Part shown: positions 1-64,000 of the stretch, in pieces
Numbering within the stretch: position 1 is the first letter of the stretch
Layout: each line of letters begins with the position of its first letter
Program-made: the position numbers and the translations under genes
The notes under the pieces: model-generated
Databases searched by the model: none
Told to the model about the DNA's origin: nothing
What the model saw: the letters and a program-made list of their open reading frames with translations, nothing else
From: Solirubrobacter soli DSM 22325
GTDB taxonomy: Bacteria > Actinomycetota > Thermoleophilia > Solirubrobacterales > Solirubrobacteraceae
Reading direction: 5' to 3'
NCBI RefSeq assembly: GCF_000423665.1
Contig: NZ_AUIK01000001.1
Location: 124,001 to 188,000, forward strand
DNA: 64,000 bases

Positions 1-1094
1 AGGGTCTGGCCGGCCGTCGCGTTGAACGTGATCTTGGCGACCGGGTTGGCGGCCGTGATCTCGCCCGTCGTGTCCAGCAGTGGCGCGCCGGTCTGCGCGG
101 CCGGGGCCGTGCCGATGGCGTTGGAGCCGGACATGATCGCCTGCGACTTGCGCTGGTAGCCGGAGGTCTTCTCCGGCATGTTGACGACCGACATGAGGTT
201 CGGGTTGGCGGCCGCGAGCGCGTCGAGGTCGTTCCGGTTCTCGGTCGGGTCCATGTAGTGCGTGAAGAACGGCTGGTTCTTGAAGCCCGCGACGTGCGGC
301 GGGAGGTCCTTGCCCAGCCACTCCGTGACCGGGAAGGTCTCGACGCTGGCGGCGGCGCCGCCCGTGGTGGCCGCGGTGGCGACGCGGACCTGCTTGAGGT
401 CGGTCACGCCGGCGGGCAGGCGGATCAGCTGCCGGTGGTACATGTAGAAGTCCGGCGTCGGATCGGTGTCGACGAAGCGGCCCATGTTGGTGGCCGCGCC
501 GAACACGCCGTCGGCGCCCGCGTAGGACAGGGCGAGGGTCGGCCCGGAGACCGTGGTGGTGCCCGTGACCTTCGTCGACTTGTTGAACGCCTCGACGTAC
601 AGGAAGCGCGCGGTGGTGGTGCCGCCGGACGGGCCGACGACGTCCGTGAAGGTCACGGCGCGCTGGATGACCGTGTCGCCCGGCGTCGGGACGACCGACT
701 GGCCCTGGAACTTCTGGCCCTTGAGGCCGTTCTCGGCGACCTGCTTGGCGAGCGCCTCGGCGTCGATCGTCGCCTGGCGCTGCTCCATCCGGATCGGACC
801 CGTGTTGGAGTCCTCGATGGTGGCGCCGATCTTGTAGCCCGCCTTCTTGAGCTGGCCACGCTCCTCGTTCGTGACGAAGAGGTTCAGCGTGATGGTGCCG
901 TCGTCGTTGACGCGCTTGTACTCCGCGGCGTCGTAGGAGCTGACGAGCGAGTCGGCCACATCCTGATTGGCGACCGTGACTTCGACGAGCGCCTCATATG
1001 GCGTCGCGTCATCGGCCGCCCAGGCGCTTCCGGCGCCCGTCAACAACAGCGCCGACGCGCAGCAAAGCGCGGTCAGCGACTTCTTCCCGACCAT
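1..1094 (-). CDS. Secreted M14-type carboxypeptidase paralogue, C-terminus cut by window edge
   Basis: The reading frame runs off the left edge, leaving the first 364 residues. The ATG at 1094 follows a GGAGGG ribosome site by about 8 nt and opens a signal peptide (MVGKKSLTALCCASALLLTG...SAWA). The rest aligns with the N-terminal half of the neighbouring carboxypeptidase at 1242-4478: both carry a degenerate region with a GYxIG..(I/V)ED segment, then MDPTE, then PEKT(S/G)GY, which begins the M14 fold. The zinc-binding and catalytic part lies outside the window, so activity cannot be judged. A tandem duplication with the next gene is the simplest reading. It is probably exported and acts on peptides outside the cell. 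Confidence 0.82.
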   Translation of the reverse strand, partial: MVGKKSLTALCCASALLLTGAGSAWAADDATPYEALVEVTVANQDVADSLVSSYDAAEYKRVNDDGTITLNLFVTNEERGQLKKAGYKIGATIEDSNTGPIRMEQRQATIDAEALAKQVAENGLKGQKFQGQSVVPTPGDTVIQRAVTFTDVVGPSGGTTTARFLYVEAFNKSTKVTGTTTVSGPTLALSYAGADGVFGAATNMGRFVDTDPTPDFYMYHRQLIRLPAGVTDLKQVRVATAATTGGAAASVETFPVTEWLGKDLPPHVAGFKNQPFFTHYMDPTENRNDLDALAAANPNLMSVVNMPEKTSGYQRKSQAIMSGSNAIGTAPAAQTGAPLLDTTGEITAANPVAKITFNATAGQT

Positions 1095-1110
1095 GGGTAG
1101 TGCCCTCCGT

Positions 1111-1180
1111 CTATAGACCCGGGCTCGCCACGCGCGTGGCAGCCCCCTCTCCGGAGGCGTATCTGAGCAGAACAGTGAAG
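1111..1180 (-). promoter_or_regulatory. Leader of the truncated M14 gene, resembling the leader of its paralogue
   Basis: Read on the minus strand, a TTCACT..TG-TCAGATA stretch (about 1161-1178, with a small TCTG-AG-CAGA inverted repeat at 1162-1171) is followed by a perfect 7-bp hairpin (1127-1140, GCCACGC/GCGTGGC) and an ACGGAGGGC ribosome site. The same order of elements, with a different stem sequence, precedes the second M14 gene (4510-4560). A shared promoter or operator plus a 5' leader hairpin is inferred. Confidence 0.5.
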
Positions 1181-1181
1181 G

Positions 1182-1230
1182 CGCGCGCACGCATTCGGCC
1201 GTGGAGTTGTCTCCACGGCCGACGTGCGCG
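1182..1230 (-). terminator. Hairpin terminator after the M14 carboxypeptidase
   Basis: A perfect 12-bp stem (1195-1206 with 1111-type partner at 1211-1222, loop TTGT) is extended by an outer CGCGCAC/GTGCGCG arm. It begins about 12 nt beyond the stop of the gene at 1242-4478. There is no clear U-tract, as is usual for GC-rich actinobacteria. Confidence 0.6.
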
Positions 1231-1241
1231 TCAGGTGATGA

Positions 1242-4200
1242 CTACGGAGTGGTTGTTGACAGGGTGAACGTCAGGGTCTTCGAGTAGGTGCCCGTGCGGA
1301 GGGCGTCGGTGGCCCCGATCGTCTGCTTGAACGACAGGGTCACCGAGTCGTTGGAGACCGGCTTGTTGTAGGACAGCAGCGCCTTCGGGGCGGACGAGCC
1401 GCCGACCGGGCCGGCGGCCGCGGGCGTGCCGCCGAGGCTCGACGCGCTCGCCTGCAGCTTCTGCGGCAGGAAGAACGAGCCGTTGACCAGGTTGCCCGTG
1501 TTCGTCGTCGCCGGGTCGGAGACGCTCAGAAGGGCGTCGCCGGCGGTCGAGATGACGTTCGCGGTCGTACCGGCGGTGTAGTCCTTCGGGACGCCCGGGG
1601 TGAACGCGCCGAAGGCGACCGGAGTGCCGAGCGACAGAGCGAGCGTCGGCGCGACGGTGCCGCTGGCGCTGCCGTTCTCATCGTCGGCCGCGACCAGCAG
1701 CCGCTGCGACTTCACCGCCTCGCGGTTGCCCTTGAAGTCCTCCGAGAACCACTTGAGCGTGTAGGCGCCCGGGGTGGAGAGCGTCAGGACCTCGGCCGGA
1801 CGGCGCGGACCCTGGCCGTTGTAGCACTTGGTCGAGCCGGTCGGAGCGGCGCAGTCGACCTTCTCCGGCGTCGTCCCGTCGGTCGTGTAGTAGATGACCG
1901 ACGGCTCGGAGACCCAGTTGAACTTGAAGTTGATCGGGTCGCCCGAGGTCTGGGCCGAGGAGTACTCGACCGTCGTCGTCGGCGGGGTCACGTCGTTCAG
2001 GTACTCGAGCGCGCCCTGGATCTCGCCGAAGTTGCCCTCGGCGAACTCCATCGTGGAGTCATGGCCCTCGTTGACCAGCAGCGCGTTCGGCGCCGCGACG
2101 GTGCCGCACGTGCTGCCCTGGCCGCCGTTGGTGCCCGGCCCGGCGAAGCAGGGCTGGAAGCCGACCGCGGTGCGGGTGATCGCGCCCGTCGTCTGGTTGA
2201 CCGAGATGCGCTGCGCGCCGGCCTCGAACGAGTAGGCGATGATGCCGCGCTTGTAGTACTGCTCGTCGGCCGAGTTGCCGGCCGCCGAGTACAGCGTGTC
2301 CGCGATCGGGCCCGTGCGCTGCGGCAGGATCACCGTGTTGCGCGAGGACTTGATGCCGGACAGGATCGTGTTGGCGACATCGAAGAAGTAGTTCTCGATG
2401 CCGATGTTCGGCGCCGTCAGGGTCACGCGGCCCGTGGCCTTGTACGCGCCCGGCGCCCACATGAAGTACCCGCCGTGGGTGTGGATGTTGTTGGCGAACT
2501 TGATGCCCTTGTACGTGTCCGCGATCCAGTGCTCGTTGCGGATCTCCGGCTCAGAGGCCTCGAACGGGCCCGAGAACGTCTCGCTCGTGCAGGACGAGCT
2601 CGCGCCGGCGTAGCCGTCGAAGATCGAGCCGATCGTGTTGTTGCGGTTGAGGTCGACGCCCCACGAGTTGCGGTTGGCGACGTAGTAGCTCGCCGTGGTC
2701 GGCGCGCAGTAGTTCGTCAGGTTCTTGCGCTGCACGCTCGAGTCGTGGAACGCGGCGTGGCCGCCGTCGGGGTTGGAGACCGGGAGGATGAAGACGTTGA
2801 GCTTGTCGACGTACTCCTTGGTCGTCGGGTCCGTGGCGTAGTTGCGGACCAGGCGCTCGGCCGTCTCCAGGCAGGTGATCGGGGTGACCCACTCACGCGC
2901 GTGCTGCTGGCAGTACAGGTAGACGCCGACCGCGTTGTTGGAGCGGTCCTTGCCGATCCGGTACACCTTCTGCTGGAACGGGCCGCGGACGACGTAGCGC
3001 GAGTCGGTGCGGACCAGCGTCGGCGGGCTGGCGGTGAAGCTGCCGGACCAGTAGACCGTGCCGCCGCGCATGTAGTCGGAGAGCTTGACCTTGGTGGACG
3101 TGTAGTTCGGTCCACCGGTCGTGCCGTCCACGACCTGATACGTGCGCGAGCCGGTCGCCGCGACGACGCCCGTGCCCGCGCTCTGCAGGTAGGTCATGGC
3201 GCTCACCAGCGCGCTCGCCGCCGGATCGGCGTTGATCGCCGCGACGACCTGCGCGGCCGTGCTGGTGATCGCGCCGGTCCCGTCCGTCGCCAGGTTGACG
3301 ACGATGTCCTTGACGGGCTGCGCGATCTCGGAGATCCCGTTCGACGCGTCGGCGTCCTCGGGGTCGTGGACGCGCCACGTGCCGTCGGTCACCGTGATCG
3401 AGAGCGGCGCGTTGTTCGCGCCCGGGTTCTTGAACTCGGCGGTGATGTTGTTGCCGCCCAGGTCGCCGCGTGCCTTCGACGTCAGGTAGACCGCGCCCGC
3501 GGTCAAGGCCGCGCTCGGCGTGCCATTGCCGGCGGTGGTGCCCGCCATCATCGCCATCGCCGGACGGCCATAGCCGCCGGTCTTCTCAGGCAGGTTGATG
3601 CTCTGGATGAGGTCCGGGAACTGCGTCACGAGCGAGTCCATCCGGTTGTAGATCTCGGTCGGATCCATGTACTTCGTGATGAAGTCCTTCTGGAAGTTCG
3701 TCACGCGCGGCGGGAGCGTCTTGTTGGCCCACTCGGTGACGCCGGCCGTGTCGTTGTTGCCATTGGCGTCGGCGACGCGGACGGAGATGTCCCCGGCCGC
3801 GAGGTTCGCGTTGGCCCCGAGCAGCGCGACCAGGCCGCGGTGGTACATGTAGCGGGCGCCGGTGCCGGCGTCGGTGTCGCCGAGCTTGTTGCCGCCGATC
3901 GCGGCGTCGTTGCCGTCAGGCGTGATCGTCGAGTTGGAGAGGTTGTAGACCTGCGACGTGCCGTTGGGGCTCGTGTAGGTGAACGACATCGCCGGCCCGG
4001 TGGTGTCGCCGTGCAGCTTGTTGTGCGCCTCGACGTAGAGGAAGCGCCCCGCGTAGTTCGTGAACGTGTAGGCGCGCTGGATGACGACGTTGCCGGGGAC
4101 GTTGACCGCGCCCTTGGCCTTGTTCGCCTTCGTGAGGCCGTTCTTTGCGACGTTCGCCGCGAGCGCCTCACCCTCGGCGGCGGCCGCCGTCTGCGCCTTG

Positions 4201-4478
4201 ACCGCGAGGCGAGAGCTCTCGTCCTCGACCGTCTGGCCGATCGTGTAGCCCTCGGCGCGCAGGCGCGCCTCCGAAGCGTCGTCGACGTAGACGCCCGCCT
4301 CGTTGAGCTCACCCACGAACCCGACGTCATAGCCCTTGCCTTCCAGGGCCTCGATCGCCGCGGGCGTACCCGTGACCATCACCATGCGCGGTTCGTCTTG
4401 CGCGAACGCCGGCGCGCCCGCTCCCAACATGAGCAGCGCTGTGACCGACAGCGCTGCGACCGACCGTGGACCGACCAT
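1242..4478 (-). CDS. Secreted zinc carboxypeptidase (M14) with chitobiase-like and lineage-specific C-terminal domains
   Basis: This is a 1078-residue exported metallopeptidase. The ATG at 4478 is preferred over one 17 codons upstream because it follows GGAGGG and opens a clean signal peptide ending APAFA. The M14 core is intact: zinc ligands H526 and E529 in QQHAREW, H666 in IHTHGG, substrate-binding N611-R612 in VDLNRNN, and catalytic glutamate E752 in YSFEAG. After it comes a chitobiase/FN3-like segment (IYYTTDGTTPE...), then a C-terminal domain of about 140 residues (coordinates 1242-1664) ending LTFTLSTTTP. That last domain also ends the deacetylase at 47733 and the GH2 enzyme at 55131. 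The family hydrolyses C-terminal peptide bonds; the natural substrate is unknown. Confidence 0.9.
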   Translation of the reverse strand: MVGPRSVAALSVTALLMLGAGAPAFAQDEPRMVMVTGTPAAIEALEGKGYDVGFVGELNEAGVYVDDASEARLRAEGYTIGQTVEDESSRLAVKAQTAAAAEGEALAANVAKNGLTKANKAKGAVNVPGNVVIQRAYTFTNYAGRFLYVEAHNKLHGDTTGPAMSFTYTSPNGTSQVYNLSNSTITPDGNDAAIGGNKLGDTDAGTGARYMYHRGLVALLGANANLAAGDISVRVADANGNNDTAGVTEWANKTLPPRVTNFQKDFITKYMDPTEIYNRMDSLVTQFPDLIQSINLPEKTGGYGRPAMAMMAGTTAGNGTPSAALTAGAVYLTSKARGDLGGNNITAEFKNPGANNAPLSITVTDGTWRVHDPEDADASNGISEIAQPVKDIVVNLATDGTGAITSTAAQVVAAINADPAASALVSAMTYLQSAGTGVVAATGSRTYQVVDGTTGGPNYTSTKVKLSDYMRGGTVYWSGSFTASPPTLVRTDSRYVVRGPFQQKVYRIGKDRSNNAVGVYLYCQQHAREWVTPITCLETAERLVRNYATDPTTKEYVDKLNVFILPVSNPDGGHAAFHDSSVQRKNLTNYCAPTTASYYVANRNSWGVDLNRNNTIGSIFDGYAGASSSCTSETFSGPFEASEPEIRNEHWIADTYKGIKFANNIHTHGGYFMWAPGAYKATGRVTLTAPNIGIENYFFDVANTILSGIKSSRNTVILPQRTGPIADTLYSAAGNSADEQYYKRGIIAYSFEAGAQRISVNQTTGAITRTAVGFQPCFAGPGTNGGQGSTCGTVAAPNALLVNEGHDSTMEFAEGNFGEIQGALEYLNDVTPPTTTVEYSSAQTSGDPINFKFNWVSEPSVIYYTTDGTTPEKVDCAAPTGSTKCYNGQGPRRPAEVLTLSTPGAYTLKWFSEDFKGNREAVKSQRLLVAADDENGSASGTVAPTLALSLGTPVAFGAFTPGVPKDYTAGTTANVISTAGDALLSVSDPATTNTGNLVNGSFFLPQKLQASASSLGGTPAAAGPVGGSSAPKALLSYNKPVSNDSVTLSFKQTIGATDALRTGTYSKTLTFTLSTTTP

Positions 4479-4509
4479 CCAAGCCCTCCGTGTGTATTTG
4501 GACCATCGG

Positions 4510-4560
4510 GTGTCACTTGGGTGACACACCTCTGAGGGCTATCTGAACAGATAGTGAAAG
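4510..4560 (-). promoter_or_regulatory. Leader of the M14 carboxypeptidase: palindrome plus 5' hairpin
   Basis: A perfect 7-bp inverted repeat CTATCTG-AA-CAGATAG (4539-4554) is followed, on the minus strand, by a perfect 7-bp hairpin GTGTCAC-loop-GTGACAC (4510-4527) and then the ribosome site of the gene. The element order matches the leader of the paralogue at 1111-1180 although the stem sequences differ. The palindrome could be an operator; the hairpin could stabilise the leader. Confidence 0.5.
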
Positions 4561-4597
4561 CGGACGTAGCGGTCCGTGAGTGGATTTGTCTACACGC

Positions 4598-5242
4598 TCA
4601 GAATTCGTGCTGCTTCACGATCCCGTTGACCAGGGCGACGGCGGCCAGCCGGGCCCGTTTCTGGTTCTGCGGGAGGTCGTCGAGCTCGAAGCGCTCGAAG
4701 AGCACGCGCAAGTGCGCCTTCACCGCGTCGACGGAGAGATGGATCTCGTCGGCGATGTCCTTGTTGGTCGCCGGCGCGGCGTACGCGGAGTCCTTCAGCG
4801 GGCGGCAGAGCGCGACCAGCACCTTGCGCTGGCTCTCGCTCAGCGGGACGCCGGACGCGCCCAGGCGCACGGCCGCGGTCGAGTCCGCCTCGGCGTCCGC
4901 GGGCGAGCGGAACGTGACCGGGGTCTCCCCGAAGACGATCCGGTCGCCGTCCTTCAGGCGCCGCCGCCCGTTGACCCGCTCGCCGTTGACGTAGGTGCCG
5001 TTCCGCGACAGGCCGTCGTCGACCACGATCCAGTCGCTGCCGACGGGCTCGACCTGCGCATGCAGGCGCGAGACCTCGGTGTCCCAGCCGAGCGCGACGT
5101 CGCGCTCGGCCCGCCGGCCGACCGTGACCGGGCCGGTCAGCACGAGGATCACCTGCGCGCCGCCGCCGTCGCGGTAGAGCAGGAACGGCTCGCCACGGCG
5201 CTCCGCGTCCAGGCGGGCCTTGACGTCGGCGGGCGAGGTCAT
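4598..5242 (-). CDS. FHA-domain protein with C-terminal winged-helix/LuxR-like DNA-binding region
   Basis: The 214-residue protein has a forkhead-associated domain at about residues 30-112, with the expected phosphothreonine-binding signature (VGRR, SRLHA, SRNGTYVNG, LKDGDRIVFG). The C-terminal 80 residues read LSESQRKVLVALCRPL then ATNKDIADEIHLSVDAVKAHLRVLFERF, a helix-turn-helix pattern. FHA domains read Ser/Thr phosphorylation, so the protein probably couples a kinase to transcription; no kinase is in the window. It is divergent from the secreted protein at 5297, which it may regulate. It stands alone as a transcription unit. Confidence 0.85.
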   Translation of the reverse strand: MTSPADVKARLDAERRGEPFLLYRDGGGAQVILVLTGPVTVGRRAERDVALGWDTEVSRLHAQVEPVGSDWIVVDDGLSRNGTYVNGERVNGRRRLKDGDRIVFGETPVTFRSPADAEADSTAAVRLGASGVPLSESQRKVLVALCRPLKDSAYAAPATNKDIADEIHLSVDAVKAHLRVLFERFELDDLPQNQKRARLAAVALVNGIVKQHEF

Positions 5243-5296
5243 ACCCCGAACTTACCCCAAGGTTTCACCAACCGGGTTCCGGCAAGGTGGGCGCGG

Positions 5297-6247
5297 ATGA
5301 GGGCTGGACTACTCGCGGCCGCATTCGCGCTCGCCGCTCCTTCACCCGCCGTTGCCGCACCCGCGCAGGTCCCTTGTACGAGCATCGGAGGCGGTCACTA
5401 CGAATGTGACTGGTACCGCGCCGGCGACGGCTTCTCGGGCGGCTCGCTCGTGGTCGTCGGCACCCAGACGGTCGGCTATCTCCCGTACGGCAAGAACTGG
5501 ATCATCTGCCAGCAGGTCGGCGGTGACATGCGCAACGCCGAGGGCAACAAGAACAATTGGTACGGCTACACCCAGGCCGAGAACGACAAGTTCGGCTGGG
5601 CGAGCCCGCTCGACGCGCGCGGCGGGGACGACTACGGCGCGTTCGGCGGCGGGACGCCGAACTGCAACGGCAAGTACGGCTCGCCGCCCTCGTGGAGCGG
5701 CGTGTGGGGATCGCCGCCGCCGCCCACGCCGGGCGCGACCCCGACCCCCGCTCCGGGCACCGCGCCCCAGGACGCCGACCGCGACGGCGTCGCCGCGGAC
5801 GCCGGCGACTGCGACGACACCAACTCGAAGGTCTACCCGGGCGCGCCCGAGGTGGCGGGCGACGGCATCGACCAGGACTGCAGCGGCGCCGATCTCGCCG
5901 GCAAGCTGTCGGCGACCGTCGCGTTCAATTGGACCAAGCGCGGCTCGACGATCAGGGTCGACAGCCTCCGCGTGACCGAGGCGCCCGCCGGCGCGACCGT
6001 CCGCGTCACCTGCTCGACCAGGCGCAAGGGCTGTCCGAAGGAGACCACCTTCACGACCAGCGCCAAGGGCAGCGTGTCGCTGACCAAGCTCTTCCGCAAG
6101 CGGCTCCGCAACGGCGCGGTCGTCACGGTCGCGGTCTCGACGCCCAACACGATCGGACGTGTCAAGCGCTTCACGAACCGGCGCGGAAAGCTCCGTTCGC
6201 AGACGCTCTGTCTCGCTCCGGGCGCGGCGAGCCCGGCGAGATGCTGA
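5297..6247 (+). CDS. Secreted protein with MopE-type metal-binding motif and basic C-terminal domain
   Basis: The 316-residue product starts at the ATG before a signal peptide (MRAGLLAAAFALAAPSPAVAA). The N-terminal 130 residues are rich in Gly, Asn, Trp and Tyr with several cysteines, suggesting a disulfide-linked domain. A Pro/Thr linker follows, then the acidic DADRDGVAADAGDCDD...GDGIDQDCSG motif at about residues 155-195, recognised as the putative metal-binding MopE motif. The last 115 residues form a basic beta-rich domain (RKGCPKETTF, LTKLFRKRLRNG, RVKRFTNRRGK), a type I recall as common in Thermoleophilia. The function is unknown, probably cell-surface. Two CAAGGT hexamers lie upstream (5258 and 5283), but not at 11-bp period. 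Confidence 0.8.
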   Translation: MRAGLLAAAFALAAPSPAVAAPAQVPCTSIGGGHYECDWYRAGDGFSGGSLVVVGTQTVGYLPYGKNWIICQQVGGDMRNAEGNKNNWYGYTQAENDKFGWASPLDARGGDDYGAFGGGTPNCNGKYGSPPSWSGVWGSPPPPTPGATPTPAPGTAPQDADRDGVAADAGDCDDTNSKVYPGAPEVAGDGIDQDCSGADLAGKLSATVAFNWTKRGSTIRVDSLRVTEAPAGATVRVTCSTRRKGCPKETTFTTSAKGSVSLTKLFRKRLRNGAVVTVAVSTPNTIGRVKRFTNRRGKLRSQTLCLAPGAASPARC

Positions 6248-7001
6248 GCGCGTAGACCATCAAGGCGAGCCCGGCCCCGCCGGGCACCGTCAGCCGCTCC
6301 CACTCGAGCTCGACGACGCCGGCCGCGGGGAGGATGAACCCCTTGCGGCCGTGCGTCTTGTCGCGCACGTCCTGCGAGCGCCACAGCGCCTCGAAGGCCG
6401 GCACGACCCGCAACTCGTCGACCAGCGCGTGCAGCCGCGCGTTGTGCGGCTCGCGCGTCGCGCCGAGCCGCAGCGCCCCCGCGGCCTCCGCCTCGACCGC
6501 CGCCGGCTCCGCCAGCCGCGCCCGATAGTCCGCGTCGGTGAACACGAGCCGCGCGATGTTCGCGTCCTCACGCAGGCCGCCGAACAGCTCGTCCGCCGCG
6601 TCGTTGAAGGCGAGCACGTCGAGGCACGCGTCGAGCACGTACGCGGGCAACGGGTCGAGCGCCTCGACGATCGCGAGCAACGCCGGCCGCACCCCGCGCG
6701 CCGCTGCGCCGCCACCCCACGCGGCCCTCGCCGCGCCCGGCCGCGCCAGCGCGACCAGCCGCTCCTCCTCGGCGGGCGTCAGCAGCAGCGCGCGCGACAG
6801 CGACGCGAGCACGCTCTCCGACGGGCGCAGCCGCCCCTGCTCGAGCCGCACCACGTAGTCGACGCTGATCGCGGCCAGCTCAGCGAGCTCCTCGCGTCGC
6901 AGGCCCGGGGTGCGCCGCGCGCCGTCCGGCGCGATCCCGACGTCCTCGGGCCGCACCCGCTCGCGCCGCGAGCGCAGGAAGGCGCCGAACTCCTCGAGCA
7001 T
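6171..7001 (-). CDS. XRE-family transcriptional regulator with MmyB-like ligand-binding domain
   Basis: The 276-residue product has an N-terminal helix-turn-helix (RTPGLRREELAELAAISVDYVVRLEQGR), the classic signature of the actinobacterial MLTR/MmyB family. A C-terminal domain of about 170 residues follows (FNDAADELFGG, HNARLHALVDEL). The family usually represses or activates a divergent neighbour in response to a small ligand, possibly a fatty acid. The adjacent divergent SnoaL-like gene, 53 bp away, is the obvious candidate target. The 3' end overlaps the convergent gene at 5297-6247 by 77 bp. The start at 7001 was chosen because the HTH begins soon after it. Confidence 0.87.
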   Translation of the reverse strand: MLEEFGAFLRSRRERVRPEDVGIAPDGARRTPGLRREELAELAAISVDYVVRLEQGRLRPSESVLASLSRALLLTPAEEERLVALARPGAARAAWGGGAAARGVRPALLAIVEALDPLPAYVLDACLDVLAFNDAADELFGGLREDANIARLVFTDADYRARLAEPAAVEAEAAGALRLGATREPHNARLHALVDELRVVPAFEALWRSQDVRDKTHGRKGFILPAAGVVELEWERLTVPGGAGLALMVYALSISPGSPRPERDRASANGAFRAGS

Positions 7002-7054
7002 GGGAGGAACTCTCCCATTCACAGGACGCGAGCGCGGGCGCATCGTGTGCGGCG

Positions 7055-7387
7055 ATGACCAACACCGAGCTCATGCACCGCTACATCGCCGCCTTCAACG
7101 ACGGCGACCTCGACGCGTTCGACGCGCTGATCGCGCCGGACTACGTCAACCACTCCCCCGCCACGCCCGACCCGGAGCCGGGGCCGGCCGGCCTGAAGCC
7201 GATCGTGACGATGCTGCGCGAGCAGACGCCGGACCTGCGCTTCGAGGTCCTGCGGGTCGTCGACGGCGGCGAGTACGTCGCCCTCCACACCAAGGTCCAC
7301 CCGTTCGGGGTGGACCAGATGCAGATCGAAAAGGTGCGCGACGGTCAGATCGTCGAGCACTGGCGAGTGACCGGGGCCCCGGCCTAA
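7055..7387 (+). CDS. SnoaL-like (NTF2 fold) polyketide cyclase-family protein
   Basis: The 110-residue protein opens with LMHRYIAAFNDGDLDAFDALIAPDYVNHSP and closes with KVRDGQIVEHWRV, hallmarks of the SnoaL-like NTF2 fold with its conserved His and Asp/Glu pocket residues. Members act as cyclases, isomerases or binding proteins, and sequence alone does not tell the substrate. It is divergently paired with the XRE regulator at 6171-7001. Its TAA stop lies in the loop of its own terminator hairpin (7372-7399). Confidence 0.85.
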   Translation: MTNTELMHRYIAAFNDGDLDAFDALIAPDYVNHSPATPDPEPGPAGLKPIVTMLREQTPDLRFEVLRVVDGGEYVALHTKVHPFGVDQMQIEKVRDGQIVEHWRVTGAPA

Positions 7388-7399
7388 GCCGGGGCCCCG
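7372..7399 (+). terminator. Perfect 12-bp hairpin containing the stop codon of the SnoaL-like gene
   Basis: CGGGGCCCCGGC at 7372-7383 pairs with 7388-7399 across the 4-nt loop CTAA, which contains the TAA stop (7385-7387). The hairpin forms only behind the terminating ribosome, so termination may be coupled to translation. Confidence 0.7.
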
Positions 7400-7401
7400 T
7401 G

Positions 7402-7428
7402 AAACCTAAAGGGGCCTGACCCCTTTAT

Positions 7429-7432
<4 letters not shown>
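7402..7432. repeat. GGGG-TCAGG-CCCC hairpin repeat, between SnoaL-like gene and rpoC
   Basis: The 8-bp stem TAAAGGGG/CCCCTTTA (7407-7414 and 7420-7427) has a 5-nt loop. It lies one base beyond the rpoC stop (7429-7431). The same element recurs at 22022, 47704, 49984 and 59894, with decayed copies near 43597 and 43671. It probably terminates rpoBC transcripts. Confidence 0.75.
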
Positions 7433-15081
<7,649 letters not shown>

Positions 15082-15403
15082 GACGGCGACTCCTCGGGGA
15101 GGTCGGGATGGAGCGGGCGAGGTGCGCGGATCGTGCCGAGGGCATACGGGCGCGACCAGCCAAGATAGCACAGGGGTAGGCGAACCCCCCGGCGAGGGGC
15201 GCTCGACGCTCACGGACCCCGCCCGGCCCGGCTCCCGTATGTGGCGGGAAGGGCGCTGTGGACGGCTGCGACTATCGGTCGAGTGGCCCGAAGGATAGCG
15301 GCGGGGTCAAGAATCCGGAAGGATGCACTGACACTCTGGACGAAGGTCCATTTAGGGCTCGTCATGGTCAAGACGAGGCCGCTCATTCCGAAGAGAGGGT
15401 GCA
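15082..15403. other. Intergenic region between rpoB and the divergent polysaccharide lyase gene
   Basis: This 322-bp stretch has no convincing gene. It must hold the rpoBC promoter, because rplL ends 7 kb away behind strong terminators, and also the promoter of the gene at 15404. A GAGAGGG ribosome site precedes 15404. I could not assign -35/-10 elements with confidence. Confidence 0.5.
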
Positions 15404-16141
15404 ATGCGTCTGTCGCACGCCATCGTGGTCGCACTTGCCGTCCCGGCGCTCCTGAGCGCGCCGGCGGGCGCGCGCGCCCTCGCCGCCAAGGCCTCAGTGC
15501 CCTGGGACAAGCTCGAGGCCACGAGCCCGGATCGCGTCGTCGCGAAGGCCTACGCCGGCCGCGACGACGCGTTGCAGGTGCGCGTCAGGCCGGGTGACAG
15601 CCCGACCCGCAGCGGCGAGCGCACGGAGATGGTCTACACGCAGGCGCACTCGCTGGGCTTCGAGGGCCAGACGGCGACCTATCGCTTCTCGACGCGCTTC
15701 CCGTCCGGCTTCAACTACGTCCCGGGCTCGACGTGGAACATCTTCGCCCAGTTCCACGAGACCGACCCCGACGGCTGCCATCCGAATCTCGCGCTGCAGA
15801 TCAACGCGAAGAAGACCCCGCCGGTGCTGCGGCTGCAGACCCGCGGCGGCGAGCTCGACACCGCCACCTGCGAGCCCGAGTTCACGCCCAGCTGGGACTT
15901 CGGCGAGCTGCGCTACGACCGCTGGTACGACTTCGCGCTGACGGTCCACTGGTCGGCGGACCCCGCGGAGGGCTGGGTCGAGCTCTCGGACGGCGACCGG
16001 GTCGTCGTGCCGCGCAAGCGGACGGCGACGCTCTACCCCGGACAGGGCGTGTACTTCAAGCAGGGCTTCTACCGCCAGGCCTCGGACTTCGAGTCGCTGC
16101 TGTTCCAGACGCCGGTCAGTTCGGCGTCGCGTACACGGTGA
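15404..16141 (+). CDS. Secreted polysaccharide lyase-like protein (heparin-lyase-I fold)
   Basis: The 245-residue product has a signal peptide (MRLSHAIVVALAVPALLSAPAGARA). It then follows the pattern of the polysaccharide lyase/heparin lyase I family: RSGERTEM, TYRFSTRFPSGF, WNIFAQFHE, YDRWYDFALTVHWS and VYFKQGFYR. Members cleave uronate-containing polysaccharides by beta-elimination and adopt a beta-jelly-roll. The real substrate cannot be told from sequence. It sits convergent to a glycosyltransferase operon, with its last 26 bp overlapping the membrane glycosyltransferase. That suggests a role in remodelling extracellular glycans. Confidence 0.75.
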   Translation: MRLSHAIVVALAVPALLSAPAGARALAAKASVPWDKLEATSPDRVVAKAYAGRDDALQVRVRPGDSPTRSGERTEMVYTQAHSLGFEGQTATYRFSTRFPSGFNYVPGSTWNIFAQFHETDPDGCHPNLALQINAKKTPPVLRLQTRGGELDTATCEPEFTPSWDFGELRYDRWYDFALTVHWSADPAEGWVELSDGDRVVVPRKRTATLYPGQGVYFKQGFYRQASDFESLLFQTPVSSASRTR

Positions 16142-17597
16142 TCGTCTCTTTGAACCCCTTGAAGACCTTGATCGGCGCCGAGCGGGCGATCAGGTCCTTC
16201 AGCCGCGGGTCGTCAGGCGGCGCCTGCGTCCGGCTCGTGTAGGTGATCACGTACTGCGCGCGCGAGGCGCACAGGCGGGTCTTGTAGAACTTGCAGTAGG
16301 GCTGCGGAACGATCGCGCCGATCGTCTCCTCGGTCAGGATCAGCGAGTCCGCCGGCAGCGTGGAGGCGGCGTAGTCGCGCACCTGCCCGAGCGCGTTGTC
16401 CGAGCGCGACGCGAACCGCAGGTCGAAGGTGACGAGGTTCGCCGTGAGGATCACGACCATCGCGGCGATCCCGATGTTGGCCCATTTGAAGGTCAGCCCG
16501 CGCTCGCCCTTGAGCGCCATCAGCTCGCTGAACAGGAACAGCAGCAGCGGGATCTCGACCATCATGAAGTAGTGCGCCATCTTCAGCCCGGAGGCGGCGA
16601 AGGTGATCGCGGCGGCCGCGGCCCAGCCGTAGAGGACCGGGTCCGGGACGGCGTCGGTCGCGAACCGGCGGCGCACGAGGATCAGCGAGCGCCGGGCGAC
16701 CATCAGCAGCGAGACGCCCGCGAGCAGCAGCGTCATCGTGAACACGATGTAGGGCCCGATGAACGCGTCGACGACCTGATCGAGGCCGGAGATCGAGCCG
16801 CGCGACTCCTTGTGACCGGTCAGGCGCTCGATCTGCACCTGGCTGGCGTCGAGGAACCAGTTGTGGGTGCCGTCCTGGAAGGCCAGGGTCATGCCCGCGA
16901 TGTAGGCGGCGATCACGGCGAGCGCGACCGCGAGCAGCGTCAGGTGGCCGCGGACGTCGCGGCGGACGACCACGAACGTGATGCACACGGCCATCAGCAC
17001 GTAGATGCCGACGTGCTTGAAGATCACCGTCGCGCCGACCAGCAGGCCCGCGAGCGCGTACGTGCGGGTGCGGTGGCTGCGCAGCGCCAGGTCATAGACC
17101 ACGATCGCGGCGGCGGCGAAGACGAGCATCGTGTTCTCGATCCAGCTGACGCGGTTGGAGAACACGAGCCAGCCGTCGGTCGCGAGGACGATCAGCGGGA
17201 TCAGCGCCAGGTTGCCCCAGCGGCGGCGCATGAGCGAGAACAGCAGCGCCAGGACGGCGATGCTCATCGTCGCCGCGAGGAAGCGCGCCGGGCCGATCCC
17301 GGTCCCGAAGACCCGCATCCACCCGCCCAGCAGCCAGAAGTAGAACGGCGGGTGGTACAGGTACGGCACCGTCTGCGAGCCGAAGTCCGCCTTCAGGTGC
17401 AGCCCGTCGCCGTTGGCCACGGAGGCGCCGATGTTGGCGTAGACCGGCTCGTCCCAGTCATAGCCCGGCTTGGACGCCAGGCCGGGGAACCGCATCAGGA
17501 TCGCCAGCACGAAGACGGCGCCGAGCGCGAGCCGGTCCAGGGTGAGCGCGCCCAGCGTGCGGCCGGGCAGCGCGCGGGTGAGGGTCTTCGGGCTCAC
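16116..17597 (-). CDS. Multi-spanning GT39/ArnT-like glycosyltransferase
   Basis: The 493-residue membrane protein has a GTG start overlapping the upstream TGA (GTGA). The N-terminus holds the catalytic first-loop motif DWDEPVYANIG after the first membrane segment, typical of GT-C enzymes that use polyprenyl-phosphate sugars. About ten hydrophobic segments follow, then a C-terminal soluble part (ASTLPADSLILTEE). It is the last gene of the operon beginning at 19879, whose first gene should make the polyprenyl-phosphate sugar donor. The likely job is transfer of a sugar to a cell-envelope acceptor outside the membrane. Confidence 0.85.
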   Translation of the reverse strand: MSPKTLTRALPGRTLGALTLDRLALGAVFVLAILMRFPGLASKPGYDWDEPVYANIGASVANGDGLHLKADFGSQTVPYLYHPPFYFWLLGGWMRVFGTGIGPARFLAATMSIAVLALLFSLMRRRWGNLALIPLIVLATDGWLVFSNRVSWIENTMLVFAAAAIVVYDLALRSHRTRTYALAGLLVGATVIFKHVGIYVLMAVCITFVVVRRDVRGHLTLLAVALAVIAAYIAGMTLAFQDGTHNWFLDASQVQIERLTGHKESRGSISGLDQVVDAFIGPYIVFTMTLLLAGVSLLMVARRSLILVRRRFATDAVPDPVLYGWAAAAAITFAASGLKMAHYFMMVEIPLLLFLFSELMALKGERGLTFKWANIGIAAMVVILTANLVTFDLRFASRSDNALGQVRDYAASTLPADSLILTEETIGAIVPQPYCKFYKTRLCASRAQYVITYTSRTQAPPDDPRLKDLIARSAPIKVFKGFKETITVYATPN

Positions 17598-18610
17598 GCA
17601 GTGGCGCGGGCGCGGCTCAGGCCCGAGAGCATGCCGGCCGAGAAGGAGAGTCCGAGGATGAGCGTGACGGCGGGGAACATCACCGCAGAGATTCGGCCGG
17701 CGCGCAGGACACTGAAGCCGCTGAGCGCGAGGAAGCCGGCGAGGCCGGTGGCGATACCCGCGGCGGCGAGCACGGTCGCTCCCGGCACGGCGAAGGCCAT
17801 CGAGGCCAGCAGGGCGACGCCGAGCACGAGCACCGCGCACACCGTGGCCAGGTCGCGGCGGCGCTTGCGCGAGAAGAACGCGTGCTTGTGCTTGTTGACG
17901 AACTGGGCGCAGCCACGGCCGGAGCGGTTGTACTCGCGGACGAGCTGACGCCAGCCCTGACGGTGGTAGTGGTCGGCGATCAGGCGCTGGGTGCAGAGGA
18001 TCTCGAAGCCGGCGTCGACGATCCGCTGGAACCACTCGTAGTCCTCGTAGGAGAAGACGAACTCGGGGTCCAGCCCGCCGACGCGCTCGAAGACCTCGCG
18101 CGTGAAGAAGACGTTGGCGGTGATCGGCGGCTTGCAGCCCTTGCGGCCGAGCGTGGCGGCGTTGGCGACGTAGTCGTCGGCCATCCGCGGCGTCTTGGGC
18201 GCGAACGGGTTGCCGTCGACGTAGGTGCCCCAGAAGTCCTCGGCGACGCTCGCCATCGGGCCGGCGACGCAGGGCCAGGAGCCGAGCAGCTCGACGCCGG
18301 TCGCGACCCAGTCGCTCGGGAGGACCATGTCGGAGTCGGTCAGGCACAACACGTCGCCGGTGGCGGCGTCGAGGCCGAGGTTGCGCTTGTGGTTGGAGTC
18401 GCGCCCGCCGGTCTCGATCTGCGTCTCGATGATCCGGATGCGGCCTTCGTCGATGTGGGCGCGGACCGCGTCCCATGAGCGGTCGCCCACGTCGCCGACG
18501 AGCACGACCTCGATCGGGCCGGCGTAGGTCTGGGCCAGCAGCGAGTCGACCGTGCGGCCGATCGTGCGCTGGCTGTTCTTGACGGGGATGACGACGCTAA
18601 CGGTTTGCAT
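17594..18610 (-). CDS. GT2-family glycosyltransferase with C-terminal membrane helices
   Basis: The 338-residue protein carries a GT-A fold: SVVIPVKNSQRTIGRTVDSLLAQT at the N-terminus, the DSD nucleotide/metal motif in LCLTDSDMVLPSDWV, and FVFSYEDYEWFQR with QGWRQLVREYNRSGRG near residues 195-250. Three to four hydrophobic helices end the protein and anchor it to the inner face of the membrane. It overlaps the gtrA-like gene by 14 nt upstream and the GT39 gene by 4 nt downstream, so the three are probably translated together. Donor and acceptor sugars are unknown. Confidence 0.87.
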   Translation of the reverse strand: MQTVSVVIPVKNSQRTIGRTVDSLLAQTYAGPIEVVLVGDVGDRSWDAVRAHIDEGRIRIIETQIETGGRDSNHKRNLGLDAATGDVLCLTDSDMVLPSDWVATGVELLGSWPCVAGPMASVAEDFWGTYVDGNPFAPKTPRMADDYVANAATLGRKGCKPPITANVFFTREVFERVGGLDPEFVFSYEDYEWFQRIVDAGFEILCTQRLIADHYHRQGWRQLVREYNRSGRGCAQFVNKHKHAFFSRKRRRDLATVCAVLVLGVALLASMAFAVPGATVLAAAGIATGLAGFLALSGFSVLRAGRISAVMFPAVTLILGLSFSAGMLSGLSRARATA

Positions 18611-19019
18611 GCGAGAAGACCCAGAAGTGCGCGATGGCGTAGTTGACGAGGAAGGTGAGGCCGAGGCAGACCGTGTTGGCCGCGAGGTAGCCGGCGCCCG
18701 CGAGCGTGAGCAGCGAGAAGAGCGCCTGGTTGGCGGGGATGGTCACCACGCGCGAGGCGTGGAAGCGCAGCCACTGGCGCTTGGCGCTGGAGTGCTCGCG
18801 CCGGTCGCCCCAGGTCAGCCGGCGGTTGAGCACGAAGTTGAGCTCGACCGAGATCAGCGCCTGGACGAAATACGCCAGGTGCGCGGACCAGCCGAGGCCC
18901 TCGACGAGTGCGAAGAGGACCAGGTAGCCGAGCCCCATGACGGCCAGGCCGACCGCCGCGTAGGAGATCGACCGGCGCCCGCGGGTGGTGGGCGCCGAGG
19001 TGAGCGCGACGGCGCTCAC
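18597..19019 (-). CDS. GtrA-family membrane protein
   Basis: The 140-residue protein has four predicted membrane helices and the family motifs SVELNFVLNRRLTWG and NYAIAHFWVF. GtrA-like proteins are thought to help move polyprenyl-phosphate sugars across the membrane. The GTG start overlaps the TGA of the polyprenol-phosphate glycosyltransferase gene (GTGA), and a flippase-like role next to that enzyme fits well. Confidence 0.85.
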   Translation of the reverse strand: MSAVALTSAPTTRGRRSISYAAVGLAVMGLGYLVLFALVEGLGWSAHLAYFVQALISVELNFVLNRRLTWGDRREHSSAKRQWLRFHASRVVTIPANQALFSLLTLAGAGYLAANTVCLGLTFLVNYAIAHFWVFSHANR

Positions 19020-19879
19020 GACTCGGCGAGCGCGACGTCGAGCGTGGGCAGCGCCGGGATGTAGTCGTTGCCGCGCGGGTAGTCGCGCTTGGCGAAGCGC
19101 AGCTGCGGGACGCGCAGCAGCGCCTCCTTGACGATCGACCCCGACATCTTGCTCTCGCCGAAGGTGCGGTCGTTGAAGACGATCGGCATCTCGGCGACCC
19201 GGGCACCGCCGCGGACGGCGCGGTAGGTCATCTCGATCTGGAAGACGTAGCCCTCGGAGGAGACCTGCTCGAGGCCGAGGCTCTGAAGCGTCTTGCGGCT
19301 CCAGCACTTGAAGCCGCCGGTGAGGTCGCGGACCGGCAGGCCGAGCAGGTTGCGGGCGTAGAACGAGCCGCCGCGCGAGAGGATCTTGCGCTGCAGGCCC
19401 CAGTCCGGCGTGGCGCCGCCGCGGACGTAGCGCGAGCCGAGCACGAGGTCGGCGTCCTCGGCGACCGCCAGCAGGTTCGGGACGTCCTCCGGGGCGTGCG
19501 AGAGGTCGGCGTCCATCTGGATGACGTGGGTCGCGCCGTGGTCCAGCGCGATCCGGAAGCCGGCCAGGTAGGCGCGGCCGAGGCCGTTCTTCGCGGTCCG
19601 ATGCAGGACCTGGACCTCCGGATAGTCCGAGGCCAGCTCATCGGCCAGCTCGCCGGTGCCGTCGGGCGAGCCGTCGTCGACGACCAGGATCGAGAAGTTC
19701 GCGAGACCGACCGCGCGGCGGAGCTCCGTGAGGAGACGCCCGAGGACCTTCGGGAGGTTCTCGATCTCGTTATAGGTCGGGATCACGATCCACGGCCCCG
19801 CGACCGTCTTGTAGCCCTCGACCTCGACGTCGAAGTCCAGGTGCTCGATTCCCGCCGTGCTGAAGCGCTGAGTAGACAT
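19016..19879 (-). CDS. Polyprenol-phosphate mannosyltransferase-like GT2 enzyme (DPM1 family)
   Basis: The 287-residue protein has a short N-terminal leader and then WIVIPTYNEIENLPKVLGRL, VVDDGSPDGTGELAD, QMDADLSHAPEDVPNLLA and DLTGGFKCWSRKTL, the full signature of dolichol/polyprenol-phosphate mannose synthases. The DAD motif binds the nucleotide sugar and metal. It transfers a sugar, typically mannose from GDP-mannose, to a lipid phosphate carrier on the cytoplasmic face. It heads the operon DPM-GtrA-GT2-GT39, which together can make, move and use a lipid-linked sugar. The start at 19879 follows an AAGGGA ribosome site. Confidence 0.9.
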   Translation of the reverse strand: MSTQRFSTAGIEHLDFDVEVEGYKTVAGPWIVIPTYNEIENLPKVLGRLLTELRRAVGLANFSILVVDDGSPDGTGELADELASDYPEVQVLHRTAKNGLGRAYLAGFRIALDHGATHVIQMDADLSHAPEDVPNLLAVAEDADLVLGSRYVRGGATPDWGLQRKILSRGGSFYARNLLGLPVRDLTGGFKCWSRKTLQSLGLEQVSSEGYVFQIEMTYRAVRGGARVAEMPIVFNDRTFGESKMSGSIVKEALLRVPQLRFAKRDYPRGNDYIPALPTLDVALAES

Positions 19880-20094
19880 TCCCTTGCCTAGAAGCTCGAC
19901 CCGGGGGCACCCCTGCGCCCCCCTTCCTGGCGCCGCAGATTGGCGCCGGATCCGGGCGCCAGAAGTCGGACGAATGTCCACCAATCGAACGGTTAGGTAA
20001 GGGGGTTGAAAGCCCTCGAAACCGTCGCGATATTGCGCTCGCTTGCAGCCTGGACGGAACCGGGCTGACACACGATTTGGAGGCTCTCTCCCCC
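19880..20094. promoter_or_regulatory. Divergent intergenic region with a candidate promoter for 20095
   Basis: A TTGAAA (20006-20011) and TATTGC (20031-20036) pair, 19 bp apart, could be the promoter of the secreted protein at 20095, whose GGAGG site lies at 20079-20083. A GGCGCC-rich inverted segment near 19930-19965 lies on the side of the glycosyltransferase operon. Nothing else was seen. Confidence 0.35.
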
Positions 20095-20784
20095 ATGAAG
20101 AAGGCAGCCCTGGCAGGGGCGCTGCTCGCCCTCGCGGTCCCGGCGACCGCACAGGCCGAAACGCTCAACTTCGATCTCCGGCAGACGCCGAAGACGCAGA
20201 CCACGTTCGCCTACCACGAGTTCTACGTGGTGACCGTGGCCGGCACCGGCAGCTTCCACAAGCCGTCGGTCTGGGCGCACCCGGATCAGATCTTCTCGGC
20301 TCGCAGCTCGAAGCGCGCCGTGATCTGCGGCACGCCCGAGGCGGCGCCGATGTTCAACTCGCCGAACGCCACCGGCAAGGTCGGCTTCGACGCCGAGACG
20401 ATCTTCGCCCGCCCGGTCGCCGAGGACGTCTGCGACGCCGAGAGCTCGCCGCGCCCGACCCGCCGGTTCGAGATCAACAACGGCGTGGCCTGGTTCCACC
20501 CGACGCCGCTCGACGGTCGCCACGTCGCGCCCAACGCCACGCACACGTACAGCTACGCGATCCGCGGCGAGGGCACCAAGGTCGGCTTCCGGATGCGCGA
20601 CAACCCGGTCTCGGACAACTACGGCCGGTTCAAGCTGAACATCCGCCGCGCGAACGCGACCGACTGCGCCAACGGGCAGTGGATCCACTTCACCTGGGGC
20701 TACCAGGAGACCCACCCGGCCAATGAGGCCGAGTGCGCGGCGCTGGTCGACCCGGCGCCGGTGCAGCCGGACGCTGGCCTTTAA
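20095..20784 (+). CDS. Secreted protein of unknown function, paralogue of the next gene
   Basis: The 229-residue protein starts with a signal peptide (MKKAALAGALLALAVPATAQA). I do not recognise a named family. It shares with the product of 20845-21738 the pattern YYV.V.GT....S.W, CG..E..PM..SP....VG.DAET.FA, and ..DNYG..K..I, so the two derive from duplication. Four or more cysteines suggest disulfides in an exported beta-rich fold. The start was chosen at the ATG with GGAGG 11 nt upstream. Confidence 0.75.
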   Translation: MKKAALAGALLALAVPATAQAETLNFDLRQTPKTQTTFAYHEFYVVTVAGTGSFHKPSVWAHPDQIFSARSSKRAVICGTPEAAPMFNSPNATGKVGFDAETIFARPVAEDVCDAESSPRPTRRFEINNGVAWFHPTPLDGRHVAPNATHTYSYAIRGEGTKVGFRMRDNPVSDNYGRFKLNIRRANATDCANGQWIHFTWGYQETHPANEAECAALVDPAPVQPDAGL

Positions 20785-20844
20785 GTCCAGTTGGACAGGT
20801 GTTCAGGGGTCAGCCCGCTGACCCCTCGATACCACTCCCCGGAG

Positions 20845-21738
20845 ATGAACTCCGCACTCTTTCGAGGCCTCTGCGCCGCGGCCGTCGCAGCCGGCATGGC
20901 CGCGACCCCCGCTCAGGCCGCTGAACGCCTCCAACTCGACAGCCGCGGCCCTGACGTGACGACGGCGCCGCTGCAGTCCGGCGCCGACTACTACGTCCAG
21001 GTCTCGGGCACCGTCTCGATCTGGCCCCGCAGCCAGTGGACCGCCAAGGGGACGCTCTGCGGCGCCGCCGAGTCCGGCCCGATGTACCCCTCCCCCGGCG
21101 TGGCCAACGGCCCGGTCGGCTGGGACGCCGAGACCGACTTCGCCGTCGCGCCCGGCGTCCCGTTCCACGGCTTCACCTGCGTGCCGTCGGACATCCCGTT
21201 CCACCTGACCGAGCAGACGCGCGGCGGCCTGCTCTTCGACGGCTCGCACGTCGAGCCGCTCGGCGGCCCGTTCAGCGTCCCGCAGGCGGACCACACCTAC
21301 GTCTACCGCGTGACCGGCACCGGGGCGCCGCTGACGCTCCGGTTCGGCGACACGCCGAAGACCGACAACTACGGCGTCCTGAAGATCGCCGTGTTCAGCG
21401 CCGCCGAGTGGGACCCGGCCCAGACCGCCCCGCCCGCCCCGGCAGCGGCGGCCAAGGACACCGTCGGCGTCCTCGCGGTCTCGGCCAAGCATCGCTGCGC
21501 CAGCCGCCGCTACATCCGCATCCACCTGCGCGCCCCGAAGGGCGTCCACCTGCGCTCGGCGGTCGTGCGCTACGGCGGTCGCACGATCAGCCTCAAGGGC
21601 CGCAAGCTCAGGACCGCGGTCGACCTGCGCGGCCTGCCCAAGGGCGCCTTCAAGGTGCGCATCACGATGGTCACGACACGCGGCCAGACGCTCAAGGCCA
21701 CGCGCACGTTCCGCACCTGCGCGCCCCGCCGGGGTTGA
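20845..21738 (+). CDS. Secreted protein of unknown function with basic Thermoleophilia-type C-terminal domain
   Basis: The 297-residue protein begins with a signal peptide ending TPAQA. Residues about 25-190 are homologous to the preceding gene. A Pro/Ala linker leads to a basic domain of about 85 residues (CASRRYIRIHLRAPKG, GRTISLKGRKLRTAVDL, GAFKVRITMVTTRGQTLKAT, RTC), a repeated style of C-terminal module I associate with Solirubrobacterales secreted proteins. The start is uncertain because GGAG lies almost against the ATG. The function is unknown; carbohydrate or wall binding is a guess from the glycan-related neighbours. Confidence 0.72.
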   Translation: MNSALFRGLCAAAVAAGMAATPAQAAERLQLDSRGPDVTTAPLQSGADYYVQVSGTVSIWPRSQWTAKGTLCGAAESGPMYPSPGVANGPVGWDAETDFAVAPGVPFHGFTCVPSDIPFHLTEQTRGGLLFDGSHVEPLGGPFSVPQADHTYVYRVTGTGAPLTLRFGDTPKTDNYGVLKIAVFSAAEWDPAQTAPPAPAAAAKDTVGVLAVSAKHRCASRRYIRIHLRAPKGVHLRSAVVRYGGRTISLKGRKLRTAVDLRGLPKGAFKVRITMVTTRGQTLKATRTFRTCAPRRG

Positions 21739-21943
21739 GGCCTGGCGGTCGTCCGCCACCACACCGGATTCCAGTTACCACGGACGGGGGATGGTGCGGT
21801 TATCCGCACCTCCCTAATCTTCAAGCAGTCCGAACACCCACACCGAGCCTCACCCGGGAGCGGCCCGTCACCGCCCCCGGCCTGTCCCGCCGGCGCACTC
21901 CGGCAACACCGTCATAGCTCGGGATTCCTGGAGGGAACATCAC
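21739..21943. other. Intergenic stretch with a stable hairpin; possible small RNA
   Basis: No ORF is convincing here. A strong hairpin lies at 21788-21814 (GGTGCGG-TTAT-CCGCACC, extended by GGGA/TCCC with one bulged base). The segment runs into a rho-independent-type terminator at 21944-21976 on the plus strand. It may be the 3' UTR of the gene ending at 21738, or a separate small RNA. Confidence 0.3.
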
Positions 21944-21976
21944 AAGAGGGCGCCCTGGTCACGGCGCCCTCTTTGT
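21944..21976 (+). terminator. Rho-independent-type terminator, plus strand
   Basis: An 11-bp stem (AAGAGGGCGCC at 21944-21954 with GGCGCCCTCTT at 21963-21973), an 8-nt loop and a trailing TTTGTGTTT. It ends transcripts arriving from the secreted-protein gene at 20845. Confidence 0.8.
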
Positions 21977-21991
21977 GTTTAACGGCAACAA

Positions 21992-22019
21992 AAAAGGGCG
22001 CCCCGCGGGGCGCCCTTTT
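21992..22019. terminator. Bidirectional terminator between rplL and the plus-strand terminator
   Basis: AAAAGGGCGCCCC (21992-22004) and its perfect complement ending in TTTT (22007-22019) form a 13-bp stem around GC. The A-tract and T-tract flanks let it work on both strands, including for the rplJ-rplL transcripts. Confidence 0.85.
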
Positions 22020-22021
22020 CG

Positions 22022-22050
22022 AACCTAAAGGGGCCTGACCCCTTTAGGTT
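22022..22050. repeat. GGGG-TCAGG-CCCC hairpin repeat after rplL
   Basis: A perfect 12-bp stem, AACCTAAAGGGG (22022-22033) with CCCCTTTAGGTT (22039-22050), loop CCTGA. It lies one base past the rplL stop. This is the best-preserved copy of the hairpin family with both arms carrying CCTAAA/TTTAGG. Confidence 0.85.
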
Positions 22051-22051
22051 G

Positions 22052-22438
22052 CTACTTGATCTCGACGGAGCCGCCGGCCTCTTCGATCTCGGCCTTGAGC
22101 TTCTCGGCCTCTTCCTTGTCGACGCCCTCCTTGACGGGCTTGGGGGCCTCGTCGACGAGCGCCTTGGCCTCCTTGAGGCCGAGGCCGGTGGCCGCGCGGA
22201 CGACCTTGATGACCTGGATCTTCTTGTCGCCGGCGGCGGTCAGGACGACGTCGAACGCCGTCTGCTCCTCGGCCTCCTCGGCAGCGTCGCCGCCGCCGCC
22301 ACCGGCCGCCGGGCCGGCGACAGCCACGGCGGACGCGGAGACGCCGAAGGCCTCCTCGAGAGCCTTGATGCGCTCGGAAAGCTCGAGGACGGAGATCGAC
22401 TTGAGCTCGTCGATCCAATCCTGGGTGCTGGTGGCCAT
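22052..22438 (-). CDS. rplL: 50S ribosomal protein L7/L12
   Basis: The 128-residue protein has the N-terminal dimerisation region, an Ala/Gly hinge ([15 protein letters not shown]) and the conserved C-terminal domain ([28 protein letters not shown]). It forms the ribosome stalk that recruits translation GTPases. It lies 4 bp after rplJ and is followed by two stacked hairpins, so the ribosomal operon ends here rather than reading into rpoB. Confidence 0.98.
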
Positions 22439-22442
22439 GTTC

Positions 22443-23045
22443 TTAGTCCTCCGTGGGGGTCTCAGTGGAAGTGGGTGCTTCGGCGACCTCGGCGGCCGGG
22501 GCGGCAGCGGCGGCGCCGCCACCGATCAGGCCCTGATCGGCGATCGCCTGCAGCTGACGGGCGAGGCCCGCCGGCAGGTTGTTGAGGGCGGTCACGAGGC
22601 CGCTGAGCGGCGCGGCGACAGTGCCGACGAGGCGTCCGATGAGGACCTCGCGGCTCGGCAGCTGCGCGATCGCGTCGACGTCGTCGGGCGACAGCGCCTG
22701 GCCGTTCATCCAGCCGCCCTTGAACTCCAGAAGCGTGTTCTGGGTGCTGCGGCGGAAGTCGCGGAGCGCCTTGGCGGCCGCCGCGGCGTCGCCGCGGACG
22801 AACGTCATCGCGGTCGGGCCCGCGAGGAGCTCCTTCAGGCCGTCGGCGCCGACCTGGTCGGCGGCACGCTCGGCGAGCGTGTTCTTGACGACCGTGAAGG
22901 TCGAGTCGGCCGCGCGCAGCGCGGTACGCAGCTCGGCGGCCTGCGGCACAGAGATGCCGCGGTAGTCGACCGCGAAGACGGCCGAGGACTCCTGGATCGC
23001 CCCGGCCACCTCCTCGATGACCTGAGCCTTCTGCTCTCGGTTCAA
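22443..23045 (-). CDS. rplJ: 50S ribosomal protein L10
   Basis: The 200-residue protein begins [20 protein letters not shown] and contains [14 protein letters not shown] and [11 protein letters not shown], standard for L10. The C-terminus carries an Ala/Glu/Thr-rich extension ([12 protein letters not shown]). L10 anchors L7/L12 dimers to 23S rRNA. Only 74 bp separates it from rplA, leaving little room for a full L10 leader. Confidence 0.98.
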
Positions 23046-23119
23046 GCGATTTCTCCTATCCCGGTCTTACGCGCGAACGCGCCGCCGGAGTCTGGGGAGA
23101 AGGCTGTGTCGGCGCGCGC

Positions 23120-23845
23120 TTACGCGGCGGACGCAGCCTCCGTCTCCACGAGGTCCTTGGTACGCGTCGGGTCGACCTTGATGCCGGGGCCCTGGGTCGA
23201 CGCGAGCGTCACGGTGCGGATGTACTTGCCCTTGGCCGCGGACGGCTTGGCACGAATCAACTCTTCGATGATCGCCTGATAGTTCTCGAGCAGCTGCTCA
23301 TCCGAGAACGACGTCTTGCCGACGGTCATGTGGACGATCGCCGTGCGGTCGGTGCGGTACTCGACCTTGCCGGCCTTGGACTCCTGGACGGCCTTGGCCA
23401 CGTCCATCGTCACGGTCCCGACCTTCGGGTTCGGCATCTTGCCCGACGGGCCGAGGATGCGGCCGAGGCGGCCGACGATCGGCATCATGTCCGGCGTCGC
23501 GATCGCGACGTCGAAGTCCATGAAGCCCTCCTGGACGCGGGTCGCGAGGTCCTCGGCGCCGACGACGTCCGCGCCGGCCTCCTCGGCCTCGCGGGCCTTG
23601 TCGCCCTTGGCGAAGACGGCGATCTTGACTTCCTTGCCGAGGCCGTGCGGCAGCGCGATCGTGCCGCGCAGCTGCTCGTCCGCGTGGCGGACGTTGAGCC
23701 CGGTGCGGAAGTGCGCCTCGACGGTCTCGTCGAACTTCGCGCGCTTGACTTCCTTGATCAGCTTGACCGCCTCGGCGGGGGTGTACTCGCGCGTGCGGTC
23801 CACCTTGGTGCGGGCGTCGACGTAGCTCTTCCCGTGCTTGGCCAT
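23120..23845 (-). CDS. rplA: 50S ribosomal protein L1
   Basis: The 241-residue protein reads [16 protein letters not shown] at the start and has the typical [10 protein letters not shown]-like [17 protein letters not shown] motif. Its ATG shares one base with the rplK stop (TAATG), so it is translationally coupled to rplK. It forms the L1 stalk near the ribosomal E site and can repress its own operon in other bacteria. Confidence 0.98.
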
Positions 23846-24270
23846 TACGCCACAACCTCCACGCCCATAGAACGCGCCGTGCCGGCGATGATCTTGGCCG
23901 CCTGATCGACGTCGTGGGCGTTGAGGTCGCCGAGCTTCTTCTCGGCGATCGCGCGCACCTGCTCGTTGGTGATCGTGCCGACCTTGGTGCGGTTCGGCTC
24001 ACCGGAGCCCTTGTCGATGCCGATGGCCTGGCGGATCAGGACCGCGGCCGGCGGCGTCTTGGTGACGAACGTGAACGAGCGATCCTCGTAGACCGTGATG
24101 ACGACGGGGATCGTGACCCCCATGTCGCCGGAGGTCTGGGCGTTGAACGCCTTCACGAACTCCATGATGTTGATGCCGTGCTGACCCAGAGCCGGGCCGA
24201 CGGGCGGGGCCGGGGAAGCCTGCCCACCCGGCGCCTGCAGCTTGATTGTCGTCAGTACTTTCTTGGCCAT
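23845..24270 (-). CDS. rplK: 50S ribosomal protein L11
   Basis: At 141 residues it has the full family length. It opens [38 protein letters not shown], the highly conserved Pro-rich N-terminus near the GTPase centre, and ends with [13 protein letters not shown]. It starts one base after the nusG stop and overlaps rplA by one base. Confidence 0.98.
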
Positions 24271-24271
24271 T

Positions 24272-24793
24272 TCAGATCTTCTTCACCTGGTCGTACCCCA
24301 CTTCCACGGGGGTTTCGCGGCCGAAGATGGAGACGAGCACCTTGAGCTTCGACGCGTCCTCGTTGATCTCGGAGATCTCGCCTGAGAAGTCCGACAGCGG
24401 GCCCGAGATCACCTTGACAGATTCGCCGATCGAGAACTGCGCCCTGCTCGGGACCTTCTGCGCCACCTCGCGGTGCAGCAGCCGGTCGACCTCAGCCTGG
24501 GTCAGCGGGATCGGCTCGTTGGAGGCCCCCACGAAGCCGGTGACGCCGGGCGTGCCCTTCACGACCTGCCAGGAGTCCTCGTTGAGGTCCATGTTCACCA
24601 GCACGTAGCCGGGCATGGTCCGCTTCTCGACGGAGATCTTCTGGTTGTCCTTCATCTCCTGGACCGTCTCGGTCGGAACGACGACCTGGCGCACGGCGCG
24701 CGTCTGGTTCAGGGATGAGACACGGTGCTCAAGGTTCTGCTTGACCTTGTTCTCGTGCCCGGAATAGGTGTTGATGACGTACCAGCGAAACAT
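24272..24793 (-). CDS. nusG: Transcription antitermination protein NusG
   Basis: The 173-residue product has the NGN domain ([42 protein letters not shown]) and the C-terminal KOW domain ([20 protein letters not shown]). NusG binds RNA polymerase, modulates pausing and links to Rho or ribosomal S10. It is part of the secE-nusG-rplK operon. Confidence 0.97.
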
Positions 24794-24809
24794 GTGAGGG
24801 GCGGCTGCC

Positions 24810-25343
24810 TTAAAGAATTGCCTGAATGATCGGGTTCCAGATCGCGTCGAGCAGCCCGAGATAGGCGCCGGCCACGATGACGAACCCGAGGGTCACCGCC
24901 GTGCCCTGGCCGACCTGACGCCGGTCCGGCCACTGCACGCGGCGCAACTCGGCGTAGGAGGCCCGCAGGAAGTCCGCCGCGCGACCGAAGAGGCCCTTGC
25001 GCGGGTGCGCGGGCTCGTTCGCGTGGTGGTGCTCCTCCGGCACCTGGGCCTCGCCGTTCGGGACGGCGGCGGTCTGCTGGAGCTCGTTGCCGGCACGACC
25101 GGCGGCCGCCGACGCCTCGGCACGCGCGGCGCGCTCCGCACGCGAGCGGCGACGCGGACGCTCCGGCCCGTCGGGACCGGCCTCGGCGATGTGCGCCTCG
25201 GTCACGGCCGGCTCGGCCTGCCCGAGCGGGTCGGGCGGCTCGGACTGGCCGAAATCGCGTTCGAAGTCGTCGTCGCGGACGCGGTCGTCGCCGAGGTCTT
25301 CCTCGGCGTCGCTCTCTCCCCGGCGTGGACGATCGGTGGCCAT
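24810..25343 (-). CDS. secE: Preprotein translocase subunit SecE with long charged N-terminal extension
   Basis: The conserved part is the last 65 residues: AADFLRASYAELRRVQWPDRRQVGQGTAVTLGFVIVAGAYLGLLD, an amphipathic helix plus one membrane helix, which clamps SecY. The first 110 residues are an acidic then basic, low-complexity extension (ESDAEEDLGDDRVRDDDFERD, RPRRRSRAERAARAEASA, HHHANEP), making the protein 177 residues against a usual 60-130. The extension should lie in the cytoplasm. Its job is unknown. Confidence 0.93.
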   Translation of the reverse strand: MATDRPRRGESDAEEDLGDDRVRDDDFERDFGQSEPPDPLGQAEPAVTEAHIAEAGPDGPERPRRRSRAERAARAEASAAAGRAGNELQQTAAVPNGEAQVPEEHHHANEPAHPRKGLFGRAADFLRASYAELRRVQWPDRRQVGQGTAVTLGFVIVAGAYLGLLDAIWNPIIQAIL

Positions 25344-25353
25344 CGTGCGTTAC

Positions 25354-25518
25354 CTAGCGGGTCTCGCGATGCCCGGTATGACGCCGGCACCACTTGCAGT
25401 ACTTCCGCAGCGTGATGCGATCCGGGTTATTGCGCTTGGACTTCTTTGTCTGGTAGTTCCGGCGCTTGCACTCCTCGCATGCGAGGGTCACAGCGATCCG
25501 GACGTCTCCGCGGGCCAT
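25354..25518 (-). CDS. rpmG: 50S ribosomal protein L33
   Basis: The 54-residue protein ([20 protein letters not shown]...) carries two CxxC pairs (CEEC and CKWC), so it is the zinc-binding form of L33 rather than a zinc-free paralogue. It heads the rpmG-secE-nusG-rplKAJL cluster and is 10 bp from secE. Confidence 0.96.
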
Positions 25519-25610
25519 GACGGCGTGCTCCGAGAGTCGTGGGTTCGTGAATGCGCCGGGGCAAAGGAAAACCCCGCACCGGCGCGAGGTCGGCAAGGAA
25601 GGATAGCGCG

Positions 25611-27680
25611 CTAGCCCGCCGGGCTCAGGTACCGATCTACCACGACCTTCGGACGCTCCACCGGCGCCCCCGCCTCGGCCGACCACGCGAGCCGGACGAG
25701 CTGCGCGTGCGTCCACGCCAGCGGGGTCGCGGACTGGGTGCCTTCCCCCTGCTTGAAGCCATCTTTGCCCGTCGGCTCGCGCCCGTCCCAGACCTGTTCG
25801 GGAAGCATCCCGCCGCCGTTGGCGGTCTGGGCGATGTCCTGCAACAGAGTGTTCGCCCGCCGACCGGCGAGCAGCTCGTACTCGCCGCGCTCGCCCGCGA
25901 AGATCGGCCACGCGCGTCCGAGCGTGCGGCGTGTGTCGTCGTCGAAGATGCGCCACGATTTGCCGTCGCGGCGCTCGCCGTAGCCGTCGAAGTCGTAGCG
26001 GTGCCAGAAGCCGCCGGCGAGCAGACGGTCGTCGACGACCTTGACGGTGTTGACGATGACCGGGTCGGTCGGCGACTTGATGCCCAGCCGGACGAGCTCG
26101 AGGAAGCTGGGGTCCACGACGCGCCGTTGGTCGAGGTCAGACGGCCCCGAGTCGCCGATCGCGTAGGTCGTGCCCGTGTTCGGGTCCTTGTCCTTGGTCA
26201 GCCGCAGGTAGTACGGCGCGTCCGAGTACGGGCCGTTGGTGGTCGCCGTCCACTTCTGGACGTTGTTGGCCCAGGAGTCGGCCTTCTTGAGATAGGTCGT
26301 CAGGCGGGCGTCATCGCCGTTGAGCCGTGCGACGGCGGCCGCGCAGACGAGCCCGGCGATCTCGGCCGCGATCGTCGAAGGCGAGTAGCCGTCCTGGTTC
26401 TCCCAGCGGTCCTGCTCGGTCTCCGGCCCGTTCTCGACGATGTAGTCGGCCGCCTTGCGGATGTGCCGCCAGTCGCGCGCCCCGGTCCGGCCGAGCTGCC
26501 ACGCGAGCACGATCGGCAGCCCGACCTGGTCCAGCTGCTCGGCCTTGAACTTCGGCGTGCCGTCGACCTGGGAGTTCTGCGGGAACGCGCCGTCGTCGAG
26601 CTGCTGCTCGTCGAAGAGGAAGTCGAGCGCCTCGTCCGCCGAGTCCTTGTCACCGGCGGCGAAGAGCGCGGTGGCGATCTGGTACAGGTCGCGTGCCCAG
26701 ACGAGGTGGTACGGCGCGGAGCGCGGGTTGTCGGGGTCGATCCGCAGCTCGCCCCAGCCCCACGGCATCGTCGGCGACGCGACGAACGCGCCCGGGTTGT
26801 CCTTGTCCTCGTGGGCCTTGAGGACGAGCAGCGACGTCTCGTACTCCTTCAGGATCGGGACCGCCGCGGCCGGCGGCGGCTTGAGCTTGTTGCGCCACTC
26901 GACCCACCCGGCCTTGTAGTCGGAGGCGACGGCGTCGAAGCCGTCGCGCAGCGACAACATGGCGGCGTTGCGCGCGGCGGTTCCGAGCTTCGCGAACCCG
27001 ATCGCCAGCGTCAGGTCGCGGTGCACGCCGCGGCCCGTGAGCCGCGTGTGCGCCTGCTGGACGACGTTGCCGGGCCGCAGCGCGTCGTAGGTGTGCTCGA
27101 GCAGATCCTCGGTGTGCCCCTTGTAGCCCGTGCTCGTGCGGGTCAGCGCGGGCCGCGCGACCAGCGCCGAGGCGATCCGGCTGTCGTGGCTGAGCAGGGC
27201 GTGCCCGCGCGTCCAGCCGACGTCGTCGGAGCCGTCGTTGTAGAGCTGCGGGTCGTAGGAGACCTCGACGTCGTGGTCCTTGCCGTCCAGCGACTCGAAG
27301 CGGACCTTGATCAGCACGACCGAGCGCTGCGGGTCGCTCACGTACGTGCGCGTGAGCCGCCACTTCGACGTCGACGACGTCTGCGTGTAGGTGAGTGTGT
27401 CCTCGGTCACCGCGCCCGTGCTCACGGTCCTGCCGTCGACCATGAAGTCCAGCGACCGCGCCGAGGGGTGGCTGAGGTCGGGGTAGTAGACCTCCGTCAG
27501 CCCGGCCTTGCGCAGCGTGAACCAGACACGGCTGGCCTTGGTCGCCGAGGTTCCGAAGCCCTGCTTGTCCGCGGGCGCCCACGTCGCCTTCCCGCCAGGA
27601 GCCCCAGGCGCGCGCTCGCGCGCGTACGCGGGCGCGCTGATCAGCAGCGCCAGCAGGACCGTTGTGAACGCCCGCAACAT
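25611..27680 (-). CDS. Secreted GH15 glucoamylase/glucodextranase-like enzyme
   Basis: The 689-residue protein has a signal peptide ([19 protein letters not shown]) and an N-terminal beta-sandwich typical of bacterial GH15 enzymes ([20 protein letters not shown]). An (alpha/alpha)6 barrel follows. Catalytic candidates are the general acid E427 in [13 protein letters not shown] and the general base E628 in [16 protein letters not shown] and [11 protein letters not shown] are also conserved. The family releases glucose from the non-reducing ends of alpha-glucans. It is divergent, with 24 bp between starts, from the monooxygenase gene at 27705 and lies directly upstream of the ribosomal rpmG gene. 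Confidence 0.92.
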
Positions 27681-27704
27681 GCGCGGCAGCGTACAGTCGG
27701 GGCA

Positions 27705-28022
27705 ATGGTCGTCAAGATCAACGCCATCGAGGTCGCCGAAGGCCGCGGCCCTGAGCTCGAAGCGCGCTTCGCGCGCCGCGCCGCCGAGGTCGACGGTCAG
27801 CCCGGCTTCCGCGGCTTCGAGCTCCTACGCCCGATCAAGGGCGAGGACCGCTACTTCGTCGTCACCCATTGGGACTCCGACGAGGACTTCCAGAACTGGG
27901 TCAAGTCCTCCGCGTTCACGCGAGGTCACGCGCAGGCGCGTGCGGACTCCAAGGGCACCGTCGCCCACGGGTCCGCGGTGCTGGAGTTCGAGGTGGTCGA
28001 CCTCAGCTCGCCGGCGGAGTAG
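27705..28022 (+). CDS. Antibiotic-biosynthesis-monooxygenase fold protein, IsdG/HmoA-like
   Basis: The 105-residue protein belongs to the dimeric ferredoxin-like ABM fold: VKINAIEVAEGRGPELEARFA, PGFRGFELLRP, YFVVTHWDSDEDFQNWVKS, FTRGHA. Asn6, Trp65 and His75 fall where the IsdG family has its Asn-Trp-His triad (N7/W66-67/H76-77), so haem degradation to release iron is a reasonable inference. An alternative is a generic quinol monooxygenase. It is convergent with and slightly overlaps the small gene ending at 28003. Confidence 0.82.
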   Translation: MVVKINAIEVAEGRGPELEARFARRAAEVDGQPGFRGFELLRPIKGEDRYFVVTHWDSDEDFQNWVKSSAFTRGHAQARADSKGTVAHGSAVLEFEVVDLSSPAE

Positions 28023-28155
28023 CCGGCGGCGGGGTCTCGTCGACCGCGAGCAGGAGCACGGTCATGTCGTCGGCTCGGCGCGCGGCGACGCAGAGGGCGA
28101 CGGCCATCAGACAGCTGAGAAGCCACACGGTGGCGAAGCCGATGAGCCAGAGCAT
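28003..28155 (-). CDS. Small single-span membrane protein
   Basis: The 50-residue ORF from the ATG at 28155 reads MLWLIGFATVWLLSCLMAV..., one clear membrane helix followed by a short basic stretch and a Pro-rich tail. There is no recognised family. Its stop overlaps the end of the monooxygenase gene by 20 bp, and the ribosome site (AAGG) is weak. It may be co-transcribed with the small membrane protein at 28208. It could be spurious. Confidence 0.45.
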   Translation of the reverse strand: MLWLIGFATVWLLSCLMAVALCVAARRADDMTVLLLAVDETPPPATPPAS

Positions 28156-28207
28156 GTGCCTTGTATCGGCACGCACGAACCGCCCTTGAGGCGATTCGTA
28201 CAAATGC

Positions 28208-28444
28208 TCAGAAGCGCCGTTCGTTGCGGCGCCGTTCCTCGTCTTCGCGGTCGCGCTCGGACTGCAGGCCGAGCTGCATCAGCACGTTGCCGAGCGCAAC
28301 GAGCCCGGCGACGCCGATCAGGACGATCCCCGCTCCCAGCGGGGCGTCGCCGCCGATGATGATCAGGACGATCCCGGCGACGAGGATCGCCGCCGGGAGT
28401 CCGATCCGGAGGAGCTTCAACCCCACGCCACCGATTATGGACAT
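28208..28444 (-). CDS. Small two-helix membrane protein with charged tail
   Basis: The 78-residue protein has two hydrophobic helices rich in Gly, Ile and Val (LPAAILVAGIVLIIIGG and GIVLIGVAGLVALGNVLMQ) and a strongly charged C-terminus (SERDREDEERRRNERRF). No family is recognised. Codon bias is like its neighbours and an ATG is available at 28444, so it is probably real. Confidence 0.6.
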   Translation of the reverse strand: MSIIGGVGLKLLRIGLPAAILVAGIVLIIIGGDAPLGAGIVLIGVAGLVALGNVLMQLGLQSERDREDEERRRNERRF

Positions 28445-28497
28445 GAGGGTTCACTGAACAGTCGGGTGTCGTTGACTCCGGCGGCCGGCACCGGTAG

Positions 28498-30171
28498 ATG
28501 TTCGCCATGTCGACGCCGTCCCTCGCGCGGCCGATTCCCCAGACGTATGTGGTACGGGCCGTCCGGCGAACCCGCAACGACGCCGGCGTGACCCCACCGG
28601 TCGCGGACGAGGAGATCGTCGACGCACTGTTGCGCAACCGCCACGACTTCGAGGACGGCCTCCGGATACGTCTCGACAAGCAGTTCAAGGACTGCGACGT
28701 CGTGGGCGCATCGCTGCGCGACGTGCGCCTCGGCGGCGGTGTCCTGATCGACCTGGAGTTCAAGGTCAAGAGCCATAGGAACCTGGTCAAGCTCTCGGTG
28801 GGGTTCACCGAGGGAGTCGTGCTCCAGCTCGGCAAGCTCCTCGTGCGTGTGCTGCGCGAGCCGGTCGCGGTCTCGGTCACGGCCGCGCCCAACCGGCGCG
28901 CCAAGGCGACCTCGTCCAAGGCCGGTGGCGGCTGGGGGACGATGACGCCGGTGCTCGCGGCGATCGCCAGCGGGATCGGGGTCATCGGGTTCGTGACGTT
29001 TGTCGGCGGCGTGTTCGTGTGGGCGCGACTGAACGGCAATGGCTTCCCCGCCGCGCCGGCGCTCAGCGTCTATCCGCGGCAGGATCTGCTGGTGATCGGC
29101 GCCTCGACGCTGGTGCCGCAGGTGCTGATCGCGCTGGGCGCCGTGGCGGGGCTGACCGCGTTCTACCTGATCCTCCGCCAGATCCCGCGAGTCAAGGAAC
29201 GGGAGCAGCTGGCGCGCGCCGGTCACCTTGACCACCTCACGTGGCCCGAGAGGATCGTCTGCGTGCTGCTCTTGATCATCGTCAGCCAGGTCCCTCGGTT
29301 CCTGGGCCTGACCGACGAGGTGCCCCTTGCCGCTCCCGTGCTGGTCCTCATCGCCGTGATCGCGGGCCTGATCGGCCTCGCTACGCGGCGGTTCGCCTAC
29401 GTCGCGACTACCGCGTTCCTGGGGATCGGCGTGCTGATGAGCTACGTGGCGTTCGTGCGAGCGCGCAACGACAAGCAGATCCGCGGGGCCGCGCTGATCC
29501 GATCCGGGCAGACGCCCGTCACCGGGATCTACCTCACTGAGGGTGCCGGTCGCGTGTATCTCGCGCAGATCGAGTTCGACCGCCACGGCGTGCTCCGCGA
29601 GGACTTCAAACACATCATCGGGGTGGACAAGAGCGAGGTGACCGACCTCGCCGTCGCCGCGGCGCAACCGCCCGAAAAGGCGTTCGCCGACGCACAGAAG
29701 CTCAAGTCGGAGTTGTGCGGCTTCCAGCCCACCCCCGAGAAGCCGGCCGCCAGCGGCTGCGCTCCCACGCCGACGCCCACGCCTCCGAAACCGCCCGCGA
29801 TCCCGCTCTACGCCGGCGGCGAGCGAACGCTCGACCCGGACGGCACGGTGCTGTTCGTGCTGCCGGCGTTCAAGGAGGACGCGATCGGCGTCGTCAGCTT
29901 CATCACACGCGAGCCCGTCCGCGTCGACGGCGCCGACAAGCCGCGCCGGATCAGCTTGGCGACGAAGCCGTTCCGCGGCCAGGCGGGTCACCCCGTCCGC
30001 ATCCAATTGCGCCTGTCGACCCGAGCGCGGCGGTCAATGCGCGCTGCGGGTGGCGCGATGCCGGTCAGCATCCGGATCGTCGCGGTCGGAGCGACGGGGC
30101 TCGCGTCCCGCGACAGCTCCGGCTGCGTGGTGCTGCGCGCCGCGGCCGCTCGAGCCGCGGCGACGTGTTGA
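28498..30171 (+). CDS. Membrane protein of unknown function
   Basis: The 557-residue protein is not recognised. Residues 1-130 are soluble, with an ordered region (EEIVDALLRNRHDFEDGLRI, DVRLGGGVLIDLEFKVK) whose repeated beta pattern suggests a small binding domain. Five membrane helices follow between about residues 145 and 320. A long outer or cytoplasmic part comes next, with a Pro/Thr linker (CAPTPTPTPPKPP) and a beta-rich basic end (PVRIQLRLSTRARR, SIRIVAVGATG). The start may be 28498 or the ATG at 28507. The stop abuts the stop of the convergent gene (TGATCA at 30169-30174). Confidence 0.7.
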   Translation: MFAMSTPSLARPIPQTYVVRAVRRTRNDAGVTPPVADEEIVDALLRNRHDFEDGLRIRLDKQFKDCDVVGASLRDVRLGGGVLIDLEFKVKSHRNLVKLSVGFTEGVVLQLGKLLVRVLREPVAVSVTAAPNRRAKATSSKAGGGWGTMTPVLAAIASGIGVIGFVTFVGGVFVWARLNGNGFPAAPALSVYPRQDLLVIGASTLVPQVLIALGAVAGLTAFYLILRQIPRVKEREQLARAGHLDHLTWPERIVCVLLLIIVSQVPRFLGLTDEVPLAAPVLVLIAVIAGLIGLATRRFAYVATTAFLGIGVLMSYVAFVRARNDKQIRGAALIRSGQTPVTGIYLTEGAGRVYLAQIEFDRHGVLREDFKHIIGVDKSEVTDLAVAAAQPPEKAFADAQKLKSELCGFQPTPEKPAASGCAPTPTPTPPKPPAIPLYAGGERTLDPDGTVLFVLPAFKEDAIGVVSFITREPVRVDGADKPRRISLATKPFRGQAGHPVRIQLRLSTRARRSMRAAGGAMPVSIRIVAVGATGLASRDSSGCVVLRAAAARAAATC

Positions 30172-31278
30172 TCACGCCGGGGCGTGTGCCGCGGCGGCCT
30201 CCTCGCGCGTCAGCGGGTTCTTGCCCCAGCGGGTGCTCTGGGCGTACTCGATCAGCCGCGGGAAGTAGTCGGTCAGGTGCGGGCACGCGATGCCGGCGGG
30301 GCCGAGCAGGGCGCGGGCGCGCGAGTCGTCGAAGACCATGTCCATGTCGAAGTACGGGAAGTACACGGCGGCGTGGTCGTCGGCGTGGGCGGAGCCGGTG
30401 CCGGTCGAGCCCGGGGCGACGACGGGCGGGCGCTCCTTGCCGAACGCGGCGCTGGTCATGCCCACGAGGTCGTCGACGGTGCAGGCTTCGCGGCCGCTGA
30501 CCAGGTTCACGACCCCGCTCGACGACGAGTCCTCGAGCAGGTGCACGAGCGCGTCGGCGACGTAGTCGACCGGGACGACGTCCACCAGGGCCTCAGGCCG
30601 GGCGGGAACCTCGGCGAACAGGCCGCGGGAGAAGGCGCGGATCGGCCAATAGAGCACGTTGAACGCCGGCGTCCAGCCGGAGCCGGACTCGCCCATCACG
30701 ATCGACGGGCGGGCGATCACCGGGTCCAGGTCGGACGCGTCGTTGACGACGTGCTCGGCCTCCCACTTGGTCTGCTCGTAGGTGTTGCGGAACTCCTGGC
30801 CCGCGTCGAGCTGGCGCTCGCGGAACGTGCCCTCGGTGATGCCGGCCACGTAGGCGGTGCTCACGTGGATGAAGCGATCCAGGCGGCCCGCGTTCTTGGC
30901 CTGCCGGGCGAGCCCGATGATCTCGCGCGTGCCCTCGACGTTGATCTGGCGCGCCTCGTCGAGCTCGAGGTCGAAGGAGATCGAGGCCGCGCAGTGCATG
31001 ACCGCCTCGGCCTCCTCGGCGACCTGGCTGCGGGTGCCGGCGTCCATCCCCAGCCCCGGGGACGTGACGTCGCCGGCGACGGCGCGCGCCCGCTCGCGAT
31101 ACGGCGACGGGTCGCGCCACAGCTTGGCGAGGACGTCGTCCAACCGCTCCTGCGCGGCGACGTCGTCAGCCGCGCGCACGAGGGCGATCACTTCCCGATC
31201 GCCCTTCTCGAGCACGCGCGCCATGACCTCCATGCCGAGGAAGCCGGTCGCGCCCGTCAGGAAGACGGGAGATTTCAC
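30172..31278 (-). CDS. NAD(P)-dependent acyl-CoA/thioester reductase-like dehydrogenase
   Basis: The 368-residue protein is an extended SDR with VFLTGATGFLGMEVMARVLE (nucleotide binding), STAYVAG and the catalytic YxxxK in NTYEQTKWEAE. It is closest in pattern to the NAD_binding_4 group (male sterility/fatty acyl-CoA reductase, thioester reductase domains). The GTG start overlaps the fabI stop (GTGA), placing it last in the fatty-acid operon. A role in reducing an acyl thioester to an aldehyde or alcohol, or a lipid-linked dehydrogenase step, is inferred from that position. Confidence 0.8.
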   Translation of the reverse strand: MKSPVFLTGATGFLGMEVMARVLEKGDREVIALVRAADDVAAQERLDDVLAKLWRDPSPYRERARAVAGDVTSPGLGMDAGTRSQVAEEAEAVMHCAASISFDLELDEARQINVEGTREIIGLARQAKNAGRLDRFIHVSTAYVAGITEGTFRERQLDAGQEFRNTYEQTKWEAEHVVNDASDLDPVIARPSIVMGESGSGWTPAFNVLYWPIRAFSRGLFAEVPARPEALVDVVPVDYVADALVHLLEDSSSSGVVNLVSGREACTVDDLVGMTSAAFGKERPPVVAPGSTGTGSAHADDHAAVYFPYFDMDMVFDDSRARALLGPAGIACPHLTDYFPRLIEYAQSTRWGKNPLTREEAAAAHAPA

Positions 31279-32075
31279 GCCTCCACCTCTTCCCGGAGCG
31301 GCACGATCTGCGTGCCCATCGCGTGGAAGCCGCCGTCGACGTGGATGACCTCGGCGGTGATCGCGCGCGACGCGTCCGAGAGCAGGAACGCGATCGTGTC
31401 CGCCACGGGCGTCGGATCCTCGACGTCCCACGGCAGCGGCGCCTGCTTCTCCCAGGCGGTGGCCAGGTCGCTGAACCCGGGGATGCCGCGTGCGGCGAGC
31501 GTCCCCAACGGGCCGGCGGAGACCAGGTTCACGCGCACGCGGCGGGGACCGAGGTCCCGCGCCAGGTAGCGCGACGTGGCCTCCAGCGCCGCCTTGGCGA
31601 CGCCCATCCAGTCATAGACGGGCCACGCGACCTGGGCGTCGAAGTCCAGCCCGACGACCGACGCGCCCTCCTCGGGGAAGAGGTCGGCCAGCCCGACGGT
31701 CAGCGCCTTGAGCGAGAAGGCGCTGGTCTGGAAGGCCGTGACGGCGCTCTCGATCGGCGTGTTGAGGAAGTTGCCGCCGAGCGCGTCCTCCGGGGCGAAC
31801 GCGATCGCGTGCAGGATGCCGTCCACGCGACCCCAGCGGTCGCGGAGATCCTCCGCGACCGCCTCGATGTCCGCCGGGTTGTTGACGTCGAGCTCGAGCA
31901 CGTCCGGGACCGGGTCGAGCTTCTGCGCCGAACGGTCGGTCATGCGCTTGGCACGGCCGAACCCCGTCAGGACGACCTCCGCCCCGGCCTCCTGCGCCGC
32001 CTTGGCCGCCGCGTAAGCGATCGACTCGCGGTTCAGGACGCCCGTGATGAGGAGCTTCTTGCCTTCGAGGGTCAT
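31275..32075 (-). CDS. fabI: Enoyl-[acyl-carrier-protein] reductase (NADH)
   Basis: The 266-residue protein begins MTLEGKKLLITGVLNRESIA and has the FabI active-site pattern Y-x6-K in PVYDWMGVAKAALE, plus IHVDGGFHAMG near the end. It performs the last reduction in each elongation cycle of type II fatty-acid synthesis, and the family is the target of triclosan and isoniazid-type drugs. Its ATG overlaps the fabF stop (ATGA). Confidence 0.93.
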   Translation of the reverse strand: MTLEGKKLLITGVLNRESIAYAAAKAAQEAGAEVVLTGFGRAKRMTDRSAQKLDPVPDVLELDVNNPADIEAVAEDLRDRWGRVDGILHAIAFAPEDALGGNFLNTPIESAVTAFQTSAFSLKALTVGLADLFPEEGASVVGLDFDAQVAWPVYDWMGVAKAALEATSRYLARDLGPRRVRVNLVSAGPLGTLAARGIPGFSDLATAWEKQAPLPWDVEDPTPVADTIAFLLSDASRAITAEVIHVDGGFHAMGTQIVPLREEVEA

Positions 32076-33271
32076 GCTGCCTCCAAACAGAGGACGGCGT
32101 TGTGGCCTCCGAACCCGAACGACGACGAGATCGCGATCGCGGGCTTGCCGTCGATGTTGAGCGGCTTGGCCTGGTGCGGGACGTAGTCGAGGTCGAGCCC
32201 CTCGCCCGGGTTCTCGAGCCCGAGCGTCGGCGGCGCGATCCGGTCGCGCAGCGCGAGCAGCGTCGCCACGGCCTCCACGGCGCCGGCGGCGCCGAGCAGG
32301 TGCCCGATCGAGGACTTCAACGACGAGATCGGGATCTGGTAGGCGCGCTCGCCGAGCGCGGTCTTCAGCGCGGCGGTCTCGGCGGCGTCGTTCAGCGACG
32401 TCGACGTGCCGTGCGCGTTGACGTAGACGACGTCCTCGGCGGTGATGCCGGCGTCGTCGAGCGCCGCCTGCATCGCGCGCGAAGGCCCGCCGCCCGTCTT
32501 GTCCGGGGCGGTCAGGTGGTACGCGTCGGCCGACGCGCCGTAGCCCTTCAGCGTGCCGAGGATCTTCGCGCCGCGCTTCTCGGCGCCCTCGCGCGTCTCG
32601 AGGATCAGGATCGCGCCGCCCTCGCCCATGACGAAGCCGTCGCGGTCCTTGTCGAACGGGCGCGAGATGCCCTTGACCGACAGCGCGTCGAGCGCACCGA
32701 ACGCGGCGTTGGAGAGCGGCGTGATCGCCGCCTCCGAGCCGCCGGTGACGACGGCGTCGACCAGGCCGGACTCGAGCATCATCTTCGCGGCGCCGATGGC
32801 GTCCGCGCCGCCCGAGCAGGCGGAGACGATCCCGTGGCACGGGCCGAGCAGCTTGTAGCGCATGGAGACCGCGGCGGCCGCGGCATTGCTCATCATCAGC
32901 GGCACGGAGAGCGGCGGGACCTTCTTCGCCCCGCTCTCGATCAAGATCTCCTTGCCGCGCTCGAGCGTGCCGATGCCGCCGATGCCGGTGCCGAGGATCG
33001 ATGCGATCTTCGTCCCGTCATACGGCAGCTCGTCGCTCCAGCCCGCCTCGGCCAGCGCCTCGTCGCCCGCGACCAGCGCGAACTGGGTGAAGCGATCCGC
33101 GCGGCGGACCTCCTTCACCGAGAGGTGCTCGGTCGGCTCGAACTCGCTCGCGCGGCCCTTGCCGTCCTGAATGCCGACGACGCCGGCACTCCAGCGCTCA
33201 TGCAGCGTCCGAGCGCCGACTCCGAGCGGGGAGACGGCGCCGACGCCGGTGATGACGACTTCGCGGGTCAA
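32072..33271 (-). CDS. fabF: 3-oxoacyl-ACP synthase II
   Basis: The 399-residue protein has the Cys-His-His triad of KAS II: the nucleophile in VSACSGGADAIG, the first histidine in NAHGTSTSLND and the second in SIGHLLGAAG. The start is TTG at 33271, overlapping the acpP TGA by 4 nt (TTGA). No other start would keep the conserved TREVVITGVGAVSPLG N-terminus. It condenses malonyl-ACP with acyl-ACP in chain elongation. Confidence 0.95.
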   Translation of the reverse strand: MTREVVITGVGAVSPLGVGARTLHERWSAGVVGIQDGKGRASEFEPTEHLSVKEVRRADRFTQFALVAGDEALAEAGWSDELPYDGTKIASILGTGIGGIGTLERGKEILIESGAKKVPPLSVPLMMSNAAAAAVSMRYKLLGPCHGIVSACSGGADAIGAAKMMLESGLVDAVVTGGSEAAITPLSNAAFGALDALSVKGISRPFDKDRDGFVMGEGGAILILETREGAEKRGAKILGTLKGYGASADAYHLTAPDKTGGGPSRAMQAALDDAGITAEDVVYVNAHGTSTSLNDAAETAALKTALGERAYQIPISSLKSSIGHLLGAAGAVEAVATLLALRDRIAPPTLGLENPGEGLDLDYVPHQAKPLNIDGKPAIAISSSFGFGGHNAVLCLEAA

Positions 33272-33510
33272 GCCTTATCGACCACCAAGTTGATCGCGTC
33301 GGCGACGGTCTTGATCTTGCCGACGTCGTCGCCCTTGAGCGCCACGCCGTACTCGTCCTCGATGATCTGCGAGAGCTCGGCGAGGTCCAGCGAATCGACG
33401 TCGAGATCCTCGAACGTGGCCTCGTCGGTGATCTGCGACTCGTCGACGCCGAACTGCGGCAGCGCCTCGTAGACGGTCTTCTGGACGGCTTCGCGGGTGA
33501 CAGTGGCCAT
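33268..33510 (-). CDS. acpP: Acyl carrier protein
   Basis: The 80-residue acidic protein has the phosphopantetheine site DSLDLAEL preceded by FEDLDV, and the helix EDEYGVALKGDD. It carries growing acyl chains on the serine of DSL. It sits between fabG and fabF, overlapping fabF by 4 nt. The start at 33510 is the ATG giving the normal ACP length. Confidence 0.96.
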   Translation of the reverse strand: MATVTREAVQKTVYEALPQFGVDESQITDEATFEDLDVDSLDLAELSQIIEDEYGVALKGDDVGKIKTVADAINLVVDKA

Positions 33511-33532
33511 GTGTTGTTCTCCTTGAGGTGGT

Positions 33533-34270
33533 TTAAGCGGACATTCCGCCGTCGACATAAAGCGTGGTGCCGGTGACGTAGCTCGCGTCGTCGGACGCGA
33601 GGAACCTCACCGCGGCGGCGACTTCCTCCGGGGTGCCCTGACGGCGGGCCGGGATCGCCTTGACGATCTCGTCCGTGGCCAAGTCGGCCGTCATGTCGGT
33701 GGAGATGAAGCCCGGAGCGACCGCGTTGACGGTCACCCCGCGCCGCGCGACTTCGGCGGCGATGGTCTTGGTCATGCCGATCAGGCCGGCCTTGGCCGCG
33801 GCGTAGTTGGACTGCCCGGCGTTGGCCCGTGGGCCGACGACCGAGGCGATGTTCACCACCCGCCCGTAGCGGGCCTTGATCATCGAGCGCAGCGCGTCGC
33901 GCGTGAGCCGGAACGCGGGCGACAGGTTGGTGCCGATCACCACGTCCCAGTCCTCGTCGGTGAGCTGGAGCGCGATGTTGTCGCGCGCCACACCGGCGTT
34001 GTTGACGAGCCCCAGCACGGGGCCGCCGAACGCGTCCTCGACCTGCTTGAGCAGCGCCTTGGAGTCGCCGCCCGCGACGTCGGCCTGGAAGCCCTGGGCG
34101 TTCCCACCGGCCTCCTTGATCGCGTCGATCACGGCCTGCGCGCCGTCGGGGTCGCTGCGATAGTTGACCGCGACGTTCCAGCCGTCGGCGGCGAGGGCTT
34201 TTGCGATCGCCGAGCCGATGCCCTTCGAGGCGCCGGTGACCAGCGCGGTGGCGTCGTCAGGTCTACTCAT
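33533..34270 (-). CDS. fabG: 3-oxoacyl-ACP reductase
   Basis: The 245-residue classical SDR has ALVTGASKGIGSAIAKALA, NNAGVARDN, the catalytic serine in NIASVVG, the Tyr-Lys pair in QSNYAAAKAGLIGMTK and the FabG-specific VNAVAPGFISTDM. It reduces 3-oxoacyl-ACP with NADPH. Its ATG overlaps the fabH TGA (ATGA), and acpP follows 22 bp downstream. Confidence 0.95.
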   Translation of the reverse strand: MSRPDDATALVTGASKGIGSAIAKALAADGWNVAVNYRSDPDGAQAVIDAIKEAGGNAQGFQADVAGGDSKALLKQVEDAFGGPVLGLVNNAGVARDNIALQLTDEDWDVVIGTNLSPAFRLTRDALRSMIKARYGRVVNIASVVGPRANAGQSNYAAAKAGLIGMTKTIAAEVARRGVTVNAVAPGFISTDMTADLATDEIVKAIPARRQGTPEEVAAAVRFLASDDASYVTGTTLYVDGGMSA

Positions 34271-35289
34271 CCGCTCCACTCCATCACGCCGGCGCCCCAC
34301 GTGAAGCCTGCCCCGATCGCGGCGACCAGGACCTTGTGCCCGGGGCGCAGGCGGCCGTCCTCGCGGGAGAGGCTGAGCGTCAGCGGGATCGACGCCGCGG
34401 AGGTGTTGCCGAGCTGCGCGATGTAGTCGGCGACCTTGCTCGAGTCCAGCTCCAGGCGCTCGCCCACGGCCTTGAGGATCCGCGAGTTGGCCTGGTGGTA
34501 GACGAACAGGTCGATGTCGTCGAGCTCGAGGCCCGCCGCGCTGACCGCGTAGATCGTCGACTCCGAGAGGCGCTTGATCGCGATCTTGAACGTCGAGATG
34601 CCGTCCATGCGGATGTACGGGTCCTCCAGCGAGGCCACGATCGTGTCCCCGAGCCCGCCGTCGGCGGTCAGGTCGATCGGGCCGATGCCGCTCCCGGACG
34701 TCGTCGGTCCGAGCACGACGGCGCCCGCGCCGTCGCCGAAGAGCATGCCGGTCTTCTTGTCGTCGAAGTCGGTGATGCGGGTCAGCTTCTCCGCGCCGAT
34801 CAGCAGGACACGCTCCGCGCGGCCGACCTCGATCATCGCGGCGGCCTGCGCGAGGCCGGCGAGGAAGCCGGTGCAGGCGGCGCCGATGTCGAACGCGGCG
34901 GCGCGTTCGGCGCCGATCGCATGGGCGACGCGCGGCGCGCAGTTGGGCGTGATCTCGTCCGCGCTCATCGTCGCGACGATCACGTAGTCGAGATCCGCGG
35001 CGTTGGTGCCCGCGTCCTGCAGCGCGCGGCGGGCGGCGAACACGGCCATGTCGGTCGTGCCCTCGTTGGCCGCGGCGCGGCGACGCGCCTGGATGCCGGT
35101 GCGCTTGACGATCCAGTGGTCGTCGACCCCGATCCGCTCGGCGATGTGCCCGTTGGGGACGATCTCGGTCGGCAGGTAGTGGCCGAGGCCGATGATCGTC
35201 GCCGTGCGCGGCGGCGCCGGGCGGTTGGCGAGGCGGGCGCCGGCGCGGGCGACCTCCTGCAGCTCGGGCGGCAGCACAGCGCTAGGCAT
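34267..35289 (-). CDS. fabH: 3-oxoacyl-ACP synthase III
   Basis: The 340-residue protein has the initiating KAS III triad: Cys in DIGAACTGFLAGL, His in VYHQANSRILKAV and Asn in LGNTSAASIP. The first 28 residues precede the usual family start (TATIIGLGHYLPTEIV) and form a short extension. The ATG at 35289 overlaps the end of fabD by 8 nt. It begins fatty-acid chains from acyl-CoA and malonyl-ACP; primer preference is not visible from sequence. Confidence 0.95.
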   Translation of the reverse strand: MPSAVLPPELQEVARAGARLANRPAPPRTATIIGLGHYLPTEIVPNGHIAERIGVDDHWIVKRTGIQARRRAAANEGTTDMAVFAARRALQDAGTNAADLDYVIVATMSADEITPNCAPRVAHAIGAERAAAFDIGAACTGFLAGLAQAAAMIEVGRAERVLLIGAEKLTRITDFDDKKTGMLFGDGAGAVVLGPTTSGSGIGPIDLTADGGLGDTIVASLEDPYIRMDGISTFKIAIKRLSESTIYAVSAAGLELDDIDLFVYHQANSRILKAVGERLELDSSKVADYIAQLGNTSAASIPLTLSLSREDGRLRPGHKVLVAAIGAGFTWGAGVMEWSG

Positions 35290-36130
35290 GGACAAGTCCT
35301 TCGGCGGGGGTCTCGAATACGACGCCCTTGAGGATGCGCTTCCCCATCCGGGCGAGCACCTTGCCGGGGCCGACCTCCACGAAGGAGGGCGCGCCGGCCT
35401 CGTGCAATGCGATCACGGTCTCACGCCAGCGCACCGGCCGGGTGAGAGCGGTGGCCAGCTCCTCGCGCACGTCCGTGAACGGTGCGGCGGAGGCGCCGGA
35501 GAAGACGGTGAAGCTCGGCTCGCCCAGCTCGACCTTGTCGAGCGCGGCGCGGAACTCGCCCACCGCGGGCTCCATCGCGGGCGAGTGGAACGCGCCGGCG
35601 ACGTTGAGGCGGATCACGCGGGTGTTGCGCGCGGTCGCGACCTCCTCGGTCTTGTCGAGCGCGTCGAGCGAACCCGAGAGGACGACCTGCCCGGGGGCGT
35701 TGTCGTTGGCGACGGTGACGCCGCCTTCGGCAGCGATCTCGCGCGCGTCCTGGAGGCTTGCGCCGACGAGCGCCAGCATCGAGCCGTTGCGCGCCTCGCC
35801 CATCAGCTTGCCGCGCAGGACGACGAGCTCGAGCGCGTCGTCGCGCTTGAGGACGCCGGCGGCGACGAGCGCTGCCAGCTCGCCGAGCGAGTGCCCGGCG
35901 CCCGCGGAGGGGTGCAGGTCCAGCGCGTCCCAGCCGACCACCGACGCGCAGAAGATCGCGGGCTGTGCGAAGCGGGTGTTCTCTTCGACGCGGGCGAAGG
36001 GGTCTTCGCCGACGAGCTCGGTGACTCTTTCGAGGAGCTCGGGGGCGCGCTGGGCGACGAGGTCGCGCATCTCAGGGGTGTGGCTCCCCTGGCCCGGGAA
36101 GAGCGCCGCGGGTTGTGTTGCGTTGCTCAC
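35282..36130 (-). CDS. fabD: Malonyl-CoA:ACP transacylase
   Basis: The 282-residue protein contains AALFPGQGSHTPEM, the acyl-serine motif GHSLGELAAL and the catalytic histidine in GAFHSPAM. It loads malonyl groups onto ACP. I chose the GTG at 36130, which puts the conserved N-terminus at its normal place; an upstream GTG at 36166 would add 12 residues. It is the first gene of fabD-H-G-acpP-F-I-reductase. An 84-bp gap separates it from the response regulator, so the operon promoter should lie there or within that gene. Confidence 0.95.
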   Translation of the reverse strand: MSNATQPAALFPGQGSHTPEMRDLVAQRAPELLERVTELVGEDPFARVEENTRFAQPAIFCASVVGWDALDLHPSAGAGHSLGELAALVAAGVLKRDDALELVVLRGKLMGEARNGSMLALVGASLQDAREIAAEGGVTVANDNAPGQVVLSGSLDALDKTEEVATARNTRVIRLNVAGAFHSPAMEPAVGEFRAALDKVELGEPSFTVFSGASAAPFTDVREELATALTRPVRWRETVIALHEAGAPSFVEVGPGKVLARMGKRILKGVVFETPAEGLVHA

Positions 36131-36214
36131 ACCTGCACCGTTACGCACCGGCTCGCGCCGTCCCACCCTCGCTTCGGCGCTACCCCCTCGTTGGGGGGTG
36201 CCGAACCCCCTACG

Positions 36215-36859
36215 TCACGAAATCAGGCCCAGACGCTGGGCCTTCTGGACCGCTTCGGCGCGATTTCGCACGCCGAGCTTGCGATAGAGGCTGGAGGTGT
36301 GCTCCTTGACGGTGTGCGGGCTGAGGAACAGGCTGCTCGCGATCTCGCGGTTGGTGGCGCCGCTCGCCACCGCCTCGAGGACCTCGCGTTCGCGTTCGGA
36401 GAGCGGCGGCCCGGCGGGGGACTCGTGGGGCTTGAAGACGGTCATCCCGAGGCCGACCATGCGGACGGCGCCGGCGATGTCGGCGGCGGGCCAGTCCTTG
36501 GAGATGAAGCCCGAGGCGCCCGCGGCCTTGGCGGCGTTGGGGCTGATCCGGCCCGCGCCGGAGATCAGCAGGACGTTGATGCGGGGCGAGAGCGCGATCA
36601 GCTGCTGGCAGATCTCCGCGCCGGACTCCTGGCCGACGAAGAGGTCCACCAGCGCGACGTGCGGGTCGTAGCGTCGTGCGAGCGCCAGCGCCTCCTGGGT
36701 GTTGCGCGCGGACAGCGTGCGCTCCACCCACGGCTGTTCGCCGAGCATCATCCGCAGGCCCCAGTGCACGACCTCGTGGTCGTCGACGACGAGGACGCGG
36801 AGCTTGCGGTCCGAGCTCCCGCTGGCGATCCGGGACGGGTTGAGATCAGGTCCGGTCAA
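36215..36859 (-). CDS. NarL/LuxR-family response regulator
   Basis: The 214-residue protein has a receiver domain (RVLVVDDHEVVHWGL, phospho-acceptor Asp in VALVDLFVG, the Thr/Ser switch in LLISGAG, Lys in GFISKDW) and a LuxR-type helix-turn-helix (LSEREREVLEAVASGATNREIASSLFLSPHTVKEH). It overlaps the histidine kinase gene by 14 nt, so the two form a two-component pair. It ends 84 bp before fabD and could read through or regulate the fab genes, but the sequence gives no direct proof. Confidence 0.93.
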   Translation of the reverse strand: MTGPDLNPSRIASGSSDRKLRVLVVDDHEVVHWGLRMMLGEQPWVERTLSARNTQEALALARRYDPHVALVDLFVGQESGAEICQQLIALSPRINVLLISGAGRISPNAAKAAGASGFISKDWPAADIAGAVRMVGLGMTVFKPHESPAGPPLSEREREVLEAVASGATNREIASSLFLSPHTVKEHTSSLYRKLGVRNRAEAVQKAQRLGLIS

Positions 36860-37970
36860 GGGGTACAGCCAGTCTGACGCGCCACGTTCCGGGCTCGCGC
36901 TCGCCGAACTCGACGATCCCGCCGAGCTGCAGCGCCTCGAGCGCCGCGAGCTTGAGGCCCATCCCGTGCTGGCGCGCCTTCCCGCGCACGCCGTCGTTCG
37001 TGACGTCGAGGACGAGCGTGTCGCTGTCGTGGATCGCGAGGCTGACCTCGACCCGGGTCGGCCCGGCGTGCTTGTGGGCGTTGCGGACCGCCTCGGCGAG
37101 CACCGACTGGGCCAGCGGCTCGAGCTCGTGCGGGATCTCGATCTGCTCTGAGCCTTCGCGCAGCGTGAGATGGAGGTCGCGGTGCTCTCGTCTGAGCCGC
37201 TCGACCTCTTCGAGGAGGGTCGTCTCGGTCTCCGGCGCGGCGCGTCCGAGCGGGCGCTGGAGCGCGCGGCGCAGGTCCTGCAACGCGGCTTGCAGCTCCG
37301 CGCCGATGCGTTCCCGCGCCGCCGGGCTGAGCTCCGCCTGGCTGGAGAACACGAGCTGGATGCCGAACAGGCGCTGGATCACGGACTCGTGCACCTCGCG
37401 CGCGAGGTCCATGCGTTCCTGCAGCTGGCGGGCCTGCGCCTGCTTGTTGGTGGCGAGGCGGGCGAAGGCGGCCAGCGCGGCGGTCTTGCCGAGCGTGTAG
37501 AGCAGGTAGCGCTCGGGGTCGCTCAGCGGAGGCTTGTCCGGGCCGCGGTCGGAGAGGATCACGCCGAGCCAGCGGCCCGCGGCCGCCATCGGCGTACAGA
37601 CCAGGGTGGACTGCTCGACGAGGCCCTTGAACTCGTCGGGGACGCCGATCGCGTTCGGGATCTCGATCACCCGGTCCTCGACCAGCGACTCGCGGGCGAC
37701 CGGGACGGTCTCGACCGTCACCTGGGCGTCGAGGAAGGTGTCGAGGTCGATCCCGAAGCTGCCCGCCGCGCGGACGCGCCGACGCGCGCCGTCGTAGCGG
37801 AAGATCACGGCGCGGTCCATGTCGGCGAGCCGGCAGGTCGCCTCGCACAGACGGCTGTAGAACGCGTCGGAGCTCGGGTCCGACTCCACGCGCGAGAGCA
37901 GTTCGACGAACGTCTCGAGCGCGTCGATGCGAACGGTCGGCTCGGTGGGTGGGGCGGTGTGGCTCTCCAT
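36846..37970 (-). CDS. GAF-domain sensor histidine kinase (NarX/DesK type)
   Basis: The 374-residue cytoplasmic protein has a GAF domain at about residues 15-165. A HisKA_3-type dimerisation helix follows, with the phospho-His in LAREVHESVIQRLFG. An HATPase domain ends the protein (EAVRNAHKHAGPTRVEVSL, MGLKLAALEALQLGG). It has no membrane helices, so it senses an internal signal. The start at 37970 was chosen over 38009 because the upstream codons overlap the STAS gene. It lies 13 bp from STAS and overlaps the response regulator. Confidence 0.9.
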   Translation of the reverse strand: MESHTAPPTEPTVRIDALETFVELLSRVESDPSSDAFYSRLCEATCRLADMDRAVIFRYDGARRRVRAAGSFGIDLDTFLDAQVTVETVPVARESLVEDRVIEIPNAIGVPDEFKGLVEQSTLVCTPMAAAGRWLGVILSDRGPDKPPLSDPERYLLYTLGKTAALAAFARLATNKQAQARQLQERMDLAREVHESVIQRLFGIQLVFSSQAELSPAARERIGAELQAALQDLRRALQRPLGRAAPETETTLLEEVERLRREHRDLHLTLREGSEQIEIPHELEPLAQSVLAEAVRNAHKHAGPTRVEVSLAIHDSDTLVLDVTNDGVRGKARQHGMGLKLAALEALQLGGIVEFGEREPGTWRVRLAVPLDRT

Positions 37971-37983
37971 CCTGGTGCGAACG

Positions 37984-38244
37984 CTACTCGTCCAGGAGGC
38001 GACCCACACCCGCCAGGTCGAAGACCCGCCGGACCGCGGGTGAGGCGCGGCGGATCTCGAACCGCCAGCCGTTGCTCTCGGCGATCAGGTGGGCGTCCAT
38101 CAGCATCGTCAAACCGGTCGAGTCCATGAACGTGACCTCGGCCAGATCGAGCGCCACGGCGTGGCCCTGGCGGCGGAAGCGCTGCAGCATCTCGACCAGC
38201 TCAGGAGCGGTCGCGATGTCCAGCTCGCCGTGGACGACGAGCAA
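37984..38244 (-). CDS. STAS-domain anti-sigma factor antagonist
   Basis: The 86-residue protein has LLVVHGELDIATAPELVEML and the phosphorylatable serine in VTFMDSTGLTMLMDA, the RsbV/SpoIIAA pattern. The only usable start is TTG at 38244, 5 nt after GGAG. However, the same frame upstream reads RWKVTEVADLRGDR, which looks like the normal first strand of a STAS domain, and it stays open back to the TAG stop of the RsbW-like gene with no ATG, GTG or TTG. Either the domain is slightly short, or translation begins unusually. It should act on an RsbW-type partner. Confidence 0.8.
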   Translation of the reverse strand: MLVVHGELDIATAPELVEMLQRFRRQGHAVALDLAEVTFMDSTGLTMLMDAHLIAESNGWRFEIRRASPAVRRVFDLAGVGRLLDE

Positions 38245-38328
38245 GCGGTCTCCGCGGAGGTCGGCGACCTCCGTGACCTTCCACCGGGTGGGGCCGCCGG
38301 ACGGGCTCGTGCATTGGAAGCTAGCGCA

Positions 38329-38706
38329 CTAGTGCCGCCGCAGGACGAACCAGACGGTCGTACCGTCATCGGAGTCGATGCCCCAGCGGTCCGCGAGCTG
38401 GCCGACGAGGAACAGGCCGAAGCCTCCGGGCTCGTCCAGGCCGCCGATCCGCGGCCCCGGCGTGAAGCCGCCGTTGTGGTCGCAGACCTCGATGCGGACC
38501 TCGGCGTTCCAGTGCGCGTGGAGCTGGACCGGGTGCTTGCCGTCCCCGTACTTGACAGCGTTGGTGACGAGCTCGGACACGAGCAGCTTGACCGTCTCCG
38601 CCTCCCCGCCGACGAGGTGCGCGTCCATCGCGTCACACACCTTGGTGCGCGCCTCGGCGACCGAGCTGGGCTCGGCCGGGAGCGTGAGGTCGAACGATCC
38701 GTCCAT
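38329..38706 (-). CDS. RsbW-like anti-sigma factor/serine kinase (HATPase_c_2)
   Basis: The 125-residue protein has the GHKL ATPase boxes: ETVKLLVSELVTNAVKYG (N box), DHNGGFTPGP (G1) and EPGGFGLFLVGQLADRWG (G2). Such proteins bind a sigma factor or phosphorylate a STAS antagonist. The STAS gene follows 84 bp downstream in the very same reading frame, beyond this TAG stop. No sigma factor gene is visible nearby. Confidence 0.88.
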   Translation of the reverse strand: MDGSFDLTLPAEPSSVAEARTKVCDAMDAHLVGGEAETVKLLVSELVTNAVKYGDGKHPVQLHAHWNAEVRIEVCDHNGGFTPGPRIGGLDEPGGFGLFLVGQLADRWGIDSDDGTTVWFVLRRH

Positions 38707-38761
38707 CTTGGGATTGGCGTGCCCATCGCCTTGCGGGCGGAAACGCCCGCGATCCGGGTTC

Positions 38762-40345
38762 TTACGCGATCGCGTGCGGGGCCTCGTGGCCGCCGGCGCC
38801 CGGCGCGACGCGCCCGTCGCGCATGGCGATCACCGTGCTCGCGCGGGCGGTGACCGAGGCGTCGTGGGTCGAGCAGACGATGCAGGTTCCCTGGGCCGCG
38901 CGGTGGGCGAGCAGCTCCGCGACCTTGATGGCGTTGGCCTCGTCGAGGTTGGCGGTGGGCTCGTCGGCGACGATGAGGCTCGCGTCGGTGGCGAGGGCGC
39001 GGGCGAGGGCGACGCGTTGACGCTCGCCGCCGCTGAGGCCGCCGGCGGTTCGTCTGTGGAGCTCTCCGAGGCCGACGTCGGCGAGCGCGCGCTTGGCGCT
39101 CTCGCGCGCCTGCTTGGCGGTCTGGCCGCGGGCGCGGAGGCCGAGCGCCACGTTCTCGAGCGCCGAGAGGCCCGCGACGAGGGTCGAGACCTGAGGGACG
39201 ATCGCGACGAGCTGGGCGCGAAGTTGCGCCAGCTCCGCGCGCGACTTGGTCGCGACGTCGTGGCCCGCGAGGAGGACCTTGCCGTGATCCGCCCGATCGA
39301 GGCCCGCGATCAGGTGCAGCAGCGTCGTCTTCCCGCAGCCGGAGGGGCCGACGAGGGCGTGGAAGGCGCCGGTCTTGAGCGCGAGCGTGACGTTGTCGAC
39401 GGCGGCCACCGTCTCGGCCTCGGTGCGGAAGCGGCGGCGGACGTGCTCGAGCCGCACGAGCTCCTCGCCTTTGGCCGTCGTCCGGCGTTCCGGTTGCGCC
39501 TCGCGCAGTTTCGGGCGGACCGCGCCGCGGAGGACGACCGCGCCGGGCCCGATCGCCACCTCGGCCTGATGTTCGATGCCCGCGGAGCGCAGGTCGTCGG
39601 GGTCGAGCCGGAGCAGGCCGCCGTCGTCGACGAACACGTAGCGGCGGCCGTTCGCGCCGTGCAGCTCGCCGGTGAGGCGGCCGTCGCGGATCGTGACGAC
39701 GCGCTTGGCCACGTCCGCGGCCCGCGGGTCGTGGGTGGCGAGCAGGACCGTCGCCTCCTCCCGGGCGGCCGTCTCCGCGAGCAGCTCGAGGATCGCGCGG
39801 CCGGTGGCGGCGTCGAGCTGGCCCGTGACCTCGTCGACCAGCAGGAGCTTCGGTCTGACCGCGATCGCGACGCAGAGCGCCGCGCGCTGCTGCTCGCCGC
39901 CGGAGAGCTCTTGGCGCTTGGCCTTCTCGCGCCCTTCGAGGCCGACGCGCGCGAGGAGCTCGCTCGCCCGCGCTCTCGCCTCCCTGGTCGAGGTGCCGGC
40001 GAGGCGGGCGCGCAGCGCGATCCGCGCGCCGACGCTCTGATCGTCGCCGAGCGCCCGGCGGGCGTCCTGCGCGACCGACGCGACCGTCCTCGCCCGGTGC
40101 GCGGCCAGCTGCTTCGGCTTGGCCTCGTCGAGCCGCGTCCCGTACACGAACAGCTCCCCGGCGGTGACCGCCTGCAGCCCGGCCAGGCACGCGAGCAGCG
40201 TCGACTTGCCGGACCCACTCGGCCCCATCACCGCCACCAGCTCGCCGGGCTCCGCCTGGAGCGAGGCCCCTTGGAGCGACACGACATTGCCGGTCGCGGA
40301 CTCGTGGACGACGAACAGCTTCCGGGCGTCGATCGCGCTACCCAC
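38762..40345 (-). CDS. ABC transporter ATP-binding protein with two fused ATPase domains
   Basis: The 527-residue protein has two complete ATPase units. First: Walker A GPSGSGKST, signature LSGGEQQRAAL, Walker B LLLVDEVTGQLD, H-loop ATHDPR. Second (from about residue 290): GPSGCGKTT, LSGGERQRVAL, LIVADEPTANLD, STHDAS. Both are of the LolD/MacB type. Having both on one chain matches a single large FtsX-type permease upstream. The start is GTG at 40345, about 100 bp after the permease stop. It probably powers export, or extraction of lipids or peptides from the membrane, rather than uptake. Confidence 0.9.
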   Translation of the reverse strand: MGSAIDARKLFVVHESATGNVVSLQGASLQAEPGELVAVMGPSGSGKSTLLACLAGLQAVTAGELFVYGTRLDEAKPKQLAAHRARTVASVAQDARRALGDDQSVGARIALRARLAGTSTREARARASELLARVGLEGREKAKRQELSGGEQQRAALCVAIAVRPKLLLVDEVTGQLDAATGRAILELLAETAAREEATVLLATHDPRAADVAKRVVTIRDGRLTGELHGANGRRYVFVDDGGLLRLDPDDLRSAGIEHQAEVAIGPGAVVLRGAVRPKLREAQPERRTTAKGEELVRLEHVRRRFRTEAETVAAVDNVTLALKTGAFHALVGPSGCGKTTLLHLIAGLDRADHGKVLLAGHDVATKSRAELAQLRAQLVAIVPQVSTLVAGLSALENVALGLRARGQTAKQARESAKRALADVGLGELHRRTAGGLSGGERQRVALARALATDASLIVADEPTANLDEANAIKVAELLAHRAAQGTCIVCSTHDASVTARASTVIAMRDGRVAPGAGGHEAPHAIA

Positions 40346-40443
40346 GCCGCCCGCCCACCCGCGCGACCCCGCTGCGTCCGCGCGCGCCGCCCCGCGCCGT
40401 CTCGCCGCCCCGGCGCACGCCACCCCGCGCGGCAGCTCCGCGC

Positions 40444-43400
40444 CTACCCACGGAGCCTCCCCACCGCGTCGCCCTTGAACGCGCGGCGCGCCAGCGCGCT
40501 CGCCACGACCAGCGTCGCCACCGTCAGGGTCGCCGCCGCGGTGACCGCCTCGGCCCACGGGAACGCCGGGACGAGGGCCGGGAGCGGGTCGCGACCGTCG
40601 GCGCCGAGGGCGAGCAGGCGCGGGAAGAGCGTCGTCAGCGCCGCGCCGCCGAGCAGCCCGGCGCTCAGCCCGACCGCCGCCGTCGCCACGGCGCCGGCGA
40701 CCATCTGCGCGCGCAGGGTCTTCGGGGCGACGCCGATCGCTTCCAGCTCGGCCTGCTCGCCGCCGCGGTCGCGGGCGCTCGCCGCGACCGCCAGGGCCGT
40801 CGCCGCGAGCGCGACGAGGGCGCCGAGGCCCGCGAGGATGCGCAGCGCGAGCACGACGCCGCGGGTCACCGCGTCGGCGTGGGCCTTCGCGCGCACCTCG
40901 CTGAGCCGCAGCTCGCGCCCCTCGCGTGCCAGGTTCTCGCCGCCCACGCGCCAGCGCTCGGAGATCGACGCGAGGCCCGGGTACTGGGTGTTGAGCGCGG
41001 CGAACAGGCGGCCGACGTCGGCGACGGCGACCTGCCCGTGCGGCGCGGTCGGCATGCGGTAGATGCGGCCGACGATCCGCAACCGGATCTGCCCGCCGCC
41101 CGGAACGCGGGCGAACAGGTTCTTCGTGTTCTGCAGGCCGGGTGTGGCCAGGACCGGGACGGGCTCGCGGGCGGACGGCTGCAACGGGCGAACCGCGAGG
41201 TAGCCGGCGAGGCCCGCGATCGAGTACTCGAACACACGGCGCCCGTTCGTTCCGAGATCGAACGTGCCCTCGGTGGCGGGCATCCAGTCGTCGAACGCGG
41301 TCAGCGCCTTCGTGCTCCCGTCCTCGAGGCGCGCGGTGAGCGTCCCGGGCGCGACGCGCGCGAGGCTCGCGGTGCCACTCCCACCGCTCGACGCGGTGAC
41401 CTCGAAGGCGATCGCGACGCCGCCGCGGTCGCGGGCGGGGACCTTTGCCGCGAGGACGGCTCTCCCGGGCCGCACGTCCCGCGAAGGCAGCAGGCGGCCG
41501 AACGTCCCGTCCCGGCGCTGGATCGCCAGCTGCAGGACCGCGCTCGCTCCGGACACCCGCACCGGCAGCTCGATCTGGCGGGCGTCGGGCGGGATCGTCA
41601 CGCCGTGCAGGCGCATGCCCTTCGGGTCGGGGTCGAGGCGCTTGGCGAGCTTCGCGATCGGCGTGTCGCTGAAGTCGGGGCGCCAGCCGGGCAGGTGGGC
41701 GAGCAGCGGCGCGCTGACGCCGAGCAGCTGCAGCTCGAGCGGCTGCCCGAGCCCTTCGGCCTCGATGCGGACGATGGGCGAGTCGTTCGCGGCGGGTTTC
41801 GCGGACGGCGAGGGCGCGAGGCCGCGGACGTCGGCGGCGGTCCGGTACGCGGCCTGGTCGTCGACCCCCTGTTCGAGCGTCTTGGCGTGCCCGAGGGCGA
41901 ACGTCCCCGCCGCTCCCGCGACGGCGACCACGGCGACCGCCGCGGCGGTGCGCCCCGGCTGGCGGGCGACCGCGACGAGCGTGAGATAGGGGCCCACCGG
42001 CAGCGGCTCCGCGGCGCGGGCGAGGGCGCGCAGCAGCGGCGGCACGACCCGGAGCGCGATCAACCCGCACGCCAGCGCCGCCGCACCGGGAGCGAGCACC
42101 AGCACGGGATCAACGGTCCGCGCGTCGGCCAACTCCTTCGCTCCCACCTGCCCGCGCGCCGCCGCCTGCCACACCAACGCCCCGAGCGCGACGAAGCACC
42201 CCGCCTCGAGCGCCACCCGCACACTCCGCGACTGCCCACCGGCGAGCACTCCGGCGACGACGAAGGTCGCCGCGAGCCACAACACAACCGCGACGAACAA
42301 CGTCTCGGACGTCAGCAGCCCCGCGTCGAGGACGGCGCCGACATGCCCGCCGCCGCCCGCGGACGCGCCGGCGCCACTCGCCACGCCCCCTGCCGCGCCA
42401 CCCGCCACGCCCGCTCCCGCGCCACCCGCCACGCCCGCTCCCGCGCCACCCGTGCCACTCGCGGTCCAGTCACTCGCGCCCGCCACGACCACCGTCGCCG
42501 CGACCGCGATCGCCGCGCCCGCCAGCACGCCGACCAGCGCCGGCACGGCCGCCTCGCCCAGCACGAGCGCGCCGAGGTGGCGGCGGCGCGCGGCCATCGC
42601 CTTCAGGCGGCGCAGCTCATCGGCGACGTCGTCGCGCTGCTCGGCGGCCGCGAACGCGACGAAGGCCAGCAGCACGGTCGCGGCCAGGCCGGCCGCGATC
42701 AGGGCGAACGCGGCGGCGGCGCGGCCGCGGGTCGCCTCGGCACGCAAGGGGACCGTCGGCTGGTGGACGGTCGCGTCGTCGACGATCCCCGCGAAGGCGG
42801 CCTCGGCGTCGGCGAGCCCGTTCAACGTCCGGTTCGTGTTCCACGGGTGGACGGCGCCGGGATCGAGCACGCGCGTCCACATGAACACGCGCGGGACGAT
42901 GTCGAGCTCTTGGAGCGAGAGCAGCGGGTCGACGCCGTCGGTGACCAGGAAGGTCGAGTTCGCGTCGATCAGCCCGGCGGGAGGCGGGAGCGGCCCGAGC
43001 GGCAGCGCGTCGAGCCGGCCGACGCCGACCACCCGCAGCGGCACGTCGTAGAGCTCCAACCGCGCCCGGACCTTCTCGCCCGCGACGCGCAGCACCTCGC
43101 ACCCCTTCTCGTCACACCCCTTCGGCAGCCGCCCGGACACGAGCTTCACGTGGCCGGCGAGCCCGTCGACGCCCGCGAGCACGAGCGGCTCCTGCGTCAC
43201 CGCCCGCCCGCTCATCCGCACGGCCTTCACCGTCCCAGGCAACAACCCGGCCGACACGAGCCCGTCCCGGGCCTGCCGATCGAGATCCTGATACTGCCCC
43301 GCCCCGCCCTCATGGTCGTTCGGCCGCCGCACGGTCAACCGCAGCGCCCGCTCCGCCGGAGTCGCCTTCCTCAGCACCTCCTCGAGCGACGACTGCCGCG

Positions 43401-43539
43401 CCACCAACGTCAGCGGCGCCACCGCGAGCACCACCGCAGCCGCGGCCGCAACCCCCACGGCAACCGCCACCAACGACCCGGCCCGCCGCCGCGAACGAGC
43501 GAACGCCAACCCCACCAACGCCGACCAGGCCCCGAACAC
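40444..43539 (-). CDS. FtsX-like (MacB-type) ABC transporter permease
   Basis: The 1031-residue protein starts with a membrane helix (SLVAVAVGVAAAAAVVLAV), then a large outer domain (about residues 50-260). A block of helices and a second outer domain (about 550-880) follow, then the final FtsX helices (LRILAGLGALVALAATALAVAASARDRGGEQAELEAIGVAPKTLRAQM). The E-x-IG-A-K coupling motif near the end contacts the ATPase. A Gly/Ala-rich insert near residues 365-395 is encoded by a 24-bp tandem repeat (42397-42444). It pairs with the double ATPase; the substrate is unknown. Confidence 0.87.
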   Translation of the reverse strand: MFGAWSALVGLAFARSRRRAGSLVAVAVGVAAAAAVVLAVAPLTLVARQSSLEEVLRKATPAERALRLTVRRPNDHEGGAGQYQDLDRQARDGLVSAGLLPGTVKAVRMSGRAVTQEPLVLAGVDGLAGHVKLVSGRLPKGCDEKGCEVLRVAGEKVRARLELYDVPLRVVGVGRLDALPLGPLPPPAGLIDANSTFLVTDGVDPLLSLQELDIVPRVFMWTRVLDPGAVHPWNTNRTLNGLADAEAAFAGIVDDATVHQPTVPLRAEATRGRAAAAFALIAAGLAATVLLAFVAFAAAEQRDDVADELRRLKAMAARRRHLGALVLGEAAVPALVGVLAGAAIAVAATVVVAGASDWTASGTGGAGAGVAGGAGAGVAGGAAGGVASGAGASAGGGGHVGAVLDAGLLTSETLFVAVVLWLAATFVVAGVLAGGQSRSVRVALEAGCFVALGALVWQAAARGQVGAKELADARTVDPVLVLAPGAAALACGLIALRVVPPLLRALARAAEPLPVGPYLTLVAVARQPGRTAAAVAVVAVAGAAGTFALGHAKTLEQGVDDQAAYRTAADVRGLAPSPSAKPAANDSPIVRIEAEGLGQPLELQLLGVSAPLLAHLPGWRPDFSDTPIAKLAKRLDPDPKGMRLHGVTIPPDARQIELPVRVSGASAVLQLAIQRRDGTFGRLLPSRDVRPGRAVLAAKVPARDRGGVAIAFEVTASSGGSGTASLARVAPGTLTARLEDGSTKALTAFDDWMPATEGTFDLGTNGRRVFEYSIAGLAGYLAVRPLQPSAREPVPVLATPGLQNTKNLFARVPGGGQIRLRIVGRIYRMPTAPHGQVAVADVGRLFAALNTQYPGLASISERWRVGGENLAREGRELRLSEVRAKAHADAVTRGVVLALRILAGLGALVALAATALAVAASARDRGGEQAELEAIGVAPKTLRAQMVAGAVATAAVGLSAGLLGGAALTTLFPRLLALGADGRDPLPALVPAFPWAEAVTAAATLTVATLVVASALARRAFKGDAVGRLRG
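42397..42451. repeat. 24-bp tandem repeat inside the permease gene
   Basis: GCCACCCGCCACGCCCGCTC plus CCGC is repeated perfectly at 42397-42420 and 42421-42444, with a partial third copy. It encodes the Gly-Ala-Val-rich stretch (GAGAGVAG units) in a loop between helices. The length is a multiple of three, so copy-number change would keep the frame. Confidence 0.8.
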
Positions 43540-43705
43540 GAGCGGAACCCTCTCACGCCCCGCCCACCCCCACCACCACAGCCCCGCACCCGAGGGTTAG
43601 ATAAACAAGCCTGGCCCGCTTTAGGTTGGCTTTAGGTACGGAAGCGCGCAAACACGCGCCCCGCCGTCGCGAACCTAAAGACGGCCTGGGGTGAGTTAAC
43701 CGGGC
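43540..43705. repeat. Intergenic region with two decayed copies of the gene-end hairpin repeat
   Basis: Positions 43597-43627 read TTAGATAAA...GCCTGGCCC..TTTAGGTT, matching the intact element at 7402-7432 apart from a damaged left G-run. Positions 43671-43690 hold a second fragment, GAACCTAAAG-ACGGCCTGGGG. The region lies between the glutamate-cysteine ligase stop and the permease start and contains no ORF. Confidence 0.6.
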
Positions 43706-45178
43706 TTAAGGAAGCGGCCAGGTGTGGACCGGCTCGTTGGAGTGCATGTGGTCGCGGTAGCGGACGGTCATCTCGCGCAGGGCGTCGGCGCGGTCGAGGT
43801 TCTCGTAGAGGCGGTGGAAGCAGGCGGCCTGCCAGGAGGCGCCGTTGACGCCGCCGACGCAGCGGCGTTCGATGATCTCGAGCAGGCGGTCGGCGTCGCC
43901 CGAGTCGACCTCCCAGCGGGACAGGCCCTCGCGGGCGAGCGGGAGCAGGCGGCGCAACACCAGTTCCGTCGCCGGCGCCTCACCCACGCCGGGCCAGTAC
44001 AGCCGCGCGTCGATCCCCTGCCGCGCCCCCTCGTAGAAGTTCTCCTTCGCCGCATCGAAGGACATCGAGGACCAGACGGGGCGGTCGTCCTCGACCAGCA
44101 CGCGGATCAGCCCGTAGTAGAAGGCCGCGTTGGCGAGCGTGTCGACGATCGTCGGCCCCGCCGGCAGCACGCGGTTCTCCACGCGCAGGTGCGGACGTCC
44201 CCGCGCGATGTCATAGATCGGGCGATTCCAGCGGTAGATCGTCCCGTTGTGCAGCCGCAGCTCCTGCAGCCGAGGCGCTCCGCCGCTCTCCAGCACCGCC
44301 ATCGGGTCCTCGTCCTCGACCACCGGCAACAGCGCCGGGAAGTAGCGGACGTTCTCCTCGAAGAGGTCGAAGATCGACGTGATCCAGCGCTCCCCGAACC
44401 ACACCCGCGGGCGCACGCCCTGGGCCTTGAGCTCCTCCGGCCGCGTGTCCGTGGTCTGCTCGAACAGCGCGATCCGCGTCTCACGCCACAGCTCGCGCCC
44501 GAAGAAGAACGGGGAGTTCGCGCCGATCGCCATCTGCACGCCCGCGATCGCCTGCGCCGCGTTCCAGTGCGCGCCGAAGTGGGCGGGATCGATGATCTGG
44601 TGCAGCTGGACGCTCGTGCACGCCGCCTCGGGCGCGATCGTGTCCGCGAACATCGCGAGCCGCTCGACCCCGTTGATGTTGATCTCGAGGTCCTCCCCGC
44701 GAGCGGCGAAGATCTGCTCGTTCAGGAGCTTGTACCGCGGGTTCGCGCTCAAGGCGGACCCGTTCAGGAGATGCTCGGTGAGCGTCGGGAGGATCCCGAT
44801 GATCATCATGTGCGCGCGGGCCTTTGACGCCTGCTCCTCGGCGTGATTGAGATCCCGCCGCACGGTGTCCTCGAGCTCCGAGAAGACCTTCCCCTCCAGC
44901 TTGCGCGGCGGGATGTTGATCTCGATGTTGAACTGCGCGAGCTCGGTCTGGAAGTCGTCGTCGGCGATCAGCTCGAGCACGTGCGTGTTCGCGAGCGCCG
45001 GGTCGCCGGTCTCCTCGGTCAGGTTGAGCTCGATCTCCAACCCGATCGACCGGCGGTCAGGGTCGAACCGTGACTCGGCCAGCATGCGCTCGAAGACGTC
45101 GAGGCACAGCTTGACCTTGTCGCGGTAGCGCTGGCGGTTCTCGCGGCTGAAGGTGGTATCGGCGACTTCATCGCCCAT
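43706..45178 (-). CDS. Glutamate-cysteine ligase family protein (GCS2-like)
   Basis: The 490-residue protein has the GCS signature: SIGLEIELNL (metal/ATP-binding Glu), QFNIEINIPPRKL, ACTSVQLHQIIDP, GANSPFFFGRELWRETRI and HLRVENRVLPAGPTIVD. The family ligates glutamate to cysteine, the first step toward glutathione or, in some actinobacteria, toward ergothioneine. Only this step is encoded here. It is divergent from the MerB-like gene, 49 bp between starts, a context consistent with thiol chemistry and metal stress. No glutathione synthetase is in the window. Confidence 0.85.
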   Translation of the reverse strand: MGDEVADTTFSRENRQRYRDKVKLCLDVFERMLAESRFDPDRRSIGLEIELNLTEETGDPALANTHVLELIADDDFQTELAQFNIEINIPPRKLEGKVFSELEDTVRRDLNHAEEQASKARAHMMIIGILPTLTEHLLNGSALSANPRYKLLNEQIFAARGEDLEININGVERLAMFADTIAPEAACTSVQLHQIIDPAHFGAHWNAAQAIAGVQMAIGANSPFFFGRELWRETRIALFEQTTDTRPEELKAQGVRPRVWFGERWITSIFDLFEENVRYFPALLPVVEDEDPMAVLESGGAPRLQELRLHNGTIYRWNRPIYDIARGRPHLRVENRVLPAGPTIVDTLANAAFYYGLIRVLVEDDRPVWSSMSFDAAKENFYEGARQGIDARLYWPGVGEAPATELVLRRLLPLAREGLSRWEVDSGDADRLLEIIERRCVGGVNGASWQAACFHRLYENLDRADALREMTVRYRDHMHSNEPVHTWPLP

Positions 45179-45227
45179 GAGGCTCCCTTTCCCGGCGGAG
45201 CCCGAAGTGTGTCAAGAATTACGAGCG

Positions 45228-45788
45228 ATGGATGAGCACGACCTGGCGCTCCGGCGAGCACTGTTCGAGGCCTTCGCCAACGGCACGCCGTTGCCGGAGG
45301 CCGACTACTCCTCGCTGGCGCGACAGCACATCGTCGCGCTCGACGAGGACGGCGACGTCCTGATGGCGCACCCGTTCGCCAACCACACGCAGGGCGCCCG
45401 AGTCGACGCGCGAGGCCGCACGTGGTGGGGCAACTGCGCGTGGGACGCGTTCGGGATCGTCGCCGCGCTCGATCTGGATCAAGCCACGATCACCGCCCAG
45501 GGCATCACGGTCGACACGAACACCGACGACGGCGCGGTCTTCCATGTCCTCGTCCCCGCGGCCCACTGGTGGGACGACATCGGCTTCACCTGAGCGACGA
45601 TGCGGCTCCTCCGGTCCGGGAGTGAGATCACCGAAGGCGAACTGGTCGACCTGCGGACGCTCAGGCGCCTCGCCGAGCGCTGGTACGGCAACCGGCTCGA
45701 CGCCGACTGGCGCCCACGCACCCGCGACGAGTCGCAGGCCATCCTCGACGAGGTCGGCCTGACCAGCCCGTTCTGGCAACTCCCCTAG
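45228..45788 (+). CDS. merB: MerB-like organomercurial lyase with in-frame TGA, candidate selenoprotein
   Basis: Residues 1-121 (MDEHDLALRRALFEAF..., AHPFANHTQGARV, GRTWWGNCAWDAFG, FHVLVPAAHWWDDIGFT) match alkylmercury lyase, with Cys70 and Asp73 equal to the catalytic C96 and D99 of MerB. TGA follows at codon 122 (45591-45593), where the family has its second catalytic Cys (C159, in the GFTC pattern). The same frame continues without a break for 64 codons (ATMRLLRSGSEI, RLAERWYGNRLDADW, GLTSPFWQL) to TAG at 45788, giving the normal C-terminus. A hairpin with a GGU loop starts 11 nt after the TGA. I therefore annotate one 186-residue protein with selenocysteine at 122. The alternative is a recent Cys-to-stop mutation. 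Confidence 0.78.
45591..45623 (+). promoter_or_regulatory. Candidate bacterial SECIS element with its UGA
   Basis: UGA is at 45591-45593. After 11 nt, GCUCCU (45605-45610) pairs with GGGAGU (45618-45623) with two G-U wobbles, closing a 7-nt loop CCGGUCC whose GGU lies at 45613-45615. In the E. coli fdhF SECIS the minimal stem-loop is likewise 11 nt from UGA and has GGUC in its loop. selA, selB, selC and selD are not in this window. Confidence 0.65.
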
Positions 45789-46261
45789 TCGATGACGACA
45801 CCGACGGTGACCGAGGACACCTTGCCGTTCTCGATGCGGAAGTCGGTCACGGTCTTGCCCGCGGTGAACTCGCCGGTGTGACACGAGCGCGCCGTGCCGA
45901 CGCCCTCGCACTTGACGCCCTTCACCTTGGCCTTCACCTGGTTCTCGGTCGAGCCGACGCCGATCCCGCCCGTCGTGAAGTCGCCCTTGCCCGTGGTCGT
46001 GACCGCGGTGACGTGGGTCTTGCCCTGGAACGTCACGCGGATGCCGCCCGAGAAGCGGTACTCGACGTACGGCCCGAAATCGTTGCTCAGCGTGCGGATC
46101 TTGATCGGCTTGCCGAGTGCCGCCCGCACCTGCTCGCGGGTCGCTCGGAGCCGGGCGCCGGCGATCCCCGCGTCGACCTGGATGAGCGCGTGCGCCGACG
46201 GAACGAAGATCAACAACGCAGCAGTGATCCAAATCGGCGCGAGGCGTGCATAGGCGGTCAT
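45785..46261 (-). CDS. Secreted protein of unknown function
   Basis: The 158-residue protein starts MTAYARLAPIWITAALLIFVPSAHA, a signal peptide. The mature part (QVDAGIAGARLRATREQVRAALG, YVEYRFSGGIRVTFQG, GIGVGSTENQVKAKVKGVKCEGVG, CHTGEFTAGKTVTDF) repeats a short alpha/beta pattern seen in SmpA/BLIP-like folds (G-x-S/T-x-x-E/Q-V). It has two cysteines, probably paired. No named family is certain. Its TAG and the TAG of the convergent MerB-like gene share the palindrome CTAG (45785-45788). Confidence 0.75.
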   Translation of the reverse strand: MTAYARLAPIWITAALLIFVPSAHALIQVDAGIAGARLRATREQVRAALGKPIKIRTLSNDFGPYVEYRFSGGIRVTFQGKTHVTAVTTTGKGDFTTGGIGVGSTENQVKAKVKGVKCEGVGTARSCHTGEFTAGKTVTDFRIENGKVSSVTVGVVID

Positions 46262-46286
46262 AGGCGCGAGCGTATAGGGGAAGCAA

Positions 46287-47225
46287 ATGGCGAAGCCGGG
46301 CGATGTCATCGATGTGCCGGAACTGGGTGTGCGGGTCGTGTTCCTCGCCACCAGCGAGTCCACCGACGGGGCGTACACCGAGGTCGACGTGGTCGGCCGC
46401 GCGAAGGGCTTCATCACGGTCAGCCACGTTCACGTCGGCGTGACCGAGCACCACACCGTGCTCGAGGGCTCGATGAAGGTGAAGCTGCACGGCAAGGTCC
46501 ATCACCTCAAGGCGGGCGACGAGATCACGATCCCGCCGGACACGCCGCACTTTCAGAAGCCCGGTCCCGAGCCCCGCGGCCGGATCCGCATCCGCCTCAC
46601 CCCGAGCGCCCGCAGCGACGAGTTCTTCGAGCGCTTGGCCGAGCTCGACTACAACCGCTTCGGCTTCCCGAAGCCGATCAGCGCCGCGAAGTTCGTGCGC
46701 GAACTGGGCGAGGCCGGCCACGCCGCAACGCCGAGCCTGAAGACCCAGCAACGCCTGGCGAAGCTGCTCGACAGCGAATACGCATTCGTCGACGAGTGGG
46801 ACGTCGACGCGCCCCAGGATGCCGTCTTCGACGCGCTCGCGGACGGCACGACCTACCCGCAGTGGTGGAAGCGCGTCTACATCAGCGCCGTCCAGGAGGG
46901 CGACTCCACCGTCCAGCACTTCAAGGGCCGCCTGCCGTATCACCTGCACACCCGCACCCGGACGATCAGCTCCGAGCGCCCGCACCGCCTGCACGGCGAG
47001 ACCGAGGGCGACCTGCGCGGGACCGGCATCTGGACGCTGAGCCCGAACGCCGACGGATCCACCCACGTCCGCTTCGACTGGACGGTTCACGCCGACCGCC
47101 CGCTCCTGAAGGCGCTGACCCCCTTCCTTCGCCCCGCCCTGCGCTGGAACCACAACTGGGCGATCGCCCGTGCGATGGAGGGGCTCGAGCCCTATGTGCG
47201 AGCACATGCCACAGTTGCGGTCTGA
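46287..47225 (+). CDS. Cupin-SRPBCC fusion protein
   Basis: The 312-residue protein has an N-terminal cupin barrel at about residues 10-105 (HVHVGVTEHHTVLEGSMKVKLHGK, GDEITIPPDTPHFQ, with the usual His/Glu metal ligands). The C-terminal half is an SRPBCC/START-like domain (WDVDAPQDAVFDALADGTTYPQWWKRVYIS, GTGIWTLSPNADGSTHVRFDWTV, HNWAIARAMEGLE). SRPBCC domains bind hydrophobic ligands in a deep pocket, and cupins bind or transform small molecules. The pair may handle one ligand, but its identity is unknown. Its TGA overlaps the proposed CTG start of the next gene. Confidence 0.85.
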   Translation: MAKPGDVIDVPELGVRVVFLATSESTDGAYTEVDVVGRAKGFITVSHVHVGVTEHHTVLEGSMKVKLHGKVHHLKAGDEITIPPDTPHFQKPGPEPRGRIRIRLTPSARSDEFFERLAELDYNRFGFPKPISAAKFVRELGEAGHAATPSLKTQQRLAKLLDSEYAFVDEWDVDAPQDAVFDALADGTTYPQWWKRVYISAVQEGDSTVQHFKGRLPYHLHTRTRTISSERPHRLHGETEGDLRGTGIWTLSPNADGSTHVRFDWTVHADRPLLKALTPFLRPALRWNHNWAIARAMEGLEPYVRAHATVAV

Positions 47226-47698
47226 GCTCGAAGGCGACACCCGCGACGAAGGCGCTCGAGCGGGCCAAGGTCCCGGTCAAGACGCACGCCTACGCGCACG
47301 ACCCGAAGGCCGCGTCCTACGGGCTGGAGGCCGCGGAGGCGCTCGGTCTGGACCCGGCCACGGTCTTCAAGACGCTCGTCGCCGACGTCGACGGCAAGCT
47401 CACCGTCGCCATCGTCCCCGTCGAGAAGCAGCTGGACCTGAAGGCGCTGGCATCGGCGGTCGGCGCCAAGAAGGCGCAGATGGCCGACGTCAAGCAGGCG
47501 GAGCGCACGACCGGCTACGTCGCGGGTGGCATCAGCCCGCTCGGCCAGCGCAAGGCGCTCCCCACCGTCCTCGACGCCTCCGCGCTCGATCACCCCGCGA
47601 TCCACGTGAGCGGAGGCCGGCGCGGGCTCGAGATCGAGCTCACGCCGGCCGACCTGCAACGGCTCACGAACGCGACGGTCGCCGCGATCGCCCGGTAA
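47222..47698 (+). CDS. ybaK: YbaK/EbsC-type Cys-tRNA(Pro) deacylase
   Basis: The 158-residue protein carries KALERAKVPVKTHAYAHDP, GLDPATVFKTLVADVDGKLTVAIVPVEKQLDLKALA, the catalytic-lysine region AKKAQMADVKQAERTTGYVAGGISPLGQRK and ALPTVLDASAL, diagnostic for YbaK. It removes cysteine mischarged on tRNA-Pro. No ATG, GTG or TTG exists in frame near the conserved start. A CTG at 47222 overlaps the upstream TGA as CTGA and gives exactly the family N-terminus (SSKATPATKAL), so I use it. The coupling looks like the ATGA/GTGA junctions elsewhere in the window. Confidence 0.85.
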   Translation: MSSKATPATKALERAKVPVKTHAYAHDPKAASYGLEAAEALGLDPATVFKTLVADVDGKLTVAIVPVEKQLDLKALASAVGAKKAQMADVKQAERTTGYVAGGISPLGQRKALPTVLDASALDHPAIHVSGGRRGLEIELTPADLQRLTNATVAAIAR

Positions 47699-47703
47699 AG
47701 CCC

Positions 47704-47728
47704 ACCTAAAGGGTCAGACCCCTTAGGT
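47704..47728. repeat. GGGG-TCAGA-CCCC-type hairpin between convergent ybaK and deacetylase genes
   Basis: ACCTAA (47704-47709) pairs with TTAGGT (47723-47728) and GGG (47711-47713) with CCC (47719-47721), around the loop TCAGA, with one A/C mismatch. It lies between the two stops and should terminate both transcripts. Confidence 0.75.
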
Positions 47729-47732
47729 TCGC

Positions 47733-49955
47733 TTAAGGTTCTGTCGTCGACAGCGTCCAGGTGAGCGTCGTCGAGTAGGACCCCGTGCGCAGCGCGTCGG
47801 AGGCCCCGATGTGCTGCTTGAACGACAACGGCACCACGGCATTGGAGACCGGAGCGGACCACGTCTTCGGCGCCCAGTCGACGACCAGCGCCGACGGGAG
47901 GCTGAACGCCCCGTTTGCCAGGTGGTCAGCGCCCGACCAGGAGAGCGCCGCGTCGCCGCCGGTCGAGATCACGGTCGCCGTGGTGGACGCCGTGTAGTCG
48001 CGATCGACCCCCGGAACGAACGCACCGAACGTCGCCGCCGGACCGAGCGACAGCGAGAGCGTCGCCGGCACCGTCGCACCGACGTCACCGGAGGCGGGCA
48101 CGCCGACCGAGATCGGGTCGGTGTCGATGTTCGCCCAACTCTGCCCGTGGGCGATGTACTTGGGCGCGTTGGAGAGCACGAACGGCGCGGTCGCCGCCAC
48201 CGTCACCGCGATCGTGATCGGCGGGTAGGACGCGTGCGGCGCGAGCGTGTCGGTGCGCGTGCACGTGCGGGTCCGCGAGCCCGAGCACGTCCATCCAGGC
48301 CCGCTCGCCGAGACGACGTTCAGCCCGGTCGGCACCGCGTCGGAGACCGAGACCGTCGACCCGCCCACCGGGTCGGGATCGCTCGGCTGGTCGGTCAGGT
48401 TGGTCACGACGATGTTCAAGGCGCCGTTCCCGCCGCGCACGAACGTCGCCGGCGAGTGGGTGGCATCGATGCCGAGCGCGTCCGGCGCGACGAACCACTG
48501 GCCGGGCGGCGTCCCCGCCCGCTCGAGGAAGTTGTACGGCACCGGGTTCGTGGCCTGCGGGATCGGGCGATCGGACGACACATAGCGGTCCGCGACGACC
48601 TGCCCGGAGCGATCGACCTTGCCGAAGCAGTACCCCATCGCGCGCCCGCGGTCGATGATCATCGGCACGGCGTCGCTCGTCGCGAGGCCAGCCGGCGTGT
48701 CGATCGGCCCGTCGTGGATGCCGATGATCGCCCCCGGGCGGAAGCGGGAGATGATCCCGTCCGCGGTCTGCTGCGCGGTCGTGGCCGGCTCGTAGTCGTT
48801 GCCCGTCTCGATCCGCGTCAGGAAGTACGTGTAGCCCTGCGCGGCGACGACCTCCTGCGTGTGCGTGTTGGCCGACCCGAACGGCGTGCGGATGCCCTTG
48901 AACGTGAACGGCGCGCCGATGGCGTCGAACACGGACTCGTTGTGCTTGATCTCCTCGATCTTGGCCGCGTCCGAGAGCGCGTTCATGTCGGTGTGGTTGT
49001 ACGTGTGCGAGAGCAGCACGTGGCCCTCGGCGACCGTGAAGCGCTCGATGTCCGGGTTGGCCTCGGCGCGCATGCCGAGGTCGAAGAAGTCGCCGTGGAC
49101 CTGCTTCTCGCGGAAGTACTGCAGCGTGCGCGGGCGGTACATCGACGGGCCGTCGTCGAACGTGAACGCGACCCGGTTCTGACACGAGTCGTCGACCTGG
49201 TGATCGGCGGCCGTGCCGACGAGCGAGGAGGACGCCGCCGCGAGGATCGCGGCCCGCTCGGGCGCCGAGAGCGCGAAGTCGCCGAGCACCGCGCCGACGT
49301 GGGCGACGAACGCCTCGTGCGACGCGAACGGCTCCGCCTCCCAGATCTTGTCCAGCACGGTGCAGCCATCGGCGCGCTCGACGTTCAACACGCCCGAGTC
49401 GACCGCCGGCACCGGCGGCCCGAACTGCACGTGCTCCGACGCGCCCCACCCGTTGACACATGCGTCCGTGACGATCGGGATGACATCGGAGGCGGTCGCT
49501 CCATCGGCGTCCCCGCCGCCTGACACCGTCGGCGCGTTCGTGACCGACGCGGGCGCCGTATTGGCCGTCTTGACCGTCACCTTGATGTCCGGATACGACG
49601 CGCCCGGGGCGAGCGCGTCCGATCGCGTGCACGTCGTCGCCGCGCACATCCACCCCGCGCCGCTCGCCGCCACCGGCCCGGCGGCCGACGGCGCGTCGTT
49701 GATCAGCGCCGTCAGCCCGGCCGGCAGCGCGTCGGTCACCGTGACCGTCCCGCTCGTCGGATCACCACCCACGTTCGAGACCCGCAACGTCAGCGTCGCC
49801 GGGTTGACCGTCGTGTTGGTCCCTTCCACCTTCAGCAGCGTCCCGCGCGAGTGCGTCGCGGAGATCGACAGATCGGCAGCCGCCATCGCCGGCGACGCTG
49901 TGACCAGCAGCGTCGTCGCGACAGCGGCCGCCAGGAGGCCTGGCCGGCCGGGCAT
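47733..49955 (-). CDS. Secreted polysaccharide deacetylase with DUF11-like repeats and lineage-specific C-terminal domain
   Basis: The 740-residue protein has a signal peptide (LLAAAVATTLLVTASPAMA), then a DUF11-like adhesion repeat (residues about 28-150). The NodB deacetylase domain has TFDDGP (D267, D268), HTYNHTD (H317, H321), RTPFGS and IGIHDGP, so the metal site is intact. A second DUF11-like repeat follows, and the last 115 residues (47733-48080) are the shared domain ending TWTLSTTEP. The family removes N-acetyl groups from chitin, peptidoglycan or related glycans. Neighbouring genes for glucosamine release and uptake make chitin or chitosan a good guess. Confidence 0.9.
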   Translation of the reverse strand: MPGRPGLLAAAVATTLLVTASPAMAAADLSISATHSRGTLLKVEGTNTTVNPATLTLRVSNVGGDPTSGTVTVTDALPAGLTALINDAPSAAGPVAASGAGWMCAATTCTRSDALAPGASYPDIKVTVKTANTAPASVTNAPTVSGGGDADGATASDVIPIVTDACVNGWGASEHVQFGPPVPAVDSGVLNVERADGCTVLDKIWEAEPFASHEAFVAHVGAVLGDFALSAPERAAILAAASSSLVGTAADHQVDDSCQNRVAFTFDDGPSMYRPRTLQYFREKQVHGDFFDLGMRAEANPDIERFTVAEGHVLLSHTYNHTDMNALSDAAKIEEIKHNESVFDAIGAPFTFKGIRTPFGSANTHTQEVVAAQGYTYFLTRIETGNDYEPATTAQQTADGIISRFRPGAIIGIHDGPIDTPAGLATSDAVPMIIDRGRAMGYCFGKVDRSGQVVADRYVSSDRPIPQATNPVPYNFLERAGTPPGQWFVAPDALGIDATHSPATFVRGGNGALNIVVTNLTDQPSDPDPVGGSTVSVSDAVPTGLNVVSASGPGWTCSGSRTRTCTRTDTLAPHASYPPITIAVTVAATAPFVLSNAPKYIAHGQSWANIDTDPISVGVPASGDVGATVPATLSLSLGPAATFGAFVPGVDRDYTASTTATVISTGGDAALSWSGADHLANGAFSLPSALVVDWAPKTWSAPVSNAVVPLSFKQHIGASDALRTGSYSTTLTWTLSTTEP

Positions 49956-49983
49956 GGACTTCCCCCGATGGAGTTGTGTTTTC

Positions 49984-50024
49984 TAAAGCCCACCTAAGGG
50001 GTCAGACCCCTTAGGTGGGCTTTA
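49984..50024. repeat. Perfect 18-bp gene-end hairpin repeat after the sugar permease
   Basis: TAAAGCCCACCTAAGGGG (49984-50001) pairs perfectly with 50007-50024 around TCAGA. The base of the stem contains the TAA stop of the permease gene (50024-50022). This is the longest stem of the family and should terminate the transport operon before the deacetylase promoter. Confidence 0.85.
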
Positions 50025-51239
50025 TGCTCGTCCTGCGGATTTGCGCCGCGAGCGGGTGACCGCGTCCGACGCCACGGCCGCCAGCAGCACGCCGCCGGTG
50101 ACCATGAACTTCACTGCGGTGTCGAGCGCCAGCAGGTCCATCCCGTTGGAGATCGACACGATCACGAGGCTGCCGAGCAGCGCTCCCCACACCGAGCCGC
50201 GGCCGCCGAACAGGCTCACGCCCGCGACGACCGGTCCGGCGATCGACATCAACAGCACGTCGCCGCCGCCCGAGGACTGGTTGACCGCCAGCAGGCGCGA
50301 CGCGGCCATGATCCCGCCCGCGGCCGCGAACAGCGACGCGAGCATGAACACCGACGTCTGGATCCACTGCACGCGGATGCCCGCGCGCCGCGCCGCCTCG
50401 GCGTTGCCGCCGATCGCGTAGATGTGGCGGCCGTAGGTCGAGCGGGTGAGGATCGTGTTCATGATCATCACCAGGCCGACCAGGATCAGCAGTGCCAGCG
50501 GCACACCCCGGTCGGCGTTCAACACGGCCACCGTGGCGATGATCGCGACCGACGGGGCGACCAGGCGCGCGACGAGCAGCCCGACGGATTCGGTCGGCAG
50601 GCCCTTCCCCGCGCGCCGCTGCCGCCGCCGCAGAGCCGCGAGCGCCAGCCACGCGATCCCCACGACCGCCAGCACCCACCCGACGACGTCGGAGAAGAAC
50701 GTCGACGTCAGGCCGGTGATCGTCGGATCGGTGATGTTCAGCGTGCCGGTCGTGCCGAGCACCTTCAACTGTGCGCCCTGCCAGGTCAGCAGGCCGGCCA
50801 GCGTGACCACGAAGGTGGGGATCGAGAGCCGCGTGGCGACCGACCCCTGGAAGAACCCGATCGCCAACGCGGCGGCGAATCCGACCAGCAGCGCCGGCAC
50901 CGGCGCCCACCCCGACTTGACCGACAGCGAGGCGACGATCGCCGCGCTCAACCCCGAGACCGCACCCACGGAGAGGTCGATCTCACCCAGCAGCAGCACC
51001 ATCACGACCCCCACCGAGATCGTCCCGACCGCGACGCTCTGGAGCGCGAGGTTGGTCAGGTTGATCGGCGTCAGGAAGCGATCGTGCGCGATCGCGAAGA
51101 TGATCCAGATGATCGCCAGCGTGATCAGCACGCGCAGCGACCCGGCCTCGCCCTCCATCAGCCGGCGCGCCACGACGCGCGGGTGGAACTGCGACTGGAC
51201 GTCGGGCGCGGCGGTCCGCTCGGGCATCGTCGCGCTCAC
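50022..51239 (-). CDS. Sugar ABC transporter permease (XylH/RbsC family)
   Basis: The 405-residue protein has about ten membrane helices and the family motif VGVVMVLLLGEIDLSVGAVSGLSAAI plus YAIGGNAEAARRAGIRV, the coupling loop that meets the ATPase. It starts with GTG overlapping the ATPase TGA (GTGA). Together with the ATPase and the lipoprotein it imports a monosaccharide. XylH-type sequence suggests a pentose or hexose; the locus context suggests an aminosugar. Confidence 0.9.
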   Translation of the reverse strand: MSATMPERTAAPDVQSQFHPRVVARRLMEGEAGSLRVLITLAIIWIIFAIAHDRFLTPINLTNLALQSVAVGTISVGVVMVLLLGEIDLSVGAVSGLSAAIVASLSVKSGWAPVPALLVGFAAALAIGFFQGSVATRLSIPTFVVTLAGLLTWQGAQLKVLGTTGTLNITDPTITGLTSTFFSDVVGWVLAVVGIAWLALAALRRRQRRAGKGLPTESVGLLVARLVAPSVAIIATVAVLNADRGVPLALLILVGLVMIMNTILTRSTYGRHIYAIGGNAEAARRAGIRVQWIQTSVFMLASLFAAAGGIMAASRLLAVNQSSGGGDVLLMSIAGPVVAGVSLFGGRGSVWGALLGSLVIVSISNGMDLLALDTAVKFMVTGGVLLAAVASDAVTRSRRKSAGRA

Positions 51240-51979
51240 GCCGCCACCCCCGCGGCGCCGGTGATCGCACCGACCACCGCAGAGTGCTGAGAGGCATCCG
51301 CCTCGAACTCGCCCGCGTTGCGCCCGAGTCGCAGCACCACGACCCGGTCGGCGACCTGGAAGACGTCGGCGAGGTTGTGCGAGACCAGCAGCACCCCCAG
51401 CCCGCGCTCCTTCAACCGCAGCACCAGCTCGAGCACCTGCTGCGTCTGCGCGACGCCCAAAGCAGCCGTCGGCTCGTCCAAGATCACCAGCCGCGGCTCG
51501 CCCAGCAGCGCCCGCGAGATCGCCACGGATTGGCGCTGGCCGCCGCTCAAAGTGCCCACCTCGGCGCGCACGTTCGGCAACCGCACGCTCAAGGAACGAA
51601 GCAGCGTCGTCGCCTGCTCCTCCATCGCGATCTCGTCCATGAACCGCAGCCCGCCCTCGCGGGCCTCATGGCCGAGGAACAGGTTCGCGACCACATCGAG
51701 GTTGTCGCACAGCGCGAGGTCCTGGTAGACGACGGCGATCCCCAGCGCGGGCGCGTCGTGCGGGGAGCGGATGTGCACCTCGCGGCCCTCGAAGCGGAAC
51801 GTGCCCTCGTCAGCGGGCTGCACGCCCGAGATGGCCTTGATCAGCGTCGACTTGCCCGCGCCGTTGTCGCCCGCGAGGGCGACGACCTCACCGTGCGAGA
51901 CGGTGAGGTCGACGTCGCGCAGCGCCTCGACCGCGCCGAACCGCTTCGACGCGCCGCTGATCTCCAGCAGCGGCGTCAC
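51236..51979 (-). CDS. Sugar ABC transporter ATP-binding protein (single domain)
   Basis: The 247-residue protein has Walker A GDNGAGKST, signature LSGGQRQSVAI, Walker B RLVILDEPTAALG and the H-loop VSHNLAD. Most carbohydrate type-2 importers use a double-domain ATPase (RbsA/XylG). This is the short single-domain form, which works as a homodimer. Its GTG overlaps the TGA of the binding-protein gene. Confidence 0.92.
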   Translation of the reverse strand: MTPLLEISGASKRFGAVEALRDVDLTVSHGEVVALAGDNGAGKSTLIKAISGVQPADEGTFRFEGREVHIRSPHDAPALGIAVVYQDLALCDNLDVVANLFLGHEAREGGLRFMDEIAMEEQATTLLRSLSVRLPNVRAEVGTLSGGQRQSVAISRALLGEPRLVILDEPTAALGVAQTQQVLELVLRLKERGLGVLLVSHNLADVFQVADRVVVLRLGRNAGEFEADASQHSAVVGAITGAAGVAA

Positions 51980-53112
51980 TGAATCCCCGCCTCCGTGCAG
52001 GCCGACGCGAACTCACCCGTGCAGATGTCCGCCGCCGAATGGAACCCGTCGGCGATGATCGTGTCCTTGACGTTCTCCTTCGTCACCGCCGTCGGATCCA
52101 ACAGCACGGTCGGGATCTCGCCGGTGCCGTTGTCGACCTTGTTGTTCACGAGCGAGGCCGGCGGCTGCGTGCCCTTCACCAAGTCCACCGCGAGCTCGGC
52201 GGCCGACTCGGCCTGCTTCTTGATCGCCAGGTAGATCGTCATGTACTGCTCGCCGGTGAGGATGCGCTGGATCGCCGCGACCTCGGAGTCCTGGCCGGTG
52301 GTCGGGATCGTCTTCGGGTCCATCCCGGCCGACTTCATGGCCGCGATCGCGCCGCCGATCATGCCGTCGTTGGCGGAGTAGACGCCCGAGATCTTGTCCT
52401 TGCCGATCGCGGTGATCGCCTGCTCGGTCTCCTGCTGGGCCTTGTCCGGGCTCCAGTCGGGGGTGTCGTACTCGCGCGCGATCTTGATCCCGGACGGGTC
52501 GAGCACCTCGTGCGCGCCCTTCTTGTAGTCGCCCGACGAGGGATCGGTGGGCGAGCCGTTGAGCATCACGATCTGCTTGCCGGCGGCGTCGCCGAGCTTG
52601 TCGAGCAGCGCCTGCGCCTGCAGCTTGCCGACGCGCACGTTGTCGAAGGAGACGTAGTAGGAGATCGGCGCGCCGGAGATCAGGCGGTCATACGCGATCA
52701 CCGGGATGTTGGACTGCTTGGCCCGGTTGACCGTCGCGGTCGCCGCCTTGGCGTCGACGGCGTCGAGCACCAGCACCTTCGCGCCGTTGGTGATCGCCGC
52801 CTCGGCCTGCTGCTGCTGACGCGCGGCGTCCTGGTTGGCGTTCTGGTAGATGATCTTGCAGTCCGGACAGAGCGCCTGGACCTTGGCCTCGAAGAGCGGT
52901 TTGTCCTGCTCCTCGTAGCGCGTCGTCTTGGTTTCAGGCAGCAGCAGAGCGATCGTGCCGCTCTTCTCACCTCCACCGCCCGAGCTCCCCTTCGAGCTCG
53001 AGCCGCCGCCACTGTCACCGCTGCCACCGTCGTCACCGCCGCAGGCGACCGCCCCCGCGCTCAGCGCGAGCGCGGCGACCACCGCCAGCACACTCCTGCG
53101 ATTCGTCCTCAT
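51976..53112 (-). CDS. Sugar-binding lipoprotein (XylF-like, Peripla_BP_4)
   Basis: The 378-residue protein has a lipobox LSAGAVAC followed by a Gly/Ser/Asp linker, then a type I periplasmic-binding fold: IALLLPETKTTRYEEQDKP, QANQD-like IYQNANQDAARQQQQAEAAI, NIPVIAYDRLISGAPISYYV and GVYSANDGMIGGAIAAM. These match xylose-binding proteins. I chose the ATG at 53112, 5 nt after AAGGAG; a GTG at 53118 overlapping the kinase TGA is possible. It captures sugar outside the membrane for the transporter encoded next. Confidence 0.9.
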   Translation of the reverse strand: MRTNRRSVLAVVAALALSAGAVACGGDDGGSGDSGGGSSSKGSSGGGGEKSGTIALLLPETKTTRYEEQDKPLFEAKVQALCPDCKIIYQNANQDAARQQQQAEAAITNGAKVLVLDAVDAKAATATVNRAKQSNIPVIAYDRLISGAPISYYVSFDNVRVGKLQAQALLDKLGDAAGKQIVMLNGSPTDPSSGDYKKGAHEVLDPSGIKIAREYDTPDWSPDKAQQETEQAITAIGKDKISGVYSANDGMIGGAIAAMKSAGMDPKTIPTTGQDSEVAAIQRILTGEQYMTIYLAIKKQAESAAELAVDLVKGTQPPASLVNNKVDNGTGEIPTVLLDPTAVTKENVKDTIIADGFHSAADICTGEFASACTEAGIQ

Positions 53113-53114
53113 CC

Positions 53115-54020
53115 TCACTCCTTCCCCACCGTATGTCGATCATTGGAGGGCCTGGCGAGCAGGCTCGAAGCGAGCCCGGTCGCGGCCTCGAGCGCCTCGG
53201 GCCATCCACGCCCGGACGCGAAAGCGGACACCAGACCGGCATTGAACGCATCCCCGGCGCCGGTGGTGTCCGTCGGCTCGATCACGGGCGCCGGAGACGA
53301 CAGACGCCCGCCTTGGGGCCCGAACGCCACACAGCCGTCCGCGCCGAGCTTGATCACGACCCAGCCGCCTGAGCGCCGCTGCAGGTCACGGCCGGCCTTG
53401 ACCACGGAGTCCGTGCCCGCCAGCGCCCGCGCCTCCGCCTCATTGGGCAGGAAGACGTCCACCAGCGGCAGCAGCGCGTGGATCTCCTCACGGGTCGTCG
53501 GAGCGAACCCGTCCGTGTCCCAGGCCGTGTCGAAGTACGTGCGCGCGCCGAGCTCGCGCGCGGTCTGCAGCAGCCGCGCCGTCGGCTCGCCGCGCATGGC
53601 GGGGGCGCAGAAGTAGTCGCACACGAGCACGTGGTCGACGGCCAGGCTCGAGGGCGGGACGATCTCCGCGGTCGCGGTCCCCGTCACTCCCAGGTACGTG
53701 ATGAACGAGCGGTCACGCCCCGGCGCCTCGACGGCGACGGTCAGCCCGGTCGCCTGCTCGGGGTCGACCACGATGTCGTCGGCGAGGCCGAACTCCCCGA
53801 GTTGCTCGAGCACCCAGCGGCCGTAGTGGTCGTCGCCGACCGCGCCCACGAGCCTCGGCGACATCCCCGCCTCGAGCAGCGCGAGCGCCGCGTTGGCGCC
53901 CGCGCCCCCGACGCGCAGGTCCATCCGCTCGACGAACGCCGCCGTCCCGGGCAGCGGGATGTCGAGCAGCGGCGCGAGCAGCAGGTCGACGTTGACGCAC
54001 CCGATGACCGTGACGCTCAC
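53115..54020 (-). CDS. PfkB-family sugar kinase
   Basis: The 301-residue protein opens VTVIGCVNVDLLL, has the Gly-rich LRVGGAGANAALALLEAG and the C-terminal PfkB signature DTTGAGDAFNAGLVSAFA with the catalytic Asp. It phosphorylates a sugar using ATP. Substrate specificity within PfkB cannot be read from motifs, but the operon places it after an importer, so it probably phosphorylates the imported sugar. GTG at 54020 follows GAGG by 8 nt. Confidence 0.88.
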   Translation of the reverse strand: MSVTVIGCVNVDLLLAPLLDIPLPGTAAFVERMDLRVGGAGANAALALLEAGMSPRLVGAVGDDHYGRWVLEQLGEFGLADDIVVDPEQATGLTVAVEAPGRDRSFITYLGVTGTATAEIVPPSSLAVDHVLVCDYFCAPAMRGEPTARLLQTARELGARTYFDTAWDTDGFAPTTREEIHALLPLVDVFLPNEAEARALAGTDSVVKAGRDLQRRSGGWVVIKLGADGCVAFGPQGGRLSSPAPVIEPTDTTGAGDAFNAGLVSAFASGRGWPEALEAATGLASSLLARPSNDRHTVGKE

Positions 54021-54102
54021 GTGACCGCCCCTCGGAGTGCGCGGCCGCGAGAACGAGCCGCCAGGCGAGTTCTCGCCGGAGCATGCGAGCGCGCCGCGCG
54101 AG

Positions 54103-55056
54103 TCATGCGGCCACCTTCGTGTCGTCCTGCTCGCGGGCGAGGGAGTCGACCCGCAGGCCGCGGAGCTCCGCGACGCACTGCACCAGCAACTGCATGGGGA
54201 GGATCTGAAGGATCGGATCGGCTTCGACGAGGAAGTCCGCGCCCTTGCCGATCGTGGCCACGGTCGCCCCGTAGCCGGACAACGTCTGCGCCAGCTCGAG
54301 CTCGCGCTCGGCGCCGAAGAGCACCGCGCCGAAGCCCTCGGCGACCGACTCGAGCGGGCCGTGCAGGTACTGGCGCGTCTCGTACTCGGCGGCCGGGAGG
54401 AGGAGCGCCTCGCGGGCGAGCAGCGCCGCTTCGCCGGCCGAGCCGACGGCGGGCCCGGCGCCGACGGCGTCGAGCGTGCGGATCGCGGCGAACGCGCCCG
54501 CCAGCTCCCGCGCGTGCGGCTCGAGCCGCTCCAGCGTCGCCGAGACGCGCTCGGGCAGCGCATCCCACGAAGCCGCGGTGTCCAGCAGCGCGTCGGTCAA
54601 CAGACCCAGCGTCTGCAGGGTCGCCGTGTACCCGAGCGTCGAGACGGCCGTGTCGCGCTCCGGGCCGAGCGGCAGCCAAGCGTCGGCACCGCGCGCCAAG
54701 GGCGAGTCGCCGAAGGCGCTGACGGCGATCGTGGGCGCGCCGTCGAGGCGCTCGAGGACGTCGAGCACCTCGGTGCTCTTGCCGGACTGGGAGACGAGCA
54801 CGAAGGCGTCGCCGAGGCGGGCGATGCCGTCGCCGGTGAGCGCCGACGGGTGCAGCGCGAAGGCGCGACGCCCGGCGGCGTGGAGCGCGTGCAGCGCCGG
54901 CGCCAGCGCGTGCCAGCTCGCCCCGATCCCGGTGAGGATCAGCGTGCCGGTGCGGGCCGGCGCGAGGTCGGTCGCGGCCAGCGCCGCGCGGACGTCACCG
55001 AGTCCTGCTTGAAGATTTGCTGCCTGAAGGCGAACGCCCTCTGCGAACGAGCGCAA
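54103..55056 (-). CDS. SIS-domain protein (GlmS/AgaS-like aminosugar isomerase-deaminase)
   Basis: The 317-residue protein contains two SIS domains: the first with LILTGIGASWHALAPAL and VLVSQSGKSTEVLDVLERL (the phosphosugar Ser motif), the second with ETRQYLHGPLESVAEG. It lacks the glutaminase domain of GlmS, so it more likely deaminates or isomerises an aminosugar phosphate. The start is TTG at 55056, 8 nt after GGAAAGG; no ATG is available. That ribosome-site-like sequence is also part of the operator-like motif at 55065-55078. It heads the operon SIS-PfkB-binding protein-ATPase-permease. Confidence 0.85.
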   Translation of the reverse strand: MRSFAEGVRLQAANLQAGLGDVRAALAATDLAPARTGTLILTGIGASWHALAPALHALHAAGRRAFALHPSALTGDGIARLGDAFVLVSQSGKSTEVLDVLERLDGAPTIAVSAFGDSPLARGADAWLPLGPERDTAVSTLGYTATLQTLGLLTDALLDTAASWDALPERVSATLERLEPHARELAGAFAAIRTLDAVGAGPAVGSAGEAALLAREALLLPAAEYETRQYLHGPLESVAEGFGAVLFGAERELELAQTLSGYGATVATIGKGADFLVEADPILQILPMQLLVQCVAELRGLRVDSLAREQDDTKVAA

Positions 55057-55064
55057 ATTTGTGA

Positions 55065-55078
55065 CCTTTCCTAACCAA
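55065..55078. promoter_or_regulatory. Candidate ROK operator upstream of the SIS/transport operon
   Basis: CCTTTCCTAACCAA (reverse TTGGTTAGGAAAGG) matches the site at 58627-58640 in 13 of 14 positions. TTAGGAAA-type sites are typical of ROK-family regulators, and a ROK gene is in this locus. It lies 9-22 nt before the SIS start. Confidence 0.6.
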
Positions 55079-55130
55079 ACGAAGGCGTTCCGGGGCGGGC
55101 AGCACCGCCCGCCCCGGAACGGGACCCCTC

Positions 55131-58100
55131 TTAGGGCGTCGTCGTGGACAACGTGAACGTCAGCGTCTTGCTGTAGGTGCCGGTCCGGAGCGGGTCGGAC
55201 GCACCGATGTGCTGCTTGAAGCCGATCGTCACGGCCTCGTTGGATGTCGGCCCGTTCCACGCGGACTTCGAGAACGAGACCTGCACCGGCGACGGCAACG
55301 TGAACGCGCCGTTCGCCAGGAACGCCGGGACCGGGGCCACGCTCAGCGCCGCGTCACCCGCGGTCGAGATGACGTTGGCGCTGGTGGACGCGGTGTAGTC
55401 CTTGTCCACGCCGGGCGTGAAGGCCCCGAACGTGGCCGGCGCGCCGAGCGTCAGCGACAGCGTCGCCGGCACCGAGCCGCCGGCGGAGCCGTCGACCGCG
55501 GTGAGCTTGCCGACCTGGACGGCCGCCTTGGCCGCGGCCAGGGCCTCGGGCGTGTTCGCCTGGCCGGGCGTCGCGCCGCCGAGCGGGACGTCGCCCGCGT
55601 TGGCGAGGCCGAGATCCTCGACGCCGGTCTGCGGAGCGCAGCCGCCGTTGGCCCCGATGCTCACGGTGTCGACGTTGTGGCCGGAGACGCTGACCACCGC
55701 GCCCGCCCCGGCGTCGGAACCCTTGTAGGTCTCCGTGATCATCTGCGACTGACCGGGCCACAGCGTCACGTAGTTGTCGCTGTAGTTGGCCGGTCGGACC
55801 TGGTTGTCCCCGGTCCCGGCGCGCCGCACGTCGACGCGGGCGAGGAACGCGACGGTCGACGACTTGTTGGTCAGGCGCACGTCGGTGGCCGTGTCCTGGC
55901 CGTCCGGCAGGCCCGCCTGCGCGTGCGTGGTCGCGCACGCGTCCAGCGTCGTCTTGGACAGCAGGCCGTTGATCGGGTCCTGCTGCGGCGTCTGCAGGTT
56001 GCGCAGATCGCCGTAGGTGGACAGGTTCGGGTACGCGTTGCCGGTGTAGGTCGGCGTGTCGTTGACCGTCGACAGCCAGTACACGTTGCGGTCGATCACC
56101 TTCGTCCCGCGCTTGAGCTGCAGCTCGAGGAAGTACGTGCGCTGCGGCACGCCATTGACCTGAGGAAGCGTCGGGTTCGGGATCTGGAAGAGCTGGTTCA
56201 TCACGCCCTGGCTCGGCAGGGTGATGTTCCAGGCGTCCTTCGCGTCGAGCACGTTGCCCGCCATGTCGTACGTGCGGGCGGAGACGGTCAGCCCGGACTG
56301 CGTCGACCCGGTGAGGTTGGCGACGTTGACCATCCGGTTGCCCGGGTCGTTCTCAGGCGCCGCGTACGAGTAGTAGACGTGCAGCGGCGTGTTGGCCTTC
56401 TTGGCGCCGAAGTAGCTGCCCGCCTGGTCGTAGTCGTGGTTGTACAGGTTCCACAGCAGGCTCGGCATCGGCTTGTTCATCATCCAGTAGACGAGGCCGG
56501 TCGAAGGCGAGTCGGTCCGCGTCGAGTGGTCGATGTAGGCCTCGAACTGGGCCCGCACGGACTCGTAGTTCAGCGCGACGCCCTTGCGCACGAAGTCCGC
56601 GATGTTCGGGTTGTTCGCGTACAGCCCGGTCGCGCCCGGCGGGTTGGTCGGGCACGTGACCGGCGCGGCGGTCCAGGTGCCGTAGCGGCGGCAGATCGCC
56701 GTCGCCTGCACGCCGACGTGCTGGAAGGACGCGTAGCTGGTGCCGGAGTCCTGCCCGCCGCGGCCGGAGTTGAACAGGCGCAGATTCGGCGAGGTGATCA
56801 TCTGCTGCTGCGCCGCGGGCGGCATGAAGCGGTTCAAGGAGTCCAGCGTCGGGATCGTCGAGCCCGGGCTGGCCTCGGTCTCGAACGCCCACGCGCCGCC
56901 GCGGTTGACGAAGGCGCCGCTGGTGCACGGGTTCGCGCCCGTCGAGCCCGAGCAGTTGAGGCTGTACGCGTAGCTCGGCGGGAACCAGTTGTACGGGCCC
57001 TCCTTCATGCCTGACGGCCCGAGCGTGGCGGTCGACTTGTACTCCGCCGACGCCGTGATCGGGATGTCGAAGTCGGCGTCCTTCATGCCCTTGATGACGC
57101 CGGCCTCCTGCTGGGCGCCGGGAGCCTCGTCGCTCCAGCTGAAGAAGATCACGCTCGGGTGGTTGCGCTGCTGGCGGCCGAGGGTGAGCGCGGTGTTGTA
57201 GTTGACGTCGAGGTCCTTGGCGGTCCAGCTGTTCGGGGACTCCCAGTAGTTGCAGCACAGGAAGCCGCCGTAGACGAGCAGGCCCTGCTTGTCCATCTCG
57301 TCGTAGAAGGAGTCGGGCTGGTCGTCGCCCTCCAGGCGCAGGCCGTTGAGCCCCATCGCCTTGATCAGGCTCACCTCATGGTCCAGGCGCGTCTTGGAGT
57401 AGCGCAGGAACATGTCCGAGTCCATCATCCCGCCGCCGCGGAAGACGAACGGCTTGCCGTTGATCGAGAACCAGCGCGAGCCGTTGTAGGCCTTGGTGCC
57501 CTTGGCCGACAGCCAGGTCTTGATCGTGCGGATGCCGAAGGTGCGCGACGCCGTGTCCGACGCCGTGCCGCCCACCGACGTCTTCATCGTGAACCTGTAA
57601 AGCGGCTGGTCGCCCATCTGGTACGGCCACCAGAGCTTCGGATTGGCGATGTGGACCGGGTCGAACGTGAGCGTCTTGCTCTCGCCCGCGGCGAGGCTGA
57701 CCGTCTGGTGCACGTTGATCGGGTTGCCGCCGCTGGGGTCGGTGATCGTCGCGTCGACGTCACCCGCGACCGCGCTCGCGGACGTGTTCTTGACCGTGCC
57801 CTTGAGCGTCAGGTCGGTGCTCGAGAGGTCCTCGGCGTTGACCTGGTTCACGTGCGCGTCGGAGAGTTGCAGCGAGTTGGAGACGTGCAGGCGCACCGGG
57901 TACTTCAGGCCGGTGTTCTGGTCGCGCGCGGCCTGCGTCCAGTCGTTGAAGTCCTGGTTGAGCATCGCGCCCGGGTTGTTCGGATAGAGCTTGAGCGCGA
58001 TCGCGTTCGCGCCCGGCTTGACCAGGCTCGTGATGTCGAAGTCGTACTCGGGCTCAGAGCCCTGCAGGACCGCCTGCGTGGAGACCTGCGTCCCGTTGAC

Positions 58101-58574
58101 CCACAGGTCGGCCTTGCCCATGATCCCGCGGATCTGGAGCTCGGCGTTCTGCCCCGGCTTGAGGTCGGGGGTGAACTCCGTGCGGAACCACCACGGCACG
58201 GCGTAACGGCTGGTCGCCAGCGGCGCGCTGTGGGCGCCGGGCTGGTCGCCTTGGCAGGCGGTGATGTTCTCGCCATAGAAGATGTTGTCGTCGCCGCACT
58301 GGGACCCGGCCGGGGCGTTCTGGATCTCGGCGGCGACCTCTGAGCCGACGGCGTTGGCGTCGTTGGTCTTGACCTTCAACCAGGCGGCGGTGTCGAAGCC
58401 CGCCTGGCTCAAGCCGGCACCGGTGTCGGTGACCGAAGCGCTGCTGGAGACCTGCCAGTTCGGCGCGAGGTCCGTCGTCTCTCCCATCGCGACCGGCGTG
58501 AGGATCGCGCAAACGCCGCCCGCGGCTATGGCCGCGGCGGTGACTGCGCGCGCACGGAGTCTTGATCCGAGCAC
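55131..58574 (-). CDS. Secreted GH2 exo-beta-D-glucosaminidase-like enzyme with lineage-specific C-terminal domain
   Basis: The 1147-residue protein starts with GTG after AAAGGA and a signal peptide. A sugar-binding jelly-roll (WWFRTEFTPDLKPGQNAEL, MGKADLWVNGTQV), a GH2 immunoglobulin domain and a TIM barrel follow. Barrel motifs resemble exo-beta-glucosaminidase CsxA: NHPSVIFFSWSDEAP with acid/base D482, GPYNWFPPSYAY, and GGAWAFETEASPG with nucleophile E567. Asp rather than Glu as acid/base is characteristic of that subgroup. Later beta domains lead to the shared 115-residue C-terminal module (55131-55478) ending TFTLSTTTP. It should release glucosamine from chitosan ends; a related beta-glycosidase activity is possible. 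Confidence 0.88.
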   Translation of the reverse strand: MLGSRLRARAVTAAAIAAGGVCAILTPVAMGETTDLAPNWQVSSSASVTDTGAGLSQAGFDTAAWLKVKTNDANAVGSEVAAEIQNAPAGSQCGDDNIFYGENITACQGDQPGAHSAPLATSRYAVPWWFRTEFTPDLKPGQNAELQIRGIMGKADLWVNGTQVSTQAVLQGSEPEYDFDITSLVKPGANAIALKLYPNNPGAMLNQDFNDWTQAARDQNTGLKYPVRLHVSNSLQLSDAHVNQVNAEDLSSTDLTLKGTVKNTSASAVAGDVDATITDPSGGNPINVHQTVSLAAGESKTLTFDPVHIANPKLWWPYQMGDQPLYRFTMKTSVGGTASDTASRTFGIRTIKTWLSAKGTKAYNGSRWFSINGKPFVFRGGGMMDSDMFLRYSKTRLDHEVSLIKAMGLNGLRLEGDDQPDSFYDEMDKQGLLVYGGFLCCNYWESPNSWTAKDLDVNYNTALTLGRQQRNHPSVIFFSWSDEAPGAQQEAGVIKGMKDADFDIPITASAEYKSTATLGPSGMKEGPYNWFPPSYAYSLNCSGSTGANPCTSGAFVNRGGAWAFETEASPGSTIPTLDSLNRFMPPAAQQQMITSPNLRLFNSGRGGQDSGTSYASFQHVGVQATAICRRYGTWTAAPVTCPTNPPGATGLYANNPNIADFVRKGVALNYESVRAQFEAYIDHSTRTDSPSTGLVYWMMNKPMPSLLWNLYNHDYDQAGSYFGAKKANTPLHVYYSYAAPENDPGNRMVNVANLTGSTQSGLTVSARTYDMAGNVLDAKDAWNITLPSQGVMNQLFQIPNPTLPQVNGVPQRTYFLELQLKRGTKVIDRNVYWLSTVNDTPTYTGNAYPNLSTYGDLRNLQTPQQDPINGLLSKTTLDACATTHAQAGLPDGQDTATDVRLTNKSSTVAFLARVDVRRAGTGDNQVRPANYSDNYVTLWPGQSQMITETYKGSDAGAGAVVSVSGHNVDTVSIGANGGCAPQTGVEDLGLANAGDVPLGGATPGQANTPEALAAAKAAVQVGKLTAVDGSAGGSVPATLSLTLGAPATFGAFTPGVDKDYTASTSANVISTAGDAALSVAPVPAFLANGAFTLPSPVQVSFSKSAWNGPTSNEAVTIGFKQHIGASDPLRTGTYSKTLTFTLSTTTP

Positions 58575-58626
58575 GGAGTTTCCTTTCTTGGTTCCTCTTC
58601 AACCCCCGGCCACGATTAATTCGTAG

Positions 58627-58640
58627 CCTTTCCTAACGAA
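58627..58640. promoter_or_regulatory. Candidate ROK operator in the divergent GH2/ROK promoter region
   Basis: CCTTTCCTAACGAA is nearly identical to the site at 55065-55078. It lies between the divergent GH2 and ROK genes, overlapping the expected -35 region of the ROK promoter (its -10 candidate TATACC is at 58650-58655). Autoregulation and repression of the GH2 gene are inferred. Confidence 0.6.
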
Positions 58641-58666
58641 AGCGCAAGCTATACCTTCCGCGCTCC

Positions 58667-59899
58667 TTGGTCAAGCCAGTCGAAATAGGTAACCTCCTTC
58701 CCCTGACCCGGAGTGAGCCCTCACCGCGGGAGAGCCCGCGCCCGAACCTGCTCCGAGAGCTCAGCGAGCAGGCGATCCTCGAGACGATCTTTCGCGAGGG
58801 GCCGATCACCCGGCCGGAGATCGCCGAGCGCACCAACATCTCCAAGCCGACGGTCTCGGTCGTGGTCGAGCGGCTCGTGCAGGCCAAGCTCGTGCAGGCG
58901 GCGGGCGAGCGCCCGGGCCGGCGCGGCCGGACGCCGCTCGCGTTCGTCGTCAACTCCGCCGCGGGCTTCGTGGTCGGCATCGACATCGGCTCCACGCGCC
59001 TGCGCGTCGCGGCGGTCGACATCTACGGGGGCGCACTGCGCGAGCTCGAGCTCGAGACCTCGCGCGGGGGCCCGCGCGCGGTCGAGGAGCAGATCACCGA
59101 AGCGGTCCGCCAGATCGACCGCGAGCTCGCCGGCCGCCACGGCGACCTGCTGGCGATGGGGGTCTCGACACCCGGCGTGGTGGACCCGAAGACGCGACGG
59201 GTGACGTCACTCGCCTGGCATGTCAGCGCGACCGGCGAGTTCGACTCGCTGGCGACGCTCGAGAGCCGCTTCAACGTCCCGGTGCTGGTCGACAACGACG
59301 TCAACATGGCCGCGGTCGGCGAGAAGTGGCGCGGGCTCGCGGGCGGTGTGTCGACGTTCGTCGCGATCTCGATCGGCGCGGGCGTCGGCATGGGCATCGT
59401 CATCGACGACGAGCTCTTCCGCGGCTTCCACGGCGCGGCCGGCGAGATCGGCTACCTGCCGCTGGCGCGCGACCCGTTCGACGCCCACCATCGCAAGCTC
59501 GGCGGGCTCGAGGACGAGATCGGCGCCGAGGGCATCCTCATCGCCTACCGCGAGGCGGGCGGCACGGCCGAGTCGACCCGCGAGGTCTTCGAGGCCGCCC
59601 GCACCGGCGACGCCGCGGCGTCACAGGTGATCGAGAACGCCGCGCAGCGCATCGGCCTCGCGATCGCCACCGTCTGCGCGGTCATCGACCCCGAGCTGGT
59701 CGTGCTGGGCGGGCGGATCGGCGGCGCCGCGGACCTCCTCCCCGCCGTGCGCGCGACCGTCGGCCGGCTGCTCCCGCTCCCCACCCGCATCGAGACCTCG
59801 ATCCTCGCCGAGCGCGCCGCGCTCGAGGGCGCCCTGGCGATGGGCCTGCGCGAAGCGAGGAGCCAGCTCTTCTCTCGCGAGCGCCGCGCGCAAACCTAA
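58667..59899 (+). CDS. ROK-family transcriptional regulator
   Basis: The 410-residue protein has an N-terminal winged helix (LREGPITRPEIAERTNISKPTVSVVVERLV-type) and a ROK sugar-kinase fold (FVVGIDIGSTRLRVAAVDIYG, GVSTPGVVDPKTRRV, VLVDNDVNMAAVGEKWRG, GAAGEIGYLPLARDP). The normal ROK zinc cluster CxCGxxGC is not visible: after the GEIGYLP region the chain runs DPFDAHHRKLGGLEDE with no cysteines. The start is TTG at 58667, only about 5 nt after the expected transcription start, so the mRNA may be nearly leaderless. It probably controls the aminosugar locus. Its TAA lies inside the hairpin repeat at 59894. Confidence 0.87.
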   Translation: MVKPVEIGNLLPLTRSEPSPRESPRPNLLRELSEQAILETIFREGPITRPEIAERTNISKPTVSVVVERLVQAKLVQAAGERPGRRGRTPLAFVVNSAAGFVVGIDIGSTRLRVAAVDIYGGALRELELETSRGGPRAVEEQITEAVRQIDRELAGRHGDLLAMGVSTPGVVDPKTRRVTSLAWHVSATGEFDSLATLESRFNVPVLVDNDVNMAAVGEKWRGLAGGVSTFVAISIGAGVGMGIVIDDELFRGFHGAAGEIGYLPLARDPFDAHHRKLGGLEDEIGAEGILIAYREAGGTAESTREVFEAARTGDAAASQVIENAAQRIGLAIATVCAVIDPELVVLGGRIGGAADLLPAVRATVGRLLPLPTRIETSILAERAALEGALAMGLREARSQLFSRERRAQT

Positions 59900-59920
59900 A
59901 GGGGTCAGGCCCCTTTATCT
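59894..59920. repeat. Gene-end hairpin repeat carrying the stop codons of both convergent genes
   Basis: TAAAGGGG (59897-59904) pairs with CCCCTTTA (59910-59917) around TCAGG. The first TAA (59897-59899) is the stop of the ROK gene, and the complement of TTA (59915-59917) is the stop of the minus-strand lipoprotein gene. One element therefore serves as stop codon and terminator for both strands. Confidence 0.88.
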
Positions 59921-60964
59921 AATGCCTTCGGCGCTGAGCCGCATCACTTCGGGCGCGTCGGCCTTGGTCACGAAATGCGGGCCGGTCGCGATCAGCTCGC
60001 CCTCACCCGGGAAGACGCCGTAGCGGTGGCGCTCGGCGAGCAGCATCACCGGCAGGTAGCCCTGCAGGTAGGGCTGTTGGTCGACGGCGAAGAGCATCTT
60101 GCCGTCGCGCACGGCGGCCAGGACCTCGGGTGAGAGGTCGAACGTCGCGAGCTTGACCCGCGACTCCAGGCCGGAGGCGCGGACCGCGTCGAGCGCCGGC
60201 TTGGCGCCGCCCGGGCCGAGCGTGATGATGCCGTCGACGCTGCGGTCGTTGAGGGCCTCGGCCATCCGCGTCTGCGCCACGGTCTCGTTCTGCAGCGGGA
60301 CCGGCAGCGGCTTCATCGTGCCGCCGGTCTTGGCCAGGCCGTCGGCGAGACCGCGGCAGCGTTGGTCGAGACCGGTGTTGCCGTTCTCCTGGTTGACGCA
60401 GAGCGCGTGCTTGACGCCCGCCCGGCCCATCCGGCGGCCCGCTTCGAGCCCGGCCTTGTACTCGTCCTGGCCGACGTGGGCGAGCGCGCCGACCTTGCGG
60501 AACTCGTCGCTGCCCGAGTTGATCGTGACGACGGGGATCCCCGCCTTCACCGCGGCCTTGATCGACGGTGAGAGCGCGGTGGCGTCCGGCAGCGAGACGA
60601 TCAGCCCGTCGGGATGGTCGGCGACCGCTTGGTCGATGTAGCGCCGCATCCGGTCGATCGAGAACGAGTCCGGAGAGCGGTAGGAGACGGCGGCGCCGCT
60701 CTGCTTGTGCGCCTCCTCGACGCCGCGCTGGACGACCTTCCAGAACTCGTCGGACGCCTGGCCGTGGGTGATGAAGACGAGCCGCGCCGTCGCGATCCGC
60801 ACGCCGCGGGACTGCCGGTCGGGCGCCTCACGGGCGGTGGCCGTCGCGTCGCCGCTCACGACCAGGTCGCGCTCGCGCACGTTGGTGACCCGCCCGCAGC
60901 CGGCCAGCAACAGGAGGGCGACGAAGAGCCATGCCACGGGGCGGCGAGCCGGCCGGCGCCTCAT
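59915..60964 (-). CDS. Orphan sugar-binding lipoprotein (Peripla_BP_4)
   Basis: The 349-residue protein has a lipobox ([11 protein letters not shown]) and the type I binding fold of ribose/xylose-type proteins: [76 protein letters not shown] and [18 protein letters not shown]. No permease or ATPase accompanies it. It overlaps the histidine kinase gene (ATGA), so it may act as the sugar sensor of that kinase rather than as a transporter part. Confidence 0.87.
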
Positions 60965-62493
60965 GTCCGCGACGCCTCCGCGACCAGCGAGCCCGGCTCG
61001 CAGGGGATGTAGGCCACGAGCGTGGTGCCGCCGCCGGGCGGGCTGGTCACGTCCAGGCGCCCGTCGAGCACCTGCAGCCGGTCGATCAATCCGCGCAGGC
61101 CCGTGCCGCCCTCAACGACGGCCCCGCCCTTGCCGTCGTCGGCAACGCGCACGACGACCTCCCCGCCGACGCGGGTCACCTTCACCCACGCGTTGCGCGT
61201 CTCGGCGTAGCGGACCACGTTGGTCAAACCCTCGGCGACCACGAAATATGCGGCGGCCTCGACCGGCGCGGGCAAACGTTCGTCCAGGTCGACCTCGGCC
61301 TCGATGTTCAGCGGCGCGCGGGCGACGAGCGCCTCGACGGCCGCGCCGACGCCGCGTTCGGACAGGAACGCGGGATGGATGCCGCGGGCGAACTCGCGCA
61401 ACTCGGCCAGCGCGACGGCGAGCTTCTCGCCGATCTGGTCGACCGTGCCCGCCAGGCCGGAGTCGGCCAGCCGCGCCTTGAGCATCCGCAGGTCCAGCGC
61501 GAGCGACACGAGCTGCTGCTGCGCGCCGTCGTGCAGGTCGCGCTCGATCCGGCGGCGCGCGTCGTCCGCCGCCTCGACGATCCGCAGCCGCGAGACCCGC
61601 AGCTCCTCCACGCGGGCGCGCAGCTCGGCCTTCAGGCGCTCGTTGTCGATCGCCAGCGCGGCCGCGGACGCCGCGGCGGTGACCAGCTCGGGGGACGCGT
61701 CGAGCTCGGCGTCGTGGACGATCGCCGCCAGCCGCACGCCGCCGCGGTCGACCGCCGTCCAGGCGCGGCCGGAGCCGGGGTCCGGGAGCCGCACGGGCCG
61801 GCCGGCGTCGTCGACGAAGATCTCGCGCTCGGGCAGCCAGTAGGCGATGTTCAGCGAGCGGTCGCCGAGGCGCTCGGCCAGCAGCTCGCGGACCGGGCCG
61901 CCCTCGGCCACGCGCGAGCGCAGCAGCCAGCGCACGAGCGCGCGCATCCCCGCGCCGACGCCCTCGAGCGCGGCGATCGAGACGATCGTGGCCGGCAGCG
62001 CCAGCAGGCAGAGCGCGATGCCGACGACCGGCCCGAGCGCCCACGGCCCGAGGAGTCGTCCGTCCTCCCCCGCCAGCCCGCTCACGCCGAGTCCCGCCAT
62101 CGCGATCGCGAGGATCACCGGCAGCCCGGCCGCGGCCAGGCCGAGGAGCGAGATCGGCAGCTTGAGCAGGAGCATCCCGGCGGCGCGCGCGAACGGGCGG
62201 TTCAGGAGCAGCTCGCGGATGCCGCGACCGCGCACCGGCTCGACGGGTGGAAGGTGGGTCTCGAGCAGCCGGTTGGCCTGGCGGCGCTCGCCTTCGGCCA
62301 GGCGCCACGTGAGGGTCGCGGTGCCGCGCAGGATCGGCAGCCCGACCCACAGCGGGACGAGGATCGTGCCGACCACGAGGCCGCCGCCGATCACCAGCAG
62401 GTAGGTCAGGCCTTGGCCGAGCCCGACGACGAGGTAGAGCAGCGCCCGCCGCGCGGCGCGCAGGTGCGGCGAGAGATCGAGCGCCATCGTCAT
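60961..62493 (-). CDS. Membrane sensor histidine kinase (NarX/DesK type) with putative-sensor domain
   Basis: The 510-residue protein has about four membrane helices in two pairs (residues about 15-50 and 105-170) in the arrangement of the actinobacterial putative sensor domain. A linker of beta strands follows, then the HisKA_3 motif with phospho-His in RRRIERDLHDGAQQQLVSLAL. The HATPase has VVAEGLTNVVRYAET, VADDGKGGA and GTGLRGLIDRLQVLDG. It overlaps both neighbours by ATGA. No response regulator is adjacent in the window, so its partner must be elsewhere. Confidence 0.9.
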   Translation of the reverse strand: MTMALDLSPHLRAARRALLYLVVGLGQGLTYLLVIGGGLVVGTILVPLWVGLPILRGTATLTWRLAEGERRQANRLLETHLPPVEPVRGRGIRELLLNRPFARAAGMLLLKLPISLLGLAAAGLPVILAIAMAGLGVSGLAGEDGRLLGPWALGPVVGIALCLLALPATIVSIAALEGVGAGMRALVRWLLRSRVAEGGPVRELLAERLGDRSLNIAYWLPEREIFVDDAGRPVRLPDPGSGRAWTAVDRGGVRLAAIVHDAELDASPELVTAAASAAALAIDNERLKAELRARVEELRVSRLRIVEAADDARRRIERDLHDGAQQQLVSLALDLRMLKARLADSGLAGTVDQIGEKLAVALAELREFARGIHPAFLSERGVGAAVEALVARAPLNIEAEVDLDERLPAPVEAAAYFVVAEGLTNVVRYAETRNAWVKVTRVGGEVVVRVADDGKGGAVVEGGTGLRGLIDRLQVLDGRLDVTSPPGGGTTLVAYIPCEPGSLVAEASRT

Positions 62494-63230
62494 GACGCGG
62501 CCTCGACCGTGACGTCGCCGCTGGTGCTCAGCGCCTGGATCTGGAAGGGCGCGTCGGGGGCGTTGGTGAGGCCGCGCACGCGGACCGCGCCTGAGTCGCT
62601 CTGGGCGTCGATCTGGTATCGGCCCGCGGGAACGACCGCGCGGACGTCGCCGGCGCGCGAGCGCAGCTCGAGCCGGTCGGCGGAGCACTCGGCCATCGCG
62701 CGGACGCTGCCGCTGTCGGACGCCGCGCGCAGCTGGAAGCCGCAGAAGCCGCTCGCGGCGATCGGGCCGGAGCCGGTGTTGACCGAGACCGACGAGCGAA
62801 CCCCGGTCAGGCTGACCGACCCGCTGCCGGTCTGGATGTCGAGCGGGACGTTGTCGGGCACCGCGAGCCGGTAGGAGGCGCGGCAGGAGCCGAGCACCTG
62901 GTCCGGGCAGCGCGAGGTGATCGTGAGCGTCCCGTCCTTGACCGAGCGCGCCTCGCGGCTGGGCGCGCCGTACGCGAAGCGGTCGACGCGGCGCACCTCG
63001 ACCGCCGCGGCGCCGCCGTCGATCTCCACGTCGGCGTCGCCGAGGTCGAGCCGGATGCCCGACAGGTCGCCGAGCACGCGGTAGCTCGTGGTACGGGTCT
63101 CGCGCGAAGCGGCCCACCAGATCGCGAGCGTCCCCGCCGCGACCAGCAGCAGCACCACGGAGACGGTGACCAGCCACCACCAAGCCGCCGCGCTCGCCGG
63201 CGCGGTCGGCGACTCAGATCGCCCCTGCAT
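62490..63230 (-). CDS. DUF4097-type membrane-anchored beta-repeat protein
   Basis: The 246-residue protein has one N-terminal membrane helix (AAWWWLVTVSVVLLLVAAGTLAIWW) and then regular short strands of the DUF4097 adhesin-like beta-helix (SGSVSLTGVRSSVSVNTGSGPIAASG, SDSGSVRAMAECSADRLELRSRAGDVRA, DSGAVRVRG, STSGDVTVEAAS). In other bacteria such proteins neighbour envelope-sensing kinases. It is the first gene of DUF4097-kinase-lipoprotein and its stop overlaps the kinase start. Confidence 0.83.
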   Translation of the reverse strand: MQGRSESPTAPASAAAWWWLVTVSVVLLLVAAGTLAIWWAASRETRTTSYRVLGDLSGIRLDLGDADVEIDGGAAAVEVRRVDRFAYGAPSREARSVKDGTLTITSRCPDQVLGSCRASYRLAVPDNVPLDIQTGSGSVSLTGVRSSVSVNTGSGPIAASGFCGFQLRAASDSGSVRAMAECSADRLELRSRAGDVRAVVPAGRYQIDAQSDSGAVRVRGLTNAPDAPFQIQALSTSGDVTVEAAS

Positions 63231-63430
63231 GGGCGGATCTTCTGTGACCGTCACAGGCGTACCGTAGTGGGGCGGACGGTGCGGCTGACCACACCATCGT
63301 TCACCTGTCTCCCGTAATGGACCCGTTGCGCACGCGTGGAAATATCCACACCGTTCCCGAAAGGACATGACCAGGCCCACGGATGGGCCGCTCTCTCTCC
63401 TCGCACCGGCCCCAGGGCGCCCTTTCTCCC

Positions 63431-63493
63431 CCCCGACGTCCGCCGGCCGGCCAGCACCTTCGAGCCGTCGCGTCTGACCAACGCGGCGGCTCA
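63431..63493 (+). repeat. 63-bp repeat, copy A, with conserved hairpin
   Basis: This segment matches 63613-63677 at most positions apart from a 2-nt gap and substitutions in its middle. Both contain CCCCGACGTC at the left and a 9-bp stem GCCGTCGCG/CGCGGCGGC (one T-G wobble) around a 9-nt CTGACCA-containing loop at the right. It may be a structured RNA or a protein-binding site. Confidence 0.7.
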
Positions 63494-63526
63494 TTTCGTT
63501 AATACGCCGCGCTCCTTATGAGATCG

Positions 63527-63554
63527 CAAGGTCTTATCAAGGTGACGCCAAGGT
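63527..63554 (+). promoter_or_regulatory. Three CAAGGT direct repeats at 11-bp period, copy A
   Basis: CAAGGT occurs at 63527, 63538 and 63549, exactly one helical turn apart. This spacing is typical of sites for OmpR/PhoB- or SARP-type regulators that bind head-to-tail on one face of DNA. The same arrangement recurs at 63750-63777. Confidence 0.7.
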
Positions 63555-63612
63555 TTGCCCGCGAGCATGGTCGTCGTTCCCTCCGCTCCGGCCCTGGACA
63601 GTTCCTCTCTCT

Positions 63613-63677
63613 CCCCGACGTCTGCTGGCCGTTTATGAGCCTTCAGGGCCGTCGCGCCTGACCAGCGCGGCGGCCCA
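63613..63677 (+). repeat. 65-bp repeat, copy B, with conserved hairpin
   Basis: This is the second copy of the element at 63431-63493. The 9-bp stem GCCGTCGCG/CGCGGCGGC is fully kept while the loop varies (CCTGACCAG against TCTGACCAA), suggesting the stem matters. Confidence 0.7.
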
Positions 63678-63686
63678 CCCTCCCTT

Positions 63687-63725
63687 AAGCGACCGGGGGG
63701 CTGCCGCCCCCCGGACCCCTCGCTT
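63687..63725. terminator. Long GC hairpin, terminator or REP-like element
   Basis: CCGGGGGG (63693-63700) pairs with CCCCCCGG (63707-63714) around CTGCCG. An outer AAGCGA/TCGCTT arm (63687-63692 with 63720-63725) extends it past a CCCC bulge, ending in TTTA. It lies between copy B of the repeat and the second CAAGGT cluster. Confidence 0.6.
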
Positions 63726-63749
63726 TACGGATTCCCCCACCTGGGGTCG

Positions 63750-63777
63750 CAAGGTGGCCCCAAGGCGCTCCCAAGGT
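63750..63777 (+). promoter_or_regulatory. Three CAAGG(T/C) direct repeats at 11-bp period, copy B
   Basis: CAAGGT at 63750, CAAGGC at 63761 and CAAGGT at 63772, again exactly 11 bp apart. The last ends 24 bp before the small ORF at 63802. It is a likely activator site for the small ORF and trpB. Confidence 0.7.
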
Positions 63778-63801
63778 CGTCCTGGGACAGTTGATCCCAC
63801 G

Positions 63802-63927
63802 ATGACCCCGCCGCTGGACTACATCGACTGCAGCCTCCCGCACGAGGAGATGACGCTCGGCGAGTACCGCCGCACGCGCGTCGCCCCGCCCGCGCCGCGC
63901 CGCCGTCTTCGCCGCCTGTTCCGCTAG
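63802..63927 (+). CDS. Small protein of 41 residues upstream of trpB
   Basis: The ATG at 63802 opens MTPPLDYIDCSLPHEEMTLGEYRRTR followed by an Arg/Pro-rich end (RRRLRRLFR). I recall similar short proteins with an (E)MTLGEYRR core in Thermoleophilia but have no function for them. It follows the CAAGGT cluster and lies 17 bp before trpB, so it may be co-expressed or act as a leader peptide. There are no Trp codons, so classic Trp attenuation is unlikely. Confidence 0.55.
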   Translation: MTPPLDYIDCSLPHEEMTLGEYRRTRVAPPAPRRRLRRLFR

Positions 63928-63944
63928 CAGCGTAGGCTCGCTCC

Positions 63945-64000
63945 ATGAGCGAGCCGACGAAGTTCCTGCTGGGCGAGGACGCCATCCCGACGCACTGGGT
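63945..64000 (+). CDS. trpB: Tryptophan synthase beta chain, TrpB2 type, N-terminus only
   Basis: The first 18 codons read MSEPTKFLLGEDAIPTHW and run off the right edge. The TKFLL-x-ED-x-IP-x-xW pattern is the characteristic start of TrpB2-like (COG1350) tryptophan synthase beta subunits, which condense indole with serine using pyridoxal phosphate. Only the N-terminus is visible, so the active-site lysine cannot be checked. Confidence 0.6.
   Translation, partial: MSEPTKFLLGEDAIPTHW

Follow-up and report, generated by a model that had tools for sequence, protein, structure and literature searches.

A MerB-family gene of Solirubrobacter soli with a predicted selenocysteine codon at the Cys159 position, and relatives with TGA at both catalytic cysteines

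Described MerB proteins and predicted selenocysteine-containing relatives

The organomercurial lyase MerB binds mercury through Cys96 and Cys159, and Asp99 provides a proton to the leaving group, as described in the available part of PMC4525700. A survey of mer genes screened MerB for Cys96, Asp99, Cys117, and Cys159 and accepted MerB-like variants without Cys117 as well; in the available part of its text, the letters "selen" occur only in the reference list (PMC8261052).

Selenocysteine (Sec)-containing MerB-like proteins have been predicted before. An "Organic mercuric lyase MerB2" stands, with no details in the accessible portion, among the bacterial selenoproteins predicted in a 2020 study (PMC7435645); it represents the same idea of a Sec-containing MerB but can be compared with the present gene by name alone. 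In the accessible sections of a 2026 inventory of 119 families and subfamilies, the sole MerB entry is SaoL (NF040728), a MerB homologue with the motif CU and one predicted Sec, and neither a T-U-A motif nor a double-Sec MerB was seen there (PMC13188914). The accession NF040728 also accompanies a MerB-like protein in the available part of PMC9312934, which cites PMC2398784 and PMC5029168, and the word MerB is absent from the main texts of these two. Within the open-licence literature, represented mostly by titles and the beginnings of abstracts, no paper was found on Sec at Cys159 or on a double-Sec MerB. The initial annotation of the gene described here knew of no characterized Sec-MerB; a Sec-containing MerB-like protein is already on record as a prediction, both as SaoL and in the 2020 table, but the present gene is not SaoL, and the double-Sec loci reported below go beyond that annotation.

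The window gene, its catalytic positions, and its substrate

The window, a 64,000-nucleotide (nt) stretch of the S. soli DSM 22325 genome, contains on its forward strand an open reading frame (45228..45788) that begins with ATG at 45228, ends with TAG at 45786..45788, and has as its sole interruption a single in-frame TGA at codon 122 (45591..45593), such that it encodes 186 residues if this TGA specifies Sec. The terminal TAG lies within a CTAG (45785..45788) in which the convergent reading frame also terminates, likewise with TAG. By profile comparison, the product is a member of the MerB family: its score against PF03243 (gathering cut-off of 27 bits) rises from 29.8 bits for the part preceding the TGA to 40.0 bits upon read-through, with no match from the last 62 codons taken alone, and a family profile built from 11 members and run against solved MerB chains matches MerB2 (5C17) with 74.5 bits and the R831b-type MerB (1S6L) with 38.7 bits. 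Alignments of this profile to 5C17, 3F2G, and 3FN8 place the TGA residue on Cys159 and Cys70 (TGC, 45435..45437) on Cys96, the first catalytic thiol, and Asp73 (GAC, 45444..45446) aligns with the proton relay Asp99. The window gene is like MerB (PF03243; 1S6L, 3F2G, 3FN8, and MerB2 5C17) in family, in its two catalytic-thiol positions, and in its acid position, but has a TGA codon for the second thiol.

The initial annotation had read both halves of the gene in one frame, with the TGA at the second catalytic cysteine, Cys70 and Asp73 as the first catalytic pair, and the 64 codons 3′ of the TGA as a family-like C terminus, and each of these readings holds: the frame can be read directly, the residues align as given above, and the 64 codons have 41 to 58% identity to five relatives. 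The motif surrounding the TGA residue is FTUAT (T-U-A), and the stretch corresponding to that around MerB Cys117 contains no cysteine in the window protein. The divergently transcribed neighbor (43706-45178, reverse strand) matches glutamate-cysteine ligase family 2 weakly (23.4 bits; cut-off, 21), and a connection to thiol supply is possible.

Selenium binds mercury very tightly, and a selenol is more acidic than a thiol and the tighter mercury ligand. We consider it highly probable that the window gene encodes a MerB-family organomercurial lyase with Sec at the position of Cys159, produced by means of the organism's own SelA, SelB, and tRNA-Sec and a hairpin within the gene. Sec would be inserted at the UGA by these three components, aided by the hairpin just 3′ of the codon. 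The Sec122 selenolate, ionized at neutral pH, would capture the organomercurial, mercury would be held between Cys70 and Sec122, Asp73 would protonate the carbon leaving group, and the mercury would finally be handed to cell thiols. Sec insertion itself, the cleavage of organomercurials, and the chemistry are predictions from sequence.

Mercury is the likeliest substrate, as predicted from homology; the window genome has no MerA above the NCBIfam cut-off and no neighboring gene is widely common to the examined loci. These same features, together with the similar lack of a MerA above the cut-off in 30 of the 37 Sec-MerB carriers tested, favor a Sec enzyme of MerB fold whose substrate is some other organometal or a metalloid, or whose role is confined to mercury binding, an alternative that we regard as possible but rather unlikely: the Cys96/Asp99 pair is retained in the window protein and in the single-Sec family, and all seven genomes with a MerA above the cut-off possess a Sec-MerB. 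These seven come from 46 genomes (7 of 37 Sec-MerB carriers and 0 of 9 others, a small difference), and in one of them, G477, MerA is situated 3.2 kb from a double-Sec gene and beside an open reading frame whose translation reads as MerR-like.

Assuming that the window protein is a Sec-containing lyase, Sec would be used by a lyase to coordinate a metal, at the site for mercury; most uncharacterized bacterial selenoproteins are thought to have redox roles, according to the available part of PMC13188914. Because gene prediction that ends reading frames at TGA will shorten such genes, and a survey filter requiring Cys at both position 96 and position 159 can overlook them, demethylation genes may be more widespread in Actinomycetota, Chloroflexota, and Acidobacteriota than currently estimated.

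Selenocysteine machinery and the sequence following the TGA

The check for selA, selB, and selC put forward in the initial annotation found all three in the window genome (9.3 Mb, 95% complete, 8% contaminated). Both selA (454 bits against a cut-off of 268) and selB (271 bits against a cut-off of 242; 542 codons) are on the same contig as the window, and tRNA-Sec (selC), on a different contig, was detected by Rfam (63 bits) as well as by ARAGORN. The 8% contamination counts against the assignment of these genes to the host, but selA and selB share the contig of the window. In this genome TGA also serves as a normal stop, as at the end of selB.

Across genomes, selA occurred in 44 of the 48 entries with TGA at the site (two pairs of which look like one genome each), with the misses confined to three genomes of 68 to 77% completeness and a 1.6-Mb genome, as opposed to 16 of the 23 genomes with a stop-free match, in part of which the residue was confirmed (P = 0.03, Fisher test). 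The presence of selA is nevertheless weak evidence, because it is frequent among relatives that lack a MerB match (12 of 13 genomes of the same family). It was not found in G559, G621, and G578, which are all three genomes of one Cys branch, nor in G901, but is present in the Cys-type genomes G164, G179, and G137 and in all seven of the double-Sec genomes tested.

Within the window genome's own family, 5 of 146 genomes (its own included) contain a match, four with TGA and one (G137) with Cys, and in a genome collection seven loci were found, of which the six that cover the site all have TGA, their records being assigned to Dehalococcoidia (one), Actinomycetota (three), Acidobacteria (one), and Gemmatimonadetes (one). 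Wider searches returned matches, many of them partial or without an in-frame stop, in 42 of 396 genomes of the window's own phylum and, for the phyla to which the Dehalococcoidia and Acidobacteria loci belong, in 60 of 400 and 31 of 396 genomes, respectively; from plasmids there were two records only, 29 to 31% identical. We classified 118 loci by their first and second catalytic columns, obtaining 57 Cys/Sec, 31 Cys/Cys, 18 Sec/Sec, and 12 partial or odd cases, among which none had Sec at the first column alone. These loci were chosen from the matches listed, and Cys homologues are under-sampled because the additional loci were picked mostly for TGA; counted among the 31 Cys rows are L051, a frameshifted row from a TGA gene, and three odd forms (L156, L157, and L165), and duplicates or fragments (L001, L062, L033, L035, L109, L121, L136, and one L132 row) were left out of the counts.

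Within the aligned cores of the 118 loci, there are 101 in-frame TGAs, of which 80 fall in the Cys159 column, 18 in the Cys96 column, and only 3 elsewhere, in Cys proteins near their C termini; four TAA or TAG codons also lie inside these cores. The Cys159 column holds TGA or Cys, and the concentration of 80 plus 18 of 101 TGAs at catalytic columns makes a sequencing error or a lone nonsense mutation, the outcomes named in the initial annotation as fatal to its proposal, very unlikely as judged from this alignment. Two forms depart from the usual residues. L153 (in G1104) has TGG (Trp) in place of the TGA, has its first catalytic Cys replaced by Ser, and is perhaps a non-catalytic paralogue, and the MerB-like L156 and L157 have C-x-W-C instead of C-x-W-D as their first catalytic motif.

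The E. coli fdhF SECIS is a hairpin directly following the UGA, with GGU in its apical loop. The window gene has a similar element inside its coding sequence (45605..45623, forward strand), recognized by folding and family comparison, in which 45605-45610 pair with 45618-45623 to form a 6-bp stem with the loop CCGGUCC; it differs from the fdhF element in its location within a MerB gene and in the GGUC tetraloop kept in most relatives. This hairpin begins 11 nt after the TGA, just as the initial annotation stated, but it is weak: the 55 nt that were folded are less stable than the shuffle mean (z = +1.45), with 189 of 200 shuffles folding at least as well. An alternative fold has 4 bp and the loop GGUCCG (45613-45618), the GGUC of the window has zero pairs in the register used by the family, and Rfam at its gathering thresholds reports nothing within the window. 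The hairpin is one of the weakest in the family and the feature on which the case for the window gene is weakest; taken alone it is unremarkable, and the support for it comes from relatives, in which the loop is conserved.

That conservation is pronounced. The sequence following the second TGA conforms to a pattern like CUCUUCC-GGUC-GGAAGAG at a fixed distance, with GGUC at nucleotides 20 to 23 after the TGA in 76 of the 80 loci (the exceptions being L050, which is frameshifted, L061, which looks decayed, L084, and L147) and a stem of at least 5 bp around this place in 75 of the 80. GGUC is found there in 0 of the 31 Cys rows, one of which has a 10-bp stem at that place. In 1,000 shuffles of synonymous codons that keep the protein, GGUC was expected in 23.5 ± 3.8 loci (maximum, 34), as opposed to the 76 observed, and the mean stem was 2.2 ± 0.3 bp (maximum, 3.3), as opposed to 6.4 bp. 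Codon usage gives the same picture in a set of 52 loci: the Arg of the loop is encoded by CGG in 48 of 48 cases, compared with 265 of 1,052 (25%) elsewhere in the same genes, and in the two loci with Trp for this Arg, the loop remains GGUC with a closing U-A pair. Hairpin stability was discarded as a line of evidence, the mean z over the 48 nt after the TGA being -0.63 for 46 single-TGA rows (including L054, whose TGA is its terminal stop) and -0.22 for 985 control windows. The family signal is carried by the loop sequence and pairing rather than by the stability of the fold.

These results bear on the alternative that the TGA is a true stop, arising from a nonsense mutation, gene decay, or sequencing error in a Cys-type MerB. 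The weakness of the window hairpin and a few relatives that look decayed or frameshifted (e.g., L050, L051, and L061) are in its favor, but the recurrence of the same TGA in 80 loci and of the GGUC loop in 76, along with the MerB-like sequence that persists after the TGA, renders it very improbable. The case against Sec-MerB draws, besides the weak hairpin, on the missing cysteine in the Cys117 region and on L153 with its TGG. The presence of Sec genes, of TGA or Cys in the catalytic column, and of GGUC where there is TGA supports the initial annotation in reading the gene as a Sec-MerB. Membership in SaoL, the sole NCBIfam model matched by the window protein at an E value of 10, is hardly conceivable and is ruled out by the curated cut-off (11.1 bits against 140), with eight relatives scoring 20 to 52 bits, 0 of 396 genomes of the window's phylum having SaoL above the cut-off, and the motif being T-U-A rather than CU.

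Double-selenocysteine forms and their relationships

Among the 118 classified loci, 18 (in 15 genomes) differ further from MerB in having TGA at both catalytic cysteines, and six of them have Glu for the catalytic Asp. Type A (seven loci in G368, G477, G359, G894, and G675, the last with three copies) is characterized by the motif UGxE (once UGFD) followed by U[SA]xM[NH]LFR, and type B (10 loci in the nine genomes G549, G876, G935, G1317, G1196, G1140, G1041, G1058, and G1264, the last with two copies) by UAxD (once UGAD) followed by [FY]U....FFWSEEHA. L166 (G1183) represents a third and distant form, UGVD ... GGGUTVDNFFR, in which the first TGA is followed by a GGUC loop. Each first TGA is followed by a possible hairpin with GU in or beside its loop. 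When a wide range of loop positions was allowed, which was set only after the sequences had been inspected, the stems averaged 6.7 bp, compared with 4.8 ± 0.3 bp (maximum, 5.6) in 500 synonymous shuffles; in a narrower range, the average of 5.3 bp again exceeded all 500 shuffles (4.4 ± 0.3 bp; maximum, 5.1).

In an unrooted tree of 72 rows (40 Cys/Sec, 22 Cys/Cys, and 10 Sec/Sec), which omits loci from the search of the Acidobacteria locus's phylum, type A (seven rows) and type B (three rows) occupy two separate, distant branches. L129, a Cys/Sec row, is placed as sister to type A (support, 100/100) and looks like a step between single-Sec and type A double-Sec forms, and a Cys/Cys group (L032, L078, L043, and L045) is nested in the single-Sec family (support, 99/94); because the tree is unrooted, the directions of these changes are our interpretation. 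Three double-Sec genes, L092 (6001-7524), L093 (5974-7521), and L095 (80-1639, reverse strand), continue in frame into a C-terminal AAA-like ATPase, as seen in their translations, and L093, the one fusion scanned, matches Pfam AAA with 23.0 bits against a cut-off of 21.2. We think it probable that MerB has moved stepwise from sulfur to selenium, with a large single-Sec family (at Cys159), double-Sec forms on at least two branches with a separate hairpin for each TGA, and three AAA fusions. If so, the double-Sec forms would be mercury enzymes whose active site is entirely selenol-based, and natural variants of one family with Cys, one Sec, or two Sec would allow a test of why Sec is used when Cys suffices. 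The known double selenoprotein MbdU (NF045648) was considered as a relative and rejected, none of the six double-Sec proteins scanned matching it at an E value of 1.

A further in-frame TGA was observed in G196, a genome that also has a Sec-MerB. It lies in L135 (10347-10349, forward strand) at the first redox-motif Cys (GGTUINVGC) of a MerA-kind flavoprotein whose gene directly follows an HMA-MerA gene, and its product is possibly a Sec-containing relative of mercuric reductase.
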